Assembly: GCA_017472085.1 (NCBI GenBank)
Contig: JAFUQZ010000062.1
Location: 1 to 64,000 of the forward strand
Length of the DNA: 64,000 nt
Direction: 5' to 3'
From: Akkermansia sp.
GTDB taxonomy: Bacteria; Verrucomicrobiota; Verrucomicrobiia; Verrucomicrobiales; Akkermansiaceae
The notes below the pieces were generated by a model. The model was not told the origin of the DNA. It saw only the letters and a list, made by a program, of their open reading frames with translations, and made no database searches. The translations under genes and the position numbers were made by a program. Shown piece after piece: positions 1 to 64,000 of the stretch (the stretch's first letter is position 1; each line of letters begins with the position of its first letter).

Positions 1-32
1 GAGAATATCCCGGCCCGGAGCGGATGTAAATT

Positions 33-158
33 GCGCCCGGAGGGCGCGGGAATCATAGCCGGGGGTAAGTGCAACGGAGGGCGCAGGCGTAGCCGAAGCT
101 CCTCCGTGCACGCAGCCCCCGGTATCAAGTAAAAAAATAATCAAGCCCCGCAAGGGGC
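33..158. repeat. Intergenic hairpin cluster (short palindromic elements)
   Basis: The first 386 bases hold no convincing gene. I see a 15-base palindrome at 33-47 (GCGCCC, GGA, GGGCGC). A larger imperfect inverted repeat at 58-123 has arms sharing CCGGGGG/CCCCCGG, GTGCA/TGCAC and CGGAGG/CCTCCG and a loop with its own small GGC/GCC stem. A third short hairpin is at 145-158 (GCCCC, GCAA, GGGGC). Such clusters often mark dispersed repeats or gene ends. The gene to the left lies outside the window, so this could also be its termination region. From about 160 to 350 I see nothing further. Confidence 0.55.
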
Positions 159-351
159 GACAGAAAGCGTATTTTCGCTCAGTCGTTTCGCAATTACCGG
201 GTGGGATGCCAACGAAGCCACTCCTCTACATCTGCTCCGTGTCCTGCACCTTGTCCATCGGATATCGGACTCGGAGCTTCCCGACAAAGCTTCTGATTTT
301 CCGGGCTATGCGGGACTTCGTGAAAAACGGAGTTGATGCTGCGTAATTTGC

Positions 352-380
352 TTGAGGAACGGTAACAATTCGGGTACAAT
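352..380 (+). promoter_or_regulatory. Predicted glgB promoter
   Basis: TTGAGG (352-357) and TACAAT (375-380) are separated by 17 bases. The ATG is only 6 bases beyond the -10 box, so transcription should start at or next to the start codon. Confidence 0.6.
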
Positions 381-386
381 GAGGGC

Positions 387-2390
387 ATGAGAAGACCCCC
401 GATACCCGGATTGGTGCTGGCAGACAGCTGGTTAGCTCCCTTTGAGCGTGATATCAAAGGCCGGCTGCGGCTTTTTGATTCGGCTATGGAGCGTATCTGC
501 CGCCGCGGAGGGGATATTACGGATTTTGCGAAAGGGTATGAGCGCTACGGTTTTAACCGCGATGCCCGGACGGGGGAATGGATCTATCGCGAGTGGGCGC
601 CGGGGGCTCGTGCTCTGTACCTGATAGGTGATTTCAACGGCTGGAATCGCTCTGCCACGCCTATGCAGCGCAATGCGGAGGGGGTGTGGGAGGTGCGGCT
701 TCCCGCTGAAACTCTGACGCATGGTCAGCATGTGAAGGTGCATGTCATCGGCGCGGATAATCAGGGGCGCGACCGCATGCCGGCCTGGATTCACTACACG
801 GAGCAGGATGCTGCCACCTTTGATTACTCCGGCATTATCTGGGAACCCGCTGAACCCTACCGCTGGAAGAACACCCGCTGGAATCCGTCTGTGGTTCGCA
901 CGCCGTTTATCTACGAGACGCATGTGGGCATGGCGGGTGAGGAGGAGTGCATCCATTCCTACCGGGAGTTTGCGGACAACGTGCTGCCGCGTATTGCAAG
1001 ACTGGGCTATAACGTGGTGCAGATTATGGCGATTCAGGAGCATCCGTACTACGGTTCGTTCGGCTATCATGTGTCGTCTTTCTTTGCTCCGTGCAATCGT
1101 TTCGGCACGCCGGAGGATCTTAAATACCTGATTGATACGGCGCATGGTCTGGGTATTGCCGTGCTGCTGGATGTGGTGCATTCCCATGCTGTCAAGAATG
1201 TGGCCGAGGGGCTGAACGACTTTGACGGGTCGGGCGGGCAGTATTTCATTGCCGGTGACCGCGACAGCCGCCACCCGGATTGGGATAGCTGCCTGTTCAA
1301 CTACGGGCGCATTGAGGTGCAGGAATTCCTGCTCAGCAACCTGCGCTGGTGGCTGGAGGAATACCGCTTTGACGGTTTCCGCTTCGATGGAGTCACCAGC
1401 ATGCTGTATGTTCATCACGGGCATGAGCCGTTTACTGATTTGAGCTGCTATTTCAATAATCAGGTGAATCTGGATGCCGTGACCTACCTGCAACTGGCCA
1501 CCACGCTGGTGCAGCGGGTTTGCCCGGGGGCGCTCATCATTGCTGAGGACATGAGCGGCATGCCCGGGCTCTGCCGCCCGGTGGATGAGGGCGGGTTCGG
1601 CTTCTCGCATCGTCTGGCTATGGGCTTGCCGGATTATTGGATTAAGCTGCTCAAGGAGAAGAAGGATGAGGAATGGAGCGTGGGTGATATGTGGTACACG
1701 CTCATCAACCGTCGCTACGGTGAACCCAACATCGCCTATGCGGAGAGCCATGACCAGGCGCTGGTGGGGGACAAGACGATAGCCTTCCGGCTCATGGACG
1801 CGGAGATGTACACGAACATGAGCTGTCTGCAACCCGCCAGTCTCATCACTGACCGCGGAATAGCGCTGCACAAGATGATTCGCCTGGCCACGCTGGCTGC
1901 CGGCGGTGAGGGGTGGCTCAACTTCATGGGCAACGAGTTCGGGCATCCGGAGTGGATAGATTTCCCCCGCGAGGGCAACGGTAATTCCTACAAATACTGC
2001 CGCCGCCAGTGGAGTCTGGTGGACAATGCCGATTTGCGGTATCGTTACCTGAATGCCTTTGATGCCGCCATGGTGGCGCTGGCCCGCAGGGGGAGTCTGC
2101 TTGATTCCCGTCCGGCGCAGCCGCTCAATATGGATGAGGTCAATCAGGTGATGGCTTTCGAGCGCGGCGGGCTTCTCTTTGTGTTCAACTGGAATGGGTC
2201 ACGCGCCATCCCGGACTACAAGCTTCCCGCACCCGCTCCCGGCCGCTGGCGCGTGGTGCTGGACTCGGATGCCGAAGCTTTCGGCGGTTACGCCCGGCAG
2301 GATTCCTCCGTTTTCCATTTCACGGATAATAAGGGGAATCTGTCTCTCTATCTTCTGCCGCGTACCGTGCTTGTTCTGCAAAAAGCCTGA
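387..2390 (+). CDS. glgB: 1,4-alpha-glucan branching enzyme
   Basis: A 667-residue GH13 protein. It cuts alpha-1,4 glucan chains and rejoins the piece by an alpha-1,6 bond, making glycogen branches in the cytosol. An N-terminal CBM48-like beta domain (about residues 55-140, with YREWAPGA and DFNGWN) precedes the catalytic barrel. The barrel carries the GH13 signatures: FRFDGVTSM with the nucleophile Asp near residue 333, the acid/base Glu in IIAEDMSG near 385, and SHDQ near 453. A C-terminal beta domain ends the protein. ESHDQAL and GNEFGHPEW resemble the eukaryote-like branching-enzyme clade rather than the classical enteric GlgB form. The start is fixed by the promoter 6 bases upstream. No other glycogen gene is adjacent. 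Confidence 0.93.
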   Translation: MRRPPIPGLVLADSWLAPFERDIKGRLRLFDSAMERICRRGGDITDFAKGYERYGFNRDARTGEWIYREWAPGARALYLIGDFNGWNRSATPMQRNAEGVWEVRLPAETLTHGQHVKVHVIGADNQGRDRMPAWIHYTEQDAATFDYSGIIWEPAEPYRWKNTRWNPSVVRTPFIYETHVGMAGEEECIHSYREFADNVLPRIARLGYNVVQIMAIQEHPYYGSFGYHVSSFFAPCNRFGTPEDLKYLIDTAHGLGIAVLLDVVHSHAVKNVAEGLNDFDGSGGQYFIAGDRDSRHPDWDSCLFNYGRIEVQEFLLSNLRWWLEEYRFDGFRFDGVTSMLYVHHGHEPFTDLSCYFNNQVNLDAVTYLQLATTLVQRVCPGALIIAEDMSGMPGLCRPVDEGGFGFSHRLAMGLPDYWIKLLKEKKDEEWSVGDMWYTLINRRYGEPNIAYAESHDQALVGDKTIAFRLMDAEMYTNMSCLQPASLITDRGIALHKMIRLATLAAGGEGWLNFMGNEFGHPEWIDFPREGNGNSYKYCRRQWSLVDNADLRYRYLNAFDAAMVALARRGSLLDSRPAQPLNMDEVNQVMAFERGGLLFVFNWNGSRAIPDYKLPAPAPGRWRVVLDSDAEAFGGYARQDSSVFHFTDNKGNLSLYLLPRTVLVLQKA

Positions 2391-2444
2391 CATTTTTCAG
2401 AAAAAAGTTGCGGATGCTCAAGTGGAACGGATGTATAGGGGTGT

Positions 2445-2831
2445 ATGAAAGGTTTTGTTATAGCGATACCTGTTCTGTTGGCACTCGGTTGTGATGAGTT
2501 TTGCCCGGCGCGAACGCATCAACCTCCCGCCATCGCTGCCTATCCCGCATCCGAGCTGGATGCGGAGATTCTGGCCGTCTGCATCAACGATTATAAAAAA
2601 CGATACCGTGCGGGCAGAGAGCTGAAAAATTACCTCCGCTTCGACTACAGAGTATTGGCGTATGAGGAGGCTGCGCGACATCGTTTTCTGCAACAGCCGC
2701 AGCTTGAGCCCGGGCAGCGCTATGTGCTGGTGACCATCTGCGACCTGCCGCCCCGCCGGTTAGGGGGCTCTGCAGAGTATCTGGTGGAGCCGAAAACACG
2801 AAAAATACTGGCCTGGAGTCACGGAAAATGA
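2445..2831 (+). CDS. Small lipoprotein, function unknown
   Basis: A 128-residue protein that I do not recognise. The N terminus (MKGFVIAIPVLLALGCDEF) is a lipoprotein signal with lipobox LALGC, so the product should be lipid-anchored in the envelope. The rest is soluble and mixed in charge, with a basic YKKRYRAGRELK stretch. The stop overlaps an ATG by 4 bases (ATGA), the usual sign of coupling to the next gene, which is another small lipoprotein. Confidence 0.6.
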   Translation: MKGFVIAIPVLLALGCDEFCPARTHQPPAIAAYPASELDAEILAVCINDYKKRYRAGRELKNYLRFDYRVLAYEEAARHRFLQQPQLEPGQRYVLVTICDLPPRRLGGSAEYLVEPKTRKILAWSHGK

Positions 2832-3234
2832 GCAGGCTCTCTATATCGTTCCGGCCGCAATCGCGCTTATTGTCTGTTCATGCAGCGATGTGCAGACGGA
2901 CTATTTCTGCGATAATACTGTCACGCCGGACAATGGGGTGGACAAGCCGCGAACGAAGCTCCTGACCCCGGCAGAAAAACAGGTATTGAATGCCTGGATC
3001 GCAGAGCATACGACATGGCTCAATTCTTCATACATAACCTACGCGCCGGAGGGCATCACGATGCGGGCCGCAAGGGTAAAAATCAGCATCAGGCGTGGAG
3101 ATGTCATCCTGTCGGTAAAAGCAGATGATACTGATGTGTGGCATCAGTATGTCAAGCGTGGAGCCGTGTCTGATGGCATGCTGATGAAGCTGATGGAACA
3201 ATCCCCTCAATCCCGCCAGGCATCCGGGAATTGA
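2828..3234 (+). pseudogene. Small lipoprotein gene with a frameshift just after its start
   Basis: The ATG at 2828 overlaps the previous stop. Read directly, it gives an arginine-rich peptide that stops after about 45 codons. The neighbouring frame is open to 3234. Between about 2836 and 2890 it encodes ALYIVPAAIALIVCSCSDV, a near-ideal lipoprotein signal with a Cys lipobox, but that frame has no ATG, GTG or TTG before 2890. A one-base loss within 2831-2842 would join the two. This is either a recent inactivation, a sequencing error or phase variation. The mature part (about 110 residues) is unknown. The 3' end overlaps the convergent gene by 28 bases. Confidence 0.5.
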
Positions 3235-3905
3235 CCGGGGAGCGGGCGGGGCTGACAGGGACGGCAGATGTGGTTGAATTCCACCGCAAGCTCCTGCCTG
3301 CCGCTGTCAAAAAGGATTCGCATTTCCTGTACCGGGCTGTAGAGAAAAGTCTTGCGGCGCAGACTCAGCTTCAGGCCGTTATGCCCGCAGGCGTATACCT
3401 GCGTAATATAATCGTGGCACGGCGTGCCGTCCTCTTCTGTATACCAGGAGGCCAGCCGCAGTTCCCGCGGGCTGATGCGGTTGAGGTAGAGACGCCGCCC
3501 GTCTTCCCAAAGGTCTGTTTTCCACACGCCATCAATCCATTCGGGATAGGCTTCGGCCTCGCAGGAGATACGCACTACATGCCGATGCGGAGGTGACGGG
3601 CAGGTCTCGATACTGCGGAAAAAGCGGTCGGTGTCCCAAGACTCCACCAGAATGCCGCCGGATTCGGGATGCGGATAGACATAGAGGTTCAAGCTTCCCC
3701 ATCTGCTGTTCATTCGGAAAGCCAGATAGGCAGCATTGATGCTGATGGGTGTCAGCTCACACTCTTCGTTCCGGGTCAAATCCGTCAGTTCGATGTCGAT
3801 ATAGTGCTCTCTGACCTTGATTTGCAGGCAATAGTCCATGATGTACGCAAAGTACCGGGTGCCGGCGTACAGAGAACTCAGGGTGGTGTGGGTATGGAGT
3901 TTCAC
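3207..3905 (-). CDS. Conserved-looking protein of unknown function
   Basis: A soluble protein of about 232 residues with no signal peptide or membrane segment. It is rich in Tyr, Arg and Trp and looks like a beta-rich fold. I recognise no motif. An ATG at 3914 lies inside the predicted -10 box (TAGAAT, 3918-3913), so it cannot be the start. A GTG at 3905, 7 bases downstream of that box, fits the leaderless pattern of this window. An internal ATG at 3839 is the other option. The gene is divergent from dxr and has its own promoter. Confidence 0.55.
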   Translation of the reverse strand: MKLHTHTTLSSLYAGTRYFAYIMDYCLQIKVREHYIDIELTDLTRNEECELTPISINAAYLAFRMNSRWGSLNLYVYPHPESGGILVESWDTDRFFRSIETCPSPPHRHVVRISCEAEAYPEWIDGVWKTDLWEDGRRLYLNRISPRELRLASWYTEEDGTPCHDYITQVYACGHNGLKLSLRRKTFLYSPVQEMRILFDSGRQELAVEFNHICRPCQPRPLPGQFPDAWRD

Positions 3906-3912
3906 CGACAGC

Positions 3913-3941
3913 ATTCTACCATATCATCAGGGCCTCCGCAA
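3913..3941 (-). promoter_or_regulatory. Predicted promoter of the unknown gene at 3207-3905
   Basis: On the minus strand, TTGCGG (3941-3936) and TAGAAT (3918-3913) are 17 bases apart. Expected initiation near 3906 coincides with the GTG at 3905. Confidence 0.55.
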
Positions 3942-3951
3942 CAATGAAAGA

Positions 3952-3979
3952 TTGACTTTCAGCGGATTTGCCGTAGAAT
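3952..3979 (+). promoter_or_regulatory. Predicted dxr promoter
   Basis: TTGACT (3952-3957) and TAGAAT (3974-3979) are 16 bases apart. The dxr ATG follows after 9 bases. Confidence 0.6.
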
Positions 3980-3988
3980 AGTCGGCGT

Positions 3989-5149
3989 ATGAAGAGAAAA
4001 CGCGTCGTCATCCTCGGCTCCACCGGCAGCATCGGCACCAGCGCTCTCAAAGTGGCGCGGGATATTCCGGAGCGCATGGAGGTGGTGGCTCTGGCTGCCC
4101 ACAGCAGTGTTGGTAAGCTGGCAGAGCAGGCGCGTGAATTCGGCGTGCGCAACGTGTGTATATTCGATGAATCCAGGGTGGCGGAGCTGCGCGGGCTTCT
4201 CCCGTCGGACGTGAAGATTTCTGCCGGATTGGAGGGCTTGTGCGAGCTGGCTGCGCTGGAGGAAGCCGACATGGTGCTGGTGTCTATCATCGGCACGGCC
4301 GGGCTGCAACCCACGCTCTGTGCCATAGAGGCCGGGAAAGACCTGGCCATTGCCTCCAAGGAAATCCTGGTGATGGCCGGTGAGGTGGTCATGACACGCG
4401 CTGCGGAGAAGGGAATCAACGTGCTGCCCGTGGACAGCGAGCACAATGCCATTTACCAATGCCTGCAGGGTAATCACGGCGGCGCGGAGCAGGTGAGCCG
4501 CCTTATTCTGACCGCCAGCGGCGGCCCGTTCCGCACCACCCCCCGCGAACAGCTGGCCAATGTCACGCTGGAGCAGGCGCTCAGGCATCCCACCTGGAAG
4601 ATGGGACGCAAAATTACCATCGATTCCGCTACCCTTTTCAACAAGGGGCTGGAAATGATTGAAGCCCGCTGGCTTTTCGATATCCCCATGGAGCGGGTGG
4701 ATGTCATCGTGCACCCGCAGAGCATTGTGCATTCTCTGGTGGAGTATCGGGACGGTTCTATCCTGGCCCAGCTCAGCTCCAGCGATATGTGTTTCCCCAT
4801 CCAGTATGCCGTTACCTGGCCGGAGCGAATCGACAACTCTCTGCCGCACCTCAATCTGGCGGAAATTGCCAGCCTGCGATTCGAAGCTCCGCGGTGGGAT
4901 GATTTCCCGGCGCTGAATCTGGCTCGCCATGCCGGGCTCACCGGTGGTACCATGCCGGCCATGTACAACGCCGCCAATGAAGTGGCCGTGCAGGCTTTCG
5001 TGGAGGGGCGGCTCAGCTTCCCCGGCATCTGGCAGACCGTGGAGGAAACTCTCTCTGCCGCCACCCCGGAGGATTACCACGGACAGCTGGACATCATCCT
5101 CGCTGCCGATACCTGGGCGCGGGAGTATGCCGCGTCTCTGATTCTCTGA
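3989..5149 (+). CDS. dxr: 1-deoxy-D-xylulose 5-phosphate reductoisomerase
   Basis: A 386-residue cytosolic enzyme that converts 1-deoxy-D-xylulose 5-phosphate to 2-C-methyl-D-erythritol 4-phosphate with NADPH, the committed step of the non-mevalonate isoprenoid pathway. The NADPH-binding motif GSTGSIG is at residues 8-14. Other family blocks are present: LASKEILVMAGE (as AIASKEILV), VDSEHNAIYQCL with the metal-binding residues, TASGGPF, HPTWKMG, and NKGLEMIEA. Length matches the family. It is a single-gene unit with its own close promoter, and it converges on the long minus-strand operon. Confidence 0.95.
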   Translation: MKRKRVVILGSTGSIGTSALKVARDIPERMEVVALAAHSSVGKLAEQAREFGVRNVCIFDESRVAELRGLLPSDVKISAGLEGLCELAALEEADMVLVSIIGTAGLQPTLCAIEAGKDLAIASKEILVMAGEVVMTRAAEKGINVLPVDSEHNAIYQCLQGNHGGAEQVSRLILTASGGPFRTTPREQLANVTLEQALRHPTWKMGRKITIDSATLFNKGLEMIEARWLFDIPMERVDVIVHPQSIVHSLVEYRDGSILAQLSSSDMCFPIQYAVTWPERIDNSLPHLNLAEIASLRFEAPRWDDFPALNLARHAGLTGGTMPAMYNAANEVAVQAFVEGRLSFPGIWQTVEETLSAATPEDYHGQLDIILAADTWAREYAASLIL

Positions 5150-5222
5150 CGGAGTTTTTTCTGCGCGACCCGGAGGCCGATTGGAGTCTCCTGAGAACCT
5201 GCACAGGTATTCGGGGAAACGC

Positions 5223-8200
5223 TCATTTGCCACGGCAGATGCGGCGCAGCCGCCACCCGGCCAACAGGATGGGTACAAGCCCCATGATGAAAAGGTAGAC
5301 GGCATTTCGCTGAACGGTGGAAATGGAATTCTCATCCGTCTCCTGGTCAAGAGTGGAGAATGGCAGAGCCTGACGAGGAGCAAGGAAGAAGCCTCTCTGC
5401 TCGGACTGGCGGACGTCCTTGCGTGCCGTATTCACGCCCTCTCGCACGGAAACGAGTTTTCGATTGGAAAAATAGAACTCGGCGGGCTGGTCATTGTCGT
5501 GTATGGCTCTGTTATCCAGCGTGGTGAAGATGGCTTCCAGATATTCTTCATCTTCAATTCTGGCGGCTTTTCTTACGCGACGCAACAATTCACGGGCTTC
5601 ACGAACCGTGGAGGCACTTCCGTTGAAGGCAAGAGCGGCGCGCTGAATGTAGCGAAGCTGCTCTGTACTGCCGGATTCCTTGTAAAGCTCACGCTTTCGG
5701 TTTACTTCGTCATTGGCCTTATCCCAGAGGTTCTCGGAGGTCTGGATAACGAACATCATCTCGAAGGCATACCGCAGCGGGCAGAACTCCGCAATGAGGG
5801 GGACAGACTTGCTGGTGATTTCATGGGTCAGCTCATCCTGATATGCAACGCGGTGTCGCAGATTGGAAAGACGGGAATCCACCATTTCCGGGATGATGCC
5901 CTCCGGGATTTTCGGGCTGAATTCATTCATTTCCTCAAAGCGTACCATGGCACCGGCCAAAAGAATCTGGGGCACGAGGAGCAGGGGAACGATGTTGAGC
6001 GCGGTGCGGTCAGAGCGGACAAAGGCCGAAACCATGAGGGAAAGGGCAATGCCGACAAAGGCTGTCAGCAGCATGACCAGGAAATGATCCCAGAACATGC
6101 CGTATATGCCGAGTATCAGATTGCCGACAATGAGGTAGAGCGCGCATTGGAGCCCGGCAATGCCGGTGAGCACCAGCACTTTGGATAACAGATACCCCGG
6201 GATGAAGAGCCGATAATTGCTCTCTCTGCGCAGAATGGGCCTGTCTCTCAGAATCTCACAAGCCGCATCCGTCAACCCGAAGAACATGGCCAGGACAAGT
6301 GACAGGAATAGATACTCATTGATGTGCAGAGCTTTATAGAAAGTATAGGGTGCTTCGCTTGCCGCTCTCAGCGTGCCGGCAATGAGCAATGCCAGCACCG
6401 GCCCCTCCAGCAGAACGGCATACAATCCCATGCGGCTGCGCACGCGAGAGAGAAATGTTCGTAATATCCAGAGGCGGAAGAGGCGCCACAGTTCAAGCGG
6501 TGTCCGCTTAGGTAAGCGGGGAATGCTTCTTTTTTCGCCGGAGCGTTGTTTGCTGTTTTCGGATTCTGCGGCAAATGCCGGGGATTTTTCGAAGCGTGAT
6601 TGCCAGAGGGAAGAATCGGAGGCTCTGGTGGAGCCGATGCGGCGAAAAGGTGCTTCCAGCACTTCAAAAACATAGTCTGCACCACCGGCAGCTATAGCCT
6701 CCGCGGGTACTTTGAGTTTGAGGTCTTTGGCTGCTTCTCGGAAATATGTTGTCATCTCCCCGGGTGTACCCCAGAACGCCATCTTGCCGTGGCCATCCAG
6801 CACCATGACCTTATGGAATCGGTTGAGCAGGGTCTGTGCCGGGCGATGAAGGGTGCAGAGGATGATGCGCCCGTGCGACATTTCTTCCAGCGTGTCAATG
6901 ACCCGCTCGGAGTCGCGGGATGACAGGCCGCTGATAGGCTCATCTATCAGGAATACTTCTGCGGTGCCGGTAAGGTCAAGGCCCAGATTCAGCCTCGTGC
7001 GCTCGCCGTCTGAAATGGTGCGTTCGCCGGCTCTTCCCACCGTTCTGTTAGAAAGATGACCGATGCCGACGAAGCCCAGAACGGAAAGCACGCGGCGTTT
7101 TCTTTCGGTATGGGAAAGTCGGGGTCTGCGGGCAATGGAAGCCTGGTAGACGTGTTCGCCCACGGTCATGGCTTCATCAAGGATGTCCTCTCTCGGGATA
7201 AAGGCAATATGGCGGCGCAGGTTTTCGGATTCGGGAGTAAGGCGTTCTCCGTTGTAGCGGATGGAGCCGAAGGACGGTTCCAGATGCCCGGCCAGCATGG
7301 AGAGCAGGGTGCTCTTGCCGGAGCCGCTGGGACCCAGGATACAGGCCATTTCTCCCCGTTTGAGAGAGAATACGATATTATCCACCACTCGCCCGGAGCG
7401 CACAAAATCGCGTGTGAGACCGCGCACGCTCAATGAGGTGATAACGGAGGATTCTTCTTCCAGCACTCCGGCAGAGAAACGGCAACGCAGGTATTGAGAA
7501 ACACTCAGCCCGATAAGGTCGCCATCCCGGAGTTCTGTTTCTCCTTTTACAGGAATGTCATTTATTTTGAGAGAACTGCCATTACCTTCCAGTACACGGA
7601 GCGTCCCTGCATTGGTGGATTTCTCGAACTTTACTTCGAACACAACACCCGGAGCGAGCCAGGGGGTCAGCATCAGCACCCCGGGCCTGTTCATGTAGGG
7701 CAGGTTGGTAACTGTGATACGGCGGATTCCCGGGTCGAGCTGGAAGCTGTGACCGGTTGTGTCCGTGTCGGATATGTCTGCGAAGGTGTAAGGCCCCAGT
7801 CCCTTGATGGTGAATGGTGTATAATAGGAGGTCGTAACGGAATCCCCGTTGAGCATCAGCTTGCCATCCAGACAGAACATGGCATTCTGTCTCAAAATCT
7901 CGATTTCTACATGAATGCCGAACTTGATGCGGGCAATGCTGTTAATCGGGCGCTGCCGCGTAACGGCAAGCCGGTCGCCCTCCAGGTGGATGTAATTAAC
8001 GATTTTGGCCCCGGTGTACCGACATTGAAGCAGAAGCAGTATGCTGTTGTAGGAGAAGTAGTGATTGCGGAGCTCCACCACCTGTGATGCCGTCAGCGGC
8101 AGGACTTCGCTCCTGCGTAATTCCTGCCCCCTGACGGTAATCGGAACGTCTCCGTCATTCACGACCAACAGAAGATTGACGCAGCGAATGACTCGGAACT

Positions 8201-8804
8201 GCACTCCCTTATCTTCTGATGGCAGCATTACGCTGTTCTCTTTCAGGGCCGAAGAAAACGTGAGGCTTTCCATGGGCCTCTGTGCCTCCATGCCCGGCTC
8301 TGCCATCAGCGTTTCAATGACCCGGCTCATCCCCGGGAGATACAAGCCAACGGTGATGTCTCGGAAGAGCCGGGAGTTCATGACATCCCGGCCCAGTCGA
8401 TGCAGCAGCGTGTAAATCTCCAGCGCAAGGGCAATGCGTTCGGCTTCTGAGCGATTGGCAGACGCCAGACTCAGGGTAATTTCCAGCGGGTATCTGGCTT
8501 CATAGGCCACCTGGAAACGCTCTGCCAGCCAGATGTGTTCCACATTGGGAAAGTCGTGGCGCAGGATATCAAGAGCACTCTCCATCTTGTCTTCATCCAG
8601 CCCTTCCACCTGCACCATGATGGAGGCAAACAGGTCAACAATCGTGCCGGCATGCGCTCTGCGGGATTCACCGCGGAGAATCAGATTGCGGGGCGAGACG
8701 CGAAAAAGCGCCCCGGCCAGACTGCTGCGCCAGCGAAGCAGCCTGCGCCGCCAGAGATGCAGCCAGGCAACGACTGTCTTTGCTCTGAATTCTCTGAAAA
8801 TCAT
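5223..8804 (-). CDS. Giant ABCG-type ABC transporter with FHA-like N-terminal region
   Basis: About 1193 residues in one chain. The first 480 or so are regulatory or unknown; around residues 410-450 the pattern NGSSLKINDIPV...LRDGDLIGL resembles the end of an FHA domain. The ABC ATPase follows (about 485-700), with Walker A GPSGSGKST, signature-like ISDGERTRLNLGL and Walker B VFLIDEPISGLSS. The membrane domain comes last (about 800-1190), with roughly six hydrophobic segments and a final one just before the C terminus. The order ATPase then membrane domain is that of ABCG half-transporters. The start MIFREFRAK overlaps the upstream stop by 4 bases, which favours it over a longer reading from 8885. 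The substrate is unknown. It is the last gene of the operon. Confidence 0.75.
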   Translation of the reverse strand: MIFREFRAKTVVAWLHLWRRRLLRWRSSLAGALFRVSPRNLILRGESRRAHAGTIVDLFASIMVQVEGLDEDKMESALDILRHDFPNVEHIWLAERFQVAYEARYPLEITLSLASANRSEAERIALALEIYTLLHRLGRDVMNSRLFRDITVGLYLPGMSRVIETLMAEPGMEAQRPMESLTFSSALKENSVMLPSEDKGVQFRVIRCVNLLLVVNDGDVPITVRGQELRRSEVLPLTASQVVELRNHYFSYNSILLLLQCRYTGAKIVNYIHLEGDRLAVTRQRPINSIARIKFGIHVEIEILRQNAMFCLDGKLMLNGDSVTTSYYTPFTIKGLGPYTFADISDTDTTGHSFQLDPGIRRITVTNLPYMNRPGVLMLTPWLAPGVVFEVKFEKSTNAGTLRVLEGNGSSLKINDIPVKGETELRDGDLIGLSVSQYLRCRFSAGVLEEESSVITSLSVRGLTRDFVRSGRVVDNIVFSLKRGEMACILGPSGSGKSTLLSMLAGHLEPSFGSIRYNGERLTPESENLRRHIAFIPREDILDEAMTVGEHVYQASIARRPRLSHTERKRRVLSVLGFVGIGHLSNRTVGRAGERTISDGERTRLNLGLDLTGTAEVFLIDEPISGLSSRDSERVIDTLEEMSHGRIILCTLHRPAQTLLNRFHKVMVLDGHGKMAFWGTPGEMTTYFREAAKDLKLKVPAEAIAAGGADYVFEVLEAPFRRIGSTRASDSSLWQSRFEKSPAFAAESENSKQRSGEKRSIPRLPKRTPLELWRLFRLWILRTFLSRVRSRMGLYAVLLEGPVLALLIAGTLRAASEAPYTFYKALHINEYLFLSLVLAMFFGLTDAACEILRDRPILRRESNYRLFIPGYLLSKVLVLTGIAGLQCALYLIVGNLILGIYGMFWDHFLVMLLTAFVGIALSLMVSAFVRSDRTALNIVPLLLVPQILLAGAMVRFEEMNEFSPKIPEGIIPEMVDSRLSNLRHRVAYQDELTHEITSKSVPLIAEFCPLRYAFEMMFVIQTSENLWDKANDEVNRKRELYKESGSTEQLRYIQRAALAFNGSASTVREARELLRRVRKAARIEDEEYLEAIFTTLDNRAIHDNDQPAEFYFSNRKLVSVREGVNTARKDVRQSEQRGFFLAPRQALPFSTLDQETDENSISTVQRNAVYLFIMGLVPILLAGWRLRRICRGK

Positions 8805-9145
8805 GACGGAACTTGCATTTTTCCTGCGCCGGGGCAGCGTTGCTCCCACCCCGGGAAGTTCCAGCGATGGGGGAAATCCTTGCACTGCTGCGGTTTGACG
8901 GGTTGGATGCGGCAGGTATTATCGGGTTGGAGCATGATGCAAGCCCCATCCTCAGCGTCGATGAGAGAAAGACCGCGTCTGTTGCGCTGCAAGTGGCAGA
9001 GAGAATTGATAAAATCCACCTCTGTCATACCCAGAAACTCAGCGATGGCTGTGATGTCCGCATCCGTGAGGCAGACATCCCCCTCCCAGCGGCAGCAGGC
9101 GCCGCAGCGTTGGCAGGAGTGAATGATGGGGGAAGTATTTGTCAT
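8801..9145 (-). CDS. YkgJ-family Cys-cluster protein
   Basis: A 114-residue protein of the YkgJ (UPF0153) family, thought to bind zinc or iron. It shows the family N-terminal CQRCGACC cluster at about residues 11-18, a middle Cys, and a C-terminal pair of cysteines in CRIQPVKPQQCKDFP. No membrane segment is seen. It starts one base after the tsaB stop and its own stop overlaps the next start, so it is translated as part of the operon. Biochemical role unknown. Confidence 0.8.
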   Translation of the reverse strand: MTNTSPIIHSCQRCGACCRWEGDVCLTDADITAIAEFLGMTEVDFINSLCHLQRNRRGLSLIDAEDGACIMLQPDNTCRIQPVKPQQCKDFPHRWNFPGWEQRCPGAGKMQVPS

Positions 9146-9146
9146 A

Positions 9147-9779
9147 TCAGCGGCGTATCTCCCAGGGCTTGTGGACTGCTTTCGTGATGTGGGGAGGCCG
9201 AACGTATATGGGCTCGGCCGGTGCTTTCAGCGCGTCCGTTCGTTCCGATGCAGACATGTGTTCCCAGGTCTGAACCAATCCGACAGCAGACGGAACCAGC
9301 CCCTCAGCATCCGGGCTAATCCCTTTTTGCTGCATCATTCCCGGGGCTTCGATGGTCAGGAGTCTGATGCCTTCTTCCTGCATCCGGTGCAGCTCCTCAG
9401 ACGACACGACATCCACGCTGCCATCCGCGCGGCGTATTGTCCAGCCGCCACGGCGGGCGTCCGATACGACAACCGCGCCAATTTCCGCCAGTTGCGTCCA
9501 GGAACAGAGCGCCGCAACGCTGGCCCCCGTTACCTGGGCTATTCCCGCAGCTGCCGCAAGAGCCACACGGACACCGCCGTAACTGCCCGGTCCCGCCCCC
9601 ACGAGGATGGTGTTCAGGGGCGCATCCTCCAGCGCATCCAAGGCCTTTTGCAATGCAGGGAAAAGCCACTCATCATGGTTGCGCGCGGTCTGCCAGGCTG
9701 TCTGAAAGACGACTATACCGTCCCTGCTCAGGCAGAGAGACGCATGCGGCAGGGAGGTTTCTATGGCGAGGATATTCAT
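9147..9779 (-). CDS. tsaB: tRNA threonylcarbamoyladenosine biosynthesis protein TsaB
   Basis: A 210-residue ASKHA-fold protein. TsaB is the non-catalytic partner of TsaD in making t6A at position 37 of ANN-decoding tRNAs. The N-terminal MNILAIETS is the ATPase-like strand. The GAGPGSYGGVRVALAAAAG segment (about residues 60-79) is the family hallmark. The start was chosen at 9779, overlapping the prmA stop by 4 bases; an alternative 9 codons upstream lies inside prmA. Its place in a transporter operon is probably chance packaging. Confidence 0.88.
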   Translation of the reverse strand: MNILAIETSLPHASLCLSRDGIVVFQTAWQTARNHDEWLFPALQKALDALEDAPLNTILVGAGPGSYGGVRVALAAAAGIAQVTGASVAALCSWTQLAEIGAVVVSDARRGGWTIRRADGSVDVVSSEELHRMQEEGIRLLTIEAPGMMQQKGISPDAEGLVPSAVGLVQTWEHMSASERTDALKAPAEPIYVRPPHITKAVHKPWEIRR

Positions 9780-10624
9780 GCAATTTTCAACTTTGCCGTC
9801 GTCCATTTGCCGCGGGAGACCTTTTTCAGCAGCTGCAAGCCCTCTGCTTCAGCAGCCCGTATGGTTTCATCAGCCTGTGTATTGAGGATGCCGGATATGA
9901 TGAGAATGCCTTCCGGCTTCATGGCGGCTCTGAGTCGGGGAAACGCTTTCTGCAGTACTGCTGAGAAGAGATTGGCCAGCACGACGTCGGATTGCTCTCC
10001 CTCGGCCGGGCACCATTCGAACACATCTGCCTGAAAGAGTCGAAGATTATCTGCGCCACCATTGCGTTTGATGTTCCGCTGAGCTACTTCAACCGCTTTT
10101 GGGTCAAAATCAAAGCTGATGGCACGAGTGGCCCCCAACTTGATACCGGCAAGAGCCAGAACCCCTGTCCCGCAGCCGATATCGGTGAGTGTCCAGGGTG
10201 TTTTCAGCTGCCGCACATGGTCGCAGAGCATGCGGAGGCAGGTGGAGGTCGTGGCATGATTGCCGGTGCCAAATGCCTGTTCCGCCGGAAATGTCAGGAT
10301 AATCCGCCCCGGGTAGCGGGATTCCAAATCATCAAGTATTTCCCGGTTGGCTGAAGCGGAAATGACAATTTTATCCCGAATGATGAGCGGAGGCGTGTTT
10401 TCCGGGGCTGTTGCGGCAACCCAGTCCGTTTCCGGCAATGCCGAAGCATTGCCACCGTAACAGGCCTGAAGCACCAGAGCTTCTTCTGCCGTGTCCGTGT
10501 AAACATCAATGGATATGCGTTCCGCGTGAAATCCGGCGGAAATGACCGTACCCGGATAGTCATTCAGGCGTTGCTGCCAGAGTTCCTCATGTTCAGCCGA
10601 TGCTGTTTTATGCCATTGCCACAT
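9776..10624 (-). CDS. prmA: Ribosomal protein L11 methyltransferase
   Basis: A 282-residue SAM-dependent methyltransferase that trimethylates ribosomal protein L11. The N-terminal half is the substrate-recognition domain. The catalytic half opens with the PrmA-specific AFGTGNHATT (about residues 115-124), followed by SAM motif I DIGCGTGVLALAG and motif IV VVLANLFSAVL (the NPP-like site is NLF here). Length is typical. It follows the DUF4340 gene by 17 bases and overlaps tsaB. Confidence 0.9.
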   Translation of the reverse strand: MWQWHKTASAEHEELWQQRLNDYPGTVISAGFHAERISIDVYTDTAEEALVLQACYGGNASALPETDWVAATAPENTPPLIIRDKIVISASANREILDDLESRYPGRIILTFPAEQAFGTGNHATTSTCLRMLCDHVRQLKTPWTLTDIGCGTGVLALAGIKLGATRAISFDFDPKAVEVAQRNIKRNGGADNLRLFQADVFEWCPAEGEQSDVVLANLFSAVLQKAFPRLRAAMKPEGILIISGILNTQADETIRAAEAEGLQLLKKVSRGKWTTAKLKIA

Positions 10625-10641
10625 AATGTATTGAGAAGGTA

Positions 10642-12867
10642 TTACATGTCGATGATATCGCCGGCAAGTCCCTGAGCATCCTCAAAGCTCAGAATAAACA
10701 ACTCTCCGGTTTCCGTGATTCGCCCATAGAAAAACGGCTTGTTGCTGTCCCCCTGGGCGGGGGAAATTTCCAGAGTGCGTGTCTCCTTGCGAGTCTTTCT
10801 CTCTGTCAGAGCCAATTCGCGCAGGTGGCGGTCAAACTCATCCGTTTCCGTCAGCATGTCCTCCGGTGAGCCGTTTTCGGAATCATTCTGCTGTTCCACC
10901 ACGCTGGTTTCCGCATCTGAATAATCTGTAATCGCCAGTTCAAGACGGACAGAGAAAACGGGGTTCTGCAAAGCAGCGAGTGCTTCTGCATCATTGTATT
11001 CAAGCCATTGATTGACCTTGAGCTTGAGAAGATTTCTGATGTAATGTGTCGCCCGGTGAGGATTGACTCTGGGGGTGACGTCTTCACCATTGATGCAGCC
11101 TTTCCAGGACTCGTCAATATAGTCAAACTCCAACTCAAGCGGAGCCTGCTGGAAGCCGAGGGTCAACTTACGCACCGCAGAAATGGGGAATGACAATACC
11201 TGGCGGTTTTTCCATTTTTCCGGGCGCAGTGCAAGCAGGCGAGTGAACTTGGTGCTGAGCCGACAGATGGAATTGGAGCCTTCTTCCATTCCGAACCAGG
11301 CCATGCGCCCCGTATTCGGATCCGGGTGACGGCGTACGATGAATATCCGCGGAGAGCGGTCCTTTACCAGGGGCAGGTCGTGACCGAAAAGGGTAGCCCT
11401 CACAACACATGGTCTGGGCAGCACATAGATGATGTAACGCGGCTCATGCAACCCATACAGATGCTTGAGCGGGCCCATATCATCCCCGGGAGCAGCATCT
11501 GCCACAACTTCCTGCACCGGGATTTCGCTCAATCCTTTCAGGAAGCGTAAGACGGTAGCACTATCCGCTGTTCTGAACGGCTCACCGGATGCTGCGTACA
11601 ACCATGTATCCCCCACCTGGCTATCCTTATCGCCCGGCACCATCATCAGTCGGATAGCTCCATTGACTGCATTGGACGTGCGCAGCACCACGCGGGATAC
11701 ATCGGCAGCATCCACGTTGGCAAACTGAAGTGAGCGCAGTTGTTCCAGGCTCAGCGGTAATTCGTTCGTGTAGGTGGTGCTGTTCTGCAAACGGACTTGT
11801 GCCAGGGCCTTATCCGGCAGCACGGGTAAATCACAGATGGCATTGATAAGATTTGAATAGCTCCCCTTGCGTAATACTTTACGATCTGCCTGCAAGGTAA
11901 ACACGGCTTGGCGGTCATTAACCGTCGCATAGCAGAGCAGCTGGTCACCGGCTTCTTTGCGGAAAGGGGGATAAAGCGCCAGCTCTATCGGTTTATCGTA
12001 GCCATTCACCATCAATCTGATGAGCAGCTGCGGTTTCTCCGGGAGCTTCACAGCATCCGGGTCTTCCACCCGAACCGCCGTCAGATTCTTCAATCCCTGT
12101 ATCAGCCGGTTGACTTTTTCCGAATCCGCCGCAGTAATGACCGGGGTCAGAATACTCCAACTCTCCGTCCCGGTGCGCTTCAACTGCAAAACCTGTTCCG
12201 CACCGGAAAGGGTAATTTCATGAAGCTGTTCCTGTTCAAAGAGCAGGGGCCGTGGGTCGCGCAGGGACATCAGCCCGTTCTTGAAATGATTCAGAATGTT
12301 GCCGCTGACCACGTGCACACGCTTATCCCGACCATAGAAATTGGTGCGGAGGTAGGTGGTGGGTATCAGCGCATCGCTATCCTCAACCTCAGACAACCAG
12401 GGGGACGTGTTTCCCATTGTGTAACGCGCCACAGTGGTGAAATCATCCTTGCCACCCTGGGGAACTTTGAGTGTGATATGAATGGGGGACGTCTCCACTC
12501 CGTACTCCCGCATATACTTTTTCGTTTCCTCGTTACGCTCCAGGCTGCTCACCACCTTAGCGTTGGCCGTAAAATCAAGGATAGCCTGAACGGCCGAGGG
12601 CGCCATGCGGTCTACAAAGGGCTGGCGAATCCACCAGACGCCCATCGCATCGCGCTCACACTCAATTTTATCGTGCAAATCGGCAATTCGCATCCAGCTG
12701 ACATCGTGCAGTCTATTCGTGTTTTCTCCGGGGAAGAGAGGCATGCCGTCCCGGAAACGGTAGATACCGGTAATACGGGATAAATTACCATCCACCGTCT
12801 GGAATACGGCCAGTACCGTGATGGCTGCGGCCAGCAGAGCCAGCGCTATGGTGTAAATAATTCTCAT
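10642..12867 (-). CDS. DUF4340-type transporter-associated protein
   Basis: A 741-residue protein with one N-terminal membrane anchor (IIYTIALALLAAAITVLAV) and a long extracytoplasmic region. Size, topology and position behind a GldG-like gene fit the DUF4340 proteins that accompany GldA/F/G-like ABC systems. Repeating modules of similar length (for example LHEITLSGAEQVLQLKR and VRKLTLGFQQAPLELEF) suggest tandem beta-sandwich repeats. The family role is not established; it is probably a periplasmic or inner-membrane partner of the exporter. It starts 17 bases after the gldG-like stop. Confidence 0.7.
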   Translation of the reverse strand: MRIIYTIALALLAAAITVLAVFQTVDGNLSRITGIYRFRDGMPLFPGENTNRLHDVSWMRIADLHDKIECERDAMGVWWIRQPFVDRMAPSAVQAILDFTANAKVVSSLERNEETKKYMREYGVETSPIHITLKVPQGGKDDFTTVARYTMGNTSPWLSEVEDSDALIPTTYLRTNFYGRDKRVHVVSGNILNHFKNGLMSLRDPRPLLFEQEQLHEITLSGAEQVLQLKRTGTESWSILTPVITAADSEKVNRLIQGLKNLTAVRVEDPDAVKLPEKPQLLIRLMVNGYDKPIELALYPPFRKEAGDQLLCYATVNDRQAVFTLQADRKVLRKGSYSNLINAICDLPVLPDKALAQVRLQNSTTYTNELPLSLEQLRSLQFANVDAADVSRVVLRTSNAVNGAIRLMMVPGDKDSQVGDTWLYAASGEPFRTADSATVLRFLKGLSEIPVQEVVADAAPGDDMGPLKHLYGLHEPRYIIYVLPRPCVVRATLFGHDLPLVKDRSPRIFIVRRHPDPNTGRMAWFGMEEGSNSICRLSTKFTRLLALRPEKWKNRQVLSFPISAVRKLTLGFQQAPLELEFDYIDESWKGCINGEDVTPRVNPHRATHYIRNLLKLKVNQWLEYNDAEALAALQNPVFSVRLELAITDYSDAETSVVEQQNDSENGSPEDMLTETDEFDRHLRELALTERKTRKETRTLEISPAQGDSNKPFFYGRITETGELFILSFEDAQGLAGDIIDM

Positions 12868-12883
12868 GAATGAATCCTGTTTC

Positions 12884-14407
12884 TCAGTGACGGCGCGTAT
12901 TCCAGATAAACAGAGCGATGAGCAGGGCGCTCAGCGGCATGAAGACAAGAGTCAGATACTCCAGCGCATGCCGGGAATGGCGATGCAGGTCAATCTTCAT
13001 CGTCAAATCCTGATTGGCGCTCTTGCCGGAATATTCCGAGCGATTGCACATCCATGACCAGAGCGTGAGCATGTAGTCACGCTGCTCGGTCCGAGCGTTC
13101 TCGCGCGAGAGCATGGTCACATTGCCCATCACCACCATGGTGGACAGATTATTGGGGTCCTTGACGTTCCCACGGGTAACAGCTGCTATCAGGCAGAGCG
13201 GCCCTTCCTTGTCCTCGCTGGGGGTGAACTGAGGTTTGAGGTCCTGCCGCGTTTCGCCGTAATATTCAGCGGAAGAAAGGAGCAGGGGATACAGGGCCAG
13301 TCTGCGCAGAGATGCTGCGTTTTCGTCCGCATGTTCCAGCGAAAGCGACATGCATTGGCCATCAACATGCGTGGAACCGTTCCAGAAGCTCCGGGTACAC
13401 TCCAGGCTCTTGGGGAATACGGCGGAAATATCATAGTACGCCCGATTTCGGTCGCGGAGCAACACTCGGTCAGAGTTGGGGCGGATACCCTGTTCACGCA
13501 GGAATCGATAGAAGCGGGGGAGCTTGGGTGAGTCCGGATTCAGGGCCACCATGAAGGCGTTGCGGCCCTCCCGTTCCCAGAATTCACGCACCACGTTCAT
13601 CTCCTCCTCCGTGAAGTCCGTATTGGGCGAAATGACAAAGAGACCTTCTGCATCCTCCGGGAGTTTCTCTACATCTGCCAGATTGACCCAGGACAACTGG
13701 ATGTTGAGAGCCGTGGCCATGCGGCCGATGGATTCCAGCAAGTCCTGGTTATCACGGGAAACGCCTCCCTTGCCCTCAGCGACATACATTCTTCTCATTT
13801 CTCCTTCTACGGCTTCCGTGATGGCCGAACACACCACCTCATCCATCATCAGGGCCACGGCGCGGCGGCTCTCATCCGGCAGGGTTTCGTACTTGATGAA
13901 AGAAGTACCCGGGCGGATGCGCACATGCTTGCGGTCACTCTGGTCGGATTCGAATGTTTTGAGCGGCTGGGTTCTGTCCTTGCGGGCGTCAATCACACAG
14001 AGGTTCTGATTGAATTCCACACCGTAAATCTGTGCAATCTCGCGAGCCCTGTTCGGTTGACGGATGGGGTCGAAATACTCCACGGTGATTTTACCCTTGC
14101 CGTAGCGTTCATATTCCTCCAACAGCGAGCGCATGCGCGCATAGTTGGACGTATTGCGCTTGAAGGCAAAGATGATGTGGACGGGTGTTTCACGTTTCTG
14201 CACACGCTCGCTGGAAAGCACATTGATGGTGCGTTCCGAGATGGTATAGCGCTGTTCCTCGGTCAGGTCATAGCGCGCGTACTCATGGCAGCCGATGTAA
14301 TTGGCCCCGATGACGATGATGGAGAGCAGCAGCAGATTAATCCAGGCCAGGGGATTATTCTTCGCCTTGCGGGCATCCGGGTGACCGGTGTATCCTTGTT
14401 TACTCAT
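12884..14407 (-). CDS. GldG-like auxiliary ABC transporter protein
   Basis: About 507 residues. An N-terminal membrane segment (AWINLLLLSIIVIGANYIGC, residues 18-37) and one near the C terminus (YLTLVFMPLSALLIALFIW) bracket a large periplasmic part. The early blocks RYDLTEEQRYTISERT and ITVEYFDPIRQPNRA are typical of GldG/ABC_transp_aux proteins. In Bacteroidetes GldG works with GldA and GldF; here the same three-part set is present with no other gliding genes, as in many Verrucomicrobiota, so a general export role is more likely. The start at 14407 gives MSKQGYTG; a longer reading to 14473 lacks support. Confidence 0.78.
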   Translation of the reverse strand: MSKQGYTGHPDARKAKNNPLAWINLLLLSIIVIGANYIGCHEYARYDLTEEQRYTISERTINVLSSERVQKRETPVHIIFAFKRNTSNYARMRSLLEEYERYGKGKITVEYFDPIRQPNRAREIAQIYGVEFNQNLCVIDARKDRTQPLKTFESDQSDRKHVRIRPGTSFIKYETLPDESRRAVALMMDEVVCSAITEAVEGEMRRMYVAEGKGGVSRDNQDLLESIGRMATALNIQLSWVNLADVEKLPEDAEGLFVISPNTDFTEEEMNVVREFWEREGRNAFMVALNPDSPKLPRFYRFLREQGIRPNSDRVLLRDRNRAYYDISAVFPKSLECTRSFWNGSTHVDGQCMSLSLEHADENAASLRRLALYPLLLSSAEYYGETRQDLKPQFTPSEDKEGPLCLIAAVTRGNVKDPNNLSTMVVMGNVTMLSRENARTEQRDYMLTLWSWMCNRSEYSGKSANQDLTMKIDLHRHSRHALEYLTLVFMPLSALLIALFIWNTRRH

Positions 14408-14447
14408 AGTGGAAAGGAAAATGGTTGTGAATGGTAATAATGGTGTA

Positions 14448-15269
14448 TCAGCGGTGCCAGCGGCGGTAATCAACGATGCGTTTCGTGAGCCCGAGAGTGA
14501 GCACCGTCAGGGTGATGTAGAGCACCGCCGGGCGGGAATCTATCAGACCGCGGGAAAATGCGCTGATTTGCTCCGTGCAGGAAATATAGTGGAAAATGGG
14601 AGCAGCCGGGAACTCGCCCCAGAGCTCCGTCACGCGGCCCATGAAGTAGTACATAATCATGAGACAGGTGCAGAGAATGCCGGAGATAATCTGACTGCGC
14701 GTCAGGGATGAACAGAGAATCCCCAGAGCAATGAAGAACATGCCGGAAAGCCACAGAATCAGATAAGGTCCAATCCAGTCTGCCAGACGGTAATCAATAT
14801 TGCCTACGGGGTCGATGTCATAGCGCAGGCTGGTGTACACGTTGCCCAAATCGCTCATCCAGGGGTACAGCATCATGGGCAGCCACAGCACAATGTAGAA
14901 CAGCAGAATGGCAAAATACTTACCCAGAACAATCTGTGTGGTAGTCACGGGTGCTGTGAGCAGCCCTTCCAGCGTCCCCAGACGCTCCTCCTCCGCCATG
15001 GAGCGCATGGTGATGAGCGGAAAGATGAAAATGAAATAGAACCAGAAGTTCACATTGTTGAGCATGTAGTACATCACGCCCTCACCGCTGGCCTTGCTCA
15101 TGGTCTGTAATACAGTCTGCAGCCAGAATCCCTGCAGCCCCATGGTGCAGGCCAGCAGTACCCAGCCGAACGGCGTGCCGAGAAAAGTCCGCAGCTCGTG
15201 GCTGAAAATGGTGTAAAGCGTGTAAAACCAGCTCTTCCGGCGTTTAATCGTCTCAGAATCAGTTGCCAT
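14448..15269 (-). CDS. ABC-2 family permease (GldF-like)
   Basis: A 273-residue inner-membrane protein with about six hydrophobic segments, starting with LGTPFGWVLLACTMGLQGFW. The cytoplasmic SMAEEERLGTLEGLLTAPV segment is the ABC-2 coupling region seen in GldF/NosY/YhhJ-like permeases. It sits between the ATPase gene (25 bases upstream) and the GldG-like gene (41 bases downstream), so it should form the membrane channel of that transporter. Confidence 0.85.
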   Translation of the reverse strand: MATDSETIKRRKSWFYTLYTIFSHELRTFLGTPFGWVLLACTMGLQGFWLQTVLQTMSKASGEGVMYYMLNNVNFWFYFIFIFPLITMRSMAEEERLGTLEGLLTAPVTTTQIVLGKYFAILLFYIVLWLPMMLYPWMSDLGNVYTSLRYDIDPVGNIDYRLADWIGPYLILWLSGMFFIALGILCSSLTRSQIISGILCTCLMIMYYFMGRVTELWGEFPAAPIFHYISCTEQISAFSRGLIDSRPAVLYITLTVLTLGLTKRIVDYRRWHR

Positions 15270-15293
15270 ATTGAGTTCAGAATGTTAAAATTA

Positions 15294-16235
15294 TCAGTCA
15301 CGACGGGTCATTTCGACGAACACATCCTCCAGACTGGGGATATGGCGGTAAATATGGCGCATGGGATAACCGTGCGCGGCAATGATGGCGGCCGCTTTTT
15401 CTCGAGTATCCGTGCCGGGTTCGGCTCGCACAATGAGGCGATTCCAGCCGCCGGGCAGGGGTTCTTCCACGATTACTTTCTTAACAGGGGCAAATGCCTC
15501 CAGCGCCTGAACAACGGGTGCCAGCTCTCCCTTGTACTCAATGGAAACGCGTCCTGCCGCCCGCAGCCCGCGCGTCAGATTGCCCGGCGTGTCATCGGCC
15601 TTGATGACGCCCTGGTCAATGATGATGACCTTGTTGCATATCATTTCCACCTCGCTCAGAATGTGGGTGGAGAGGATGACCGTATGCTCCTCCGCCAGAG
15701 AGCGAATCAATTCGCGAATCTGGCGAATTTGGTTGGGGTCGAGACCGTTTGTCGGCTCATCCAGTATCAGCAGGTCCGGATTGCCCAACAGGGCGTCTGC
15801 TAAGCCCGTTCGCTGACGATAACCTTTTGATAACGTACGGATAAGATTTTTTCTCTTGGGCTCCAGGCCGCAGCGGTCAATGGCCCAGCCGATTTGCTGG
15901 CGAACGGAGGAGCCGTACAGCCCCTTGAGCCTGGCGCGATACTCCAGATACTCGTACACGCGCATGTCCTCGTATAACGGCACATTCTCCGGCATGTAAC
16001 CCAGGTGTCGGCGGGCTTCCAGGGGCTTGTCGATGATATCGTAACCGGCTATGCTGCCCGTGCCGGCGGTCGGCGGCAGATAGCCCGTCAGCATCTTCAT
16101 CGTTGTGGTCTTTCCGGCACCGTTGGGGCCCAGGAATCCCACGATTTCTCCTTTTTCAACCGTAAACGTCGCGTCCTTTACCGCCGTGAATCGACCAAAG
16201 ACCTTGTGCAAATGCTCCGCGCGTACCATACTCAT
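15294..16235 (-). CDS. ABC transporter ATPase (GldA-like)
   Basis: About 313 residues. It has Walker A GPNGAGKTTTMK (about residue 36), signature LSKGYRQR, Walker B LLILDEPTNGLDP and the switch His in ILSTH, with a C-terminal extension (about 220-313) like the NatA/GldA class. It powers the permease encoded next. Possible ATGs are at 16244, 16235 and 16229. The predicted promoter puts initiation near 16240, so 16235 or 16229 is favoured over 16244. First gene of an 11-kb operon. Confidence 0.88.
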   Translation of the reverse strand: MSMVRAEHLHKVFGRFTAVKDATFTVEKGEIVGFLGPNGAGKTTTMKMLTGYLPPTAGTGSIAGYDIIDKPLEARRHLGYMPENVPLYEDMRVYEYLEYRARLKGLYGSSVRQQIGWAIDRCGLEPKRKNLIRTLSKGYRQRTGLADALLGNPDLLILDEPTNGLDPNQIRQIRELIRSLAEEHTVILSTHILSEVEMICNKVIIIDQGVIKADDTPGNLTRGLRAAGRVSIEYKGELAPVVQALEAFAPVKKVIVEEPLPGGWNRLIVRAEPGTDTREKAAAIIAAHGYPMRHIYRHIPSLEDVFVEMTRRD

Positions 16236-16246
16236 AAGCGACATTC

Positions 16247-16274
16247 ATTCTACCAGCTTCTCCTGTGATTTCAA
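16247..16274 (-). promoter_or_regulatory. Predicted promoter of the transporter-prmA-tsaB operon
   Basis: On the minus strand, TTGAAA (16274-16269) and TAGAAT (16252-16247) are 16 bases apart. This is the only clear promoter seen for the 11-kb operon. Confidence 0.55.
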
Positions 16275-16353
16275 GTTGAAATTATCGGACTGACGAGAAA
16301 GAGGATACTCGCACACCGACTTTTTCCCTGCTTGGATATGCACGGACGATGCG

Positions 16354-16370
16354 TCGCATTTCAAATGCGA
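16354..16370. repeat. 17-base perfect palindrome, copy A
   Basis: TCGCATTT-C-AAATGCGA. It lies in the 330-base gap between two divergent units, which otherwise holds only weak promoter-like sequence. A second copy sits at 16499-16515. Confidence 0.7.
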
Positions 16371-16498
16371 TGTACAGAAAAAAATACAGATCGGAAGGAT
16401 TATAAGATGCAACCCACTGTATCGATATGAGCAAATGCGTGTTTCCTGCGAAGAGAGAAAAAACAAATTCTCTTTGAGACTAAAGCTCTTAACATGTA

Positions 16499-16515
16499 TC
16501 GCATTTGAAATGCGA
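16499..16515. repeat. 17-base perfect palindrome, copy B
   Basis: TCGCATTT-G-AAATGCGA, identical to copy A except for the central base. A TTGAGA at 16474-16479 lies 17 bases before a TATCGC that overlaps the palindrome, so the site could be an operator for the gene at 16586. Confidence 0.7.
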
Positions 16516-16585
16516 TATGCTGTTTGTGTCCTCGTTAGGAAGACGAGGTGTCGGTTTTAATCAACTTACACATTAGATTACAAAG

Positions 16586-17599
16586 ATGCGTTACTACTAC
16601 AGTATTAAAGGGGAGGCCAAAGGCCCTGTGGAAGAAGAAGAGCTGGATGCTCTTGCAGAGGAAGGTGTTATCAAAACGAATACTCCGGTAATTGAAGTCG
16701 GCGGTAAGGAGTGGAGCCGATATTCCTCATTACGACCGGGGAAAGAGACGATTCCTCAGCCGCCCCCTATTCAGAAAACTTCCGTAATGGAAAAACTGTT
16801 CTACGTTAATACCTGGGTGGATAAGGTGATAGCGAAGATTTTCCGTTTTCCCTCTTTCATACCCAAGGATTATGAGGGGCGCATGCAGGGCATGGAGAAG
16901 ATGGCGAATGTCACGGCTCTGGCTATTTGGGTTAGTGCCATTTTCGCCGGCATGGGGGTAGGAAGCGCTTCCGGAGAGGCGGGCGGCCTTGTCGGTGGCG
17001 CCATTGGGGGGGTGATATACGGCTTTGTCGCTCAATATATAGCCTATCAGTTCTATCTGATGCTCAACTCTCTTATAATCGGTCAGCCGGTGGTACTTTC
17101 TTCCTCTCGCTTCCCGAAGCTTATGGGAATTCTGATGACTGCGGTCACACTCATAGTTGCTATTGCAACGCTGGCCATGGCTGCCAAGGGGGGTGTTGGC
17201 GGCATTTTGCTGGCACTTTGCGCCGTGTTGCCCTGTGTTGTGCTGATCTATCTCTGCATGAACGCTGAGGGTGTGCTGGTTCGGGTGAGCCCCGGTGAAG
17301 TATCACCCGGTCGTGAGTTTAATAACTGCCTCAAGTTTAACGTGCGTGCGATTTGTGCGGCTGTTCATCTGCTTACTCCGGTCATATCCGTGTTAGCAGC
17401 GCTTTCGCTGTTCTTTACAACGCTATCTATGCATTCCGGAAGTGGCGGGCTTGCCTCTCTCGGAATCCTGACTGTTGCAGGACCGGTTGTGGTGGGGCTG
17501 ATTCACCTTCCTATCGTTACGTGGCTTTTCCTTTGCCTCAGCTCCTGGCTGCTGGATTTGCTGGATTCCATTTTCTCCCTCGGTGGAGTTAAAAAATAA
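16586..17599 (+). CDS. GYF_2-domain multi-pass membrane protein
   Basis: A 337-residue protein. Residues 1-50 (YYYSIKGEAKGPVEEEELDA...WSRYSSL) match the GYF_2 (DUF4339) pattern, a small cytoplasmic domain of bacterial membrane proteins. After a proline-rich linker come five or more hydrophobic segments from about residue 110, the first glycine-rich (GMGVGSASGEAGGLVGGAIGG). Function is unknown. It heads a run of envelope genes in the same direction. The leader between the upstream palindrome and the ATG holds a short CCTCGT/ACGAGG hairpin at 16530-16548. Confidence 0.7.
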   Translation: MRYYYSIKGEAKGPVEEEELDALAEEGVIKTNTPVIEVGGKEWSRYSSLRPGKETIPQPPPIQKTSVMEKLFYVNTWVDKVIAKIFRFPSFIPKDYEGRMQGMEKMANVTALAIWVSAIFAGMGVGSASGEAGGLVGGAIGGVIYGFVAQYIAYQFYLMLNSLIIGQPVVLSSSRFPKLMGILMTAVTLIVAIATLAMAAKGGVGGILLALCAVLPCVVLIYLCMNAEGVLVRVSPGEVSPGREFNNCLKFNVRAICAAVHLLTPVISVLAALSLFFTTLSMHSGSGGLASLGILTVAGPVVVGLIHLPIVTWLFLCLSSWLLDLLDSIFSLGGVKK

Positions 17600-17619
17600 G
17601 CGAACAAGACTTTATCGGT

Positions 17620-18804
17620 ATGTCAGATACGCCGCCTATGCCACCCCCTCCGCCTCCGAGTGATTGGGAAGATTCCGAAGAGATTCTTCCGGAATTGCCG
17701 GAGTTTCTGCCGCCGCCTGACATGGGCGATGAGTCGAATAATGTTGAGTCAGAATTACAGATTCCTCTTCCTCCTTGTGAGGAGGCGGAAACGCCGGAAC
17801 TTCAGCAGCAGGAAGAGAACATCGGCGTGGCTGCGTCTGCTCCGGAGCTAGTGACATCCCCCCCTTCCGGTGCGCTTCCGCTTCCCGTGGATGAGGCAAA
17901 ATCAGAACAACCGTCTCTGCTTTGTCCTCCTCCGCCCATATCGGATGAGGAATCAGCTATGCTTCCTCCATTGCCGCCACAGGATGCCACCGGGGTGCGA
18001 AAGGGTACAGGGCTTGCCGTCGCGCTGGGAATTGCTGCGTTTTTTGCTGCGGCTATGGGATTCCAGAATCAGAGCGGCAACGTTCAGCTCAAGCGTGAAA
18101 TCGCGGATATCAATTCACGGATAGAACAGGAAACCACTCAGCAGGCAAAATATGCGGCAGAATTGCGTGACATAGAAAACTGCGAGCAACAAATCAACGA
18201 AGCGGATGCCGGCTTGAAAAAACAGCAGGAGGAGTACAATTCTCTCACGGCAGAGATAGCCGAGCTGCAGCGTTATTCTCGCCCGCGTGTGCTGGCTCGC
18301 GATAAAGGTCAGCTGCAGGACTCAATAGCAGTATTGCAGAGGCAATCTGCTGAGCTGGACGCCTTGTTGGAAATGTATCTTCCTCCTACTGAATTATCAG
18401 AAGAAAAGCTGCTGAAGCGCGATATATACATCAGGAAGTTCGCATTATTGTACAACGAAGCCTGGAATTCGCGAGCATGGAATATCATGGGCGTATTATA
18501 TGCGGACTATGTTCATCATCAGTTGGCGGGGAACAACTCTGCGAGTGTCCGTCGTGTGCTGCAGACGTTGATCTCCACAAAAGCCGCGGCTCCCGGTGAA
18601 TTGCGTGCCATCGGGTATAATGGCCTCCATGTAGAGCTGCTTTACAAATCAAGGGATGAAAACTCTGATCTCTGGTACAGGGAGAACATGTCAATCAGCG
18701 AACAGGGGAGAATTTTCCGTTGGAATGAAGAGGTTATCAAAGACGAGCAACCCTCCCTGTCGGCCGGGTTCAGAAGTGTGCCCGTAACCCCTCAAGAAAA
18801 GTAA
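17620..18804 (+). CDS. Proline-rich membrane-anchored coiled-coil protein
   Basis: A 394-residue protein I do not recognise. Residues 1-125 are acidic and proline-rich (MPPPPPPSDW and similar), likely disordered and cytoplasmic. One membrane segment follows (GLAVALGIAAFFAAAMGF, about 130-147), then a coiled coil (about 150-245, rich in Gln, Glu and Lys) and a C-terminal globular domain. The mix suggests a spacer or scaffold across the inner membrane. It ends by sharing one base with the next start. Confidence 0.6.
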   Translation: MSDTPPMPPPPPPSDWEDSEEILPELPEFLPPPDMGDESNNVESELQIPLPPCEEAETPELQQQEENIGVAASAPELVTSPPSGALPLPVDEAKSEQPSLLCPPPPISDEESAMLPPLPPQDATGVRKGTGLAVALGIAAFFAAAMGFQNQSGNVQLKREIADINSRIEQETTQQAKYAAELRDIENCEQQINEADAGLKKQQEEYNSLTAEIAELQRYSRPRVLARDKGQLQDSIAVLQRQSAELDALLEMYLPPTELSEEKLLKRDIYIRKFALLYNEAWNSRAWNIMGVLYADYVHHQLAGNNSASVRRVLQTLISTKAAAPGELRAIGYNGLHVELLYKSRDENSDLWYRENMSISEQGRIFRWNEEVIKDEQPSLSAGFRSVPVTPQEK

Positions 18805-19265
18805 TGAATACATCTGATATGAAAACAACCGACAGACGTTGGTATTTCAGACCTGTCATCTGTGTAACCGCCGGACTTTTCCTGGCCGGGCTCAGCTATG
18901 CTGTCACCATGCAATGGCAACGGAAGGATCTGGAAACTCAAATCGTGCATTTGCGGCAATCTCTGGAGCAGGAGAAAGAAAAAACACTACAATCTGAAGC
19001 GTCACGTGAGGAGAAAAGAACAACTCCGGAGTATCTGCAACGTCAACTGGAGCATCTCAAGGAACGCATCTCTGCCAATGAGCAAAAACTGGGAGAAACT
19101 CGAAGTAGCGTCCAAAAGCTGAAAGAGCTTGATACAGTGAAAGAATATCTCAGTCAAGCGAAGCAACTTCGCGAAATGAAAGCACAGAATCAACAGCTTT
19201 ATCAGCAGGTTGAAGAAAAGAAAAAACGCTACCAAACACTAAAAAAGGAGTTACAGGAGGGATAA
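18804..19265 (+). CDS. Single-pass coiled-coil protein
   Basis: A 153-residue protein with an N-terminal anchor (PVICVTAGLFLAGLSYAVT, about residues 17-35). The rest is an almost unbroken coiled coil rich in Gln, Glu and Lys. Topology copies the middle of the preceding protein, so the two may pair. Function unknown. An internal start at 18819 (MKTTDRRW) is also possible. Confidence 0.6.
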   Translation: MNTSDMKTTDRRWYFRPVICVTAGLFLAGLSYAVTMQWQRKDLETQIVHLRQSLEQEKEKTLQSEASREEKRTTPEYLQRQLEHLKERISANEQKLGETRSSVQKLKELDTVKEYLSQAKQLREMKAQNQQLYQQVEEKKKRYQTLKKELQEG

Positions 19266-19269
19266 GGTT

Positions 19270-20391
19270 ATGAAATTTCAACGCAATATTCCAAGCGCGT
19301 TTGTGGTTGCCGCGTGCTGCTTCTCTCATGTGTCGGCACGGGTGGAGCCGCCTTCATTGTGCCGAGGCGCTGTCATCACCATATCCGGTGGGCAGCAACG
19401 GATGTCGACGAGCGAACTGCGGGCGTATCGCAGACTGTATCGGCAAGATCCGCCTCCATTCTCAGTGACTATCAAAATGGGGGAAGGTTTCAAAGTCGGT
19501 AACACGGAGTGCTATCTGCCCGGGTGCAGAATCAATCCGGCTTCTATCGATAACCTTGATAATCCGAAAGTTGACTGTATCATCTACCGCCCGAGCGTCA
19601 GCAGTGCGGAATTGCTGGTGGATGTTACAACAGATACCGGCAGAACGAGCCCTCGTTTTTTTCTGCGACGGGAGTTGACACGTTCGGAAAGCGTGTGCGC
19701 GGGCACGGGGCTTGGCTCCGGTGCGTGGATAGAGTTTTCGAAGAAGGAGGGTAACACCTGGCATGGCGTTATTCGTGGCTACTTATATAACGCGGATAAT
19801 CCGCAGGGCATCGTCTGGATGTTCGGCAATTCCCCCATCACCATAACACTGCCGGCAGAGGGGGAAGATTGGTCCCAAATCGCCGCTGTTACTGCGGAAC
19901 CGGAGCAAGATGATGAAGAGGCCTCTGCCGCAGACGAACCGTCATCGGCTGCCCCGCCCACGTTAGCGGATGAGGCCGTTTGCGAAATTATCCGTAAGCG
20001 TCTGCAGCTCATGGTAAATAATCCTGTGGATGAAAAGCTGGTGAATGAGCTTTATGCTGAAAACGTGACACGACTTTCCGACGGGCAATCGGTCAGTCGG
20101 GAGCGGCTCCTGGAAAACGCCCGCAATCTGGTAACGAACTGGCCGCGTCGCGGGGTGAATCTCCTCGCCGTTGGCAGGAATGATTATCAGATAGAACTGC
20201 TGACGGTATTTTCCTACAGCAATAATACAGGCAAGGAAATCTCCGGTTATTCTAAATTAACCCTCTCTCTGGATGAAAAGGGGAAAATTAACGGCATGGA
20301 TGACAAAATTACGCCGAAAAAAGGAAGCCTTTCTCCGGACGTTTCACCCTTTGAGTACACGGGGAAACGGGAATGGATAACAGTCGAGTAA
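19270..20391 (+). CDS. Secreted protein of unknown function
   Basis: A 373-residue protein with a signal peptide (NIPSAFVVAACCFSHVSA, cleavage near residue 23). A beta-rich region (about 30-200) is followed by an acidic, alanine-rich linker (EPEQDDEEASAADEP) and a C-terminal domain of about 140 residues. That last domain resembles the end of the protein encoded at 17620-18804 in layout (a helical block, then a beta sheet). It is one of few genes here with a clear Shine-Dalgarno sequence (AGGAGG about 9 bases before ATG). No catalytic motif seen. Confidence 0.6.
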   Translation: MKFQRNIPSAFVVAACCFSHVSARVEPPSLCRGAVITISGGQQRMSTSELRAYRRLYRQDPPPFSVTIKMGEGFKVGNTECYLPGCRINPASIDNLDNPKVDCIIYRPSVSSAELLVDVTTDTGRTSPRFFLRRELTRSESVCAGTGLGSGAWIEFSKKEGNTWHGVIRGYLYNADNPQGIVWMFGNSPITITLPAEGEDWSQIAAVTAEPEQDDEEASAADEPSSAAPPTLADEAVCEIIRKRLQLMVNNPVDEKLVNELYAENVTRLSDGQSVSRERLLENARNLVTNWPRRGVNLLAVGRNDYQIELLTVFSYSNNTGKEISGYSKLTLSLDEKGKINGMDDKITPKKGSLSPDVSPFEYTGKREWITVE

Positions 20392-20413
20392 GCGTAACAA
20401 TCATAACATCATC

Positions 20414-20974
20414 ATGAAAATCAACCCTCAGAGAACGATAGCCTGCGGACTGCTTGCAGCCTGCGGCATGGCCTCCGTTTCTTGCACTTCGGCAGAATTC
20501 GGAAACGCAGTCACCCTCTTCGGACAAGCCGTTAAAACAGTATACCCGAATGATCCGGAGATGTCCCGTCTTGTAGACGGCATGCTGATGCTTTCAGCAA
20601 TAATCTGTTCCGCATGGGCAGAATCCGAAGTACAGGAGCGAGCAGCCTACGCCACTTCCGTGCAATATGTGGAAGCCAATCAACGGCAGCTTAATACCCG
20701 CCTGTCTCAGGCGAAAAAAGCAAATAGAGAACTCAGTCAAGTTACCTCTCAAAAAAACGGGAAACTGTCTGCGCAGCAAAAGAAAAAGGCAAAGGAGGCC
20801 ATCAATAAAAATGTGAAGCTGATTGATAAAGATCTCGAAACCGCCCGTCAAGCGCAGAAAGAAGCTAAAGGCGCGGAACTGGATGCTCTCCGTCAGCAGA
20901 TAGATGCACTGAGCAAGGAAAAACAGAAATTGCAGAAAAACAGCAACAGCCTTTCCGCTCTTTCCAGTATTTAA
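20414..20974 (+). CDS. Coiled-coil lipoprotein, paralogue A
   Basis: A 186-residue protein. The signal peptide ends in a Cys lipobox region (ACGMASVSCTS). A short hydrophobic stretch (MLMLSAIICSAWAESE) precedes RAAYATSVQYVEANQRQLN and a long Lys/Gln-rich coiled coil ending SNSLSALSSI. The C-terminal 125 residues align clearly with the next gene product. Function unknown; a periplasmic lipid-anchored rod is likely. Confidence 0.65.
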   Translation: MKINPQRTIACGLLAACGMASVSCTSAEFGNAVTLFGQAVKTVYPNDPEMSRLVDGMLMLSAIICSAWAESEVQERAAYATSVQYVEANQRQLNTRLSQAKKANRELSQVTSQKNGKLSAQQKKKAKEAINKNVKLIDKDLETARQAQKEAKGAELDALRQQIDALSKEKQKLQKNSNSLSALSSI

Positions 20975-20995
20975 CATGAGTGAAATAAGAAATAT

Positions 20996-21586
20996 ATGAA
21001 AATCAAACGTTCCGTATTCATCATGCTCCTTGTCAGCATTGGTGCGACCTCCCTTAATTCCTGCGCCAACATGAGCCGAGGCGAAATGATGGCCGGTGGT
21101 GCCGGTTTCGGCGCCGTCCTTGGCGGTGTGGCAGGAAACATTATCGGTAATGACACCGTCGGCACACTCATCGGTGTTGGGGCCGGGGCTCTTGCCGGAC
21201 TTATCGTCGGCTATGTCTGGAGTGAATCCATTGTGGAAGACCGTTCAGCCTATGCCACCAGCGCTGCCTACGTGCAGGCTAACAATCAGCAGCTCGATAA
21301 TCGCATCCGTGAAGCACGCAAGGCCAATAAAGATACAGCCAACAATGTTTCTTCCATCAAGAAGAATAACAAGAAGATTTCTAAAAAGGATCGCGACAAG
21401 CAAAGCGCCGTCATGACTCAGAATATCAACCTGATGGAAAAGGATATTCAAACGGCCAAAAAAGCCGCTAAGGAAGCCTCCGGTTCCGAATTGCAGCAAT
21501 TGCGTTCTCAAATCAATACTCTTTCCGCTGAGAAAAAACAGATGGAGAAAAACCGTAGTGCGCTGAATTCTCTGGCGGCTATATGA
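20996..21586 (+). CDS. Coiled-coil lipoprotein with glycine zipper, paralogue B
   Basis: A 196-residue protein with lipobox SLNSC. Residues 30-75 form a glycine-zipper-like segment (GGAGFGAVLGGVAGNIIG, then GVGAGALAGLIVGYVW), as in SlyB/Rick_17kDa_Anti outer-membrane lipoproteins. The remainder (SAYATSAAYVQANNQQLD onward) is the same coiled coil as in the previous gene. The pair arose by duplication; the zipper is lost or diverged in the first copy. Likely outer-membrane associated. Confidence 0.7.
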   Translation: MKIKRSVFIMLLVSIGATSLNSCANMSRGEMMAGGAGFGAVLGGVAGNIIGNDTVGTLIGVGAGALAGLIVGYVWSESIVEDRSAYATSAAYVQANNQQLDNRIREARKANKDTANNVSSIKKNNKKISKKDRDKQSAVMTQNINLMEKDIQTAKKAAKEASGSELQQLRSQINTLSAEKKQMEKNRSALNSLAAI

Positions 21587-21666
21587 TTATTATATACATG
21601 TTTTCGACATAGAAACAACGCGGACAGTCATTCCATCAGAGATTTTAATGCCACACTTATCAGCTT

Positions 21667-23427
21667 ATGAAAAAGAAACTCATATCGATAATAGCATTGG
21701 GGGCAGCGGCTCTGTTGAGCTGTTGCGGCTCGATAAAAACCGCCTCGCTCGGGGGCGGTTCGTACCCCGGTAAAGATTATGTGACAAGTCTTCGCCCCAG
21801 CGCCGCTTCCAGACAGTATTTTGCCCAAATCGGCAACAAATCTCCCATAGAGTCCCTCACACGCGCTAATGCAGGGCGCAGCAAGAGCGGGGTGCGTTTT
21901 GTCGCGAATGACGGTATTCTGATTCCGGCCGGTGTCACCATCCAATTCTATAACAAGGGATATTGCATGGACCCCCAATTGCCGGCGCCTGTGTCGAATG
22001 AGGAGTACCAGCTTGTCCCCACATCCGCACTCATCCCGAGCCAACTGCAGGGTATCTATCAGAACCTTGTGAAACGCGCAGCCGCCGGTGATACCACGGT
22101 GAAGAGCAACATGCAAGGGCTTGTCTGGGCGCTGCGCACTGCCGGCACGGAAGGCAGCTATGCGGCTCGCCTTTCCTCCACCCAGAAACGCATTCTGGAC
22201 AGCTGCTCCTCCCGCCCGGGGGAGTTTGAGCGCGTTCACAACAGCGGCCTGGCTACCGGCCGATTAGTCGGTGAGCTGTGGAAACTGGCAGATTCTGCCG
22301 TCAATGTGAGATTCGGTAACCGCACCTGGAAGCCCAGCGATTTCAGCAGTGCGGGTGCTTTCAATAGCGCCATTAACTCACAGTTAGACAGCCTTATTTC
22401 CATGGGGTCGAAACTGCCCATCCCGCGCACCGGATTTAATTATGGCGAGCCGGAACCCGGCATCTATACCGACATCAATGGTGCAGGCCTCTTGGCATTT
22501 AACGCTAAAATTGCCAACTCTACCAACAAGGATTTCATTTTCTACCCCAGCAACTATGTCGGTCAGGTAGGCTCCGGATCGGTCCTCTCCGCCGTCTCTT
22601 TCGCCGCTTCCTCCAGCGTTACCCAGCGCCAGCGTGTCACTATGGGGCCGATTGCTCAGGTGAATGTTTTGGATAAACGCATACCTGATGCCCCGATTCC
22701 TAATGACGTAATACCGTTTAAAGGCCAATCTTGTGCAGAAAAAGCTAAGCAAATTGAGATGGCTGCACTTGCTGCTGCGGTGTATGGAGATTCTCGTTTT
22801 GCTGAGACTCTTGCCGAAAATAAAGGATACAAATTACTACATGAGAATATTAAATATAGAATTGGCAATGACTATGTTAGTTCTTTATACATAAATGAAC
22901 AAACGAAAACAGCATGCGTTGTATTCCGAGGAACAAACAATATCCTAGATGGGGTAGAGGATATAGGTTATTTTAAATCAAACTATAATTTAACACAAAT
23001 AGTAGGTAACAATATATTTAAATTCATAGACGATATTCCTAGATTTAAACATGCTCAACAATTCACAGAACTCGTTATCAAATCTTATCCAGGATATTCG
23101 ATTAATCTAGTAGGCCATTCTCTTGGCGGCTCTGTAGTTCAATATGTAATGAGCAAGTTTCCATCAAAAAACATAGAAGCCTATACATTTAATTCATATG
23201 GTCTTCCTTATGCTCAAGGAATCAAAAAAGACAATAGAATAACTGATATCATTAATGGAAATGAGTTTATAAACATGCTTAATCTTTTAAAAACTTCTCG
23301 CACAACAGGCAAACAAGTAATGGTTGGCGCAGAGAACGGAGATAGTGATGACAGGTTAAATATTTGGGATGACAAACATAGCATCATTTCAACGCTTCTT
23401 AATATGACTCAGGATGGATGCAGATAG
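21667..23427 (+). CDS. Class 3 lipase-type lipoprotein
   Basis: A 586-residue protein with a lipoprotein signal (LISIIALGAAALLSCCGS). Residues 20-340 are an unrecognised extracytoplasmic region. Residues about 350-560 are an alpha/beta hydrolase of the Lipase_3 type: CVVFRGTNN carries the oxyanion-side block and GHSLGGSV has the nucleophile Ser at about residue 485. It should cleave lipid esters at the envelope; substrate unknown. From about 22690 the DNA turns much more AT-rich and stays so into the next gene. The stop overlaps the next start by 10 bases. Confidence 0.72.
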   Translation: MKKKLISIIALGAAALLSCCGSIKTASLGGGSYPGKDYVTSLRPSAASRQYFAQIGNKSPIESLTRANAGRSKSGVRFVANDGILIPAGVTIQFYNKGYCMDPQLPAPVSNEEYQLVPTSALIPSQLQGIYQNLVKRAAAGDTTVKSNMQGLVWALRTAGTEGSYAARLSSTQKRILDSCSSRPGEFERVHNSGLATGRLVGELWKLADSAVNVRFGNRTWKPSDFSSAGAFNSAINSQLDSLISMGSKLPIPRTGFNYGEPEPGIYTDINGAGLLAFNAKIANSTNKDFIFYPSNYVGQVGSGSVLSAVSFAASSSVTQRQRVTMGPIAQVNVLDKRIPDAPIPNDVIPFKGQSCAEKAKQIEMAALAAAVYGDSRFAETLAENKGYKLLHENIKYRIGNDYVSSLYINEQTKTACVVFRGTNNILDGVEDIGYFKSNYNLTQIVGNNIFKFIDDIPRFKHAQQFTELVIKSYPGYSINLVGHSLGGSVVQYVMSKFPSKNIEAYTFNSYGLPYAQGIKKDNRITDIINGNEFINMLNLLKTSRTTGKQVMVGAENGDSDDRLNIWDDKHSIISTLLNMTQDGCR

Positions 23428-24077
23428 CAAATAAGATTTATTTCGCGTTATTAGTTATCATGGTTTCCTGTTGTAGTACACAAAAGACACCCGCAGATGC
23501 ATGTGCGTTTCTGTGGAAACACAGATTTGAGGATGAGTCAATTTTATATCGGTTTGATTTATTATCCGAAGTTGCAGGTATAAATAAACGTACTCAAACT
23601 GAGGTAAAGCTTATCATCCAAGAAAACAACCTCCTCCATGCAGAGACCTTACCCGGAGGGAAGATAGTCATCTCAACCGGTTTTCTGGATAACATGCAGT
23701 ATGAAGCAGAGCTTGCGTTTGTCCTGGCACATGAGATGGGTCATGTGCTGGGGCAGCATGCTGAGAGAGAGCTGGCGCTGGCAGGCACCCCGGAAGGGGA
23801 GCGGGGGGCTCAGGCTCGCAGGCTGCGCTGTGAGCTGGAGGCAGACCGCGAGGGTTTGCTGTTGATGGCGCGTGCCGGATATGATCCTCGCGTGGGGCTG
23901 CGATTCTGGCATCGCTTCACCAGCACCCCGGAAGCCGTGTTGCAACAGCAGCTTGCCGGCACGCATCCCAGCCATGAGGAACGGATGCGTGCCCTGCAGT
24001 CCGCGCTGCCGGAAGCCATGCAGCTGTACCGCCTCGCAGAAAAGCAGGTGGGCAGAGGAAGTCGACTCAGAAAGTGA
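23418..24077 (+). CDS. M48-family metallopeptidase lipoprotein
   Basis: A 219-residue protein with a signal peptide ending MVSCCSTQ (Cys lipid anchor likely). The zinc site HEMGH is at about residues 105-109, with the third-ligand block ELEADREGL about 35 residues later and THPSHEERM near the end, the normal order of periplasmic M48 (BepA/LoiP-like) proteases. It probably degrades or chaperones envelope proteins. The first third is AT-rich, the rest GC-rich. It lies 110 bases before the peptide precursor genes, but nothing shows that it processes them. Confidence 0.8.
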   Translation: MQIANKIYFALLVIMVSCCSTQKTPADACAFLWKHRFEDESILYRFDLLSEVAGINKRTQTEVKLIIQENNLLHAETLPGGKIVISTGFLDNMQYEAELAFVLAHEMGHVLGQHAERELALAGTPEGERGAQARRLRCELEADREGLLLMARAGYDPRVGLRFWHRFTSTPEAVLQQQLAGTHPSHEERMRALQSALPEAMQLYRLAEKQVGRGSRLRK

Positions 24078-24121
24078 TTCTATGCCATTCTGTGTTGAAA
24101 TAACAAAAAATCGTCGGGTGT

Positions 24122-24143
24122 ACACAAATGCCAACGTTTGTGT
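24122..24143. terminator. Short hairpin between the peptidase gene and the precursor genes
   Basis: ACACAAA pairs with TTTGTGT around an 8-base loop. No T-run follows, so it may be a weak terminator or an RNA stabiliser. A TATAAA at 24165-24170 could be the -10 of the precursor promoter, but I find no well-spaced -35. Confidence 0.35.
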
Positions 24144-24186
24144 GCAGTAGAAACAAAATAGAAATATAAACCAAACATCATAAACT

Positions 24187-24291
24187 ATGCTTACTCCTAT
24201 TGTAACCGTAGGTTCATCACAGGCCGACGCCGGCTGCTGCGATGTGTTCGGCTATGGCGGTGGTGCTCGCTGCACCTGCAATTATCAGTAA
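24187..24291 (+). CDS. Candidate RiPP precursor peptide 1 (34 residues)
   Basis: A very short reading frame encoding a Cys-rich peptide. It starts MLTPIVTVGSSQADAG, continues CCDVF, then a glycine-rich loop GYGGGAR, and ends CTCNYQ. The second short gene 230 bases on gives a homologous peptide, and identities fall in blocks (MLTPIV, CCDVF, CTCNYQ), which is what selection on a protein would produce. The first 16 residues look like a leader and the four-Cys remainder like a core; the AG before CC could be a cleavage point. The radical SAM genes just downstream suggest that the core is cross-linked. No Shine-Dalgarno sequence seen. Confidence 0.75.
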   Translation: MLTPIVTVGSSQADAGCCDVFGYGGGARCTCNYQ

Positions 24292-24313
24292 TTGACAGTC
24301 AAATACCAAATTC

Positions 24314-24344
24314 CGGCGGGGGTGTCTCGCTTGCATCCCCGCCG
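24314..24344 (+). terminator. Hairpin after precursor 1
   Basis: An 8-base GC stem (CGGCGGGG with CCCCGCCG) and a 15-base loop, followed by CTTTTAAAT. The T-run is weak, so partial termination or 3'-end protection is likelier than full termination. Confidence 0.65.
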
Positions 24345-24416
24345 CTTTTAAATTAAGAGCAACATTCTTATTCAGGATTCCATCTTTATTTATTCACCTA
24401 TCATTCACTTACGACT

Positions 24417-24509
24417 ATGCTTACTCCGATTGTTGCCACCGGTTCGACTCAGGTTGAGGGGGGCTGCTGCGATGTATTCTTCCCTGACTGTACCTGCAAT
24501 TATCAATAA
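24417..24509 (+). CDS. Candidate RiPP precursor peptide 2 (30 residues)
   Basis: Homologue of precursor 1. Leader-like MLTPIVATGSTQVEGG, then CCDVF, a shorter loop FPD, and CTCNYQ at the end. The two peptides match at 9 of the first 12 residues and at all 11 residues of the two core blocks. They differ in loop length (7 versus 3) and just before the first Cys (AG versus GG). The constant four Cys and the variable loop suggest a fixed cross-link frame that displays a variable segment. The radical SAM genes begin 147 bases downstream, after the second hairpin. Confidence 0.75.
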   Translation: MLTPIVATGSTQVEGGCCDVFFPDCTCNYQ

Positions 24510-24531
24510 TTGACAGTCAAACACCAAATTC

Positions 24532-24562
24532 CGGCGGGGGTGTCTCGCTTGCATCCCCGCCG
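24532..24562 (+). terminator. Hairpin after precursor 2
   Basis: The same 8-base stem and loop as after precursor 1. It lies between the precursors and the enzyme genes, so it could keep precursor transcripts abundant relative to the enzyme genes. Confidence 0.65.
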
Positions 24563-24655
24563 CTTTTAAATGAAGAGCAGCATTCATCTTCGCGATTTGT
24601 CTCGCATTTATTCACCTCGTTCAGCAGGGTGTTTATTTTATATGATAAAAACAAC

Positions 24656-26038
24656 ATGAAAGAGTTAGAAGAAAAAGGGATATTTTTCATACCTGCCGGG
24701 AACGAATTCGGGCAGGCAGATAATGAGACGGTATATATTGTATACGCGCCGCTATCGGGGCGTTCTTTTTTGATAAGCGGACGGGAAAAAGACAACATAG
24801 AGCAAAAGCTATTGCTGCTATCAGAAGCAACAGAAGACGTAACAGATCCTTTACAGGTATTGTTTGCCGAGAAAAAACGGCGGCAATGGCTTCAATTTGA
24901 AATTGCACCGGAGGATTGTCTGAATCTGACCATTCTGCCCAATCACCGCTGCAATTTTCAATGCGCGTACTGCTATTCTGCCGGAGGGCGTGGCGGTGCG
25001 GAATTAACTGCGGCTCAGGTAACATCCCTGGCATCATGGTCGCTAAAGCATTGTGCTCAGAAAAAAAGGCCTTGCCGCATACTGTATCTGGGTGGAGGAG
25101 AGCCCCTCTTATCGTGGGCTACTGTACGAGAAAGCATTTTACAGATAGAGGAATGCAACAAAGAACACAACGTCCCGCTGGAGTTGTCCATCAGTACCAA
25201 CGGGTCTCTGCTCACTCCGGATAAGATAGAGTTCCTGCGCGAGCATAAGGTGCGGGTGCAGGTGTCTTTTGAAGTGCTGGAAGATGTGCAGAATGCTCAG
25301 CGCGGGCATTACGACCTCGTACATGCCAACATTCAGGCTGCCATAGCTGCCGGTCTGATTCCCGCTATCCATTCCGTCATCACAGAGACGAATGTTGAGC
25401 GCATGGAAGAAGTGGTACGAACAGCCCACGAACAATATCCCGAATTGAAAAAACTGGGATTGGAACCGGTAGTGGATGCACAGCTGCTGGCGGATGTTCA
25501 ATCAGCAGGGCGTTTCTATGAGCGTTTTTATGAAGGTTATATTAAAGCTGAAACGCTTTGCCGAGAGTACGGAATTGAACTGCTGACCTCTTGCAGCAAG
25601 GCGTTGGAAACAGTCAGAACGCATTATTGCGCAGGGCAAATCACGCTTACTCCTCTGGGGGCGTTCTCTGCGTGCGAAGCCATCAGCAATCCTAAAGAAG
25701 ATGGCTATGCCGAAGTCATTTTCGGAAAATTGGATGCCGGAGGAGAACCGGAGTTCGACATGAAGAACTTTCGCCGCTATCATCCTGCAAGGCCAAGTTT
25801 TGAGCGTGATAAGTGCGACATCTGCTGGGCACGATGGAACTGCGGGGGCGGCTGTAACTATAAGCGCCGCACTCTGACTGAAGAAGTGTTCGATGAGTAC
25901 TGCCGATTGAACAGACGACTCATGGAGCATTTCCTTGCCAACAAGTTGCGCCGCGAGTATGCACAGGCTATGCAGGGTGCAAACCTGGATGCAGCAGTAA
26001 ATAACATATTCTCTCAACACAAAGAAAATCATGAGTGA
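24656..26038 (+). CDS. Radical SAM/SPASM peptide-modifying enzyme 1
   Basis: A 460-residue protein. Residues 1-90 form a separate N-terminal region (IPAGNEFG...YAPLSGRSF) shared with the next gene product. The radical SAM motif CNFQCAYC (Cys 99, 103 and 106) binds the SAM-cleaving 4Fe-4S cluster, and GGGEPL follows. A C-terminal SPASM-type region has many Cys (about 325, 340, 387, 390, 396 and on, including CDICWARWNCGGGC) for auxiliary Fe-S clusters. SPASM enzymes install thioether or carbon links in ribosomal peptides. The ATG at 24656 is preferred to a GTG at 24629. It overlaps the next gene by 8 bases. Confidence 0.88.
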   Translation: MKELEEKGIFFIPAGNEFGQADNETVYIVYAPLSGRSFLISGREKDNIEQKLLLLSEATEDVTDPLQVLFAEKKRRQWLQFEIAPEDCLNLTILPNHRCNFQCAYCYSAGGRGGAELTAAQVTSLASWSLKHCAQKKRPCRILYLGGGEPLLSWATVRESILQIEECNKEHNVPLELSISTNGSLLTPDKIEFLREHKVRVQVSFEVLEDVQNAQRGHYDLVHANIQAAIAAGLIPAIHSVITETNVERMEEVVRTAHEQYPELKKLGLEPVVDAQLLADVQSAGRFYERFYEGYIKAETLCREYGIELLTSCSKALETVRTHYCAGQITLTPLGAFSACEAISNPKEDGYAEVIFGKLDAGGEPEFDMKNFRRYHPARPSFERDKCDICWARWNCGGGCNYKRRTLTEEVFDEYCRLNRRLMEHFLANKLRREYAQAMQGANLDAAVNNIFSQHKENHE

Positions 26039-27371
26039 CACATCCCCCCTGGAACCGGAGGTCTACACTATACCGGCCGGTGAATATTTCGGCCATGATA
26101 ACGAGGCTGTACAAATCGCCTATGCCCCGCTGTACGGAGCCTACACACTGGTGGATTCAAAGGAAGCAAGAGCTTTGCTGGAGACATCAACCCACGATGC
26201 GGACTTCATCAAGGCTCTGAAATCGCTGCCCATCTTGCCGCTGCTTCCCACACCGCCGACAACAGATGATATATGGGAGGTTGATTTGTTGCTTAACAAT
26301 ATCTGCAATTTTCACTGCTCGTATTGTTACTCAGCAGCGGGACGATCCAACAAGCGGATGCCCGACGCTGCGTGGAAAAAAACAGTTGATTTCATTTTTG
26401 CCCAGGATAAAAAAGATAAGTTGCCTGTAAGGTTCAGCTTTTCCGGCGGGGGAGAGCCCCTCATCAGTTTCCCGGAAATACGTCGTGTTGTAAGTTATAT
26501 AGAGCAGAAACAACAGGAAAACGGACGTCCCTATACGCTGGGGCTGGTCACCAATGGAAGTCTGCTGACAGATGAAATTATCGAATATATCCGCGAAAAG
26601 AAAATACAGATTGTTGTTTCGTTTGAAGTATTGCCCGAGTTGCAGAACAGAGAACGCGGATCGTGGGATAAAGTGAATGCCAATCTGCACCGTATGCATG
26701 AGTTGGGCTGTCCTTTCGGTATACGCTCACCTCTTACAGAAGATGCACTTCCTCACTTGCCGGCCATGGTGGATAGGCTGGCAGAGCAGTTCCCCTTTAT
26801 ACATTCACTGGTAGTAGAGCCCGTGCATTCTCCGGAGTGGTATGGCAGCGCTGAAAAGTTAAGCGCCTATTTTGATTTGTTTTTCAAAACATACACGGAG
26901 GCGGTTGAACAAGCGGCTAAATTGGGAATTGCGTTGGTTAGTAATGCGTTCTCTCTGCTGAAATACAGACGTAAGGCCAAGTGCATGTGCAAGGCTGTGG
27001 TTACGGCCGAAGGTTCCATTTCTCATTGTGCACGAGTAGCAGCCTCAACCGAACCTCTGTACGACCGTTTTGTATACGGTCATGCGGGCACTCCCGGAAC
27101 TGCAGCGTTGAGCTTTAACCAGGATATGTTTACGTTCATCAATAAACGCAACATATTTGACCAACCCGAATGTGTGCACTGCTTTGCACGCTGGAACTGT
27201 GGCGGGGATTGCAGCCTGTTCCGACAGACTTATCCTGCGGAGTGTTACGAGGTTTCCTGTGATTTTACCAAACGCTGTCTGGTATGGGAAATGCTTCGAA
27301 ACATGAGGAAACGCTTTGAATACACAAATCCGGGACAGTCTTTTGAGGATTATGTGCGCTGCTCAATCTGA
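26031..27371 (+). CDS. Radical SAM/SPASM peptide-modifying enzyme 2
   Basis: A 446-residue paralogue of the preceding protein. It has the same N-terminal region (IPAGEYFG...YAPLYGAYTL), the cluster motif CNFHCSYC (Cys 92, 96 and 99), GGGEPL, and a C-terminal SPASM-type set including CVHCFARWNCGGDC and two later Cys. Two such enzymes next to two similar precursors suggest either one enzyme per precursor or two different bonds in each peptide. Transcription and probably translation are coupled: the start overlaps the upstream stop, and the downstream gene starts inside this one. Confidence 0.88.
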   Translation: MSDTSPLEPEVYTIPAGEYFGHDNEAVQIAYAPLYGAYTLVDSKEARALLETSTHDADFIKALKSLPILPLLPTPPTTDDIWEVDLLLNNICNFHCSYCYSAAGRSNKRMPDAAWKKTVDFIFAQDKKDKLPVRFSFSGGGEPLISFPEIRRVVSYIEQKQQENGRPYTLGLVTNGSLLTDEIIEYIREKKIQIVVSFEVLPELQNRERGSWDKVNANLHRMHELGCPFGIRSPLTEDALPHLPAMVDRLAEQFPFIHSLVVEPVHSPEWYGSAEKLSAYFDLFFKTYTEAVEQAAKLGIALVSNAFSLLKYRRKAKCMCKAVVTAEGSISHCARVAASTEPLYDRFVYGHAGTPGTAALSFNQDMFTFINKRNIFDQPECVHCFARWNCGGDCSLFRQTYPAECYEVSCDFTKRCLVWEMLRNMRKRFEYTNPGQSFEDYVRCSI

Positions 27372-27912
27372 GCTTAGGTGTGTTCTCTTTACGAACCGAC
27401 TCAGTCCTGTTGTCCCGGCTCTGGCCAATACAGAGGGGCTGAGATTGGTGGGGCTTGTGCATCCGACTCACCCCATTGACACGGCTGACGCCATGCGGCA
27501 GCATATTTCTGCCGAAATTCCGTTATTCGAATACCATCCGGAGCAGGGGGTATCATTGTCTGCGTTTCTTCGTAACATCAATGCACAACTGCTGGTGGTG
27601 TACGGCTTTCAGCATATTATATCGGCTGCTATTCTGGAACAATGCCCCGGCGTAAACCTTCATCCCAGTCTTTTACCCGCTTATCCCGGATTAAATCCAT
27701 GGACAGATCAAATGAAAGCGAGTCCAACGACCGGAGGTTATACAGTCCACAAGCTTTCACCCCATGCGGACTCAGGAGAGATTCTGGCCCGGGCAGAGTT
27801 TCCCTGGCCGTATGGTCTGACAGATTTGAGCCAAATACGTGATGTCACTCTCCGAGATTGCGGTGTTCCGTTGCTCATTAAAACTTTGCTTAAATCAACC
27901 ATTTCCAAATAA
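27352..27912 (+). CDS. Small formyltransferase-fold protein
   Basis: About 186 residues with the fold of 10-formyltetrahydrofolate-dependent formyltransferases (PurN and the Fmt N-domain). The catalytic trio is visible: Asn102 and His104 in VNLHPSLLP, and Asp140 in HADSGEIL. The C-terminal tRNA-binding domain of Fmt is absent, and PurN would belong in a purine operon, so a role in the peptide pathway, such as formylating an amine of the product, is inferred. The ATG at 27352 overlaps the upstream gene by 20 bases; a TTG at 27316 is less likely. Confidence 0.78.
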   Translation: MCAAQSELRCVLFTNRLSPVVPALANTEGLRLVGLVHPTHPIDTADAMRQHISAEIPLFEYHPEQGVSLSAFLRNINAQLLVVYGFQHIISAAILEQCPGVNLHPSLLPAYPGLNPWTDQMKASPTTGGYTVHKLSPHADSGEILARAEFPWPYGLTDLSQIRDVTLRDCGVPLLIKTLLKSTISK

Positions 27913-27913
27913 T

Positions 27914-29320
27914 ATGAATCAGATATCCAAAGCACAACGCATACTGTTTGTCATACCGGCTTATTCCATGTATCCTCGGGGGCGCTATGTCATGCCTCTG
28001 GGGATTTTATATGTGTCTGCCGCCGCCAAATCCGCCGGGTTGGATGTATGCTGCCTGAACCTCAATCATGAGACGGGGGATCCGGGTAAAGCTCTTTCCC
28101 GTAAGATTGAAGAAACAGGCTGTACCATTGTTGCCGTAGGGGGACTATCCGGAGAGTTTAAAGACCTGTATGCTGTACTGAGGCATGTGCGAAGACACTA
28201 CCCGGAAATCACTACTGTAGTGGGTGGTGGTATTATAACAGCAACCCCCGAGGTGGCCATGCAGGCTTTGGAATTTGCAGATATCGGCATTATAGGCGAG
28301 GGGGATGAAACTATTGTGGAGTTGGTGAAGGCTCTCGAAAATCATACTCCCCTGGATGAAGTGGCCGGTATTGTGCATAAGCAGGGCGAAACATGGGTTC
28401 AGACGGCTCGCCGCAGGGATGTACAGAATCTGGATGCGCTACCTTTACCGGATTATGACGGATTTGAGTTCGCTCATTATTTGGCAACAAATAATCTTGG
28501 TTATGGGAATCAAGGAGAACCGCTTTCTCCGGTGAACATTGTGGGTAGTCGCTCCTGTCCATATATGTGCAGTTTTTGTTTTCATCCTTCCGGCCGAACA
28601 TACAGAGAGCGTAGTCTCGATTCCGTGTTTTTGGAAATAGACTACCTATTGGAGAAATACCCGGGTATAAACCACATCGCCATGCGAGAAGAACTCTTTG
28701 CCTCTCGCCCGGAGCGAATCAGCGAGTTCTGTCGCCGCATTGCAGACTACAAACTGTATTGGAGCATTCAGCTGCGGGTGGATAATGTAAGTGAGTCGGT
28801 TCTGAGGGATTTATCCACAGCAGGCTGTTTTGCCGTATTCATCGGGACAGAAAGCATGGATGATACTGTGCTGAAAAGCATGAATAAGCGAGTTACCTCC
28901 GAGCAGTCTTGCCAGGCTTTGCAGCAAGCTGCTCGGAGTGGTGTCCCTATCCGAACCGGACTTATATTCGGAGATAAAGCTGAGACACAGGAATCATATC
29001 GCCGCACCTTATCCTGGTATAGACAACAGGATAGTTATTCAGAAATACAGAAACGCCCGCTTATCACAGTAGATATGCTTGTTCCTTTTCCCGGGTCAGC
29101 CATTTATCGCTATGCCTGCCGCAAAGGAATAATCCCGGATGAAGTGGAATACCTGCGCATGGGGTGTCCCCTGGTCAATCTGACTGATATGCCGGAAGAT
29201 GATTTTCTGGATATGATGCGCTGCGTGCAAGCGATTAACGGAAGGTCGTATCAGTATTTAAGCGGGAATGCATTACGAGAAATTTCTCCTCCTTCATGCT
29301 GCGAGATTATACAACGATGA
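27914..29320 (+). CDS. Cobalamin-binding-type radical SAM protein
   Basis: A 468-residue protein. The N-terminal 190 residues form a Rossmann-like B12-binding domain (MPLGILYVSAAAKSAG, then TVVGGGIITATPE and GIIGEGDETI), though no DxHxxG cobalt-ligand motif is seen. The radical SAM motif is CPYMCSFC (Cys 215, 219 and 222). This class includes methyltransferases and ring-forming enzymes acting on unreactive carbons. It follows the formyltransferase gene by one base and ends the compact cluster. No RiPP exporter or dedicated leader peptidase follows it. Confidence 0.85.
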   Translation: MNQISKAQRILFVIPAYSMYPRGRYVMPLGILYVSAAAKSAGLDVCCLNLNHETGDPGKALSRKIEETGCTIVAVGGLSGEFKDLYAVLRHVRRHYPEITTVVGGGIITATPEVAMQALEFADIGIIGEGDETIVELVKALENHTPLDEVAGIVHKQGETWVQTARRRDVQNLDALPLPDYDGFEFAHYLATNNLGYGNQGEPLSPVNIVGSRSCPYMCSFCFHPSGRTYRERSLDSVFLEIDYLLEKYPGINHIAMREELFASRPERISEFCRRIADYKLYWSIQLRVDNVSESVLRDLSTAGCFAVFIGTESMDDTVLKSMNKRVTSEQSCQALQQAARSGVPIRTGLIFGDKAETQESYRRTLSWYRQQDSYSEIQKRPLITVDMLVPFPGSAIYRYACRKGIIPDEVEYLRMGCPLVNLTDMPEDDFLDMMRCVQAINGRSYQYLSGNALREISPPSCCEIIQR

Positions 29321-29466
29321 GGCATTCTCAGTCTTTTCCGTGGCTATCGGGCCACAAAGGGGGAGGGCAGTCTCAAGCTCCCGACAGTGGTGAAGACTCT
29401 CTGCTGATATGATACTACTAACAGTTTTGCATTGCAATATGATAAAAAAAAGAGTTTAATACATCC

Positions 29467-31236
29467 ATGAAAAATCTAGTAGCAAAGGTAGTCAGAGCAG
29501 GGGGGCGGAGTGGGATGCTGGGCCTGGTATATATGCTTCCTCTTATCCCGCTCTCTTGTCAGGCTGTTGCGGAGCCTGCAGAAGGTGCAACTGTTGTGGC
29601 GAAGCAGCTTTCCGATAATGGTGCAAAATATGTGGAAGCTGCAGCGGCCTCAGCAGCTTTCAGCGAGTTTCAAAGCATTCTGCATGGATATTCGAATGTT
29701 TTTCTGGAATCGGAGGTGTTGAGTATTTTAAAGGAAAAAGAGGTTTCCCGTAAACAATTCGAGAAAGATGTGGCGGCGTATGAGCTGAAAGAAAATGAAT
29801 GGGGCTATGTTGAAAGAGAGGAAGATGATTATGTCAGGACGGTGCAGGATATCAAATTGCTGCGTCGCGCGATGACTGAAGTTTCGGAAAAGGCAGAAAC
29901 TCTGCATCGTGCTCTGCTGAGTTTTGCCGGAAAGAGCATCCAAACGGCGCTGGATAATAAGGCTGTCAAGCAGGATGAGTCCGGGAATCTTACAGCAGCG
30001 GATGCAGAAATGGCTTACCGGGAGTTTTCTCTGTCGATGGTTCGACTGTTTGCTCGCGATTTGGTGGCGTTCCGCAGTCATGCTCAGTGGCTGGAGGGAG
30101 ATGTGCAAAGTGAGTCGCCCAACAGGGCTCCGCGCTCTATTGCGGTATCTCAGTATCTGAGCTGTAACGGCAATAATTCGGAAATTATCATGAGTGCCGA
30201 CGGCGCTCGGCATCTGTGGTCCAGACAGTTGGCTATAGTGGAAGGTGATTTGTTTTCTTTGCCCGATGGGGGGACGACCTACACGGATCCCATCAGCCGG
30301 GCAGAGTGGGGGGCTTCCCGTGCGGCGACGAAAAAGACAGTTGCGGTACTGAAAAAAGAATGGGATGGAGTGAAAGCTGCTTATGCGGCGTACATGAAAG
30401 CATGGGAGGATGCTTTTGCTCCCATGCCCGGATACCGCGGCAGCGGAACTCCGTATTGGTGCACAGATATGTGCATGCATATGTTTTCCCATTGGGAGGA
30501 GTTGGTCAGCTGGTTGCTTTTCCGTAATCAAACAGAGTTATCTGTGGTGAACAAGGATTGCTTCATGCTGAGACTTCCGGGGAAAGAGGCAAATGAATTT
30601 GCGAACCAATACTATGAAAAGCTGTCAGAAGCGGTGAAACATCAGGTGAGGGATAAAGAGGATGGGGAGGATGAGCCTGAAGTGGTGGATTTCCGGGAAC
30701 AGGTCGCAAGGCTCTACGATGCTCGTTTGCGCTATGCCATCGCCGGAATCTCCTGTGAATTTTACGGTGATGATGCGCGTATTGCCGAAGAAACGGAGAA
30801 GGCTCGCCACCAGATTAAAGAAGCGATGCAGCAAGATATTGCGGCAATGTTCTCCCGCGCTGACGCCGCCTCTGCTGATACGATGCATGATGTTCATTCC
30901 TCGCGCGATGGATTAGAGCTGTGGCGTAACCAAATGAGATTGATGATGACAGAGATAGGCAAGTCTTACGAAGATTACGCGATTCCTAAGCCATTCGGCC
31001 CGGCTGCAGTATCGTTCAGCGAGACGCATGTACAGCGCATTCAGGATTTGCTGAAAGAGACGGATGCTGCGTGGAATTGGTATCGACGCAGCTGGAATGT
31101 TCAGTTGTGTTGTCTCCACGTTGCCGGTAATAAGGAGTTGTTGCTGCACGCTCTCCGCGATCAATGGCTGAAAGACCTGTACCGCCGGGCATACTCGCAG
31201 GAAAGCTCAGAAGAAGAAATAGAACCGGAAAATTAA
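29467..31236 (+). CDS. Large secreted helical protein of unknown function
   Basis: A 589-residue protein. The N terminus has a long signal (GMLGLVYMLPLIPLSCQAVA) that could be cut after AVA or lipidated at the Cys. The remainder is mostly charged helices with many Trp, Tyr and Arg and no motif I recognise. A 146-base gap with a TATGAT -10-like box separates it from the radical SAM gene, so it may be a separate unit. It ends 15 bases before another small exported protein. Confidence 0.55.
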   Translation: MKNLVAKVVRAGGRSGMLGLVYMLPLIPLSCQAVAEPAEGATVVAKQLSDNGAKYVEAAAASAAFSEFQSILHGYSNVFLESEVLSILKEKEVSRKQFEKDVAAYELKENEWGYVEREEDDYVRTVQDIKLLRRAMTEVSEKAETLHRALLSFAGKSIQTALDNKAVKQDESGNLTAADAEMAYREFSLSMVRLFARDLVAFRSHAQWLEGDVQSESPNRAPRSIAVSQYLSCNGNNSEIIMSADGARHLWSRQLAIVEGDLFSLPDGGTTYTDPISRAEWGASRAATKKTVAVLKKEWDGVKAAYAAYMKAWEDAFAPMPGYRGSGTPYWCTDMCMHMFSHWEELVSWLLFRNQTELSVVNKDCFMLRLPGKEANEFANQYYEKLSEAVKHQVRDKEDGEDEPEVVDFREQVARLYDARLRYAIAGISCEFYGDDARIAEETEKARHQIKEAMQQDIAAMFSRADAASADTMHDVHSSRDGLELWRNQMRLMMTEIGKSYEDYAIPKPFGPAAVSFSETHVQRIQDLLKETDAAWNWYRRSWNVQLCCLHVAGNKELLLHALRDQWLKDLYRRAYSQESSEEEIEPEN

Positions 31237-31251
31237 ACCTCTTTGTGAGAT

Positions 31252-31653
31252 ATGTTCAGATGTTGTTGTATCGGTCTTGTTGTAGCATCCGTATGTTGTT
31301 GCTGCCAAAACGACTCGCTTCTTGATTCGCCATGCTTGCGCGAGCTGATGAAAGATGCGAGGCCTCCGGGTGTGACGATAAGAGACCTCAACGGCTTTTA
31401 TTGGAATTATATCAGAGATAAGTCGCCATGGGAAAGTGCTGATGATTACGCACTTTTCCTTATTGATTATCTCGGAGCTCGAGCAGATCGGGACGAAGCA
31501 ACCATTTCTTATTCTGACCGGTGTACTGCTGCTTATAATTATAATCGGTGCGTTCTGTTTTGTAAGCGTGAACCATCTTTCCGCCATAGGGAGGAATTGC
31601 TGAGAACCATGGAAGCTTACAGAGTCAGATATAAACTCGACTTCAAAAATTAG
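31252..31653 (+). CDS. Small Cys-rich lipoprotein, unknown
   Basis: A 133-residue protein. The N terminus MFRCCCIGLVVASVCCCCQND is a lipoprotein-like signal with an odd run of Cys. The mature part has several Tyr, Arg and Cys residues and no recognised domain. It is close behind the large secreted protein and probably co-transcribed with it. A 13-base palindrome (CGCATA-T-TATGCG, 31660-31672) follows the stop. Confidence 0.55.
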   Translation: MFRCCCIGLVVASVCCCCQNDSLLDSPCLRELMKDARPPGVTIRDLNGFYWNYIRDKSPWESADDYALFLIDYLGARADRDEATISYSDRCTAAYNYNRCVLFCKREPSFRHREELLRTMEAYRVRYKLDFKN

Positions 31654-31759
31654 GCATTACGCATATTATGCGAAGTTGTAACAAAGTGCCAAATGAAGAC
31701 GAAAATCGAGTTCCCTGTGTTCAAATGATGGGAATTCGGGCGTGTGGCGGGATTCTTTC

Positions 31760-31788
31760 TTGACGCATGGGCGTGGTCGCGTTAGGAT
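31760..31788 (+). promoter_or_regulatory. Predicted promoter of the OsmC-family gene
   Basis: TTGACG (31760-31765) and TAGGAT (31783-31788) are 17 bases apart. The ATG follows after 6 bases. Confidence 0.55.
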
Positions 31789-31794
31789 GCTGAC

Positions 31795-32202
31795 ATGGTA
31801 AAGTGTCATGTTACATATCAAGGTGGGCTGCATTGTGAATTGCAGCATGAACCGTCGGGAGCCACGGTGTGCAGCGATGCGCCCGTAGATAACCGTGGTA
31901 AGGGTGAATCATTTTCACCGACAGACTTGATGTGTTCAGCCATGGCAGCCTGCATGGCCACTATCATGGGAATTTATGCTGAGGACAACGGTCTTGATTT
32001 GTCCGGCGCCAGACTGAGCGTCGGCAAAGTAATGAGTGCCAATCCCCGCCGCATAGCTCGCATCGAGACAGAAATCACCATTCCGCTTCCGGCAGATACG
32101 CCCCATGCGAAGGCGCTGGAGGAATGTGTGCTGGGGAGCCCGGCTATGCGGAGTCTGCACCCGGACATTGAAGTGCCGATTACCTGGAACTGGGTTGGTT
32201 GA
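31795..32202 (+). CDS. OsmC-family protein
   Basis: A 135-residue cytosolic protein of the OsmC/Ohr superfamily, which reduces organic peroxides through two conserved Cys. The block FSPTDLMCSAMAACMATIMG (about residues 42-61) has both: one in LMCSA and one in AACMA. This longer spacing is that of the YhfA/OsmC-like branch rather than Ohr, so substrate is uncertain. Its own promoter lies immediately upstream. The downstream membrane-protein gene follows after 23 bases. Confidence 0.85.
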   Translation: MVKCHVTYQGGLHCELQHEPSGATVCSDAPVDNRGKGESFSPTDLMCSAMAACMATIMGIYAEDNGLDLSGARLSVGKVMSANPRRIARIETEITIPLPADTPHAKALEECVLGSPAMRSLHPDIEVPITWNWVG

Positions 32203-32225
32203 TTCATGGAGTTTGCGAAAATCAC

Positions 32226-32675
32226 ATGAGAAACCGCTTCACATATATCTGCTGCATCCTCCCGGCACTATTCCTGCTCAATAATCTGCCGAGATTCTTT
32301 CATGGGAATTGGTCGCTGTTCGTGGCCGGAATCCTGGCTGTGGCGGTGTGGACTCTGGTGTGGCTGCGGTTATACAGCACGAAGAGCCTTCGGCCGGAGT
32401 TCGCCATACTCGCCATTGTGCCGCAAATGGCTGTGTACAGCCTTGCAAACGCAGGAAGTGAAGCTATAAGCTATTTTAACACAACGGTTTACCAGAATAT
32501 ATACACCCTGCTCTGGATAGCGGCAGCGTTCGTGGGAATCCGCAGCATGAGAGCCGGGGCATGGGAAAAGCCCAAGGGGAAAAAGGATGCAGTCTATGTG
32601 ATGATGTCCATCCTGACAGCCATTTACTGCTTCTATAGTTGCGCATCATTCTATGCGTTAATATCGAATAAATAA
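32226..32675 (+). CDS. Four-helix inner-membrane protein, unknown
   Basis: A 149-residue protein with about four hydrophobic segments (for example CILPALFLLNNLPRF and GILAVAVWTLVWLRLY). No recognised family. The ATG at 32226 is preferred over 32199, which overlaps the OsmC-type gene. The C terminus YSCASFYALISNK forms the last membrane helix. Confidence 0.5.
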   Translation: MRNRFTYICCILPALFLLNNLPRFFHGNWSLFVAGILAVAVWTLVWLRLYSTKSLRPEFAILAIVPQMAVYSLANAGSEAISYFNTTVYQNIYTLLWIAAAFVGIRSMRAGAWEKPKGKKDAVYVMMSILTAIYCFYSCASFYALISNK

Positions 32676-32693
32676 CATTTACCATAAAACATC

Positions 32694-33557
32694 ATGAAAA
32701 AGGAAATTATCATTGGCATGACGGCCGCAGTATTGGCTTCCTGCTCTCAGACAGAACAGTTGGCGTCCGAAATCCGCCCGGACCAGATTGATGGACATGC
32801 CCGGATTATTACGCGCTATCAGCCCATAGCGGCCACCCCGGCTCCCGCACCATCGAAGCCCATCCTCCGGCAACAGCAGAAGCCCACACCGCCGCCGGTG
32901 ACAATGCCCCCTGCCCCCCTGCCCCCGGTTCCGGAAGAAATAACGACTCCTTCCGTACCCGTTGTAAAACCGGCTCCTGCGCCAACACCACAACCCGTTG
33001 CACCTGCGCCCAAACCTGCGCTGACCCCGGCCGTTGTTACCCAGAAGCAGCCCGTGGTAACCGTTCCTGCACCTGCGCCCAAACCTGCGCTGACCCCGGC
33101 CGTTGTTACCCAGAAGCAGCCCGTGGTAACCGTTCCTGCACCTGCGCCCAAGCCTGAGCCGACCCCGGCGGTTGTTACCCAGAAGCAGCCCGTGGTAGCC
33201 GCACCTGCACCTGCGCCCAAGCCTGAGTCGACCCCGGCGGTTGTCACCCAGAAGCAGCCCGTGGTAGCCACCCCTGCTCCTGCACCCAGGCCCAAGGTTG
33301 CACAGCAGCCACAACCCCGCTTGTCCACGCCCCCGACAACTGCGGAAAAGGCGCTTCCTCCCGTGCCGACCAGCCTGACAACCGCAACTCCGAAGCCGGA
33401 AGCGAAGCCTACCACCCCTGAACCGACCGCCGTTGAACAGCGTCAGCCCTCCGTGTCATCTCCGGGCGCTGCAAATCTGCGCACGTTCGGGGGCCGCGCG
33501 TTCCCTGTGATGCCCGGCCAGCGTCGTGGGCTTCACACTACCCGTCCTGCAAACTGA
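32694..33557 (+). CDS. Proline-rich repeat lipoprotein
   Basis: A 287-residue protein. The lipobox ASCSQ follows a short signal. Most of the chain is proline, alanine, valine and glutamine. Four near-identical 23-residue repeats (APAPKPALTPAVVTQKQ plus PVV and three more) lie at about residues 103-194. Such chains are extended and may span the periplasm or the peptidoglycan. The tail from GGRAFPVMPGQRRG is not repetitive and basic. Function unknown. Confidence 0.6.
   Translation: MKKEIIIGMTAAVLASCSQTEQLASEIRPDQIDGHARIITRYQPIAATPAPAPSKPILRQQQKPTPPPVTMPPAPLPPVPEEITTPSVPVVKPAPAPTPQPVAPAPKPALTPAVVTQKQPVVTVPAPAPKPALTPAVVTQKQPVVTVPAPAPKPEPTPAVVTQKQPVVAAPAPAPKPESTPAVVTQKQPVVATPAPAPRPKVAQQPQPRLSTPPTTAEKALPPVPTSLTTATPKPEAKPTTPEPTAVEQRQPSVSSPGAANLRTFGGRAFPVMPGQRRGLHTTRPAN
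33000..33275 (+). repeat. Four 69-base tandem repeats within the proline-rich gene
   Basis: Units start at 33000, 33069, 33138 and 33207, with a degenerate fifth from 33276. The first two are almost identical, which suggests recent slippage or unequal exchange. Confidence 0.9.
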
Positions 33558-33571
33558 TTTTCTCTTCTATC

Positions 33572-34300
33572 ATGCCGAAACAGCGCTTAGATGTACTGGT
33601 AAGCTCGCTGGGACTCTGTGAGTCCCGCGAGCAGGCACAACGCCTGATTCTGGCAGGAGAAGTCTTTGTGAAAGGACAACCTGTTACCAAACCCGGAACA
33701 AAGGTGGATGATTCTCTGCCTGTCACCGTTCGGAATAAACCGAAGTATGTGAGCCGGGGCGGATTGAAACTGGAGGGCGCACTGAAGGCCTTTCCCGTCA
33801 CTGCCGAGGGCAAGGTGTGTCTGGATATCGGTTCTTCCACCGGAGGATTCACCGATTGTCTGCTTCAGAATGGGGCCTTGCGTGTACATGCCGTGGATGT
33901 AGGCACCAATCAGCTGGCGTGGAAACTGCGGACTGACCCCCGGGTCATTGTCAAAGAACAGTTTAACGCCCGATACATGACCCCGGATGACTTAGGCGAA
34001 AAAGTGCAGCTGATTGTGAGCGACGTGTCCTTTATCTCGCTCACCAAAATCCTCCCGGCGGCCTATGCCTGTCTGGCAGAGGGGGGGGAGATGCTCGTGC
34101 TCATCAAGCCTCAGTTCGAGCTGCAGCCGGAAGATATCGGTCCCGGGGGGATTGTGCGTGACCCTGCCCTGCATCAGCGTGCCGTGAATAAAATCCACGA
34201 CTTTGTGGTCAATGAGCTGCATCGGGAATGGTGCGGTGTAGCAGATTCCCCCATCAAGGGAATGGAAGGTAACAAAGAGTTCCTCGCCTGGCTGAAATGA
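33572..34300 (+). CDS. tlyA: TlyA-family rRNA methyltransferase/hemolysin-like protein
   Basis: A 242-residue protein. The N-terminal S4 RNA-binding domain (RLDVLVSSLGLCESREQAQ, residues 5-60) is followed by an FtsJ-type methyltransferase with SAM motif DIGSSTGGFTDCLL (about 87-100) and LIVSDVSFISL. Members 2'-O-methylate 16S and 23S rRNA in the cytosol; the name hemolysin is historical. Length is at the lower end of the family. It follows the repeat lipoprotein by 14 bases. Confidence 0.9.
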   Translation: MPKQRLDVLVSSLGLCESREQAQRLILAGEVFVKGQPVTKPGTKVDDSLPVTVRNKPKYVSRGGLKLEGALKAFPVTAEGKVCLDIGSSTGGFTDCLLQNGALRVHAVDVGTNQLAWKLRTDPRVIVKEQFNARYMTPDDLGEKVQLIVSDVSFISLTKILPAAYACLAEGGEMLVLIKPQFELQPEDIGPGGIVRDPALHQRAVNKIHDFVVNELHREWCGVADSPIKGMEGNKEFLAWLK

Positions 34301-34362
34301 AATAAGCGAGGAGTCCCCCAATAATTAGTGAACGGGAGGGAGCGAAAGGTGCTCCCATCTGC

Positions 34363-34878
34363 ATGAAAAACTGTGTGAGGACCTGCATCTGTGCTGCTGT
34401 CAATGCCCCCTGGGTTTACCGCAATCGACTGGGTATCATTTTTCTGCGCATCTGCGTAAGCATTCTGATGCTGGGGCACGGGCTGCCGAAGCTGTGGCTG
34501 CTGTTGCGAGGCGGCGGGAGCGAATGGCTCGACCCGCTGGGCATTGGAAGCACCCTATCGCTGGCCCTGTGTGCCTTTGCGGAGGTCTTTTGCAGTTTGT
34601 TCCTCATCGTGGGTCTTTTCACACGGCTGTCAGCCATGGTGCTGCTGATAAACTTCTGGGTGGTAGTGTTCGTTGTGCATGCGCAGGGCAGCTGGGCACA
34701 GGCAGAGCTTCCCCTGCTCTATCTGATATGCTACGGAACGCTCGTATGCACCGGCGCCGGTCCTCTCAGTCTGGATAGTCTGATGAAACGGCGCCTGCAC
34801 TGCCACTATTCAGGCAAATCGGCGGCTTCGCCCGCCTGCTGCGTCAATGATACGGCCAGCGCAGAATCCATCAGGTAA
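34363..34878 (+). CDS. DoxX-family membrane protein
   Basis: A 171-residue protein with four membrane segments. LRICVSILMLGHGLPKL near residue 35 and the following SLALCAFAEVFCSLFLIVGLFTR are typical DoxX/DoxD features. The family is linked to quinone or thiosulfate redox reactions, but the role here is unknown. A hydrophilic Cys-containing tail ends the protein and overlaps the convergent gene by 73 bases, so the tail may not be conserved. Confidence 0.75.
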   Translation: MKNCVRTCICAAVNAPWVYRNRLGIIFLRICVSILMLGHGLPKLWLLLRGGGSEWLDPLGIGSTLSLALCAFAEVFCSLFLIVGLFTRLSAMVLLINFWVVVFVVHAQGSWAQAELPLLYLICYGTLVCTGAGPLSLDSLMKRRLHCHYSGKSAASPACCVNDTASAESIR

Positions 34879-35267
34879 TTCAGGCCGGAGAGTTTCCCAC
34901 TGTTCAGTGCGGCAGCCAGCTCGGCCTGCGCCCGTTTATTGCCGGAGAACGCCTGGCGATGAAGCTCCAGCGCAGCCGCATACGCCCACACATTCTTATC
35001 CATGGGAAGCTGTGGATTGAGTTGTTGCATCAGGCTGAGCACCAGTACCGGGAAAACAGGGGTATTCACCGCCTGTCGGGCTTCCTGAAAAAGAGTACTC
35101 CATTCCGGATTTGATGCACCGGCAGAGGGGGTAAGCGGCAACACAGGGCCGGCAGCACCGGAGACCTGTGCCCAGACCTCACTCATTGCTGCCGGGTCCA
35201 GCGTGATGGAAGCCTGCTGAGCAGCGGCGCATCCCACCAGTAATGCGGAAAGGAACAAGCGTTTCAT
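34806..35267 (-). CDS. Small secreted helical protein, unknown
   Basis: A 153-residue protein with a signal peptide (KRLFLSALLVGCAAAQQ). A Cys in the signal could also make it a lipoprotein. The rest is an alpha-helical domain resembling a short TPR or Sel1-like layout (ALELHRQAFSGNKRAQAELA). The start overlaps the upstream stop (TGATG), so it is translationally coupled. The tail overlaps the DoxX gene. Confidence 0.55.
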   Translation of the reverse strand: MKRLFLSALLVGCAAAQQASITLDPAAMSEVWAQVSGAAGPVLPLTPSAGASNPEWSTLFQEARQAVNTPVFPVLVLSLMQQLNPQLPMDKNVWAYAAALELHRQAFSGNKRAQAELAAALNSGKLSGLNYLMDSALAVSLTQQAGEAADLPE

Positions 35268-35725
35268 CAGTTCTTGTTGGAAGCACGGCGACGGAAAGAA
35301 TGCACGGTGATAAGCCCCCAGGCTTCCTGCATGCCGGAGGGCACAAACCATGGTTCTTTCTTGATTTTTTCCATCTTGAGGTTGACTTTATTCTGAGCAC
35401 GAGCCAATTTATCCAGCTGAATATCATTCCCTCCCATCAGCACAGGCATGGGGTCAAACATCTTGATAAGCTGTTTGGCTGCGGCCTTGGCGCTCTTCTC
35501 GTCTTTTGCAGAATCCACGATCGGCTCAGCCTCTGCCAGCTTTTCAATCTCTTTGGCATACAGGCGCTCCACAGTAGCCTCGCCGGAGGTGGGTTTCCGC
35601 CCTCCCCGGCGCTCTGTTTTTTCCTTCTTGTCGTCATCCTTATCAGCCAGGGCAACAGAGGAAGTGACCACGAACAACCCCAGCGACAGGGCAGTCAAAC
35701 GAATCAGAGGATGCAGCGTTCTCAT
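35267..35725 (-). CDS. Small secreted basic protein, unknown
   Basis: A 152-residue protein. The signal peptide (HPLIRLTALSLGLFVVTSSVALA) is followed by a highly charged linker (DKDDDKKEKTERRGGRK) and a helical domain. The upstream ATG at 35737 lies inside the predicted -10 box, so 35725 is chosen. Divergent from rsmA and coupled to the next secreted protein. Confidence 0.6.
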   Translation of the reverse strand: MRTLHPLIRLTALSLGLFVVTSSVALADKDDDKKEKTERRGGRKPTSGEATVERLYAKEIEKLAEAEPIVDSAKDEKSAKAAAKQLIKMFDPMPVLMGGNDIQLDKLARAQNKVNLKMEKIKKEPWFVPSGMQEAWGLITVHSFRRRASNKN

Positions 35726-35732
35726 CGCCGCG

Positions 35733-35761
35733 AGCATAGCACAGAAGCCCTTTCATGTCAA
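35733..35761 (-). promoter_or_regulatory. Predicted promoter of the two secreted-protein genes
   Basis: On the minus strand, consensus TTGACA (35761-35756) and TATGCT (35738-35733) are 17 bases apart. The ATG follows after 7 bases. Confidence 0.6.
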
Positions 35762-35770
35762 ACGGGAATC

Positions 35771-35799
35771 TTGCTTTTCCCCGTTGTTCGCGCTACAAT
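35771..35799 (+). promoter_or_regulatory. Predicted rsmA promoter
   Basis: TTGCTT (35771-35776) and TACAAT (35794-35799) are 17 bases apart. The ATG follows after 8 bases. It is back to back with the divergent promoter. Confidence 0.6.
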
Positions 35800-35807
35800 G
35801 CGCGCGC

Positions 35808-37157
35808 ATGAACGCCACGCAGATTCACCGGGTACTGGAAACCACCGGAGTCACCCCATCCAAATCCATGGGGCAGAACTTCCTGGTGGATGAAAACATT
35901 GCACGCTGGATTGTCAGCCAGCTGGAGATATCCCCCGAGGACTGTGTGGTGGAGGTTGGCCCCGGCACGGGTGCGCTCACCGAGCATATCGCCCCGCTGT
36001 GCCGCAAGCTCATTCTGGTGGAGTTCGATGCCCGACTGGCCGAATACCAGCGGCAGCGCTGGGCTGATTCTCCGCATGTGACAGTTCACCATGCCGATGG
36101 TGCTTCCTGGGACCCCCGACCGCTCTTCGCCGAGAGGCCGGTCAAGTTCATGGGCAATTTGCCCTACTCTGCGGGCGGGGCTATCCTGGCAAACTTTCTG
36201 ACTTCCCCCTGCGCCGTCTCTCGCGCGGTGGTCATGCTGCAGAAAGAATTCATCGACCGCATCCTCGCTCAGCCCGGAGACGAGGCCTATGGGTTGCTCT
36301 CGCTTCGCATGCAGATGGACTGGGTTCCCAAGGCTCTCAAGACCGTACCGCCGGAGGCATTCTCACCGCGACCGAAGATTGATTCAACGGTGATGCTGCT
36401 GACGCCGCGCGACCAGCTGAGCCTGCCCCCCTTTGACCACAAGCTGATGGATGAGCTGATGCGCCGCTGTTTTGCCCAGCGCCGCAAGCAGATGCACAAA
36501 CAGCTCCCCGAACAACCGGAGTGGAAAGCCGTTTCTGCCCGCCTTGGTCTCTCCCCCACCGCCCGCCCGGAAGAACTGGGGCTGGCGGAATGGGTGAGCG
36601 TGACCAATGCCTATGATCCGCACCCTCTGGCGGCCGTACCGCAGAAAGACGATGAGCTGCTGGATGTGGTGGACGAGCAGAACCGCGTGCTGCGTCAGGC
36701 CACGAGAAAGGAGATTCATGATGAAGGACTGATGCACCGTGCCGTTCACATCCTGGTGTTCAACAAGCACCACGACTGCCTCCTGCAACAGCGATCCCTC
36801 CTCAAAGACCGCCATCCCGGCGTGTGGGATTCCTCCGCTGCCGGACACCTGGATGCCGGAGAAGATTACGAAACCGCCGCCCGCCGTGAGCTGGAGGAAG
36901 AATTGGGCATTACAGACACCCGCCTGCTGCATCTGGCGGATTTACCCCCCACCCCCGGCAACGGCATGGAGCACGTTGCCCTCTACGCCGCCCTCTACAA
37001 CGGCAAAGTCCACTTCCCCGCCGCAGAGATTGCGGGAGTCATCCCCTTCCCGGCAGCCATCATTGACGCCTGGCTGGAGCGCCGCCCGCAGGACTTCGCC
37101 TGCTCTTTCGCGGAATGCTGGAAGATTGCCCGAACCATGCTGGGCAACGAGGAATAA
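35808..37157 (+). CDS. rsmA: RsmA (KsgA) 16S rRNA dimethyltransferase fused to a Nudix hydrolase domain
   Basis: A 449-residue two-domain protein. Residues 1-268 are RsmA, which dimethylates two adjacent adenines near the 3' end of 16S rRNA: KSMGQNFLVD, SAM motif VEVGPGTGALT, and the catalytic FMGNLPYSAGG. After a linker, residues 280-449 form a Nudix domain starting LLDVVDEQNRV. The Nudix box is complete, from Gly in AAGHLDAGE to RELEEELGI. The opening and the GVWDSSAAGH block resemble YfcD/IPP-isomerase-like Nudix proteins. The frame is continuous with no internal start or stop, so this is a real fusion. A much longer upstream reading is ruled out by the promoter. Confidence 0.9.
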   Translation: MNATQIHRVLETTGVTPSKSMGQNFLVDENIARWIVSQLEISPEDCVVEVGPGTGALTEHIAPLCRKLILVEFDARLAEYQRQRWADSPHVTVHHADGASWDPRPLFAERPVKFMGNLPYSAGGAILANFLTSPCAVSRAVVMLQKEFIDRILAQPGDEAYGLLSLRMQMDWVPKALKTVPPEAFSPRPKIDSTVMLLTPRDQLSLPPFDHKLMDELMRRCFAQRRKQMHKQLPEQPEWKAVSARLGLSPTARPEELGLAEWVSVTNAYDPHPLAAVPQKDDELLDVVDEQNRVLRQATRKEIHDEGLMHRAVHILVFNKHHDCLLQQRSLLKDRHPGVWDSSAAGHLDAGEDYETAARRELEEELGITDTRLLHLADLPPTPGNGMEHVALYAALYNGKVHFPAAEIAGVIPFPAAIIDAWLERRPQDFACSFAECWKIARTMLGNEE

Positions 37158-37160
37158 TGA

Positions 37161-37189
37161 TTGAATGGGGAAAACAACTGTGATAGAAT
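37161..37189 (+). promoter_or_regulatory. Predicted pheA promoter
   Basis: TTGAAT (37161-37166) and TAGAAT (37184-37189) are 17 bases apart, 11 bases before the ATG. Confidence 0.55.
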
Positions 37190-37200
37190 GCGCGTGCTGT

Positions 37201-38277
37201 ATGAATTTAGATGAGCTGAGACAGGAAATTGACCGCATCGATGCCGGGCTGGTAGAGCTGCTGAAGCAGCGCGCCCGCTGTGTGCATGAGGTGGGAGCTA
37301 TCAAGAAATCCGCCAACGCCCCCACTTTTGTGCCGGAGCGAGAGAGCCAGCTCATTGCCAAGCTGTTGCAGCTCAACAACGGTGCGCTGCCGGAAAAAAG
37401 CCTTCTGAGCATCTGGCGGCAGATTGTGAGCTGTTCTTTCTTCCTGGAGGGCAACATGCGTATCGGCTATCTCGGCCCGGAGGGGACGTGGAGTCATCTC
37501 GCGGCGCTCAACCGTTTTGGAGAAAGCGTGGAGCTGGTTCCTTTCACCACCTTTGCCAAGGTATTTGATGCCGTGGAGCGCGGCGAAGTGAATTACGGGG
37601 TCATCCCCATCGAAAACAGCACGGATGGCTCCGTCTCTCAGGCCATGGACAACTTTGCCAAGGCTGACACCTCCCTGCGCATCTGCGCGCAGATGCATCA
37701 GCATGTGCAGAACTGCCTCATGGCCAACTGTGCGCCGGAGGACATCCGCGTCATCTACTCCCACCCGCAGGTACTGGGACAGTGCCGTCTCTGGCTCATG
37801 CAGCATTATCCGAATGCGGAGCAGATAGCCATGCCCTCCTCTGCAGCTGCGGCAAAACAGGCACTGGAAGAAGCCGCCGATGGTGCTGCCGCCATGGGCA
37901 CTCCCATGGCCGCAGAGAAATACGGTTTGAAGCTGCTGGCCAGAAACGTGCAGGACAAAGCGAGCAACGCCACCCGCTTTGCCGTCATCGGCAAGCAGAA
38001 GACCAAACCCACAGGCAAGGACAGGACAACCATCTGTTTCAGCGTACCGGCCCATGTGGCGGGTAGTCTGGTGGATGTGCTGCTGCATTTCAAGAAACAC
38101 GGGCTGAACCTCTTCTGTATCGATTCCCGCCCCACCCGCGACACGGCATGGGAGTACCTGTTCTATGTGGATGTGCAGGGGCATGAGGATGCAGAGCCGC
38201 TGAGCTCCTGCCTGGAGGAGCTGCGCGATCAATGCCCCATGGTAAAAGTGCTGGGGTCTTACCCGGATGAAGCCTGA
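37201..38277 (+). CDS. pheA: Bifunctional chorismate mutase/prephenate dehydratase
   Basis: A 358-residue protein. Residues 1-85 are an AroQ-type chorismate mutase (LDELRQEIDRIDAGLVELL). Residues 90-270 are prephenate dehydratase (RIGYLGPEGTWSHLAA, IPIENSTDGSV, and the TRFAVIG block). Residues 285-358 are an ACT regulatory domain (TTICFSVP...DSRPTRDTAWEYLFYVD), so feedback inhibition by phenylalanine is expected. The dehydratase substrate is made by the mutase, and the product is phenylpyruvate. The start at 37201 follows the promoter; a GTG further upstream lies across it. A possible operon continues with holB 20 bases later. Confidence 0.93.
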   Translation: MNLDELRQEIDRIDAGLVELLKQRARCVHEVGAIKKSANAPTFVPERESQLIAKLLQLNNGALPEKSLLSIWRQIVSCSFFLEGNMRIGYLGPEGTWSHLAALNRFGESVELVPFTTFAKVFDAVERGEVNYGVIPIENSTDGSVSQAMDNFAKADTSLRICAQMHQHVQNCLMANCAPEDIRVIYSHPQVLGQCRLWLMQHYPNAEQIAMPSSAAAAKQALEEAADGAAAMGTPMAAEKYGLKLLARNVQDKASNATRFAVIGKQKTKPTGKDRTTICFSVPAHVAGSLVDVLLHFKKHGLNLFCIDSRPTRDTAWEYLFYVDVQGHEDAEPLSSCLEELRDQCPMVKVLGSYPDEA

Positions 38278-38297
38278 TTGATATTCACCGCCTGCCC

Positions 38298-39278
38298 ATG
38301 TCCTTCACCGCCGACCACGCCCGCAAGCTTCTGCTGCATGCCCGCAACAGCGGACGCATGCCCCACGCCCTGCTCATCACCGGTACCCGCGAGGCCGGAA
38401 CCCACGACCTCGTACTGGCCATGGCCAAGGAACTGAACGGAGCCGTGGCTGACCAGCCGGAGAACCTGCGGCATCCCATGTGCCGCGTCCTGCGTCCCGG
38501 CTCGAAGAGCCGCCGCATCCTCATTGAGGACGTGCGTGCCGTGGAGCCCTTTCTGGCACTGCGGGCAGAAGCTCACGAAACCAAGCTCGTGGTCATTCTG
38601 GAGGCTGACCGCATGATGGATGAACCGGCAAACGCTTTCCTCAAGACGCTGGAAGAGCCGCCGCCGCAGACTCTCATCATCCTGGTCACGGAGCAGCCCG
38701 GACGCCTGCTGCCCACCATCCTCTCCCGCTGCGTGCGGCTGGATTTACGGAGTTCCAACCCGGGGCTGCACCTCAGCCGGGTGCAGGAGCTCTTCCTGCC
38801 GGCAGTCAGCCGGGCTCTCGCCCTCCTGGGCTCCGATGTGGCCGCTCTGGCCCTCCGCGCCGATTTTCAATCCCTGCTGACCAACCGCCGCGAAAGCATC
38901 ACCAAAAAGCTCACCGCAGCCATCAAGGCAGAATCGAAAGCCATCGCGGAGGGGACAGATATCCGCGATTGGGAAGCCAGACAGAAGGATGCCACCGCGG
39001 CTCTCATCGAAACAGAGTATCTGGCAGAACGCGAACAGATGCTGGAGCTGCTTTCCCTCTGTCTCGGGCAGGCCGTCCTGCTGGCCTCGCACGCACCGGA
39101 TGTGCTTCCTCTTTCCCCGGTGCTGCAGGAAGTGGCTCAGAAACACAGCGTTGAAAGCCTCCTGCGCCGCATGCGTGCCGTGGAGGCCCTGCGCTCCGAC
39201 CTCAACTTCAACGTAGCCGAAGCACTGGCGCTGGACTCCCGCCTGCTCGACATCATCGGCAATAATTCCCTCTTATGA
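38298..39278 (+). CDS. holB: DNA polymerase III delta' subunit-like clamp-loader protein
   Basis: A 326-residue AAA+ protein of the clamp loader. Seen: ARNSGRMPHALLITG at the N terminus (the nucleotide site lacks a clean GxxGxGKS, as usual for delta'), the sensor region VVILEADRMMDEPANAFLKTLEEPPPQTLIILVT, and the arginine-finger-type LPTILSRCVRLD. The C-terminal part is less conserved. Its Zn-binding Cys set is missing, also common in divergent delta'. Stop overlaps the yicC start by 4 bases. Confidence 0.85.
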   Translation: MSFTADHARKLLLHARNSGRMPHALLITGTREAGTHDLVLAMAKELNGAVADQPENLRHPMCRVLRPGSKSRRILIEDVRAVEPFLALRAEAHETKLVVILEADRMMDEPANAFLKTLEEPPPQTLIILVTEQPGRLLPTILSRCVRLDLRSSNPGLHLSRVQELFLPAVSRALALLGSDVAALALRADFQSLLTNRRESITKKLTAAIKAESKAIAEGTDIRDWEARQKDATAALIETEYLAEREQMLELLSLCLGQAVLLASHAPDVLPLSPVLQEVAQKHSVESLLRRMRAVEALRSDLNFNVAEALALDSRLLDIIGNNSLL

Positions 39279-40150
39279 ACAGTATGACCGGATTCGGGGC
39301 TGCCACCGCCCCCCTCGCCAACGCATCCCTCCGCGTGGAAATCGGCGGCGTGAACCGTAAACAGACAGAAGTGGCTGTCACGCTTCCCCGCGCCTGGGCC
39401 GCTCTGGAGACGGCCGTCCGCGAACAGGTAGCGGGAGCCGTTTCCCGCGGACGCATCAATATTACCGTCAGTCTCCAGCACACCGCCGGTGTTGCCGCGC
39501 CCATCACCATCAACCGCGAGCGACTCGCCACCCTCACCACCGGTCTCCGTGAGCTGGAGAGCATTCTCGGCAAGCCGGTGGACACCTCTCTGGATGCCCT
39601 GATACGGCTCGGCGTGCTGACGGAGGAAACGGAGAACGACCTGCCGCCGGAGGAGGTGGAAGCTGCCCTCAAACCCGCTGTACAGGAAGCTCTGCAGGCT
39701 TTCCTGACCCTGCGGGCAGAAGAGGGTGCCAACATGAAACAGGATCTGCTCACCCGAATCAACACCCTGCGAGGATACCGCGTGGCACTTATGGAGCGCG
39801 CCTCCGGCGTGGCGCTGCGCCACAGGGAAAACCTCCTCAAACGGCTGGAGGAAAGCGGACTGCCCCTTCCGGCAGATGATGAGCGCATCATCAAGGAAAT
39901 TGCCCTCTTTGCCGACCGTTGTGATGTGACAGAGGAAATGACCCGTCTGGAATCCCACCTCAACCAGTTCGAGCGCATCTGCGATAAGCCCGAAGCCGTG
40001 GGCCGTACCCTGGATTTCCTCTGCCAGGAAATCTTCCGCGAGCTCAACACCACCGGCTCCAAGGCCAATGACGCCGAACTGGCTCAAATGGTCGTTTCCG
40101 CCAAAACCGAACTGGAAAAAATCCGCGAACAGGTACAAAATATCGAATAA
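39275..40150 (+). CDS. yicC: YicC-family endoribonuclease-like protein
   Basis: A 291-residue protein of the YicC family (YicC_N plus DUF1732). It begins MNSMTGFGAAT and ends with KANDAELAQMVVSAKTELEKIREQVQNIE, both hallmark blocks. Enterobacterial YicC is reported to act as an endoribonuclease on small RNA; the role here is inferred. Gene order yicC-gmk is very common. The gmk start follows two bases after the stop. Confidence 0.9.
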   Translation: MNSMTGFGAATAPLANASLRVEIGGVNRKQTEVAVTLPRAWAALETAVREQVAGAVSRGRINITVSLQHTAGVAAPITINRERLATLTTGLRELESILGKPVDTSLDALIRLGVLTEETENDLPPEEVEAALKPAVQEALQAFLTLRAEEGANMKQDLLTRINTLRGYRVALMERASGVALRHRENLLKRLEESGLPLPADDERIIKEIALFADRCDVTEEMTRLESHLNQFERICDKPEAVGRTLDFLCQEIFRELNTTGSKANDAELAQMVVSAKTELEKIREQVQNIE

Positions 40151-40151
40151 A

Positions 40152-40736
40152 ATGAACTACGGTACACTTCTCATCGTTTCCGGGCCCTCCGGCTCCGGCA
40201 AGACCACTCTCTGCCGCCGCGCAGAAGCCGCCGGGATCACCGGCTACTCCATCTCCTGCACCACCCGTGCCCCCCGCCCCGGTGAGCAGGACGGAGTGGA
40301 CTACCACTTCCTCACTCCCGAAGTCTTCGCCGAAAAGGTACAGAACGGCGAGTTCCTGGAGTACGCCACCGTGCACGGCAACTCCTACGGCACGCTGAAA
40401 GCAGACATCATCGAATTGTTACAGGCCGGAAAGAACGTGGTCATGGATATTGACGTGCAGGGCGCCGCCTCCATCCGCGCCTGTGAGGATGCCATCATCC
40501 GCCGCTGCTATGCGGACGTGTATATCCACGTTCCCGCCGCAGAACTGGAAGCCCGCCTGCGCGGCCGACAGACGGATTCGGAGGAAGTCATCACCCTGCG
40601 TCTGCGCAATGCCGCCGCTGAGGATGCACGCCAAGGTGAGTACCAGTTCGCCCTCGTCTCCGCCGACCGAGAGAGCGACTACACCCGCTTCACCGCCCTG
40701 CTCTCTGCCCTATCCATGCGCACCGCACTGAGCTGA
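40152..40736 (+). CDS. gmk: Guanylate kinase
   Basis: A 194-residue cytosolic enzyme that phosphorylates GMP to GDP. The P-loop GPSGSGKTTL is at residues 11-20. The GMP-binding region SCTTRAPRPGEQDGVDYHF and the EYATVHGNSYGT block follow, with MDIDVQGA. Length is typical. Last gene of the rsmA-pheA-holB-yicC run, followed by a clear terminator. Confidence 0.95.
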   Translation: MNYGTLLIVSGPSGSGKTTLCRRAEAAGITGYSISCTTRAPRPGEQDGVDYHFLTPEVFAEKVQNGEFLEYATVHGNSYGTLKADIIELLQAGKNVVMDIDVQGAASIRACEDAIIRRCYADVYIHVPAAELEARLRGRQTDSEEVITLRLRNAAAEDARQGEYQFALVSADRESDYTRFTALLSALSMRTALS

Positions 40737-40759
40737 GATTTTGGCTCCCTTTTTTTTCA

Positions 40760-40800
40760 TGCGCCGCCGCATTCTTACGGATTGCGGCGGCGCATTCTTT
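40760..40800 (+). terminator. Terminator after gmk
   Basis: A perfect 12-base stem (TGCGCCGCCGCA, 40760-40771, with 40783-40794), an 11-base loop and a TTCTTT tail. Confidence 0.85.
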
Positions 40801-40883
40801 CACCTCATTACGCAAATATAAATAATATGATACGAGTAATTTACAAAAAAATGACAAGATGTCAGAATTACCGCATTGCAGCA

Positions 40884-40912
40884 TTGACTTCCTCCAAAAA
40901 ACAGGCTATTAT
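40884..40912 (+). promoter_or_regulatory. Predicted promoter of the small secreted protein
   Basis: TTGACT (40884-40889) and TATTAT (40907-40912) are 17 bases apart. Unlike most promoters in the window, this one leaves a leader of about 43 bases. A TAACC/GGTTA hairpin (40923-40936) lies in it. Confidence 0.6.
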
Positions 40913-40961
40913 TCAGCTGTGTTAACCATCAGGTTATCCTAAGTAATTTCACCGTCAATCC

Positions 40962-41435
40962 ATGAAGACCTCCGCCATTCTTACCGCCGTTCTGCTGAGT
41001 ACACCGCTGATGGCCCAGGACGCCGCCGTTACGCCCTCGACTCCTGCTCCGGCAGTAGAGATGACGAAGCAGGCCAGGCAGCATCTGCAACTTACCCGCA
41101 ACATCTTGGAAGTGCTCCGGGAACTGACCGGGACGCTGGAGTCCGTCAAGGATCAGACCACGGCAGATACCGCTGCTATCAAAGTACATGAGATTGCGGC
41201 AAAGATGCATGAGCTGCAGACGCAGGCCGACAGCTACCCCACCCTGAGCAAGGAACAGGAAAAGCTGGTGAAATCTGCCATCAATGAGCAGGAGGTGCAG
41301 GAAACGGTACACAACTTCCTGGTATCCATTGTTCAGATAGCCCAGGCTAATTGCTACGATTCACCCTCCATGAATCAGGCGCTGGGGCGAGTGCTCAGCA
41401 AAGCAGCAAAAGCATCGGCGAACGCCACGAACTGA
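40962..41435 (+). CDS. Small secreted helical protein, unknown
   Basis: A 157-residue protein with a signal peptide (MKTSAILTAVLLSTPLMAQ, cleavage near residue 19). A short Pro/Thr linker leads to a fully helical domain with heptad-like spacing, ending AAKASANATN. No motif. It forms a single-gene unit between its own promoter and a strong terminator, and it is the only gene here with a clear untranslated leader. Confidence 0.65.
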   Translation: MKTSAILTAVLLSTPLMAQDAAVTPSTPAPAVEMTKQARQHLQLTRNILEVLRELTGTLESVKDQTTADTAAIKVHEIAAKMHELQTQADSYPTLSKEQEKLVKSAINEQEVQETVHNFLVSIVQIAQANCYDSPSMNQALGRVLSKAAKASANATN

Positions 41436-41461
41436 AGCTTTTTCCACTAAGCCGTTTTCCC

Positions 41462-41496
41462 ATCCGCTGAGGTCGTTATCTCAGCGGATTTTTTTT
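41462..41496 (+). terminator. Terminator after the small secreted protein gene
   Basis: Stem ATCCGCTGAG (41462-41471) with CTCAGCGGAT (41480-41489), an 8-base loop and an eight-T run. Confidence 0.92.
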
Positions 41497-41530
41497 GTTA
41501 TCAGAGGAGTTGGGGTGAAAAGGGTTTTCC

Positions 41531-41559
41531 TTGCCGAGTGGGGGCAAGTGTGATACCAT
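41531..41559 (+). promoter_or_regulatory. Predicted menD promoter
   Basis: TTGCCG (41531-41536) and TACCAT (41554-41559) are 17 bases apart. The -10 match is only 4 of 6. The ATG at 41558 falls inside the -10 box and is therefore not the start. Confidence 0.4.
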
Positions 41560-41569
41560 GTTGCGCGTT

Positions 41570-43177
41570 ATGGCAGGAATGAGCGCCAAAAGAGAACTGC
41601 GCGAGCTGGCAGCACTGATGAAGGCACATGGGGTAACTCGCTGCGTCGTGAGCCCGGGAAGCCGCAACGCCCCCATTGCCATGACGCTGGAAGCAGCCGG
41701 GCTCGAATGCCGCACGGTGGTTGATGAACGTGGTGCGGGATTTGTTGCTCTGGGATGGGCCGCGCAGGAGCAGGATGCAGTGGCCGTATGCGTCACCTCC
41801 GGCTCTGCCGTGCTGAACCTGCATCCGGCCGTGGCGGAGGCATATTACCGACATATTCCGCTGTTGATACTGACTGCCGACCGACCTGCTGCCTGGATTG
41901 GTCAGCAGGATGGACAGACGCTCCCGCAACCGGGGGCATTCGGAGGCATGGTGCGAGCTTCGTTTCATCTGCCGGAAGGTGAAGGCAACGATTGGGCCGT
42001 TAATCGCATCATCAATGAAGCTCTGCTGGAACTCCGGCATCGCGCAGGCGGCCCGGTTCAGCTTAATATCCCGTTGAGTGAGCCTCTTTTCACCACGACA
42101 GACGAAAAACTGTCGCTCCCGCGAGTCATCCGTCGCACCGAGCTGGCAACCATGACAGCGGACGATGAAGACGAACTGCTGGATATCGTGGCGCAACTGC
42201 CGCGCCGTATGATTCTGGTGGGCCAAATGCCACAAGGTGCTGAAATTCCCGCCTCTCTGATCACGGAGAAGCAATTTGTGACCGTAGGTGAGCAACTGAG
42301 CAATACCCCCCTGCTCTGCGCCCGCCCGGAATCTCTGCTGAGTTATACGACAGAGGGGATGGCGCCGGACTTGCTCATCTCCGTGGGGGGCTGCATCATC
42401 TCCAAACGACTCAAGCAACTGCTGCGCAATCACCCGCCGAAAGAGCACTGGCACATCAGCCGCGACGGCGAAGTCTGTGACACCTTCTGCGCCCTCACGC
42501 GCTGCATCGAGGGCGCGGCCGACGAAATCTGGGAGCTTCTGGCGGCCTTTGCAGAAGAGGGAGATGAGGATTTTGTGGCACGTTGGGCGACTGAACCACC
42601 AGCGTTTTCCGGGCCATTCTGCGGCATGTCGGCAGTGGGGGATGCCCTGGCAGCTCTGCCGGGAAATGCTGTACTGCATCTGGCCAACAGCTCAGCTGTG
42701 CGCTACGCCCAGCTTTTCCCGCTGAAAGAAGGAACCCGCGTGGAATGCAACCGAGGGGTCAACGGTATAGAGGGAAGCGTCTCTGCCGCTCTGGGCTTTG
42801 CCGGGGGAGATGAGCGGCTTCAGCTGCTCATCTGCGGGGATTTGAGTTTCTTCTATGACATGAATGCGCTTTGGATACCGGGAATCGGTGCAAATGTGCG
42901 TATTCTCCTGCTGAACAACGGTTGCGGCGGCATTTTCTCAGCCATTGGCGCACCGGAAACACCGCTGGTGAATGCCCCGCACCATGCCACAGCCGAGGCC
43001 TGGGCTCGCAGCTGCGGATTCGGATATCGCGCCGTCCGCAACGAAACAGAGATGTCCGCAGGAATTGATTTTCTGCTGGATGCGGGATCTCCGCAACCGC
43101 TGTTGCTGGAAGTCTTTACCGATGCCCGGCAGGATGCTGATTTACTGAAACAATTTTACAATAACGCTGCAAACTGA
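41570..43177 (+). CDS. menD: 2-succinyl-5-enolpyruvyl-6-hydroxy-3-cyclohexene-1-carboxylate synthase
   Basis: A 535-residue thiamine diphosphate enzyme. It joins 2-oxoglutarate to isochorismate in menaquinone synthesis. Family blocks: [10 protein letters not shown] near residue 25, [12 protein letters not shown] with the catalytic Glu near 52, [22 protein letters not shown], and the C-terminal ThDP-Mg site ([12 protein letters not shown]...[11 protein letters not shown]). ATGs at 41570 and 41579 both fit the family length; 41570 agrees with the predicted initiation site. Followed by menB after 2 bases. Confidence 0.93.
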
Positions 43178-43179
43178 GT

Positions 43180-43998
43180 ATGAAACGCGAATGGATAACG
43201 ATTCAGGAATACAAGGATATTCTCTTCGAACAATATGGCGGCATTGCCCGCATCACCATCAACCGCGAACGCTACCGCAACGCTTTCACCCCCCTCACCA
43301 CGGCAGAGATGAGTGATGCGCTCCGCCTTTGCCGCGAGATGCAGGATGTCTCCGTGGTGGTGCTGACCGGGGCTGGCAAGGTCGCATTCTGCGCCGGGGG
43401 AGACATGAACGTGAAAGGCCACGGCGGTTATCTGGATGAATCCGGCATTCCTCGGCTCTCTGTACTGGATGTGCAAAAGCAGATTCGATCCCTGCCCAAG
43501 CCGGTAATTGCTGCCGTGAACGGCTTTGCCATCGGCGGCGGCCATGTGCTGCATGTGGTCTGCGACCTCTCCATTGCCTCGGAAAATGCCATCTTCGGCC
43601 AGACCGGGCCGCGTGTGGGCAGCTTCGATGCCGGATTCGGCTCTTCCTACATGGCGCGTTGCATCGGGCAGAAGAAAACACGAGAAATCTGGTTTCTCTG
43701 CCGCAAGTACAATGCGCAGGAAGCGCTGGAGATGGGGCTGGTGAACAAGGTCGTGCCACAGGAGCAGCTGGAGGACGAGTATGTGCAGTGGGCAGAGGAA
43801 ATGATGCAGCATTCCCCCATTGCCCTGCGACTCATCAAGGCAGGGCTCAATGCTGAGCTGGACGGCCAGGCCGGCATTCAGGAATTGGCCGGGGACGCCA
43901 CTATGCTCTTCTATATGTGTGATGAGGCTCACGAGGGCTCACGCGCGTTCCTGGAAAAACGCAAGCCCGATTTCTCGAAATTCCCCAAAATGCCCTGA
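43180..43998 (+). CDS. menB: 1,4-dihydroxy-2-naphthoyl-CoA synthase
   Basis: A 272-residue crotonase-fold enzyme. It cyclises o-succinylbenzoyl-CoA to the naphthoquinol ring. The oxyanion-hole block [15 protein letters not shown], the [17 protein letters not shown] helix and the MenB-specific [18 protein letters not shown] carry the expected active-site residues, and the C terminus [12 protein letters not shown] is characteristic. Gene order D-B-C is compact; the next start shares one base with this stop. Confidence 0.95.
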
Positions 43999-44984
43999 TG
44001 CGGATTCAATGGCAGAAGCGGGTGCTGCATTTCCGCCGTCCGGCCGCGACCTCTCGTGGCGCACTCACAGAGCGTACCTCCTTCGTGATTGAAGTTCGCA
44101 CGGAACACGGATGCGGCTATGGTGAGTGCTGCACCATGCCCGGTCTGTTGCCCGCCCCCACGGATGCTGAACTGAACCATTGGTGCAGGGAGACAGAGAA
44201 ATGGGGCGGCATACCCACCGGGCAGCGCATTCCTTCCCCCATCCGTTTCGGGCTGGAATGTGCTCTGCAGGAAGCGCAACACCCCGGACTTCCCCGCTGG
44301 GACACGACCTTTTCGCGGGGGGAAACGGGTATCGCCATTCACCACCTCATCTGGATGGATACGACCGACCGTATGCTGGCTGCCATGAACGATGGGATTC
44401 AGCGCGGGTTCACCTGTCTGAAGCTGAAGGTGGGAGCCCTGCCCTTTGATGAAGAAATCCGAATGCTGAGGGAGGCACATGCCGCCTTTCCGCAAGCAGA
44501 AATCCGAGTGGATGCCAACGGAGCATTTTCTCCCGCAGAAGCGTTCGTCAAACTGGAATCTCTCGCCGCAGCCGGAGTCAGCAGCATCGAGCAACCCATT
44601 CGCCCCGGGCAATGGCAGGTAATGCGGGAACTCTGCCGCAATATCCCCCTGCCCATTGCTCTGGATGAAGAACTGATAACGGCACACAATGCCGCAGAAC
44701 AACTGCTGGACAGCATCATGCCGCAAGCGCTCGTCATCAAGCCCTCTCTGCACGGGGGACTGGCCGCTGCCGAATCTCTGGTCGGACTGGCAGAGCAGCG
44801 CGGCATACGCTGGTGGATTAATTCTGCGCTGGAAAGTCACATAGGGCTTACCGCTCTGGCTGAATGGTGCGGGCTCCATGCCCCCGCAACCCTCCACGGG
44901 CTCGGCACAGGTCGCTTATTCACCGATGATTCTCCCGGAAAGGTACATTTGCGAAATACACAGTTACACTATTGTGCTCCCTGA
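43998..44984 (+). CDS. menC: o-Succinylbenzoate synthase
   Basis: A 328-residue enolase-superfamily enzyme that dehydrates the MenD/MenH product to o-succinylbenzoate. The catalytic KxK pair is in CLKLKVG (about residues 139-141), metal ligands in RVDANGAF, SIEQPI and ALDEEL, and the second catalytic Lys in VIKPSL. The N-terminal capping domain has RGALTERTSFVIEV. The start overlaps the menB stop by one base. With menD and menB it covers three steps; menE, menF, menA and menH are not in the window. Confidence 0.88.
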   Translation: MRIQWQKRVLHFRRPAATSRGALTERTSFVIEVRTEHGCGYGECCTMPGLLPAPTDAELNHWCRETEKWGGIPTGQRIPSPIRFGLECALQEAQHPGLPRWDTTFSRGETGIAIHHLIWMDTTDRMLAAMNDGIQRGFTCLKLKVGALPFDEEIRMLREAHAAFPQAEIRVDANGAFSPAEAFVKLESLAAAGVSSIEQPIRPGQWQVMRELCRNIPLPIALDEELITAHNAAEQLLDSIMPQALVIKPSLHGGLAAAESLVGLAEQRGIRWWINSALESHIGLTALAEWCGLHAPATLHGLGTGRLFTDDSPGKVHLRNTQLHYCAP

Positions 44985-45015
44985 ATAACCGGGAATCCCC
45001 TCCAAAGTTTATGCA

Positions 45016-46863
45016 TCAGGCTTTGCGGCGGCGCAGGAAGCGGTTGGTGATGGCGTTGATTTCCGGCACGCGGAACAACAGACAGCCTATGCCGTATACC
45101 CCCGCCCCGGCGATGCCGCCTATTGCCATAGAGCCCAGCCGCTCAAGGAAGGTCCACGAGGTAAACCCGCCGAACAGGAAATATCTGGCAGCATAACATC
45201 CCGCGCCGAGCAGAAGCCCCGCACAAAGAATGCGAATCAGACCGGGCAACAGCACGCGACGGCAGGCCATCGTGCCCAGCAGGTGGCGCAGATAGAGGAA
45301 GTAAAACAGAAAATTGAGGGTTGTGACAACGGACGTGGTCAGCGCCAGATATTGTACCGGCATGCGGAATACCATGACAAAGAGATAATTGAGCGTGACG
45401 GATATGGACGCCGCAAACAACGCCAGCCAGGCCGGAGCCCAGGGCTTTTCCAGCGCCAGGAATACCGGTTGCAGAACTTTCATTCCGGCATAGCTCAATA
45501 ACCCCAACGAATAGGCTGAGAGAACAGAGCCGGTCAGCGCTGAGGCAGCTGCGTCAAAACGCCCCCGCTGGAAGAATACACTCACTATTTCCTCGCCCCA
45601 AAGGCTGAGGAAAATGGCTGACGGAACGGCAAACAGCGCCACAAACCGGAGAGCTTTGGCGAGGTGTTCTGCAATCTCTCTGCCGGAATCGCCCGTTGTC
45701 AGCGTCATGCGGGAGACCGAGGGCAGCACAACCATGCCCATGGCCACACCGAAGAGCGCCACCGGAAGCTGCCAGAGATGGAAAGCGCCGGAGAGCGCGG
45801 TGACCGAGCCGGGTTGCAGGTAGAGAGCAAAAGAGGTGTTGATGAAAATGTTGGTCTGGGTGATGCCGGCGGCAATGACTCCCGGCAGCATCAACATCCA
45901 TACCTTGCGGGAATGCTCATCTGTAAAGCACAGTCGTCCTGCTCGTCGGCTCAAACCAATATCCCATTGCGCGCGGAACCCTTTCTGCTTCAATTTCGGC
46001 AACTGTACCAGAACCTGGGCCAGACCGCCCAGTACGACAGCCCCGGCGAACCCATACAAGGCCTCCGGCCCGAATGCAGGGTCAATGACCCAACCGATGG
46101 CAACACCTGCACCCACAGTTGTGAGATTGAAGGCCGCGCTGGCCAGATTCGGCAGACCGAATACGCCAAACACATTGAGTGCGCCCATGCAGAGCGCGGA
46201 AACGGAAGCCAGCAGGATGAACGGCCATATCATGCGGCAGAGGTCAGTCGCCAGAGCCATGTAGCTGCGCGGGGCAACGGACAGGCCGTTTGTATCGCTC
46301 GCGGACGCGTGTACGGTCGCATCGTTGAGCTCTTTCTCCTCCCCCGGGCGGAGTTGCTCTGCGGTTTTCAGTCTGATGCAGCTCTGCGAATCAAGCCAGC
46401 CCGGGATGGACGGTGCCAGGAATACGGCTTCTTTCAGACCATCGGCATTCGTCCGCAATTCACGGAACGTGGTAGTTGCCACATTGCCCTGCTCCACAAC
46501 GACTCGGGCGCTTTCCGGGTAGAGAGCCTGCATGAATGTGCCTGCCAGCAGAATACCGGCAGAGACAATAATCAGCATCAGCGATATCAGCTGGGAGCAG
46601 ACGCGGTTAGCCAGTTTCCAGGCAGCAGCGGCGCCGTCCTGCTTCTCCACCTTGCTCATCACGCTGGTGAAGCTCTGGGAAAGCGCGCCCTCCGCAAACA
46701 TGTCGCGCAGCATGTTGGGCACGCGGAATGCCGTCAGAAAGGCATCCAGCGCTCCCGTGGCGCCAAAGAGCGATGTAAACACCACCTCACGCAACAGGCC
46801 GGTGAAGCGACAGCAGAAGATAGCCGCCGTGGCTATCATGCTCTTCTTCTGCATGGACGACAT
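45016..46863 (-). CDS. murJ: Lipid II flippase MurJ
   Basis: A 615-residue multi-pass inner-membrane protein of the MVF/MurJ family, which flips the peptidoglycan precursor lipid II. The N terminus has the conserved GLLREVVFTSLFGATGALDAFLTAFRVPNMLRDMFAEGALSQSF blocks (read in two parts). About fourteen hydrophobic segments are visible. An extra hydrophilic loop of about 75 residues (residues 150-225) between early helices is longer than in E. coli. The start MSSMQKKSM at 46863 is chosen; the longer reading to 47013 runs inside the preceding gene. Last gene of the hom-lysC operon. Confidence 0.9.
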   Translation of the reverse strand: MSSMQKKSMIATAAIFCCRFTGLLREVVFTSLFGATGALDAFLTAFRVPNMLRDMFAEGALSQSFTSVMSKVEKQDGAAAAWKLANRVCSQLISLMLIIVSAGILLAGTFMQALYPESARVVVEQGNVATTTFRELRTNADGLKEAVFLAPSIPGWLDSQSCIRLKTAEQLRPGEEKELNDATVHASASDTNGLSVAPRSYMALATDLCRMIWPFILLASVSALCMGALNVFGVFGLPNLASAAFNLTTVGAGVAIGWVIDPAFGPEALYGFAGAVVLGGLAQVLVQLPKLKQKGFRAQWDIGLSRRAGRLCFTDEHSRKVWMLMLPGVIAAGITQTNIFINTSFALYLQPGSVTALSGAFHLWQLPVALFGVAMGMVVLPSVSRMTLTTGDSGREIAEHLAKALRFVALFAVPSAIFLSLWGEEIVSVFFQRGRFDAAASALTGSVLSAYSLGLLSYAGMKVLQPVFLALEKPWAPAWLALFAASISVTLNYLFVMVFRMPVQYLALTTSVVTTLNFLFYFLYLRHLLGTMACRRVLLPGLIRILCAGLLLGAGCYAARYFLFGGFTSWTFLERLGSMAIGGIAGAGVYGIGCLLFRVPEINAITNRFLRRRKA

Positions 46864-46879
46864 AGGCGCAGCGGATGTA

Positions 46880-48511
46880 TCAGCGTTTCTTTTCCGGGAT
46901 GCTCTCCTTGATGGAGCGGGCCAGGGCCTTGGCCGTGGTCTTGTCTCCCACCAACAGGCAGCTGCGGGCAAACTCGCGCACAATGCTCTTGTAAAGCGCC
47001 GGGGCAGCCTCATTCAACCTGGCTCTGTCCTCCTCCGACATCTGATCCACCTCACGCTTGAGGTCTCTCAGTTTGCGAATTGCCGTGGTGTCCAGCATCG
47101 CCTTGCGCTGCACCAGGGCTAAATCCAGGCGCGCCTGGAGCGCTTTTCCGTCAGATAATACGGGATGGGCGGCTGCAATCATACGCGTGGACTGCTCAAT
47201 CCATTTGGCAGCATTCGTATAATCTTCTTTCCGGAGATACCATGCAGAGAGCTCGTTGATGATTTCGGCTTTGCGTTCATTGTCTGCCGGGGATGTCTTA
47301 TCCTGCATCATGTTCCAGCACTGCATGAGCAGTTCCATCTTTTCCTCACCCTCTGCGTGTTTTGCCATGAAAGTGATACAGCGCAGGATTTCCGAGTTGT
47401 CTTTCTCATGCTCCAGCAGGTAGCGGCAATCCTGCATGGCTTCTGCCACCGCACCGCGCGCCTCGTTGGCACGGGAGGCCAGCCGCCGCAACTTTACCTG
47501 CAACTCGGGCGTCATTTCGCCGTAGCCTTCGGCAAAGGCTGCTGCCAGAGAGAGAGCCTGAGCGCAGCCTGCATAGTCCTGCAGGCGATAGCGGATTTCT
47601 CCCAGAAGGGTATAACAGACAGGGAGCCGGTGCTCCTTGTCCGGGTACTCCAGCATGGAATCACGGCAGCGCAACAGCTTTTCCTCTATCTCCTTGAGAG
47701 AATTCATCGGAATGTTGGGATTATCCCGCAGAGCGTTGGAAACCTCCTTGAGCATCAGCTGTGATGTAGCCGGACAGAGCGGCCATTTGGCCTGCTCCAG
47801 GATGTTCCGCACATTTTGCAGTACCGGCTCGGGCACGCCGCATATATTCGCACGTTTCATCTGCAAATCGGCGGCTTCTGTGGCAAGAGACGGCTCGGAA
47901 AGTCGCACCATGATGGCCGGAGCATCCAGACGGGTGATGGCATGCACGGCATCATCGTTGCGTTTCATGCGGATGCAGGTGTCGGCATAGCGGCGGATAG
48001 AGCGCAGCAGCAGTCTGGTCTGATCCGGTGCATTCATGAGCTTGTTCTGCAGCTGGCCGTCCAGCCGCAGTTGCAGGTCGTAATCCTCATGTTCCAACGC
48101 GGCCTGGGCCAGCCTGTCCAGGCCTTCCACGGGAGCGAGCGATTCCACCTCCGGCAGAATGCGGACAGCCTCTTCCCATTGACCTTTATCCACCAGCCGC
48201 GACATCAGAAACCAACGGAACTGTCGCCGTGTGTCCACATTTTCAATCCATCCGAGGCGGGTTGCAGAGTTTTCCGCCAGTTCCAGCAGTCGGGCCTTGT
48301 CGCCGGATAAATCACCCAGCAGGCGGTTGAGATTATCATTGGCTTCCTTATTGCTGTGAACAGTGATGGTCTGTCCCTTGAAATAGCGGAGAATGTCTTC
48401 CCCTTTGTAAAAGAGACCGCCGATGGCAAGAGCTGCCACCGTAATGCCGATGGCAACGGCCGGCAGGGTGTGATTGCCCTGTTTGCGGTTTTTGCGATAG
48501 CGTCGTTGCAT
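46880..48511 (-). CDS. Membrane-anchored TPR-like protein 2
   Basis: A 543-residue protein with a short basic N terminus, one membrane segment (LPAVAIGITVAALAIGGLF) and a long helical periplasmic region with TPR-like pairs (for example YTNAAKWIEQSTRMIAAAHP). No enzymatic motif. Its layout matches the preceding gene product. Placement just before murJ suggests a link with envelope assembly, but this is only context. Confidence 0.6.
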   Translation of the reverse strand: MQRRYRKNRKQGNHTLPAVAIGITVAALAIGGLFYKGEDILRYFKGQTITVHSNKEANDNLNRLLGDLSGDKARLLELAENSATRLGWIENVDTRRQFRWFLMSRLVDKGQWEEAVRILPEVESLAPVEGLDRLAQAALEHEDYDLQLRLDGQLQNKLMNAPDQTRLLLRSIRRYADTCIRMKRNDDAVHAITRLDAPAIMVRLSEPSLATEAADLQMKRANICGVPEPVLQNVRNILEQAKWPLCPATSQLMLKEVSNALRDNPNIPMNSLKEIEEKLLRCRDSMLEYPDKEHRLPVCYTLLGEIRYRLQDYAGCAQALSLAAAFAEGYGEMTPELQVKLRRLASRANEARGAVAEAMQDCRYLLEHEKDNSEILRCITFMAKHAEGEEKMELLMQCWNMMQDKTSPADNERKAEIINELSAWYLRKEDYTNAAKWIEQSTRMIAAAHPVLSDGKALQARLDLALVQRKAMLDTTAIRKLRDLKREVDQMSEEDRARLNEAAPALYKSIVREFARSCLLVGDKTTAKALARSIKESIPEKKR

Positions 48512-48535
48512 GAAGTGATACGTTGTAGAAGGTGA

Positions 48536-50155
48536 TTAAGAAGAAAAATCGGCAGTAAAGTCCGGGTCGGTCTGATGGAGTCTGCTCCTGCAATCCTGCA
48601 TGCGCCGGGTGGCTTCTTCCCTCTGCTCCGGCTTATCTGCCAGCAAAGGTAATACTTTTTCCCATGCAGCAAGCGCGGCTTCCCATTTCTCCGCGCGGAA
48701 CAGAGCGTGAGCGTGGCCGAGGAGTGCCATGCGTCGGTTTTCGGCAACTTCCGGGGCATCTCCCTGCAACCATTCCGCCGCTTTGGCAAACAATTCAGCC
48801 GCCTGTTCCGGCATATTGACCGCATCGCGGGCGTGAGCATGCAGCAGAGCCAACCGCCCCAATGACGCGGTATCGGATGCAAAATGCTTCAATCGCAGCT
48901 GCAAGCAGTCGGAAAAGTGGCGGGAGGCATCTTCGCCCCGCTGATTATCCAGATAACAGCGCCCGACACCCTCCTGGGCCTGAACGGCCACAGCAGGCAG
49001 CGGTGCATTGTTCAGCGCACGGGAAAAACACTCCAGAGCAGTCTGCCTGTCATCCTGCAGAAAAGCCAGCCAGCCTTTCTGCACAAAGAGACAGTTCCAG
49101 AAAGGCTCATCAGCGGCCACCCGCCCGGTTGCTGCGCCTTCTGCCCTGTTCAGCAGCGCCAGAGCAGCAGCGGAATCTCCTTTGTTCTGGGCCAGTGTTG
49201 CCAGATGACGGAGGGCCAGCAGGCGGCAGAGGGTGTCCTGTAGGGAAAGTCCCAGGCGGGCTTCTCCCTGCAACAGTATTTGTTCTGCCTGTTCGGGGTG
49301 GCCGGTTTCCATGGAGGCAAGCCCGAAACAAACCATAGCCGCAGGCGGCACATTCCCGGTATCTCCGGGCAGGAGTTTCAGAAGGGATGCAAAGCATTTG
49401 CCGGCCTCCTCATCACGTCCCAGGAGGCGGAGTCTCTCCCCCTCATGGGCCAGAATCATGGCACGCACCGTCAGGGACTCATCACCCAGCACTTCAGCCT
49501 CGCGCAGCAGGGCATTCAGCTCGCCGTTCACCTTCTCACCGGCAGCCCCGGCGCTCAGACAAACGGCTGCCACCCCTTCAAGCGCCTGTGCATATTCGCG
49601 GGGCAGCGAACACATCTTCGCCATGTCGGCTGTTTTGCGATACCATTGTTTGGCTTCGCCGGGCTCTCCGGCATTGAGAAGGCTTTCGGCGACAGTGCCG
49701 GAGCGACGGCACCAAATCGGTTCCGTCGGCACATCTCCGAAGAGCTTTTGTAAGAGCGGTATGGCTTTCTCCGTGTGTTTCCGCTGCAACAGGACACACC
49801 CCAGCATCCATTCAGCCTCCTTTCGAACCACGGAATCGTTTATCCAGGCAAAGGACTTCTCTGTGTCCTCTGCCAGTCGCAACAACTGTGTATCGTCGGC
49901 TGATGCAGATTGCAACAAATGAGCAATCCCCTGCACCGCAGCCGCATTGATGGCAGACTCCACCTGTCCGGATGAGATGCCGGACTCATAGCCCTGGCGA
50001 TATCCGAGGGCGTATGTGGCATAGCCGGACCCCAGAACCAGCATGGCAGCCAGTCCCAGCCCCACGTATTTGACGAAAGGACGGTACTCCAGCTCCACAT
50101 CCTCTTCCTCAATGTCAGAAGCGGGAGCTTGTGCAGGCTTTTGTGCGTCGCTCAT
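48536..50155 (-). CDS. Membrane-anchored TPR-like protein 1
   Basis: A 539-residue protein. An acidic N terminus (SDIEEEDVELEYRPF) precedes one membrane segment (VGLGLAAMLVLGSGYATYAL). The rest is helical repeats with TPR spacing (AKQWYRKTADMAKMC, then ALECFSRALNNAPLPAVA and others). It resembles TPR scaffolds and has no catalytic signature. It starts 12 bases after the lysC stop, and the second TPR-like protein follows 25 bases later. Confidence 0.65.
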   Translation of the reverse strand: MSDAQKPAQAPASDIEEEDVELEYRPFVKYVGLGLAAMLVLGSGYATYALGYRQGYESGISSGQVESAINAAAVQGIAHLLQSASADDTQLLRLAEDTEKSFAWINDSVVRKEAEWMLGCVLLQRKHTEKAIPLLQKLFGDVPTEPIWCRRSGTVAESLLNAGEPGEAKQWYRKTADMAKMCSLPREYAQALEGVAAVCLSAGAAGEKVNGELNALLREAEVLGDESLTVRAMILAHEGERLRLLGRDEEAGKCFASLLKLLPGDTGNVPPAAMVCFGLASMETGHPEQAEQILLQGEARLGLSLQDTLCRLLALRHLATLAQNKGDSAAALALLNRAEGAATGRVAADEPFWNCLFVQKGWLAFLQDDRQTALECFSRALNNAPLPAVAVQAQEGVGRCYLDNQRGEDASRHFSDCLQLRLKHFASDTASLGRLALLHAHARDAVNMPEQAAELFAKAAEWLQGDAPEVAENRRMALLGHAHALFRAEKWEAALAAWEKVLPLLADKPEQREEATRRMQDCRSRLHQTDPDFTADFSS

Positions 50156-50166
50156 CTATGCCAGCT

Positions 50167-51396
50167 TCAGGCGTTCACCTGGTCCAGATTGAATGCGGAG
50201 TGCACCACTCGGGCGGCCTGTTCGATATCGCCCGCTTCCACCGTGGTGGAAATGCGGATTTCCGATGTGGCAATCATGCCCGTGGCGATACCGGCATCTG
50301 CCAGAGCGCGGAACATCGTGGCGGCCACACCGGCGTTGGACCGCATACCCACACCCACCACGGTCAGCTTGGCCAGACCTGCTTCCGTCTCCAGACGAGC
50401 CTTGGCCCCCAGCTGCGGCAGCACTTTCTTGAGCGCCGCCTGGGCAGAACCGAGGTCGTTCATGTTCATGGTGAATGACTGACGGGCCACGCCGTCATTG
50501 GCGGTGTTGGCCACAATCATATCGATATTGACCTCCGCCTCAGCCAGAGCGGCCAGAATGATGGAAGTATATGCCACGGGGGCGGTGATGCCCGAGACAG
50601 TGACGCGGGCCTGGTTGCGTTCGATGGAGACGCCGCGCACGGCGATGGACTCCATAGCAGAATTTTCTTCTTGCACGATAGTACCGGGGTTATTGTTCAT
50701 GGAATTGCGAACTTCGAACACGACGCCGAATTTCTTGGCGAACTCGACAGAACGTGCCTGCATCACTTTGGAACCGCTGGAAGCCATTTCCAGCATTTCC
50801 TCATAGGAAAGTACGGAGATTTTGCGGGCTTCTTTCACCACTCGCGGGTCACAGGTGTAGACGCCGTCCACATCTGTGTAAATCTGGCAAAGATCGGCCT
50901 TGACCGCAGCGGCCATGGCTATGGCCGACAGGTCGGAGCCGCCGCGTCCGAGGGTGAAGATTGTGCCGTCGTCCTTGTTCACGCCCTGGAAACCGGCGCA
51001 GACAACGATATAGTCATCATTGAGCGCCTGAATGACGCTCTTGGGGTCGATGTTGGCGATGCGTCCGCGGGTATGTGAGCCGTAGGCATGAACCCCGGCC
51101 TGATGCGCGGTGAAACTTCTGGCCTTGTAGCCCATATCCGTGATAGCCATGCACAGCAGAGCAATCGACTGCTGCTCACCGGTGGCCAGCAGCATGTCCA
51201 GCTCGCGCTCCGGGGGATTGTCCATCACCTGTTTTGCCAGGCCGATGAGTTTATCGGTCACGCCGCTCATGGCAGAGATGACGGCCATCACCTGATTGCC
51301 GGCGTTTTTGGTTTCAATCAGTCTGCGGGCGACATTACGGATGCGGTCGATGGTGCCGACGGAAGAACCGCCGTATTTCTGTACTATCAGGGCCAT
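50167..51396 (-). CDS. lysC: Aspartate kinase
   Basis: A 409-residue enzyme that phosphorylates aspartate, opening the Lys/Thr/Met pathway. The N-terminal kinase domain has VQKYGGSSVGT (residues 4-14), the FTLGRGGSDLSAIAMAAA block and TDVDGVYTCDPR. Two C-terminal ACT domains (from about residue 265) end in the GVGMRSNAGVAATMFRAL repeat; lysine and/or threonine feedback is expected from these. Length fits the monofunctional class. It starts 5 bases after the hom stop, so the two pathway enzymes are made together. Confidence 0.95.
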   Translation of the reverse strand: MALIVQKYGGSSVGTIDRIRNVARRLIETKNAGNQVMAVISAMSGVTDKLIGLAKQVMDNPPERELDMLLATGEQQSIALLCMAITDMGYKARSFTAHQAGVHAYGSHTRGRIANIDPKSVIQALNDDYIVVCAGFQGVNKDDGTIFTLGRGGSDLSAIAMAAAVKADLCQIYTDVDGVYTCDPRVVKEARKISVLSYEEMLEMASSGSKVMQARSVEFAKKFGVVFEVRNSMNNNPGTIVQEENSAMESIAVRGVSIERNQARVTVSGITAPVAYTSIILAALAEAEVNIDMIVANTANDGVARQSFTMNMNDLGSAQAALKKVLPQLGAKARLETEAGLAKLTVVGVGMRSNAGVAATMFRALADAGIATGMIATSEIRISTTVEAGDIEQAARVVHSAFNLDQVNA

Positions 51397-51401
51397 GGTC
51401 G

Positions 51402-52721
51402 TCAGTTATTGGTAAAGGTTTCAATGCGGAATACAGCCGGGTGCCGTTCGATGTACTCATGCTTGCGCAGCGCTTTGAGCGCCTTGCGGAGTCTTCCCCA
51501 CGGGCAGGAATGCAGGATGAATACCAGATTGTTGCGCGGCATGCCGTCTACCATATCGTGGGGCGTGGAGGAGGTGGCAGAGATGCCGATATCCAGCTTG
51601 GCCAGTTCGCTGGCAATCGCGGCAATCACACCGGGTCGGTCCTGCACCAGGAAACGCACATAGTACGGGGTCTCCGTCTCCTCCTGAGGCATGACTGCCA
51701 TCTTCTTGGTATAGGGAAGGAAACCTGTGTGATACTCCGGGTGGCGGCACTCGCGCATGGCCAGCACCACATCGCCTATAACGGCACTGGCAGTCGGATT
51801 CTTCCCTGCTCCGCGACCGTAGAAAACGGTTTCACCCACAATATCGCCCTTCACCGCTATGGCGTTGAACACTCCGTCCACCTTTGACAGCAGGTGGCTC
51901 TGCGGCACAAAGCTGGGCTGTACTCGCAGTTCCAGTCGGTCGCCTTCCTTGTGGTGCTTGATGACAACCAGCAGCTTGATGGTGTAGCCCAGGCGCTCGG
52001 CAAAAGCAAAATCGGTGCTGGTCACGCGCTCAATGCCATACACGGAAATCTTATCCGGCGCCAGCGGCGTGCCGTAGGCCAGCATCGCCAGAATCAGCGC
52101 TTTGTGCGCAGCATCCCAGCCGTTGATGTCCAGGGTCGGGTCGGCCTCGGCATAGCCTTTTGCCTGAGCGGCAGCCAGCGCATCCGCGTAGGAAACGCCG
52201 CCCTTTTCCATAGAGGAAAGGATGTAATTACTCGTACCGTTGATGATACCGGTAATACTTTCTACATTATTGCAGATGAGCGAGTTCTGCAAGCTCTGAA
52301 TGATGGGTATGCCACCGCCGCAGGAAGCCTCGAAATACAACGGCACCCCCTTCTCCAGAGAAATGCGGAACAACTCGCTGCCGTACTCGGCCAGCAGAGC
52401 CTTATTACCTGTCACCACCGGCTTGCCGGCCTTCAGAGCAGCTTTCACCAGCTCATAGGCAACCTTGGTCCCGCCTATCAGCTCAATGATAATGTCAATT
52501 TCCGGGTCGTTTACCAATTCCTGCCAGTCTTCCGTCAGCAGCTCGGGGGCCACTTCCACCTCTCGGGGACGGGACAAGTCACGCACGGCTATCTTTCTGA
52601 CGTTATATGCCATCTGCACACGAGCCTCAAGCAAATCATGATTCCGGCACAGCGTTTCATACACACCTGTACCCACTGTGCCAAGGCCTGCAAGCCCTAT
52701 CTGCAACGTCTGTCTGGTCAT
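51402..52721 (-). CDS. hom: Homoserine dehydrogenase
   Basis: A 439-residue NAD(P)-dependent enzyme that reduces aspartate semialdehyde to homoserine. The Rossmann motif GLAGLGTVGTGVYE is at the N terminus. The catalytic region has GGTKVAYELVKAAL, VTGNKALLAEYG, YFEASCGGGIPII and GIINGTSNYIL. A C-terminal ACT domain (about residues 355-430) suggests threonine inhibition. First gene of the operon, with its own promoter. Confidence 0.95.
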   Translation of the reverse strand: MTRQTLQIGLAGLGTVGTGVYETLCRNHDLLEARVQMAYNVRKIAVRDLSRPREVEVAPELLTEDWQELVNDPEIDIIIELIGGTKVAYELVKAALKAGKPVVTGNKALLAEYGSELFRISLEKGVPLYFEASCGGGIPIIQSLQNSLICNNVESITGIINGTSNYILSSMEKGGVSYADALAAAQAKGYAEADPTLDINGWDAAHKALILAMLAYGTPLAPDKISVYGIERVTSTDFAFAERLGYTIKLLVVIKHHKEGDRLELRVQPSFVPQSHLLSKVDGVFNAIAVKGDIVGETVFYGRGAGKNPTASAVIGDVVLAMRECRHPEYHTGFLPYTKKMAVMPQEETETPYYVRFLVQDRPGVIAAIASELAKLDIGISATSSTPHDMVDGMPRNNLVFILHSCPWGRLRKALKALRKHEYIERHPAVFRIETFTNN

Positions 52722-52732
52722 GAGCGGGCAGA

Positions 52733-52761
52733 ATTGTACACCGAATCAACATCTAACTCAA
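52733..52761 (-). promoter_or_regulatory. Predicted hom-lysC operon promoter
   Basis: On the minus strand, TTGAGT (52761-52756) and TACAAT (52738-52733) are 17 bases apart, 11 bases before the ATG. Confidence 0.6.
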
Positions 52762-52847
52762 GCCTATATTCCGTCTGTCAGCCATTTTCCTACCGGGAGG
52801 ATAAGGTACCGCCGTCCCGGGAAGAAACTACGTCAGATTTCGCAGAA

Positions 52848-53303
52848 TCAGGGCTCCAGATACAGCTTGAAATAGATTTTCCTTGCTGAGGGAGAAAATA
52901 AAACTACTCCACGCCGCTTCGTTTTCAAGATGAGCGATTTATAATCATCGCACATGACCCGGTCTTCCACCTTCGCTCCGCGGTAAGTTGCATATGTCTG
53001 AGGCGTTGCAGGCTCACCCCGCTGAGGCAGTTCCCCGGAAATAAGAGTAAAGCTTCCTTCCACACAATATTCTGCATCCTGTCGTGGTATGCTCCGGGAA
53101 TGAAGGGCATCTTCATGGGTCAGCACATCGTAAACCTGCAGCGAAACGTCGGAAATATCCGATTCTGCAACCCGAAAAAGTCTGCAAATCGTCTCTTTCT
53201 GCCGAGCATCCTCCTCAATCGCAAAAAATACAGACACTGCAGCAATCACAAATGCTATCACGATGAATATAAGCTTCTTCATTTTGCGCAGAGTGGACTT
53301 CAT
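52848..53303 (-). CDS. Small exported or membrane-anchored protein, unknown
   Basis: A 151-residue protein with an N-terminal hydrophobic segment (KKLIFIVIAFVIAAVSVFFAI) that is a signal peptide or anchor. The remainder is soluble with no known motif. A later ATG at 53282 (MKKLIF) is an equally good start. It has no close neighbour on its strand; the gap to the hom promoter is about 90 bases. The 213-base gap on its other side holds an AT-rich stretch with nothing I can name. Confidence 0.55.
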   Translation of the reverse strand: MKSTLRKMKKLIFIVIAFVIAAVSVFFAIEEDARQKETICRLFRVAESDISDVSLQVYDVLTHEDALHSRSIPRQDAEYCVEGSFTLISGELPQRGEPATPQTYATYRGAKVEDRVMCDDYKSLILKTKRRGVVLFSPSARKIYFKLYLEP

Positions 53304-53516
53304 GGTATATCAACGGCACAGAAAGTCAAGATTTATCACTATTATTCATCTCTCTGCAACCTGTTTTCCCGGCGAACGAGCATCCCTCCTGTCTGACTTC
53401 GTTGAGGAAAATAACAACCTGTACCGGAGAATCAGGAAAGAAGAGTAATTGTAACAAATGTGTTACAAGCAACTTTCGGCTTGTTTCATCACCCGTGTTG
53501 TGGCAGTCTGGGCGCG

Positions 53517-55445
53517 ATGACTACTCTGTGCAAACTGAGGCTGTCGCACCTGATGGTGCTGGTGATGTCTCCTCTGCTGCGGGCAGAAGAAGACACACCG
53601 TCCCTGCTCGCTGCCGCCGGAAGTGGCGATGTTGCTATGGTGCAACAACTGCTGAGCAGAGGCGAAAATGTCAACCGTCCCGGTTTTGCGGATTATACGG
53701 CGCTGATGGAAGCCGCCTATCATGGCCGGGCAGAATGTCTCCGCGCCCTGTTGGCAGCCGGTGCTGATGCGAACAGGACGGATGCGTTTGACTGCTCTGC
53801 TCTCTCGTATGCTGCCCGGCGGGGACACGCGGATTGCGTTCGCCTGCTCTTAGCCGTACCGGGAATCGAGGTTAACAAAGGCGACAGGGATGGCGAAACT
53901 CCGTTATTCAAAGCTTGCCGGAACGGGCATACGGAATGCGCCCGCCTGTTACTGGAGATCCCGGGGATTGATATCAACTCCCGCAATCGAGAGGGGCTCT
54001 CCCCCTTTGCCGCTGCCTCTTTCTGTGCTGATACGCTGGCGCTGTTCCGCGCTTTCTCCGACAAGCTCTGCATCACAGCTGATGATTGGGAAATGTTCAG
54101 TCTGTACTGTCATGGAGATACCGCTATCAGCATCGTTTTGCTGAGCATTCTGAACCCTGCCGATATTCCTCTCGCTCAGCTGGGATGGATGCTGTACGGC
54201 GAGCACCCGGAGCCCATTCTGAAAGCACTTCTGGCCCATTCTTCATTTTGCCTGAATGAGCGAGATGCAGACGGGCAAACGCTTCTGCATTATGCAGTAA
54301 AAGACGGGAATGCAAAGGCCGTCAAACTTCTTCTGGATGCGGGAGCAGACGTGAGCTGCCTTGATGGCTTTCACTGCTATGACCCGGAGTGTCACCATCT
54401 GATTCAGCAGGCAAGAACTGCCCGTGAACAGGAAATCCTGCTGAGCAGGTTGACACCCCTGCACCGTGCGATTATGCAGCAGAATCCTTCTGCCCTGCAC
54501 GATCTGCTGCAGGCCGGAGCCGATGCCAATATGACAGATGCCGATGGCCGGACTGCGCTGCCTTTTGCTCTCGATTTCGTCAACGGAAGTAATCAGGATT
54601 GCCGGCAGAACTATATCCGCTGCGTCACCATTCTCCTCTCAGCACCCGGGGTGGATGTGAACAGGAAAAACGGCATGGGAGACACCGCACTCCACCTGGC
54701 TGTGGAGGCAGAATCCGCGGAATGCGTGCAAGCGGTTTTGTCCGTGCCCGATGTCAATCTCAACGATAAAAACAGCGATGGCGACACGGCCTTACACATC
54801 GCCGCTGAACAGGCCGACGGGCAATGTCTGCAACTTCTGTTGCCCCTATCCGGGCTCAAGGTGAACGAGCGCGATTCTCTTGGAGAAACGCCTCTGTTGC
54901 GCGCCGCTCGGAAAGGGAATGCAGCCTGTGTACAATTACTGCTGTCGGCACCGGGTATTGATATCAGTCTACCCGATGAAAACGGCCGCACACCATTAAC
55001 TGCTGCCGCAGCGCCGGGGCATCATGAATGCGTCCGTCTGCTGGCACAGGATGCGAGGGCAGACATCCTTGCCCGAAACGCACAGGGAATGACCGCGCTT
55101 CATTATGCCTGTTGCAACAAAAACGGCGCACATTGGCTTCCGTGGCTGCTCAACCGCCCCCTTGAGCCCGCTCTGCTGAATGCCCTGCTGGAAACAGCCG
55201 TCTGTTCCCAATCGTCGGAAGCAACCCAAATTCTGATGCAGCAGAAAGGGATAGATACAGACCTCGTTACCCATCTCATCCACAAAGCTGTGGAGCTTAA
55301 TGACGCAGAAGTCCTCCGGCTGCTGCTCCGTGCCCCCGGAATACAACTCCGGCTGCCGGATATCCACACCGCGCTGCAATCGGCTGCGGAGCATCAGTAT
55401 GCTGAGTGTGTGAAGGTCCTTCTGGAAGTTTCAGATGAGGAGTGA
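53517..55445 (+). CDS. Secreted ankyrin-repeat protein
   Basis: A 642-residue protein. The signal peptide (LSHLMVLVMSPLLRAEE, cleavage near residue 22) sends it to the periplasm or outside. At least twelve ankyrin units follow, many ending in the usual TALHxAxxxG pattern (for example GDTALHLAVEAESAECVQAVL and the next unit), in two blocks split by a less regular stretch at about residues 180-250. Ankyrin repeats bind proteins; exported forms occur in host-associated bacteria and as immunity or inhibitor proteins. Partner unknown. The start at 53517 is preferred over 53460, which lacks a signal-like beginning. Confidence 0.82.
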   Translation: MTTLCKLRLSHLMVLVMSPLLRAEEDTPSLLAAAGSGDVAMVQQLLSRGENVNRPGFADYTALMEAAYHGRAECLRALLAAGADANRTDAFDCSALSYAARRGHADCVRLLLAVPGIEVNKGDRDGETPLFKACRNGHTECARLLLEIPGIDINSRNREGLSPFAAASFCADTLALFRAFSDKLCITADDWEMFSLYCHGDTAISIVLLSILNPADIPLAQLGWMLYGEHPEPILKALLAHSSFCLNERDADGQTLLHYAVKDGNAKAVKLLLDAGADVSCLDGFHCYDPECHHLIQQARTAREQEILLSRLTPLHRAIMQQNPSALHDLLQAGADANMTDADGRTALPFALDFVNGSNQDCRQNYIRCVTILLSAPGVDVNRKNGMGDTALHLAVEAESAECVQAVLSVPDVNLNDKNSDGDTALHIAAEQADGQCLQLLLPLSGLKVNERDSLGETPLLRAARKGNAACVQLLLSAPGIDISLPDENGRTPLTAAAAPGHHECVRLLAQDARADILARNAQGMTALHYACCNKNGAHWLPWLLNRPLEPALLNALLETAVCSQSSEATQILMQQKGIDTDLVTHLIHKAVELNDAEVLRLLLRAPGIQLRLPDIHTALQSAAEHQYAECVKVLLEVSDEE

Positions 55446-55447
55446 CT

Positions 55448-56329
55448 TCACTTAGCACTTTTCGTAATGAGCACCACTCCTGCGGCTATCAGCAAGAGCG
55501 AGAGACACTTCTGCCAGGTAAGCATATCCAGTCCCAGCAGAATCCCCACCGCAGCGGCAATGACGGGCTGCACATAGTTATAGGCCGCAACCGTGGGAGG
55601 GTCAAGACGCCTCTGGCCCACTATCAACAACAGGTAACTGAAGAAAGAACCGCCTGCCACGACATACGAAACAGCAAAAAGCTCATGCATGCTGAACGCT
55701 GCCGACGACAGCGAGACCAGTCGCCCGCTCATCGGCAACAGTGCTATCGCTGCGGCAAACAGAAACAGCCACTTCATGACGGTCACCGGATGATACCGCC
55801 GCAACACCCCACCGAAAAAAACAAAATAGCATGCTGCTGAAAACTGGGAAATCAGGCAGAGGGTATCACCCAGCGGGTGCCCGCTGATCCCGTCTCCCGA
55901 CCCGAGTATCAGCACCAGCGCCCCGCCGGAGGCCAGCAGAAAGCCCGCCACACGAGGCAATGTCACGCGCTGGTGCAGGAACAGCGCCGCCAGAATAAAG
56001 GTCATCACCGGGGTGGAAGTGCCGATGACACAGGCATTGGATGGTGAGGTGTACTGAATGCCCAGCACATATAGAAACTGGTTGATGAGCATGCCGCAAA
56101 GCGACATCCCCAGCAGCGGCAACCAATCGTTGCGGGCAATTTTCTCCCGTGGGGTAAGCGGTGAGATAAGCCAGAAAAGCAAGGCCGCTCCGCTGACTCG
56201 GAAAAAAGCCAGCAGCAGGCCATCGACCGCCCCATTCTGCATGGCAAGCTTGCACATGGGGCTCATCAGCCCGAACAGGAGAGCCGCCCCCAGCGTGCAG
56301 ACGTGACCTTTGAGCAGATAATGGCGCAT
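55448..56329 (-). CDS. EamA/DMT-superfamily exporter
   Basis: A 293-residue protein with ten hydrophobic segments in two halves, each resembling an EamA repeat. The N half has [17 protein letters not shown] and [24 protein letters not shown] (read in two parts), and the C half has ALNPV-like [16 protein letters not shown]. These proteins export amino acids or other metabolites; substrate not predictable. The ATG at 56329 is fixed by the promoter; the GTG/ATG upstream lie before initiation. Its stop lies 3 bases from the convergent ankyrin gene stop. Confidence 0.85.
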
Positions 56330-56337
56330 GCACCCGC

Positions 56338-56366
56338 ATTCTACCACAGCCACCCCTTTTCTTCAA
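56338..56366 (-). promoter_or_regulatory. Predicted promoter of the EamA transporter
   Basis: On the minus strand, TTGAAG (56366-56361) and TAGAAT (56343-56338) are 17 bases apart, 8 bases before the ATG. Confidence 0.6.
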
Positions 56367-56391
56367 TGGCAAATCTGTTTCCCCACCCCGG

Positions 56392-56419
56392 TTGACGCGC
56401 CGTTTCATTGTGGTATAAT
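56392..56419 (+). promoter_or_regulatory. Predicted promoter of the acetyltransferase gene
   Basis: TTGACG (56392-56397) and consensus TATAAT (56414-56419) are 16 bases apart. The ATG follows after 7 bases. This is the strongest leaderless-type promoter in the window. Confidence 0.7.
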
Positions 56420-56426
56420 GAGGGGC

Positions 56427-56990
56427 ATGAAGAGCGAACGGGAACTGATGACTGCGGGCGAAATGTATGACCCCTTGGATTCGGAAATTGAGCGTCTCCG
56501 CAACCGCAGCCGGGATATTCTGGCGCGTTATAACGCCACTGCGCCGGAGGAGCGTGATACTCGAACCGCACTGATGAGCGAATTCCTGGGCAGACATGGA
56601 CGCAATCTGTACATCGAACCGCCTTTTCGCTGCGACTACGGATGCAACATCCGCGTGGGTGACAACTTTTATTGCAACTTTGACTGTCTCTTCCTGGATT
56701 CTGCCCCCATCACCATAGGTGACCGCGTCATGCTGGGGCCGGGAGTACACATCTACACCCCCTGCCACCCTTTGCAGAAAGAGTTGCGAGCCACCGGCAA
56801 AGAATACGCCAAACCCGTGACCATCGGCAACGATGTCTGGATAGGCGGTCGCGCCATCATCTGCCCGGGCGTAAGCATCGGAAACGGAGCCGTCATCGGA
56901 GCCGGCGCGGTCGTGACCCGGGATGTGCCGGACAACTGCGTCGTGGCAGGTAATCCCGCGCGCATCATTCGCACCATTGAGCAGGATTGA
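56427..56990 (+). CDS. maa: Maltose/galactoside O-acetyltransferase-type enzyme
   Basis: A 187-residue left-handed beta-helix acetyltransferase of the LacA/Maa group, which moves acetyl from acetyl-CoA to sugar hydroxyls. The N-terminal MAC domain ([17 protein letters not shown]) precedes hexapeptide repeats ([22 protein letters not shown] with the catalytic His in the CHP motif, then [20 protein letters not shown]). The end [10 protein letters not shown] is typical. Length fits. Followed by palindromic elements and the truncated polyvalent gene. Confidence 0.9.
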
Positions 56991-57005
56991 AGCCTGTCGC
57001 CCCAC

Positions 57006-57049
57006 TCCTGCCAACGGCAGGAATTCTTCACCACAAGGCGCAAGCCCTG
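57006..57049. repeat. Hairpin elements on the left side of the polyvalent gene remnant
   Basis: A perfect hairpin TCCTGCC-AAC-GGCAGGA (57006-57022), then ATTCTTCACC, the reverse complement of the GGTGAAGAA linker found at 59641 onward. Next comes a second, imperfect hairpin (57034-57049). The stretch 57027-57060 also matches 59562-59600 closely as a direct repeat. A further palindrome with GAGCTTCG/CGAAGCTC arms lies at about 57101-57127. Confidence 0.7.
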
Positions 57050-57191
57050 TTCATCTTTTATTATAACGCCCTCAGACCTTACCCCCCATCCTGCTCTGCG
57101 GAGCTTCGGCCGGCCTCGGCGAAGCTCCAACGGAGCGGAGACGGGTCAATCCGAATTCAACCCCAACGCCAAACCCATCCTTGCCCTCCGC

Positions 57192-59699
57192 ATGCCGGAC
57201 GGCCGCAACCTCATCGTCAGCGGACGCACCTCCCATCAAATAGCCCTTGCAGACCCCACCGTCAAAGCCGTCAAAACCACCCTCATCGACTACAACTCTC
57301 TTCCCTTCGTAAATCGTAATTCGTCAATCGTAATTTCAGAAAATGACTGGGTACGCATGACCAACGCAGGCGAACACATCATCAACCGCACCGCCACCAC
57401 AGAACACTACCGCACCTACTTCACCCACAACCCCATCACCCACGCCCAGGCCATCGAGCAGGGCCTCGTCCCCATCGACCCCAAAACAGGCCGCCCCTCC
57501 GCAGCCTACACCAAAGGCCGCCAACTCGCAGAAGCAGACCTCGCCGCCAAAGAACAGGCAGAACAGCAAGCCGCCGCCAAAGCCGCAGCAGAAACCAAAG
57601 CACAGGCAGAGAAAACCCTCCCCGGCAAAACCAAGTGGGCCACACCCACCAAAAAATCCAAACCACTTAGCGATTCCGAAACCAGGCAGACCCTCATCTC
57701 CGTGGCAGGAAAAACCGTCTCCACAGACGGCATTCGCCCTGTCATCAGCCTCGTCACTATCCAGCGCAAGAAAGGCACAGAATACACTGTCGCCACAGAC
57801 GGGCGCCGCCTTACCGTCCTTTCTCGCTCCACCACCGCACCCGACACAGAGACAGCCACAGAAGAATTCTACGACACAAAAGGCGTTCAATACAAACGTG
57901 GAGACCAGCCATACCCCAACTGGCGGCAGATTATCCCCCTTGTCAGCAAACATCGTGCATCAACAACCATCGACCTCTCCCACTACAGCTTCCTCGCCAA
58001 AGGCAGCGTGAAAGGCGGCTACACCAAGCGAATAGACTCACCATTCTTCAAAGACGGACAGCGCATCTTCTTCAACATCGGCAGCCATCGCGCCGCCATC
58101 AACCCCGTATTCATGCGCGACATCTACAAACAGATGCAGCAACTCGGCAAAAAACTCGGCTTCCCCCCCACCCTCAAAGCCTATTACTTTGATAAAAAAT
58201 CCCCGCTCCTCTTCACCGCAGAGCACAACGGCAACACCTACCAGAGCGTCGTCATGACCCAGAGCGACCATGTTCTGGACGAAAACGGAAACAAAATGCG
58301 CAAAGGCGCCCACTACGTCTACAAAACCCCGGACATCACCCCCGGCGACATCATCCTCGGCGAGCAGCCCACCATCTATGGAGAAGAAACCACACAGGAC
58401 ACAGGCTCATTCTCCCTCAGAGCTAAACCCACCTACACAGTCGTCAACGACAACGTAGGCTTACAGGAACATCTGGACGATATAGTTACCCCTGTAGAAA
58501 TTAACTTCACACCTACACGAAAGAAAGGAGGTGAATGGGTCAAGGAAGCACTCGACTACTACCTGCAAGAACTTGCCGGGCAATCACTTCCCATCGGCAA
58601 TACAGGCTACACGTTGCACGTTAAAGCAACCAAGAACCGCGCAAAACTGGCTACCTATAATGCAAGTTCTCAACCCCGCTCGGAGGCATTTAAGAAGATT
58701 AAAGAAGTTATAGCTAAAGCTTATCGCATTGGTTCAGAAACATCAGAGTCCAGAGAGAAACAAAGTACAGAACGCGCTGACCGAGTAAAAAGAACCGCCA
58801 CATTTGAGAGATTTGGTTATCCAGCTATTATCAATGGCGAAACCTGTCTTATCTGGTTTACTGGTCAAACTAAGCAAGCTGATGCTAAAGATGTTCTGCT
58901 TGCTGAGACTGGAGTAACGGCTAGAAATACCACGGGAGCAACGTCCCCCCTCGCTGCATCAAGTACAGATGGTGGAGATATTGCCCCCGCTACAGAAACT
59001 CTAGGCGATGCTCTCTCAAATGTCAAGGGCAAAATTAAAGGCATGCCCGAAATTATCAAGAACCCATCGCAGCAGGAGACTTCAGTCTCCTCACCCCAAG
59101 CCGCCCCCCTTGCCACGCCGGAGCAAAGCGGAGGCGGGACATTCTCCCTGCGCCGCCGCCCCGACCGCAACACCGCCGCCCTCCTGAACGAACAAGAGAC
59201 CACCCTCCTGCGCGTAGCAAACTACATCAAGCGCGAAGCACAGCGCACCGCCCGCGTACTGGGCGCAGACACAGAGAAACTCCGCGCAGGCGTCCACTAC
59301 GCACAGGCAACCGCCATCATCACCGCGCTGGACAAATACATCTTCTCCCGCGACCTCATCACCCGCAACAGCGCAGAATACCGCCGCCTCCGCGCCCTGC
59401 GCAACTACGCAGAACAATACATCACCATCGCAGGAAAAGGCAAACTCCCCACCCGCCGCGCCACCAAAGACGGCCACATCACCATCAAAGCCGCCATCCG
59501 CGAACTCCTCGAAACACAACTCCCCGCATCGTGTAACGCGCGTTCTTCGACCAAATGCCGTTTCACCACAGGGTGCAAGTCCTGTTCATCTTTCATCAAA
59601 AACTCGCTATCGCTCGCGGTGAAGAACGCCCTGACGGGCGTGGTGAAGAATCGGCTCATGCCGATGGTGAAGAAAAGTGCCCCATGGGCACTTGGGTGA
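57192..59699 (+). pseudogene. Truncated phage-type polyvalent protein gene
   Basis: An open frame of up to 835 codons that looks like the inside of a giant phage or mobile-element polyvalent protein. The frame is open upstream of the first ATG without a start, and at the 3' end it reads through the hairpin array, giving a nonsense tail from about residue 785. The region at 180-290 has YPNWRQIIP, reminiscent of sliding-clamp proteins. FSLR boxes at about 390 and 653 resemble the junctions between domains of polyvalent proteins. A basic Ala/Lys/Gln-rich linker lies near 110-155. Most of it is very C-rich in third positions, but about 58440-59000 is AT-richer, so it is mosaic. Function is probably lost. 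Confidence 0.55.
57308..57335 (+). repeat. Four tandem 7-base units
   Basis: CGTAAAT, CGTAATT, CGTCAAT, CGTAATT, in an AT-rich patch unlike the flanking C-rich sequence. The insertion keeps the frame open. Confidence 0.75.
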
Positions 59700-59750
59700 A
59701 GAACTCAGCGCGCGGCGCTGAGTGGAGAAAAAAGTGAGCACCAATGGTGC
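59627..59750. repeat. Array of five perfect hairpins with unrelated stems and a constant linker
   Basis: Hairpins: CGCCC/GGGCG (59627-59640), TCGGC/GCCGA (59651-59664), AAGTGCCC/GGGCACTT (59675-59693), CTCAGCGC/GCGCTGAG (59704-59722) and GCACC/GGTGC (59738-59750), each with a loop of 3-4 bases. Between the first four the linker is TGGTGAAGAA or a one-base variant. GGTGAAGAA also precedes the first. The last linker is degenerate. The stop codon of the convergent HAD gene lies in the fourth hairpin. Confidence 0.85.
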
Positions 59751-60535
59751 AGCACCTGCATTACGCCCGGTTCTGTGGAGATGTATCCACCATTCGCTCG
59801 AATCCACGCCTGCACCTCCGGGTGGGCATCTGCCGGGGCTGCACAAAATGCACCGGGGAAACGCGAAAAGGCGTCTATATCGTTGTGTCCGTCGCCCATG
59901 ATGAGGAGGCAATCGTTCGAGATTTGCCATTCTTCTGCCACGTGCGCGAGGGCAGAACCTTTGTGAAAGCGAGAGTCTGCCAGCCGCATGTAGCGCCCAG
60001 CCCGTTGCATGGAGACATCCGGGTGCTGCGTCATGAGCGGTTGCAGCAACGCGGCAAGGTCATCCATCGTGGCTCCGTCTGCGGCTTCCACGGAGAGGGG
60101 ATCGGTCGGTGCAATAATCCACTCCAGATGCGGTGCGATACGGCGAATCTTGTCCAGCTCCGCATGCAGAAGAGGCTGCATTTTTTGTTGCAGGTGAGCA
60201 GCAGCTCTGTTGGCGGCTTCGTTATGCGAGACGTGCGGCTGTAGCTCGCCCTCCGCATCCGCAAGGTAGACAAAGCGCTCACAGGTGCAGATAAAATCCG
60301 GCAAAAAGGGCGCTATCGATGCCAAATCGTCGAAAAGATAAGCCATGGTGCGTCCCGTGTTGATACCCCAGCGCACCCCTTGTGTGCGCCATTGCAGCAT
60401 CAGCTCAAAAAAAGCCGGAGGAATGGGAGGTGCGGCATCACCCTGCCAGAGTGTGCCGTCAAAATCAAGTGAGATGAGCCAACGGCAAGTCACATGCTGA
60501 GGCAAGGCATGCCCCACCGGAAGGAAGCTGTCCAT
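59705..60535 (-). CDS. HAD-superfamily sugar-phosphatase-like hydrolase
   Basis: A 276-residue protein. Motif I is DFDGTLWQG (nucleophile Asp about residue 25), with the cap region following, and motif IV is GDGHNDIDAF (about 220-229), the Cof/sucrose-phosphatase type arrangement. Substrate unknown. The last residues (LFSPLSAAR) are encoded by the hairpin array, so the natural C terminus may have been replaced. It follows the OmpA-domain gene by 6 bases and is probably co-transcribed with it. Confidence 0.8.
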   Translation of the reverse strand: MDSFLPVGHALPQHVTCRWLISLDFDGTLWQGDAAPPIPPAFFELMLQWRTQGVRWGINTGRTMAYLFDDLASIAPFLPDFICTCERFVYLADAEGELQPHVSHNEAANRAAAHLQQKMQPLLHAELDKIRRIAPHLEWIIAPTDPLSVEAADGATMDDLAALLQPLMTQHPDVSMQRAGRYMRLADSRFHKGSALAHVAEEWQISNDCLLIMGDGHNDIDAFSRFPGAFCAAPADAHPEVQAWIRANGGYISTEPGVMQVLHHWCSLFSPLSAAR

Positions 60536-60541
60536 GTTGCT

Positions 60542-61744
60542 TTACTTTTTGACGGGTGCTTTATCCGGCTTGGCCTTGAGTCCCGTGGTGATGGACTTGC
60601 TGAGGGGTACTTTTACGCCCTTGGTGAGCTGCGCACGCACGGCGGTCTTCATGTCCACCTTGAAGGTACTGGGCATAGAGCCCTCCGGGATTTTATCACC
60701 TTTTTTCCTCATGTGGATTTCCACGCGACGGTTGAGGTTCTGCTGTTCCTTGGGAAGCCTGGTATCTGCCAGGGGGGCGCTGCAGCCGCAGGAGCGGATG
60801 TAGACGTTTGTCACCGGCACGTTGTTACCGGAGAGCCATTCGCGCACAGCAGCCGCGCGCTGCATGCCCAGCAGGGCGTTGTAATCATCGCCGCCCACGC
60901 TATCCGTGTGACCTTCAATCAGGAATACCGTTTCCGGGTTCTTCTGGATGAGAGCCGCCAGCTGCAGCATGGTGATGCGCGCCGAATTCTTGAGCTGGCT
61001 CTCGTTGAATCCGAACAGCACGTCTGCACCCAGTCGAGCAACGCCGGACTTGGCGCTCAGATTGCCCTCTCCCAGCAAATCAGCCAAGCTACGGGTGTCG
61101 GCCGGCAGGTCTCCATGTCCCAGTTTGGCGGCAGACTCTCGCAGGTCTTTTTCCATGAGCGAGGAGGCCTCATCCACGGTTTCGGGCTGGGCTTCTACCG
61201 CAGCGACAACTTCGTTACTGTTCACAGGTGCGGGCTCGGGGATATCCAGCGCCTCACGAGGCACGGATTCCATTTGCAATGTACCCACATCCAGCTGAGC
61301 CGGCGGAATGTCGCTGATGGAGGGTGCGGATTCCTGCGTATAGACGGGCTCGGGCAAGGCAATCTCCGTTTTACCGGGGGCCATGACCAGTTCCTCCATC
61401 TCGGCGTCCAGGATGTCAATTTCCTGGGGTTCATGGGCAATTTCCTCCATTTCCTCGGGGGGAGGCGGCGGTTCTTCCGTCTTGGCCTCTTCCAGTTCTT
61501 CCTCCGGCTGTTGCTTTACAACAACGCGAATTTCCTCATCCTGCACTTTCTGCGGGATTTCAAAAAGTTGGCGGAAGTTGAATTCGATGACGGAGGGAGC
61601 CCACAGGAACACGACGATATGCAATACAGCCGCAGCACAGGCCGCTCCCAGAGCGATGGGCAACATGTCGCGCTGCTTGGTCAGCTCGTAGCCTTCGCGG
61701 CGACGATTACCAACTCTGCGGGTTCTGGATGAAGATGATGACAT
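60542..61744 (-). CDS. Membrane-anchored OmpA-domain protein
   Basis: A 400-residue protein. A basic N terminus (SRTRRVGNRRREGYEL) leads to one membrane helix (PIALGAACAAAVLHIVVFLWAP). Next comes a long Glu/Pro-rich TonB-like stretch (EEPPPPPEEMEEI), then an OmpA-type peptidoglycan-binding domain (about residues 240-360; FLIEGHTDSVGGDDYNALLGMQRA, QNLNRRVEI). The protein therefore spans from inner membrane to cell wall. A basic tail KKGDKI...KAPVKK follows. Start 61744 is chosen; a longer reading extends into the upstream gene. Confidence 0.82.
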   Translation of the reverse strand: MSSSSSRTRRVGNRRREGYELTKQRDMLPIALGAACAAAVLHIVVFLWAPSVIEFNFRQLFEIPQKVQDEEIRVVVKQQPEEELEEAKTEEPPPPPEEMEEIAHEPQEIDILDAEMEELVMAPGKTEIALPEPVYTQESAPSISDIPPAQLDVGTLQMESVPREALDIPEPAPVNSNEVVAAVEAQPETVDEASSLMEKDLRESAAKLGHGDLPADTRSLADLLGEGNLSAKSGVARLGADVLFGFNESQLKNSARITMLQLAALIQKNPETVFLIEGHTDSVGGDDYNALLGMQRAAAVREWLSGNNVPVTNVYIRSCGCSAPLADTRLPKEQQNLNRRVEIHMRKKGDKIPEGSMPSTFKVDMKTAVRAQLTKGVKVPLSKSITTGLKAKPDKAPVKK

Positions 61745-61757
61745 GAGCGAAAATAAC

Positions 61758-62843
61758 TTATAGGTGTAAATCCGATGAGGGGACGGGGCGAGCGGGATCC
61801 GCAATGCGAGGGGACAGGATGGCTTCTGCCACAGGTCCGTCAAGCCAGTGCACGAGTGATGTCATGGCGGTATCCTCGTCAAAAAGACGTTTTACATCCG
61901 GCAGGACATCCCGTTGCCGTGAAGAAAGAGCAGGCAAAGAAGCCTCATTCAGAATAGCCCACACTTCACGTCTGTCGCTGCGTAAGCGGTGGTAGATGGT
62001 AAGAGTGTCTGCCAGGGTACACACGGGGTTATCCAGAGTCAGATGGATGACCAGCACGGGCACGTTTCTGTCGATGAATGAAGCCTGCTCCACGGGGGCT
62101 ACATCGAAACACTCCATGCCCGCGGTGCGCTCCATGCGCAGATCCATCAGTTCCAGAATAACCGGGGTAAACAGGGAGTCCGGCAACATCCGCCTGACTG
62201 ACTGTCGGAGTGATGCATAGGCATCAATCACAGCAAGCCCCTGTATGCGCTTATCCTGTGCGGCAGCCTGTAACATCAGACCGGCTCCGTATCCCTGCCC
62301 GACGGCAACAATGACCGGATGACTGCGCTCACACCGCTTCGCCAATGCATCAATCAACAGGGGGACATCCTGACTTTCCCTGAGTCCATGAGTGCAGTAT
62401 GCCCGTCGGTTTTCCTGTCCTCGTGGGTCCCAGAGCACACAGCGAAGTCCGGCTGCGGTGAAAGTTTCTGCCAACGGAAGAGCCGAGCGAATACCGTGAT
62501 CCCAGTCCACGCAGACGAGAACATAGTCAATCACCTCCAGCTTTTCCACAGGATTGGCAGACAAATCGCTCATGACGGTGAGCTGCCGGGAGGACTCCTC
62601 CCCTTCCTTGGTCACCAGAACGGCCTGCATGTCTCCGCCATCCCAGCCCCTGAAGGTGAAAGGCTCCAGGTGAAGGCCAAGCACTTTCTTGGGGAGATTG
62701 GAATATCCTGTGTAGGCCTGATTCATGGGCACCAGAATGGGCTGCACCTGCCCATCGATATAAAACCACGCACGCACCGCCCCCGCTCCTGCAAGCAGCA
62801 GAAGCAGCAGGACCAACAGATGTCTGAAACGGTGCTTTCTCAT
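61758..62843 (-). CDS. Alpha/beta-hydrolase-like protein lacking the nucleophile
   Basis: A 361-residue protein with an N-terminal signal or anchor (HLLVLLLLLLAGAGAVRAWFY). The body follows the alpha/beta hydrolase plan: a VDWDHGIRSALPLAETFTAAG helix, LWDPRGQ, then the nucleophile elbow region VIVAVGQGYGAG, and NVPVLVIHLTLDNPV near the acid position. At the elbow the expected G-x-S-x-G reads G-Q-G-Y-G, so the catalytic Ser is absent. It may be a binding protein rather than an enzyme. Own promoter upstream, followed by the OmpA-domain gene 13 bases on. Confidence 0.6.
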   Translation of the reverse strand: MRKHRFRHLLVLLLLLLAGAGAVRAWFYIDGQVQPILVPMNQAYTGYSNLPKKVLGLHLEPFTFRGWDGGDMQAVLVTKEGEESSRQLTVMSDLSANPVEKLEVIDYVLVCVDWDHGIRSALPLAETFTAAGLRCVLWDPRGQENRRAYCTHGLRESQDVPLLIDALAKRCERSHPVIVAVGQGYGAGLMLQAAAQDKRIQGLAVIDAYASLRQSVRRMLPDSLFTPVILELMDLRMERTAGMECFDVAPVEQASFIDRNVPVLVIHLTLDNPVCTLADTLTIYHRLRSDRREVWAILNEASLPALSSRQRDVLPDVKRLFDEDTAMTSLVHWLDGPVAEAILSPRIADPARPVPSSDLHL

Positions 62844-62855
62844 CGTCGCTTCGCC

Positions 62856-62884
62856 ATTATAACAGTCCCTATGTCTGCCTGCAA
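62856..62884 (-). promoter_or_regulatory. Predicted promoter of the hydrolase-OmpA-HAD unit
   Basis: On the minus strand, TTGCAG (62884-62879) and consensus TATAAT (62861-62856) are 17 bases apart, 12 bases before the ATG. Confidence 0.65.
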
Positions 62885-62910
62885 TCTGAAATTAAGCCAT
62901 AGCCTTGAAT

Positions 62911-62948
62911 AAAAACACTTCGGGCAGCACGGAATGCCGCTCGAAGTG
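62911..62948 (-). terminator. Terminator after mrp
   Basis: On the minus strand, CACTTCG (62948-62942) pairs with CGAAGTG (62922-62916), with an inner GGCA/TGCC stem, followed by TTTTT (62915-62911). Confidence 0.8.
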
Positions 62949-62974
62949 AATGAAAAATACAGGATGTTGAATAC

Positions 62975-64000
62975 TTATTCGCCCAGCTGACTGGCCAGCA
63001 TCTGCGCCACCCCGTGGAATGCCGCCGCCACACGACTCTGCCCGGGATCCTGCAACGCCACGGGAGCGCCGTGGTCACCACCCTCTCGGGTGCTGATATC
63101 CAGCGGAATCTTGCCCAGGAGAGGCACATTGAGCTTCATGGCCTCGCGGTCTCCGCCGCCCTCGCCGAATATATGATACACCAGACCGTCACTCGGACAG
63201 ATGAAGTAGCTCATATTTTCGATGATACCCAGAATCGGGGTCTCTACGCGCTGGAAGAGACCCACGGCCTTGCGGGCATCAATGAGTGCAACCTCCTGCG
63301 GAGTGGTCACAATGACAGCACCGGCCAAATCAACCGTCTGCACGATGGTGAGCTGGATATCACCGGTACCGGGAGGCATGTCCAGAATGAGGAAATCCAG
63401 GCCGCCCCAGTCCACATCTCTCAGGAATTGCTGGACGTAGCGGGTAGCCAGAGGTCCGCGCACCGCCACGGGGGAAGCTTCATCCACCATCAACCCCATG
63501 GAAAGGAGCTTGATGCCGTGAGCCTCCACGGGAAGGAACTGCTCTTTCTCCGAGCAACCGGGGCGTTCCTTGGTGCCGAACATCAGCGCCATAGAGGGTC
63601 CGTAGATATCCAAATCAAGCAAACCGGTGCGATATCCCAGTCGGGAGAGAGCGACCGCCAGGTTGGCAGAAACGGTGGATTTGCCGACTCCGCCCTTGCC
63701 GGAAGCAACGGCAATCACATGCTTCACTCCGGGAACAGAAGACTTCCAGTCGGCAGGGTCGTCATTCGGGGTCCTAGCTTTGACCTTGGCGGGGGCATGG
63801 TGCTCGATATTGACGTCAAGCTTCTTTACGCCGGGAAGCTCCTTCACAACCCCCATCACATTTTCACAGATATAGCGTGGGACATCGGAGTTCTTGCTTT
63901 CCACAACAAGACCGATGGTGACAGCACCTTCAGGGCTTACCTCGATGTTGCGCACCAGACCGAATGATACGATATCGCGCGAGAATCCCGGATATTTCAC
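62975..64000 (-). CDS. mrp: Mrp/ApbC-family Fe-S cluster carrier ATPase (N terminus cut by the window)
   Basis: At least 341 residues; the frame runs off the window edge, and the family normally has a few residues before KYPGFSRDIVSFGLV. The N-terminal MIP18 (DUF59) domain covers about residues 1-75. The P-loop ATPase has the deviant Walker A GKGGVGKST (about 99-107), LLDLDIYGPSM, and DFLILDMPPGTGD. The family Cys pair expected in the C-terminal part is only partly seen: ENMSYFICPS has one Cys and the usual second Cys is replaced. Role: carrying or inserting Fe-S clusters, relevant to the radical SAM enzymes of this genome in general. Confidence 0.9.
   Translation of the reverse strand: MKYPGFSRDIVSFGLVRNIEVSPEGAVTIGLVVESKNSDVPRYICENVMGVVKELPGVKKLDVNIEHHAPAKVKARTPNDDPADWKSSVPGVKHVIAVASGKGGVGKSTVSANLAVALSRLGYRTGLLDLDIYGPSMALMFGTKERPGCSEKEQFLPVEAHGIKLLSMGLMVDEASPVAVRGPLATRYVQQFLRDVDWGGLDFLILDMPPGTGDIQLTIVQTVDLAGAVIVTTPQEVALIDARKAVGLFQRVETPILGIIENMSYFICPSDGLVYHIFGEGGGDREAMKLNVPLLGKIPLDISTREGGDHGAPVALQDPGQSRVAAAFHGVAQMLASQLGE

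Follow-up and report, generated by a model that had tools for sequence, protein, structure and literature searches.

A putative ribosomal peptide operon in Akkermansia with cysteine-rich precursors, SPASM radical SAM enzymes, a formyltransferase and a B12-binding radical SAM protein

Two very small cysteine-rich genes ahead of four enzyme genes raise the question which product such a locus encodes. In the window, the whole stretch of 64,000 nucleotides of Akkermansia DNA that was analysed, the genes P1 and P2 are followed by rSAM1, rSAM2, FMT and the gene of a B12-binding radical SAM protein, all located on the + strand. The complete set of putative 30-34 residue substrates and four enzymes spans about 5 kb. 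The reading frames of rSAM1 and rSAM2 share 8 bp, those of rSAM2 and FMT share 20 bp, and FMT and the B12 protein gene are separated by 1 bp. This layout, including the coordinates, agrees with the original prediction of two tiny homologous Cys-rich genes and four tightly packed enzyme genes. The predicted domains were also recovered by Pfam as Radical_SAM (three proteins), Formyl_trans_N and B12-binding, and the picture could be refined by the intergenic region of 146 bp between P2 and rSAM1, which contains a terminator-like hairpin (24532..24562, + strand, 3' of P2, fold z -3.04). The scan detected a second terminator-like hairpin 3' of P1 (24314..24344, + strand, fold z -3.44), with a 12-bp stem followed by CTTTT. 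Due to the hairpin in the P2-rSAM1 spacer, expression is probably stronger for the precursors than for the enzymes.

P1 (24187..24291, + strand; MLTPIVTVGSSQADAGCCDVFGYGGGARCTCNYQ) is an open reading frame of 34 amino acids with four Cys and matches the precursor profile with an E value of 8.5e-19. P2 (24417..24509, + strand; MLTPIVATGSTQVEGGCCDVFFPDCTCNYQ) encodes 30 amino acids with four Cys and neither Lys, Arg nor His (profile match E 5e-19). It is a tandem duplicate of the P1 unit, and the 110 nt downstream are 92% identical. A comparison of P1 with its orthologue in genome G023 (97% identical, 13 base differences) revealed synonymous changes in 11 of the 12 altered codons, a pattern reached by none of 20,000 random placements, which supports purifying selection on a coding frame. 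Of the 414 ATG reading frames of 20-70 amino acids in the window, two, namely P1 and P2, contain the motif GCCD-x(3-12)-CxCxYQ-end, compared with none of 13,973 reading frames of first-order random sequence. This motif was drawn up after the peptides were known, and the synonymous changes are the stronger evidence for real peptides. Chance or mis-called short reading frames are ruled out by the synonymous substitutions together with the exact co-occurrence described below.

An alignment of eight precursors showed that M1, I5, G16, C17, C18, D19, C29, C31, Y33 and Q34 are invariant. The peptides begin with a short conserved stretch, MLTPIV...Q...[AGS]G, which is followed by a core of the type GCCD-x-F...CxC[ND]YQ; Lys and His are missing from all of them. 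A known precursor family could be ruled out, as no Pfam or NCBIfam precursor family matched P1 or P2. With short precursor genes under selection located beside modifying enzymes, the locus is highly likely to be a RiPP operon.

The gene order of the window (genome G000) recurs in three other species of its genus (G006, G007 and G023). rSAM1 is present in 4 of 76 sampled species of the genus and in 4 of 244 genomes of the family, and a profile search detected the precursors in the same 4 of 244; partial matches elsewhere (E 0.03-0.05) were counted as noise. The co-occurrence of peptides and enzymes proposed beforehand was therefore confirmed in the genus and family samples, and rSAM1 loci consistently lacking the peptides, which would have spoken against the proposal, were not seen. 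The precursor genes always lie ahead of the SPASM genes (4/4 loci), and the searched genomes contain none outside this setting. Within the family sample, orthologues of the B12 protein are likewise confined to these four genomes, and those of the three other operons are 74-85% identical to it. Nucleotide similarity between the copies ends at the operon borders. Because the flanking DNA is unrelated between all four, the operon looks mobile. Queries of IMG/VR with rSAM1 and the B12 protein gave no match and rSAM2 matched a single weakly related protein (33% over 77 aa); the radical SAM proteins found in plasmid records were all generic, at 22-25%, and P2 had no match in phages. On the basis of these records a viral or plasmid origin was rejected. 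A single-sequence contig scan of wider genomes yielded three distant radical SAM relatives only, and 348 genomes of a second phylum, that of a Lachnospiraceae relative, gave no match in a search run without a positive control.

The precursor sets differ between the species. The window carries both a P1-type (34 aa) and a P2-type (30 aa) gene, G006 three 30-aa copies, G007 one intact and one decayed copy, and G023 two 34-aa copies. Two species have precursors with the sequence CCDCF and five Cys, together with a third, convergent SPASM enzyme which was not found in the species with four-Cys precursors. The fifth Cys covaries with the third enzyme, which may go back to a single evolutionary event.

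rSAM1 (24656..26038, + strand, 460 aa, Pfam PF04055) and rSAM2 (26031..27371, + strand, 446 aa, also detected by Pfam) are paralogues with about 30% identity. The CX3CX2C motif (CNFQCAYC in rSAM1) is combined with a C-terminal seven-Cys pattern of the SPASM type, in rSAM1 C325, C340, C387, C390, C396, C400 and C416. For both enzymes the closest PDB sequence profile match is CteB (5wgg; E 1.1e-20 for rSAM1 and 1.6e-23 for rSAM2), and the fold neighbours are TigE and CteB, judged from a low-confidence model; in the AlphaFold predictions for rSAM1 and for the B12 protein the mean pLDDT is 61-63. The nearest NCBIfam models of SPASM enzymes are maturases of Nif11 (TIGR04064; scores 103 and 102.4, cut-off 518.7), PapB (NF047865; 89 and, for rSAM2, 110.8 with E 7.5e-32, cut-off 340) and SCIFF peptides (TIGR03974; 81.1 and 84.6, cut-off 425). 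No protein of the operon reaches a curated NCBIfam cut-off. Since the SPASM scores are far below these values, family membership does not tell which reaction is catalysed, and SPASM enzymes elsewhere also epimerise, decarboxylate or form C-C and C-O links. No PqqD/RRE match was obtained with Pfam at E 0.01, and the rSAM1 model is too uncertain in its N-terminal part (pLDDT below 50) to be judged there; a leader-binding domain of this type is frequent in RiPP loci but not obligatory.

The SCIFF ranthipeptide system with CteB resembles the locus in using a SPASM maturase on a small Cys-rich precursor, but it has one maturase instead of two to three, and the precursor here is unrelated, without family match. 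To our knowledge SCIFF loci contain neither an FMT nor a B12 partner. The PapB/freyrasin system contains the best NCBIfam match of rSAM2, and its Cys-Asp links would suit the invariant CCD, but the precursors described here have one invariant Asp and lack the six CX3D repeats, or any repeated CX3D/E. As PapB links Cys and Asp that are spaced 0-6 residues apart (PMC9413430), a bond could plausibly form at the invariant Cys-Cys-Asp.

FMT (27352..27912, + strand, 186 aa) is a small GART-fold formyltransferase containing NLHPSLLPAYPGLN and DSG (PF00551, E 6.6e-16). A profile comparison with GAR transformylases (E 2.9e-14) aligned the catalytic N, H and D, which are invariant as N103, H105 and D141 (numbering of alignment A4), and together with an HPSLLP loop they characterise a 10-formyl-THF-type enzyme. 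FMT shares the GART fold and this catalytic set with PurN, Fmt, ArnA and the F domain of linear gramicidin synthesis, but differs in being a bare catalytic domain of 186 aa; its score is about 50 bits compared with curated formyltransferase cut-offs of 150-200. The gramicidin F domain formylates the alpha-amine of an amino acid on the assembly line. The alpha-amine is the proposed acceptor here because none of the eight intact precursors contains Lys, and we put forward its formylation by FMT tentatively, as the less probable case. The literature searched held no parallel for a formyltransferase in a RiPP setting.

The last gene (27914..29320, + strand, 468 aa) encodes a protein with a B12-binding domain (PF02310) and a radical SAM core (PF04055) with the CX3CX2C motif CPYMCSFC, as in the B12-dependent radical SAM superfamily. 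Foldseek identified TsrM, OxsB, AprD4, CysS and MgmA as fold neighbours, and the domain architecture is that of TIGR03975, TsrM, PoyC, MgmA and ApyD; we know of no such member in an operon with SPASM thioether-type enzymes and a formyltransferase. The RiPP C-methyltransferase model TIGR03975 gave 117.3, below its cut-off of 281.85, and was outscored by the HpnJ and PhpK models. Non-orthologous relatives with 37-43% identity from other families of the phylum have no SPASM orthologue, formyltransferase or precursor gene beside them, and several adjoin glycosyltransferases. A role on a peptide is therefore suggested by operon membership, and B12-dependent C-methylation of the peptide has slightly less than an even chance.

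The reading that we favour, and hold for probable as a whole, is a biosynthetic operon of a new RiPP family with P1 and P2 as precursors of 30-34 residues. rSAM1 and rSAM2 would connect core Cys to other residues, probably by thioethers as formed by CteB and PapB; FMT would formylate the free alpha-amine with 10-formyl-THF as donor, and the B12 enzyme would alkylate or otherwise change an unactivated carbon in the peptide once it is cross-linked. The original prediction is partly supported: a RiPP-type operon, a new precursor family, a SPASM pair nearest to thioether-forming enzymes, a formyltransferase with its catalytic residues and a B12-type enzyme are upheld, whereas thioethers as the links, one link per SPASM enzyme, a formyl group on the peptide and its alkylation by the B12 enzyme are putative. 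The operon genes include neither a leader protease nor a transporter. Processing at [AG]G by a C39 peptidase was rejected, as no such enzyme was found in three of the four carrier genomes (G000, G006, G007) and the match in G023 is weak. Leader proteases and exporters are frequent in clusters but not obligatory, and many RiPP clusters depend on a protease that is encoded far away or has a housekeeping function. The genes, their conservation and co-occurrence, the catalytic motifs and the covariation of the fifth Cys are read directly from the sequence, whereas peptide chemistry, leader cut position, export and biological role are inferred.

The peptide could also be a scaffold for a small molecule or cofactor, comparable to PqqA in PQQ or MftA in mycofactocin synthesis, in which case the product would be excised from the C-terminal block C-x-C-[ND]-Y-Q and, as a small molecule, be formylated and modified by the B12 enzyme. 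Y33 and Q34 terminate each intact precursor while the middle part varies in length and sequence, formyltransferases and B12-radical SAM enzymes are commoner on small molecules or sugars, and the glycosyltransferase neighbours of the B12 relatives and the missing exporter point in the same direction. But the N-proximal Gly-Cys-Cys-Asp block is just as invariant, the NCBIfam models of PQQ and mycofactocin are all far from their cut-offs, and several precursor variants per genome as well as the covariation of Cys number and third SPASM enzyme better suit a cross-linked peptide, so that we consider the scaffold unlikely.

A two-component bacteriocin like thuricin CD, in which P1 and P2 act jointly and a complex of rSAM1 and rSAM2 works on both, is still less probable. 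In thuricin CD a paralogous maturase pair is encoded with a paralogous precursor pair, and TrnC/TrnD work on TrnA/TrnB as a complex (PMC12093266). The window with its 34-aa and 30-aa precursors and two SPASM paralogues looks similar, but number and type of the precursors vary in G006, G007 and G023, FMT and the B12 enzyme are additional, and no exporter is seen.

To about the same low degree, the SPASM pair alone might modify the peptide while FMT and the B12 enzyme serve a separate small-molecule step. The B12 relatives lacking precursors and partners agree with such a division; yet both genes are tightly packed behind rSAM2 and present in 4/4 copies despite differing surroundings, and within the family sample orthologous B12 proteins are limited to these four genomes. 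Unmodified metal-binding or regulatory peptides would explain the CC and CxC spacing, which resembles that of metal sites, but are very improbable given that the genes keep a fixed place ahead of a peptide-type SPASM maturase pair at each of the four loci and are absent elsewhere in the searched genomes.

Taken together, the operon very probably makes a chemically cross-linked peptide from tiny Cys-rich precursors. More speculative, and rather doubtful in its entirety, is a new class of RiPPs whose compact polycyclic Cys-Cys...Cys-x-Cys core is built by paired SPASM enzymes, joined by a third SPASM enzyme in species with the extra Cys, and whose product is completed by an N-formyl cap from a dedicated N-formyltransferase and a B12-dependent carbon change. 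The papers and family libraries searched contained no published match for the enzyme combination including the formyltransferase. If the more speculative reading is true, the product would possibly be the first natural product of ribosomal peptide origin to have an N-formylation enzyme dedicated to it. The operon offers a compact system to ask if a ribosomal peptide modified by SPASM enzymes can also be a substrate of a formyltransferase and of a B12-radical SAM enzyme, and with its natural variants, which have four or five Cys and two or three SPASM enzymes, it could be tested directly how the cross-linkers share the work.

Reading of the sequence bore out the six plus-strand genes of the original prediction. 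Two short Cys-rich precursor genes, P1 (24187-24291) and P2 (24417-24509), are followed by genes for the SPASM radical SAM enzymes rSAM1 (24656-26038) and rSAM2 (26031-27371), a small formyltransferase (FMT, 27352-27912) and a B12-binding radical SAM protein (27914-29320). The enzyme genes are spaced, in this order, by an 8-bp overlap, a 20-bp overlap and a 1-bp gap. P1 and P2 are tandem copies with 92% identity across 110 nt from the final codons onwards, and in both units CTTTT follows a GC-rich stem of 12 bp. Similar hairpins were found 3' of the precursors in three related loci (in L033, after the first precursor); in the operon loci of two other species of the genus, G007 (L031) and G006 (L032), two adjacent precursor copies share a single hairpin.

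Comparison of P1 with its orthologue in a further species, G023, revealed 13 nucleotide differences in 102 bases. Eleven of the 12 altered codons were synonymous, with Thr to Ser as the sole replacement. When 13 changes were placed at random, the protein was never left equally intact in 20,000 trials. An alignment of eight intact precursors from four species showed ten invariant positions (M1, I5, G16, C17, C18, D19, C29, C31, Y33 and Q34), and none of the eight contains Lys or His. The precursor motif, which was derived from these same peptides, occurred in 2 of 414 small ORFs in the window versus 0 of 13,973 in random sequence. The second copy in G007 (L031:5448-5537) is decayed, with ACG where the homologous G006 copy has ATG and with some cysteines gone (ILTVTQANQEAGYCVCFTANYSCNYQ).

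The original prediction proposed a test for co-occurrence of precursors and enzymes. When 59 relatives were searched with single sequences, rSAM1 came up in the window's own genome (G000), G006, G007 and G023, and precursor matches with meaningful scores came from these four genomes too. The rSAM1 profile detected 4 of 76 species of the genus and 4 of 244 family genomes, and only G000 and G023 in a phylum sample of 388 genomes. With the precursor profile these four genomes matched at E ≤4e-6, all remaining matches being partial (E >0.03), and orthologues of the B12 protein in the family sample were limited to the same four. Gene order is common to all four loci. The restricted distribution, together with nucleotide similarity ending at the operon edges, differing neighbours (in the window a lipase gene and an M48 metalloprotease-like one, at the other loci unrelated genes) and low GC (0.487 versus 0.56-0.575 in the flanks; 0.47 versus 0.56 at L032), suggests a horizontally moving unit; the GC contrast at L031 was much smaller (0.541 versus 0.57-0.59). 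Window positions 20000-32000 form a low-GC island (0.47-0.50 versus about 0.57) containing the operon, the Lipase_3 gene, the M48 metalloprotease-like gene and proteins lacking Pfam domains (29467-31236, 31252-31653).

In both SPASM enzymes, CNFxCxYC is accompanied by a SPASM-type Cys pattern at the C-terminus. Their top NCBIfam models were maturases of Nif11 peptides, PapB and SCIFF, the curated cut-offs being missed by far; the closest solved sequence is CteB, and TigE, CteB, anSME and SkfB ranked among the top Foldseek matches of a low-confidence rSAM1 model. The precursor core reads CCDCF (five Cys) in G006 and G007 versus CCDVF or CCDVS (four Cys) elsewhere. Exactly these two species possess a third SPASM enzyme, 36-38% identical to rSAM1 and not found in G000 or G023, which is encoded convergently on the minus strand at the downstream end of the operon (L031 10322-11719; L032 10752-12116). 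The pattern fits one added enzyme for one added cysteine, although this contrast between two species pairs is one comparison and could be a single event. In G007 a tRNA-Gln gene (L031:11876-11947) adjoins the third SPASM gene and is a possible insertion site; the other three operons have no tRNA nearby.

FMT matched glycinamide ribonucleotide, ArnA and methionyl-tRNA formyltransferases, and its NxH, HPSLLP and D residues align with theirs and are invariant. The B12 protein has both B12-binding and radical SAM domains and the fold neighbours TsrM, OxsB, AprD4, CysS, MgmA and TokK, but reached no curated NCBIfam cut-off. Searching the phylum with a profile of the B12 protein identified more relatives in other families, the five nearest (L067-L071, in G527, G307, G525, G396 and G470) being 37-43% identical. 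These distant relatives are longer, match best the same general B12 models (0 of 4 scanned reached a curated cut-off) and have no precursor, FMT or rSAM1/2 orthologue in their surroundings; several adjoin glycosyltransferases or sugar epimerases. The operon's gene was therefore probably recruited from a wider family, and the peptide role of its product depends on operon membership.

The evidence best supports a RiPP pathway in which a short precursor would be processed by SPASM maturases and then tailored. These maturases are nearest to those linking Cys sulphur to another residue. Since PapB takes Cys-Xn-Asp with n = 0 to 6 (PMC9413430), the invariant Cys-Cys-Asp may be a cross-link site. A formyl group, if placed on peptide nitrogen, would go to the alpha-amine, the sole ordinary amine in precursors devoid of Lys and His; this amine could belong to the full-length peptide or to a core released by cleavage after [AGS]G. 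For the B12 enzyme, carbon methylation would be the simplest option; the nature of this reaction is the least certain of all, because the superfamily also has non-methylating members (OxsB, AprD4).

Evidence against this reading comes from the distant B12 relatives, which lack such partners, and from accessory functions: neither a protease nor a transporter is encoded among the operon's genes, a Pfam scan (E 0.01) picked up no RRE, and C39 peptidases are missing in three of the four carrier genomes. The literature searched, with many subscription papers beyond its reach, contained no RiPP formyltransferase. To our knowledge, many predicted RiPP families still await chemistry. Taken together, the genomic evidence lends good support to the RiPP interpretation of the original prediction, and what is new here is the precursor family with its enzyme set.
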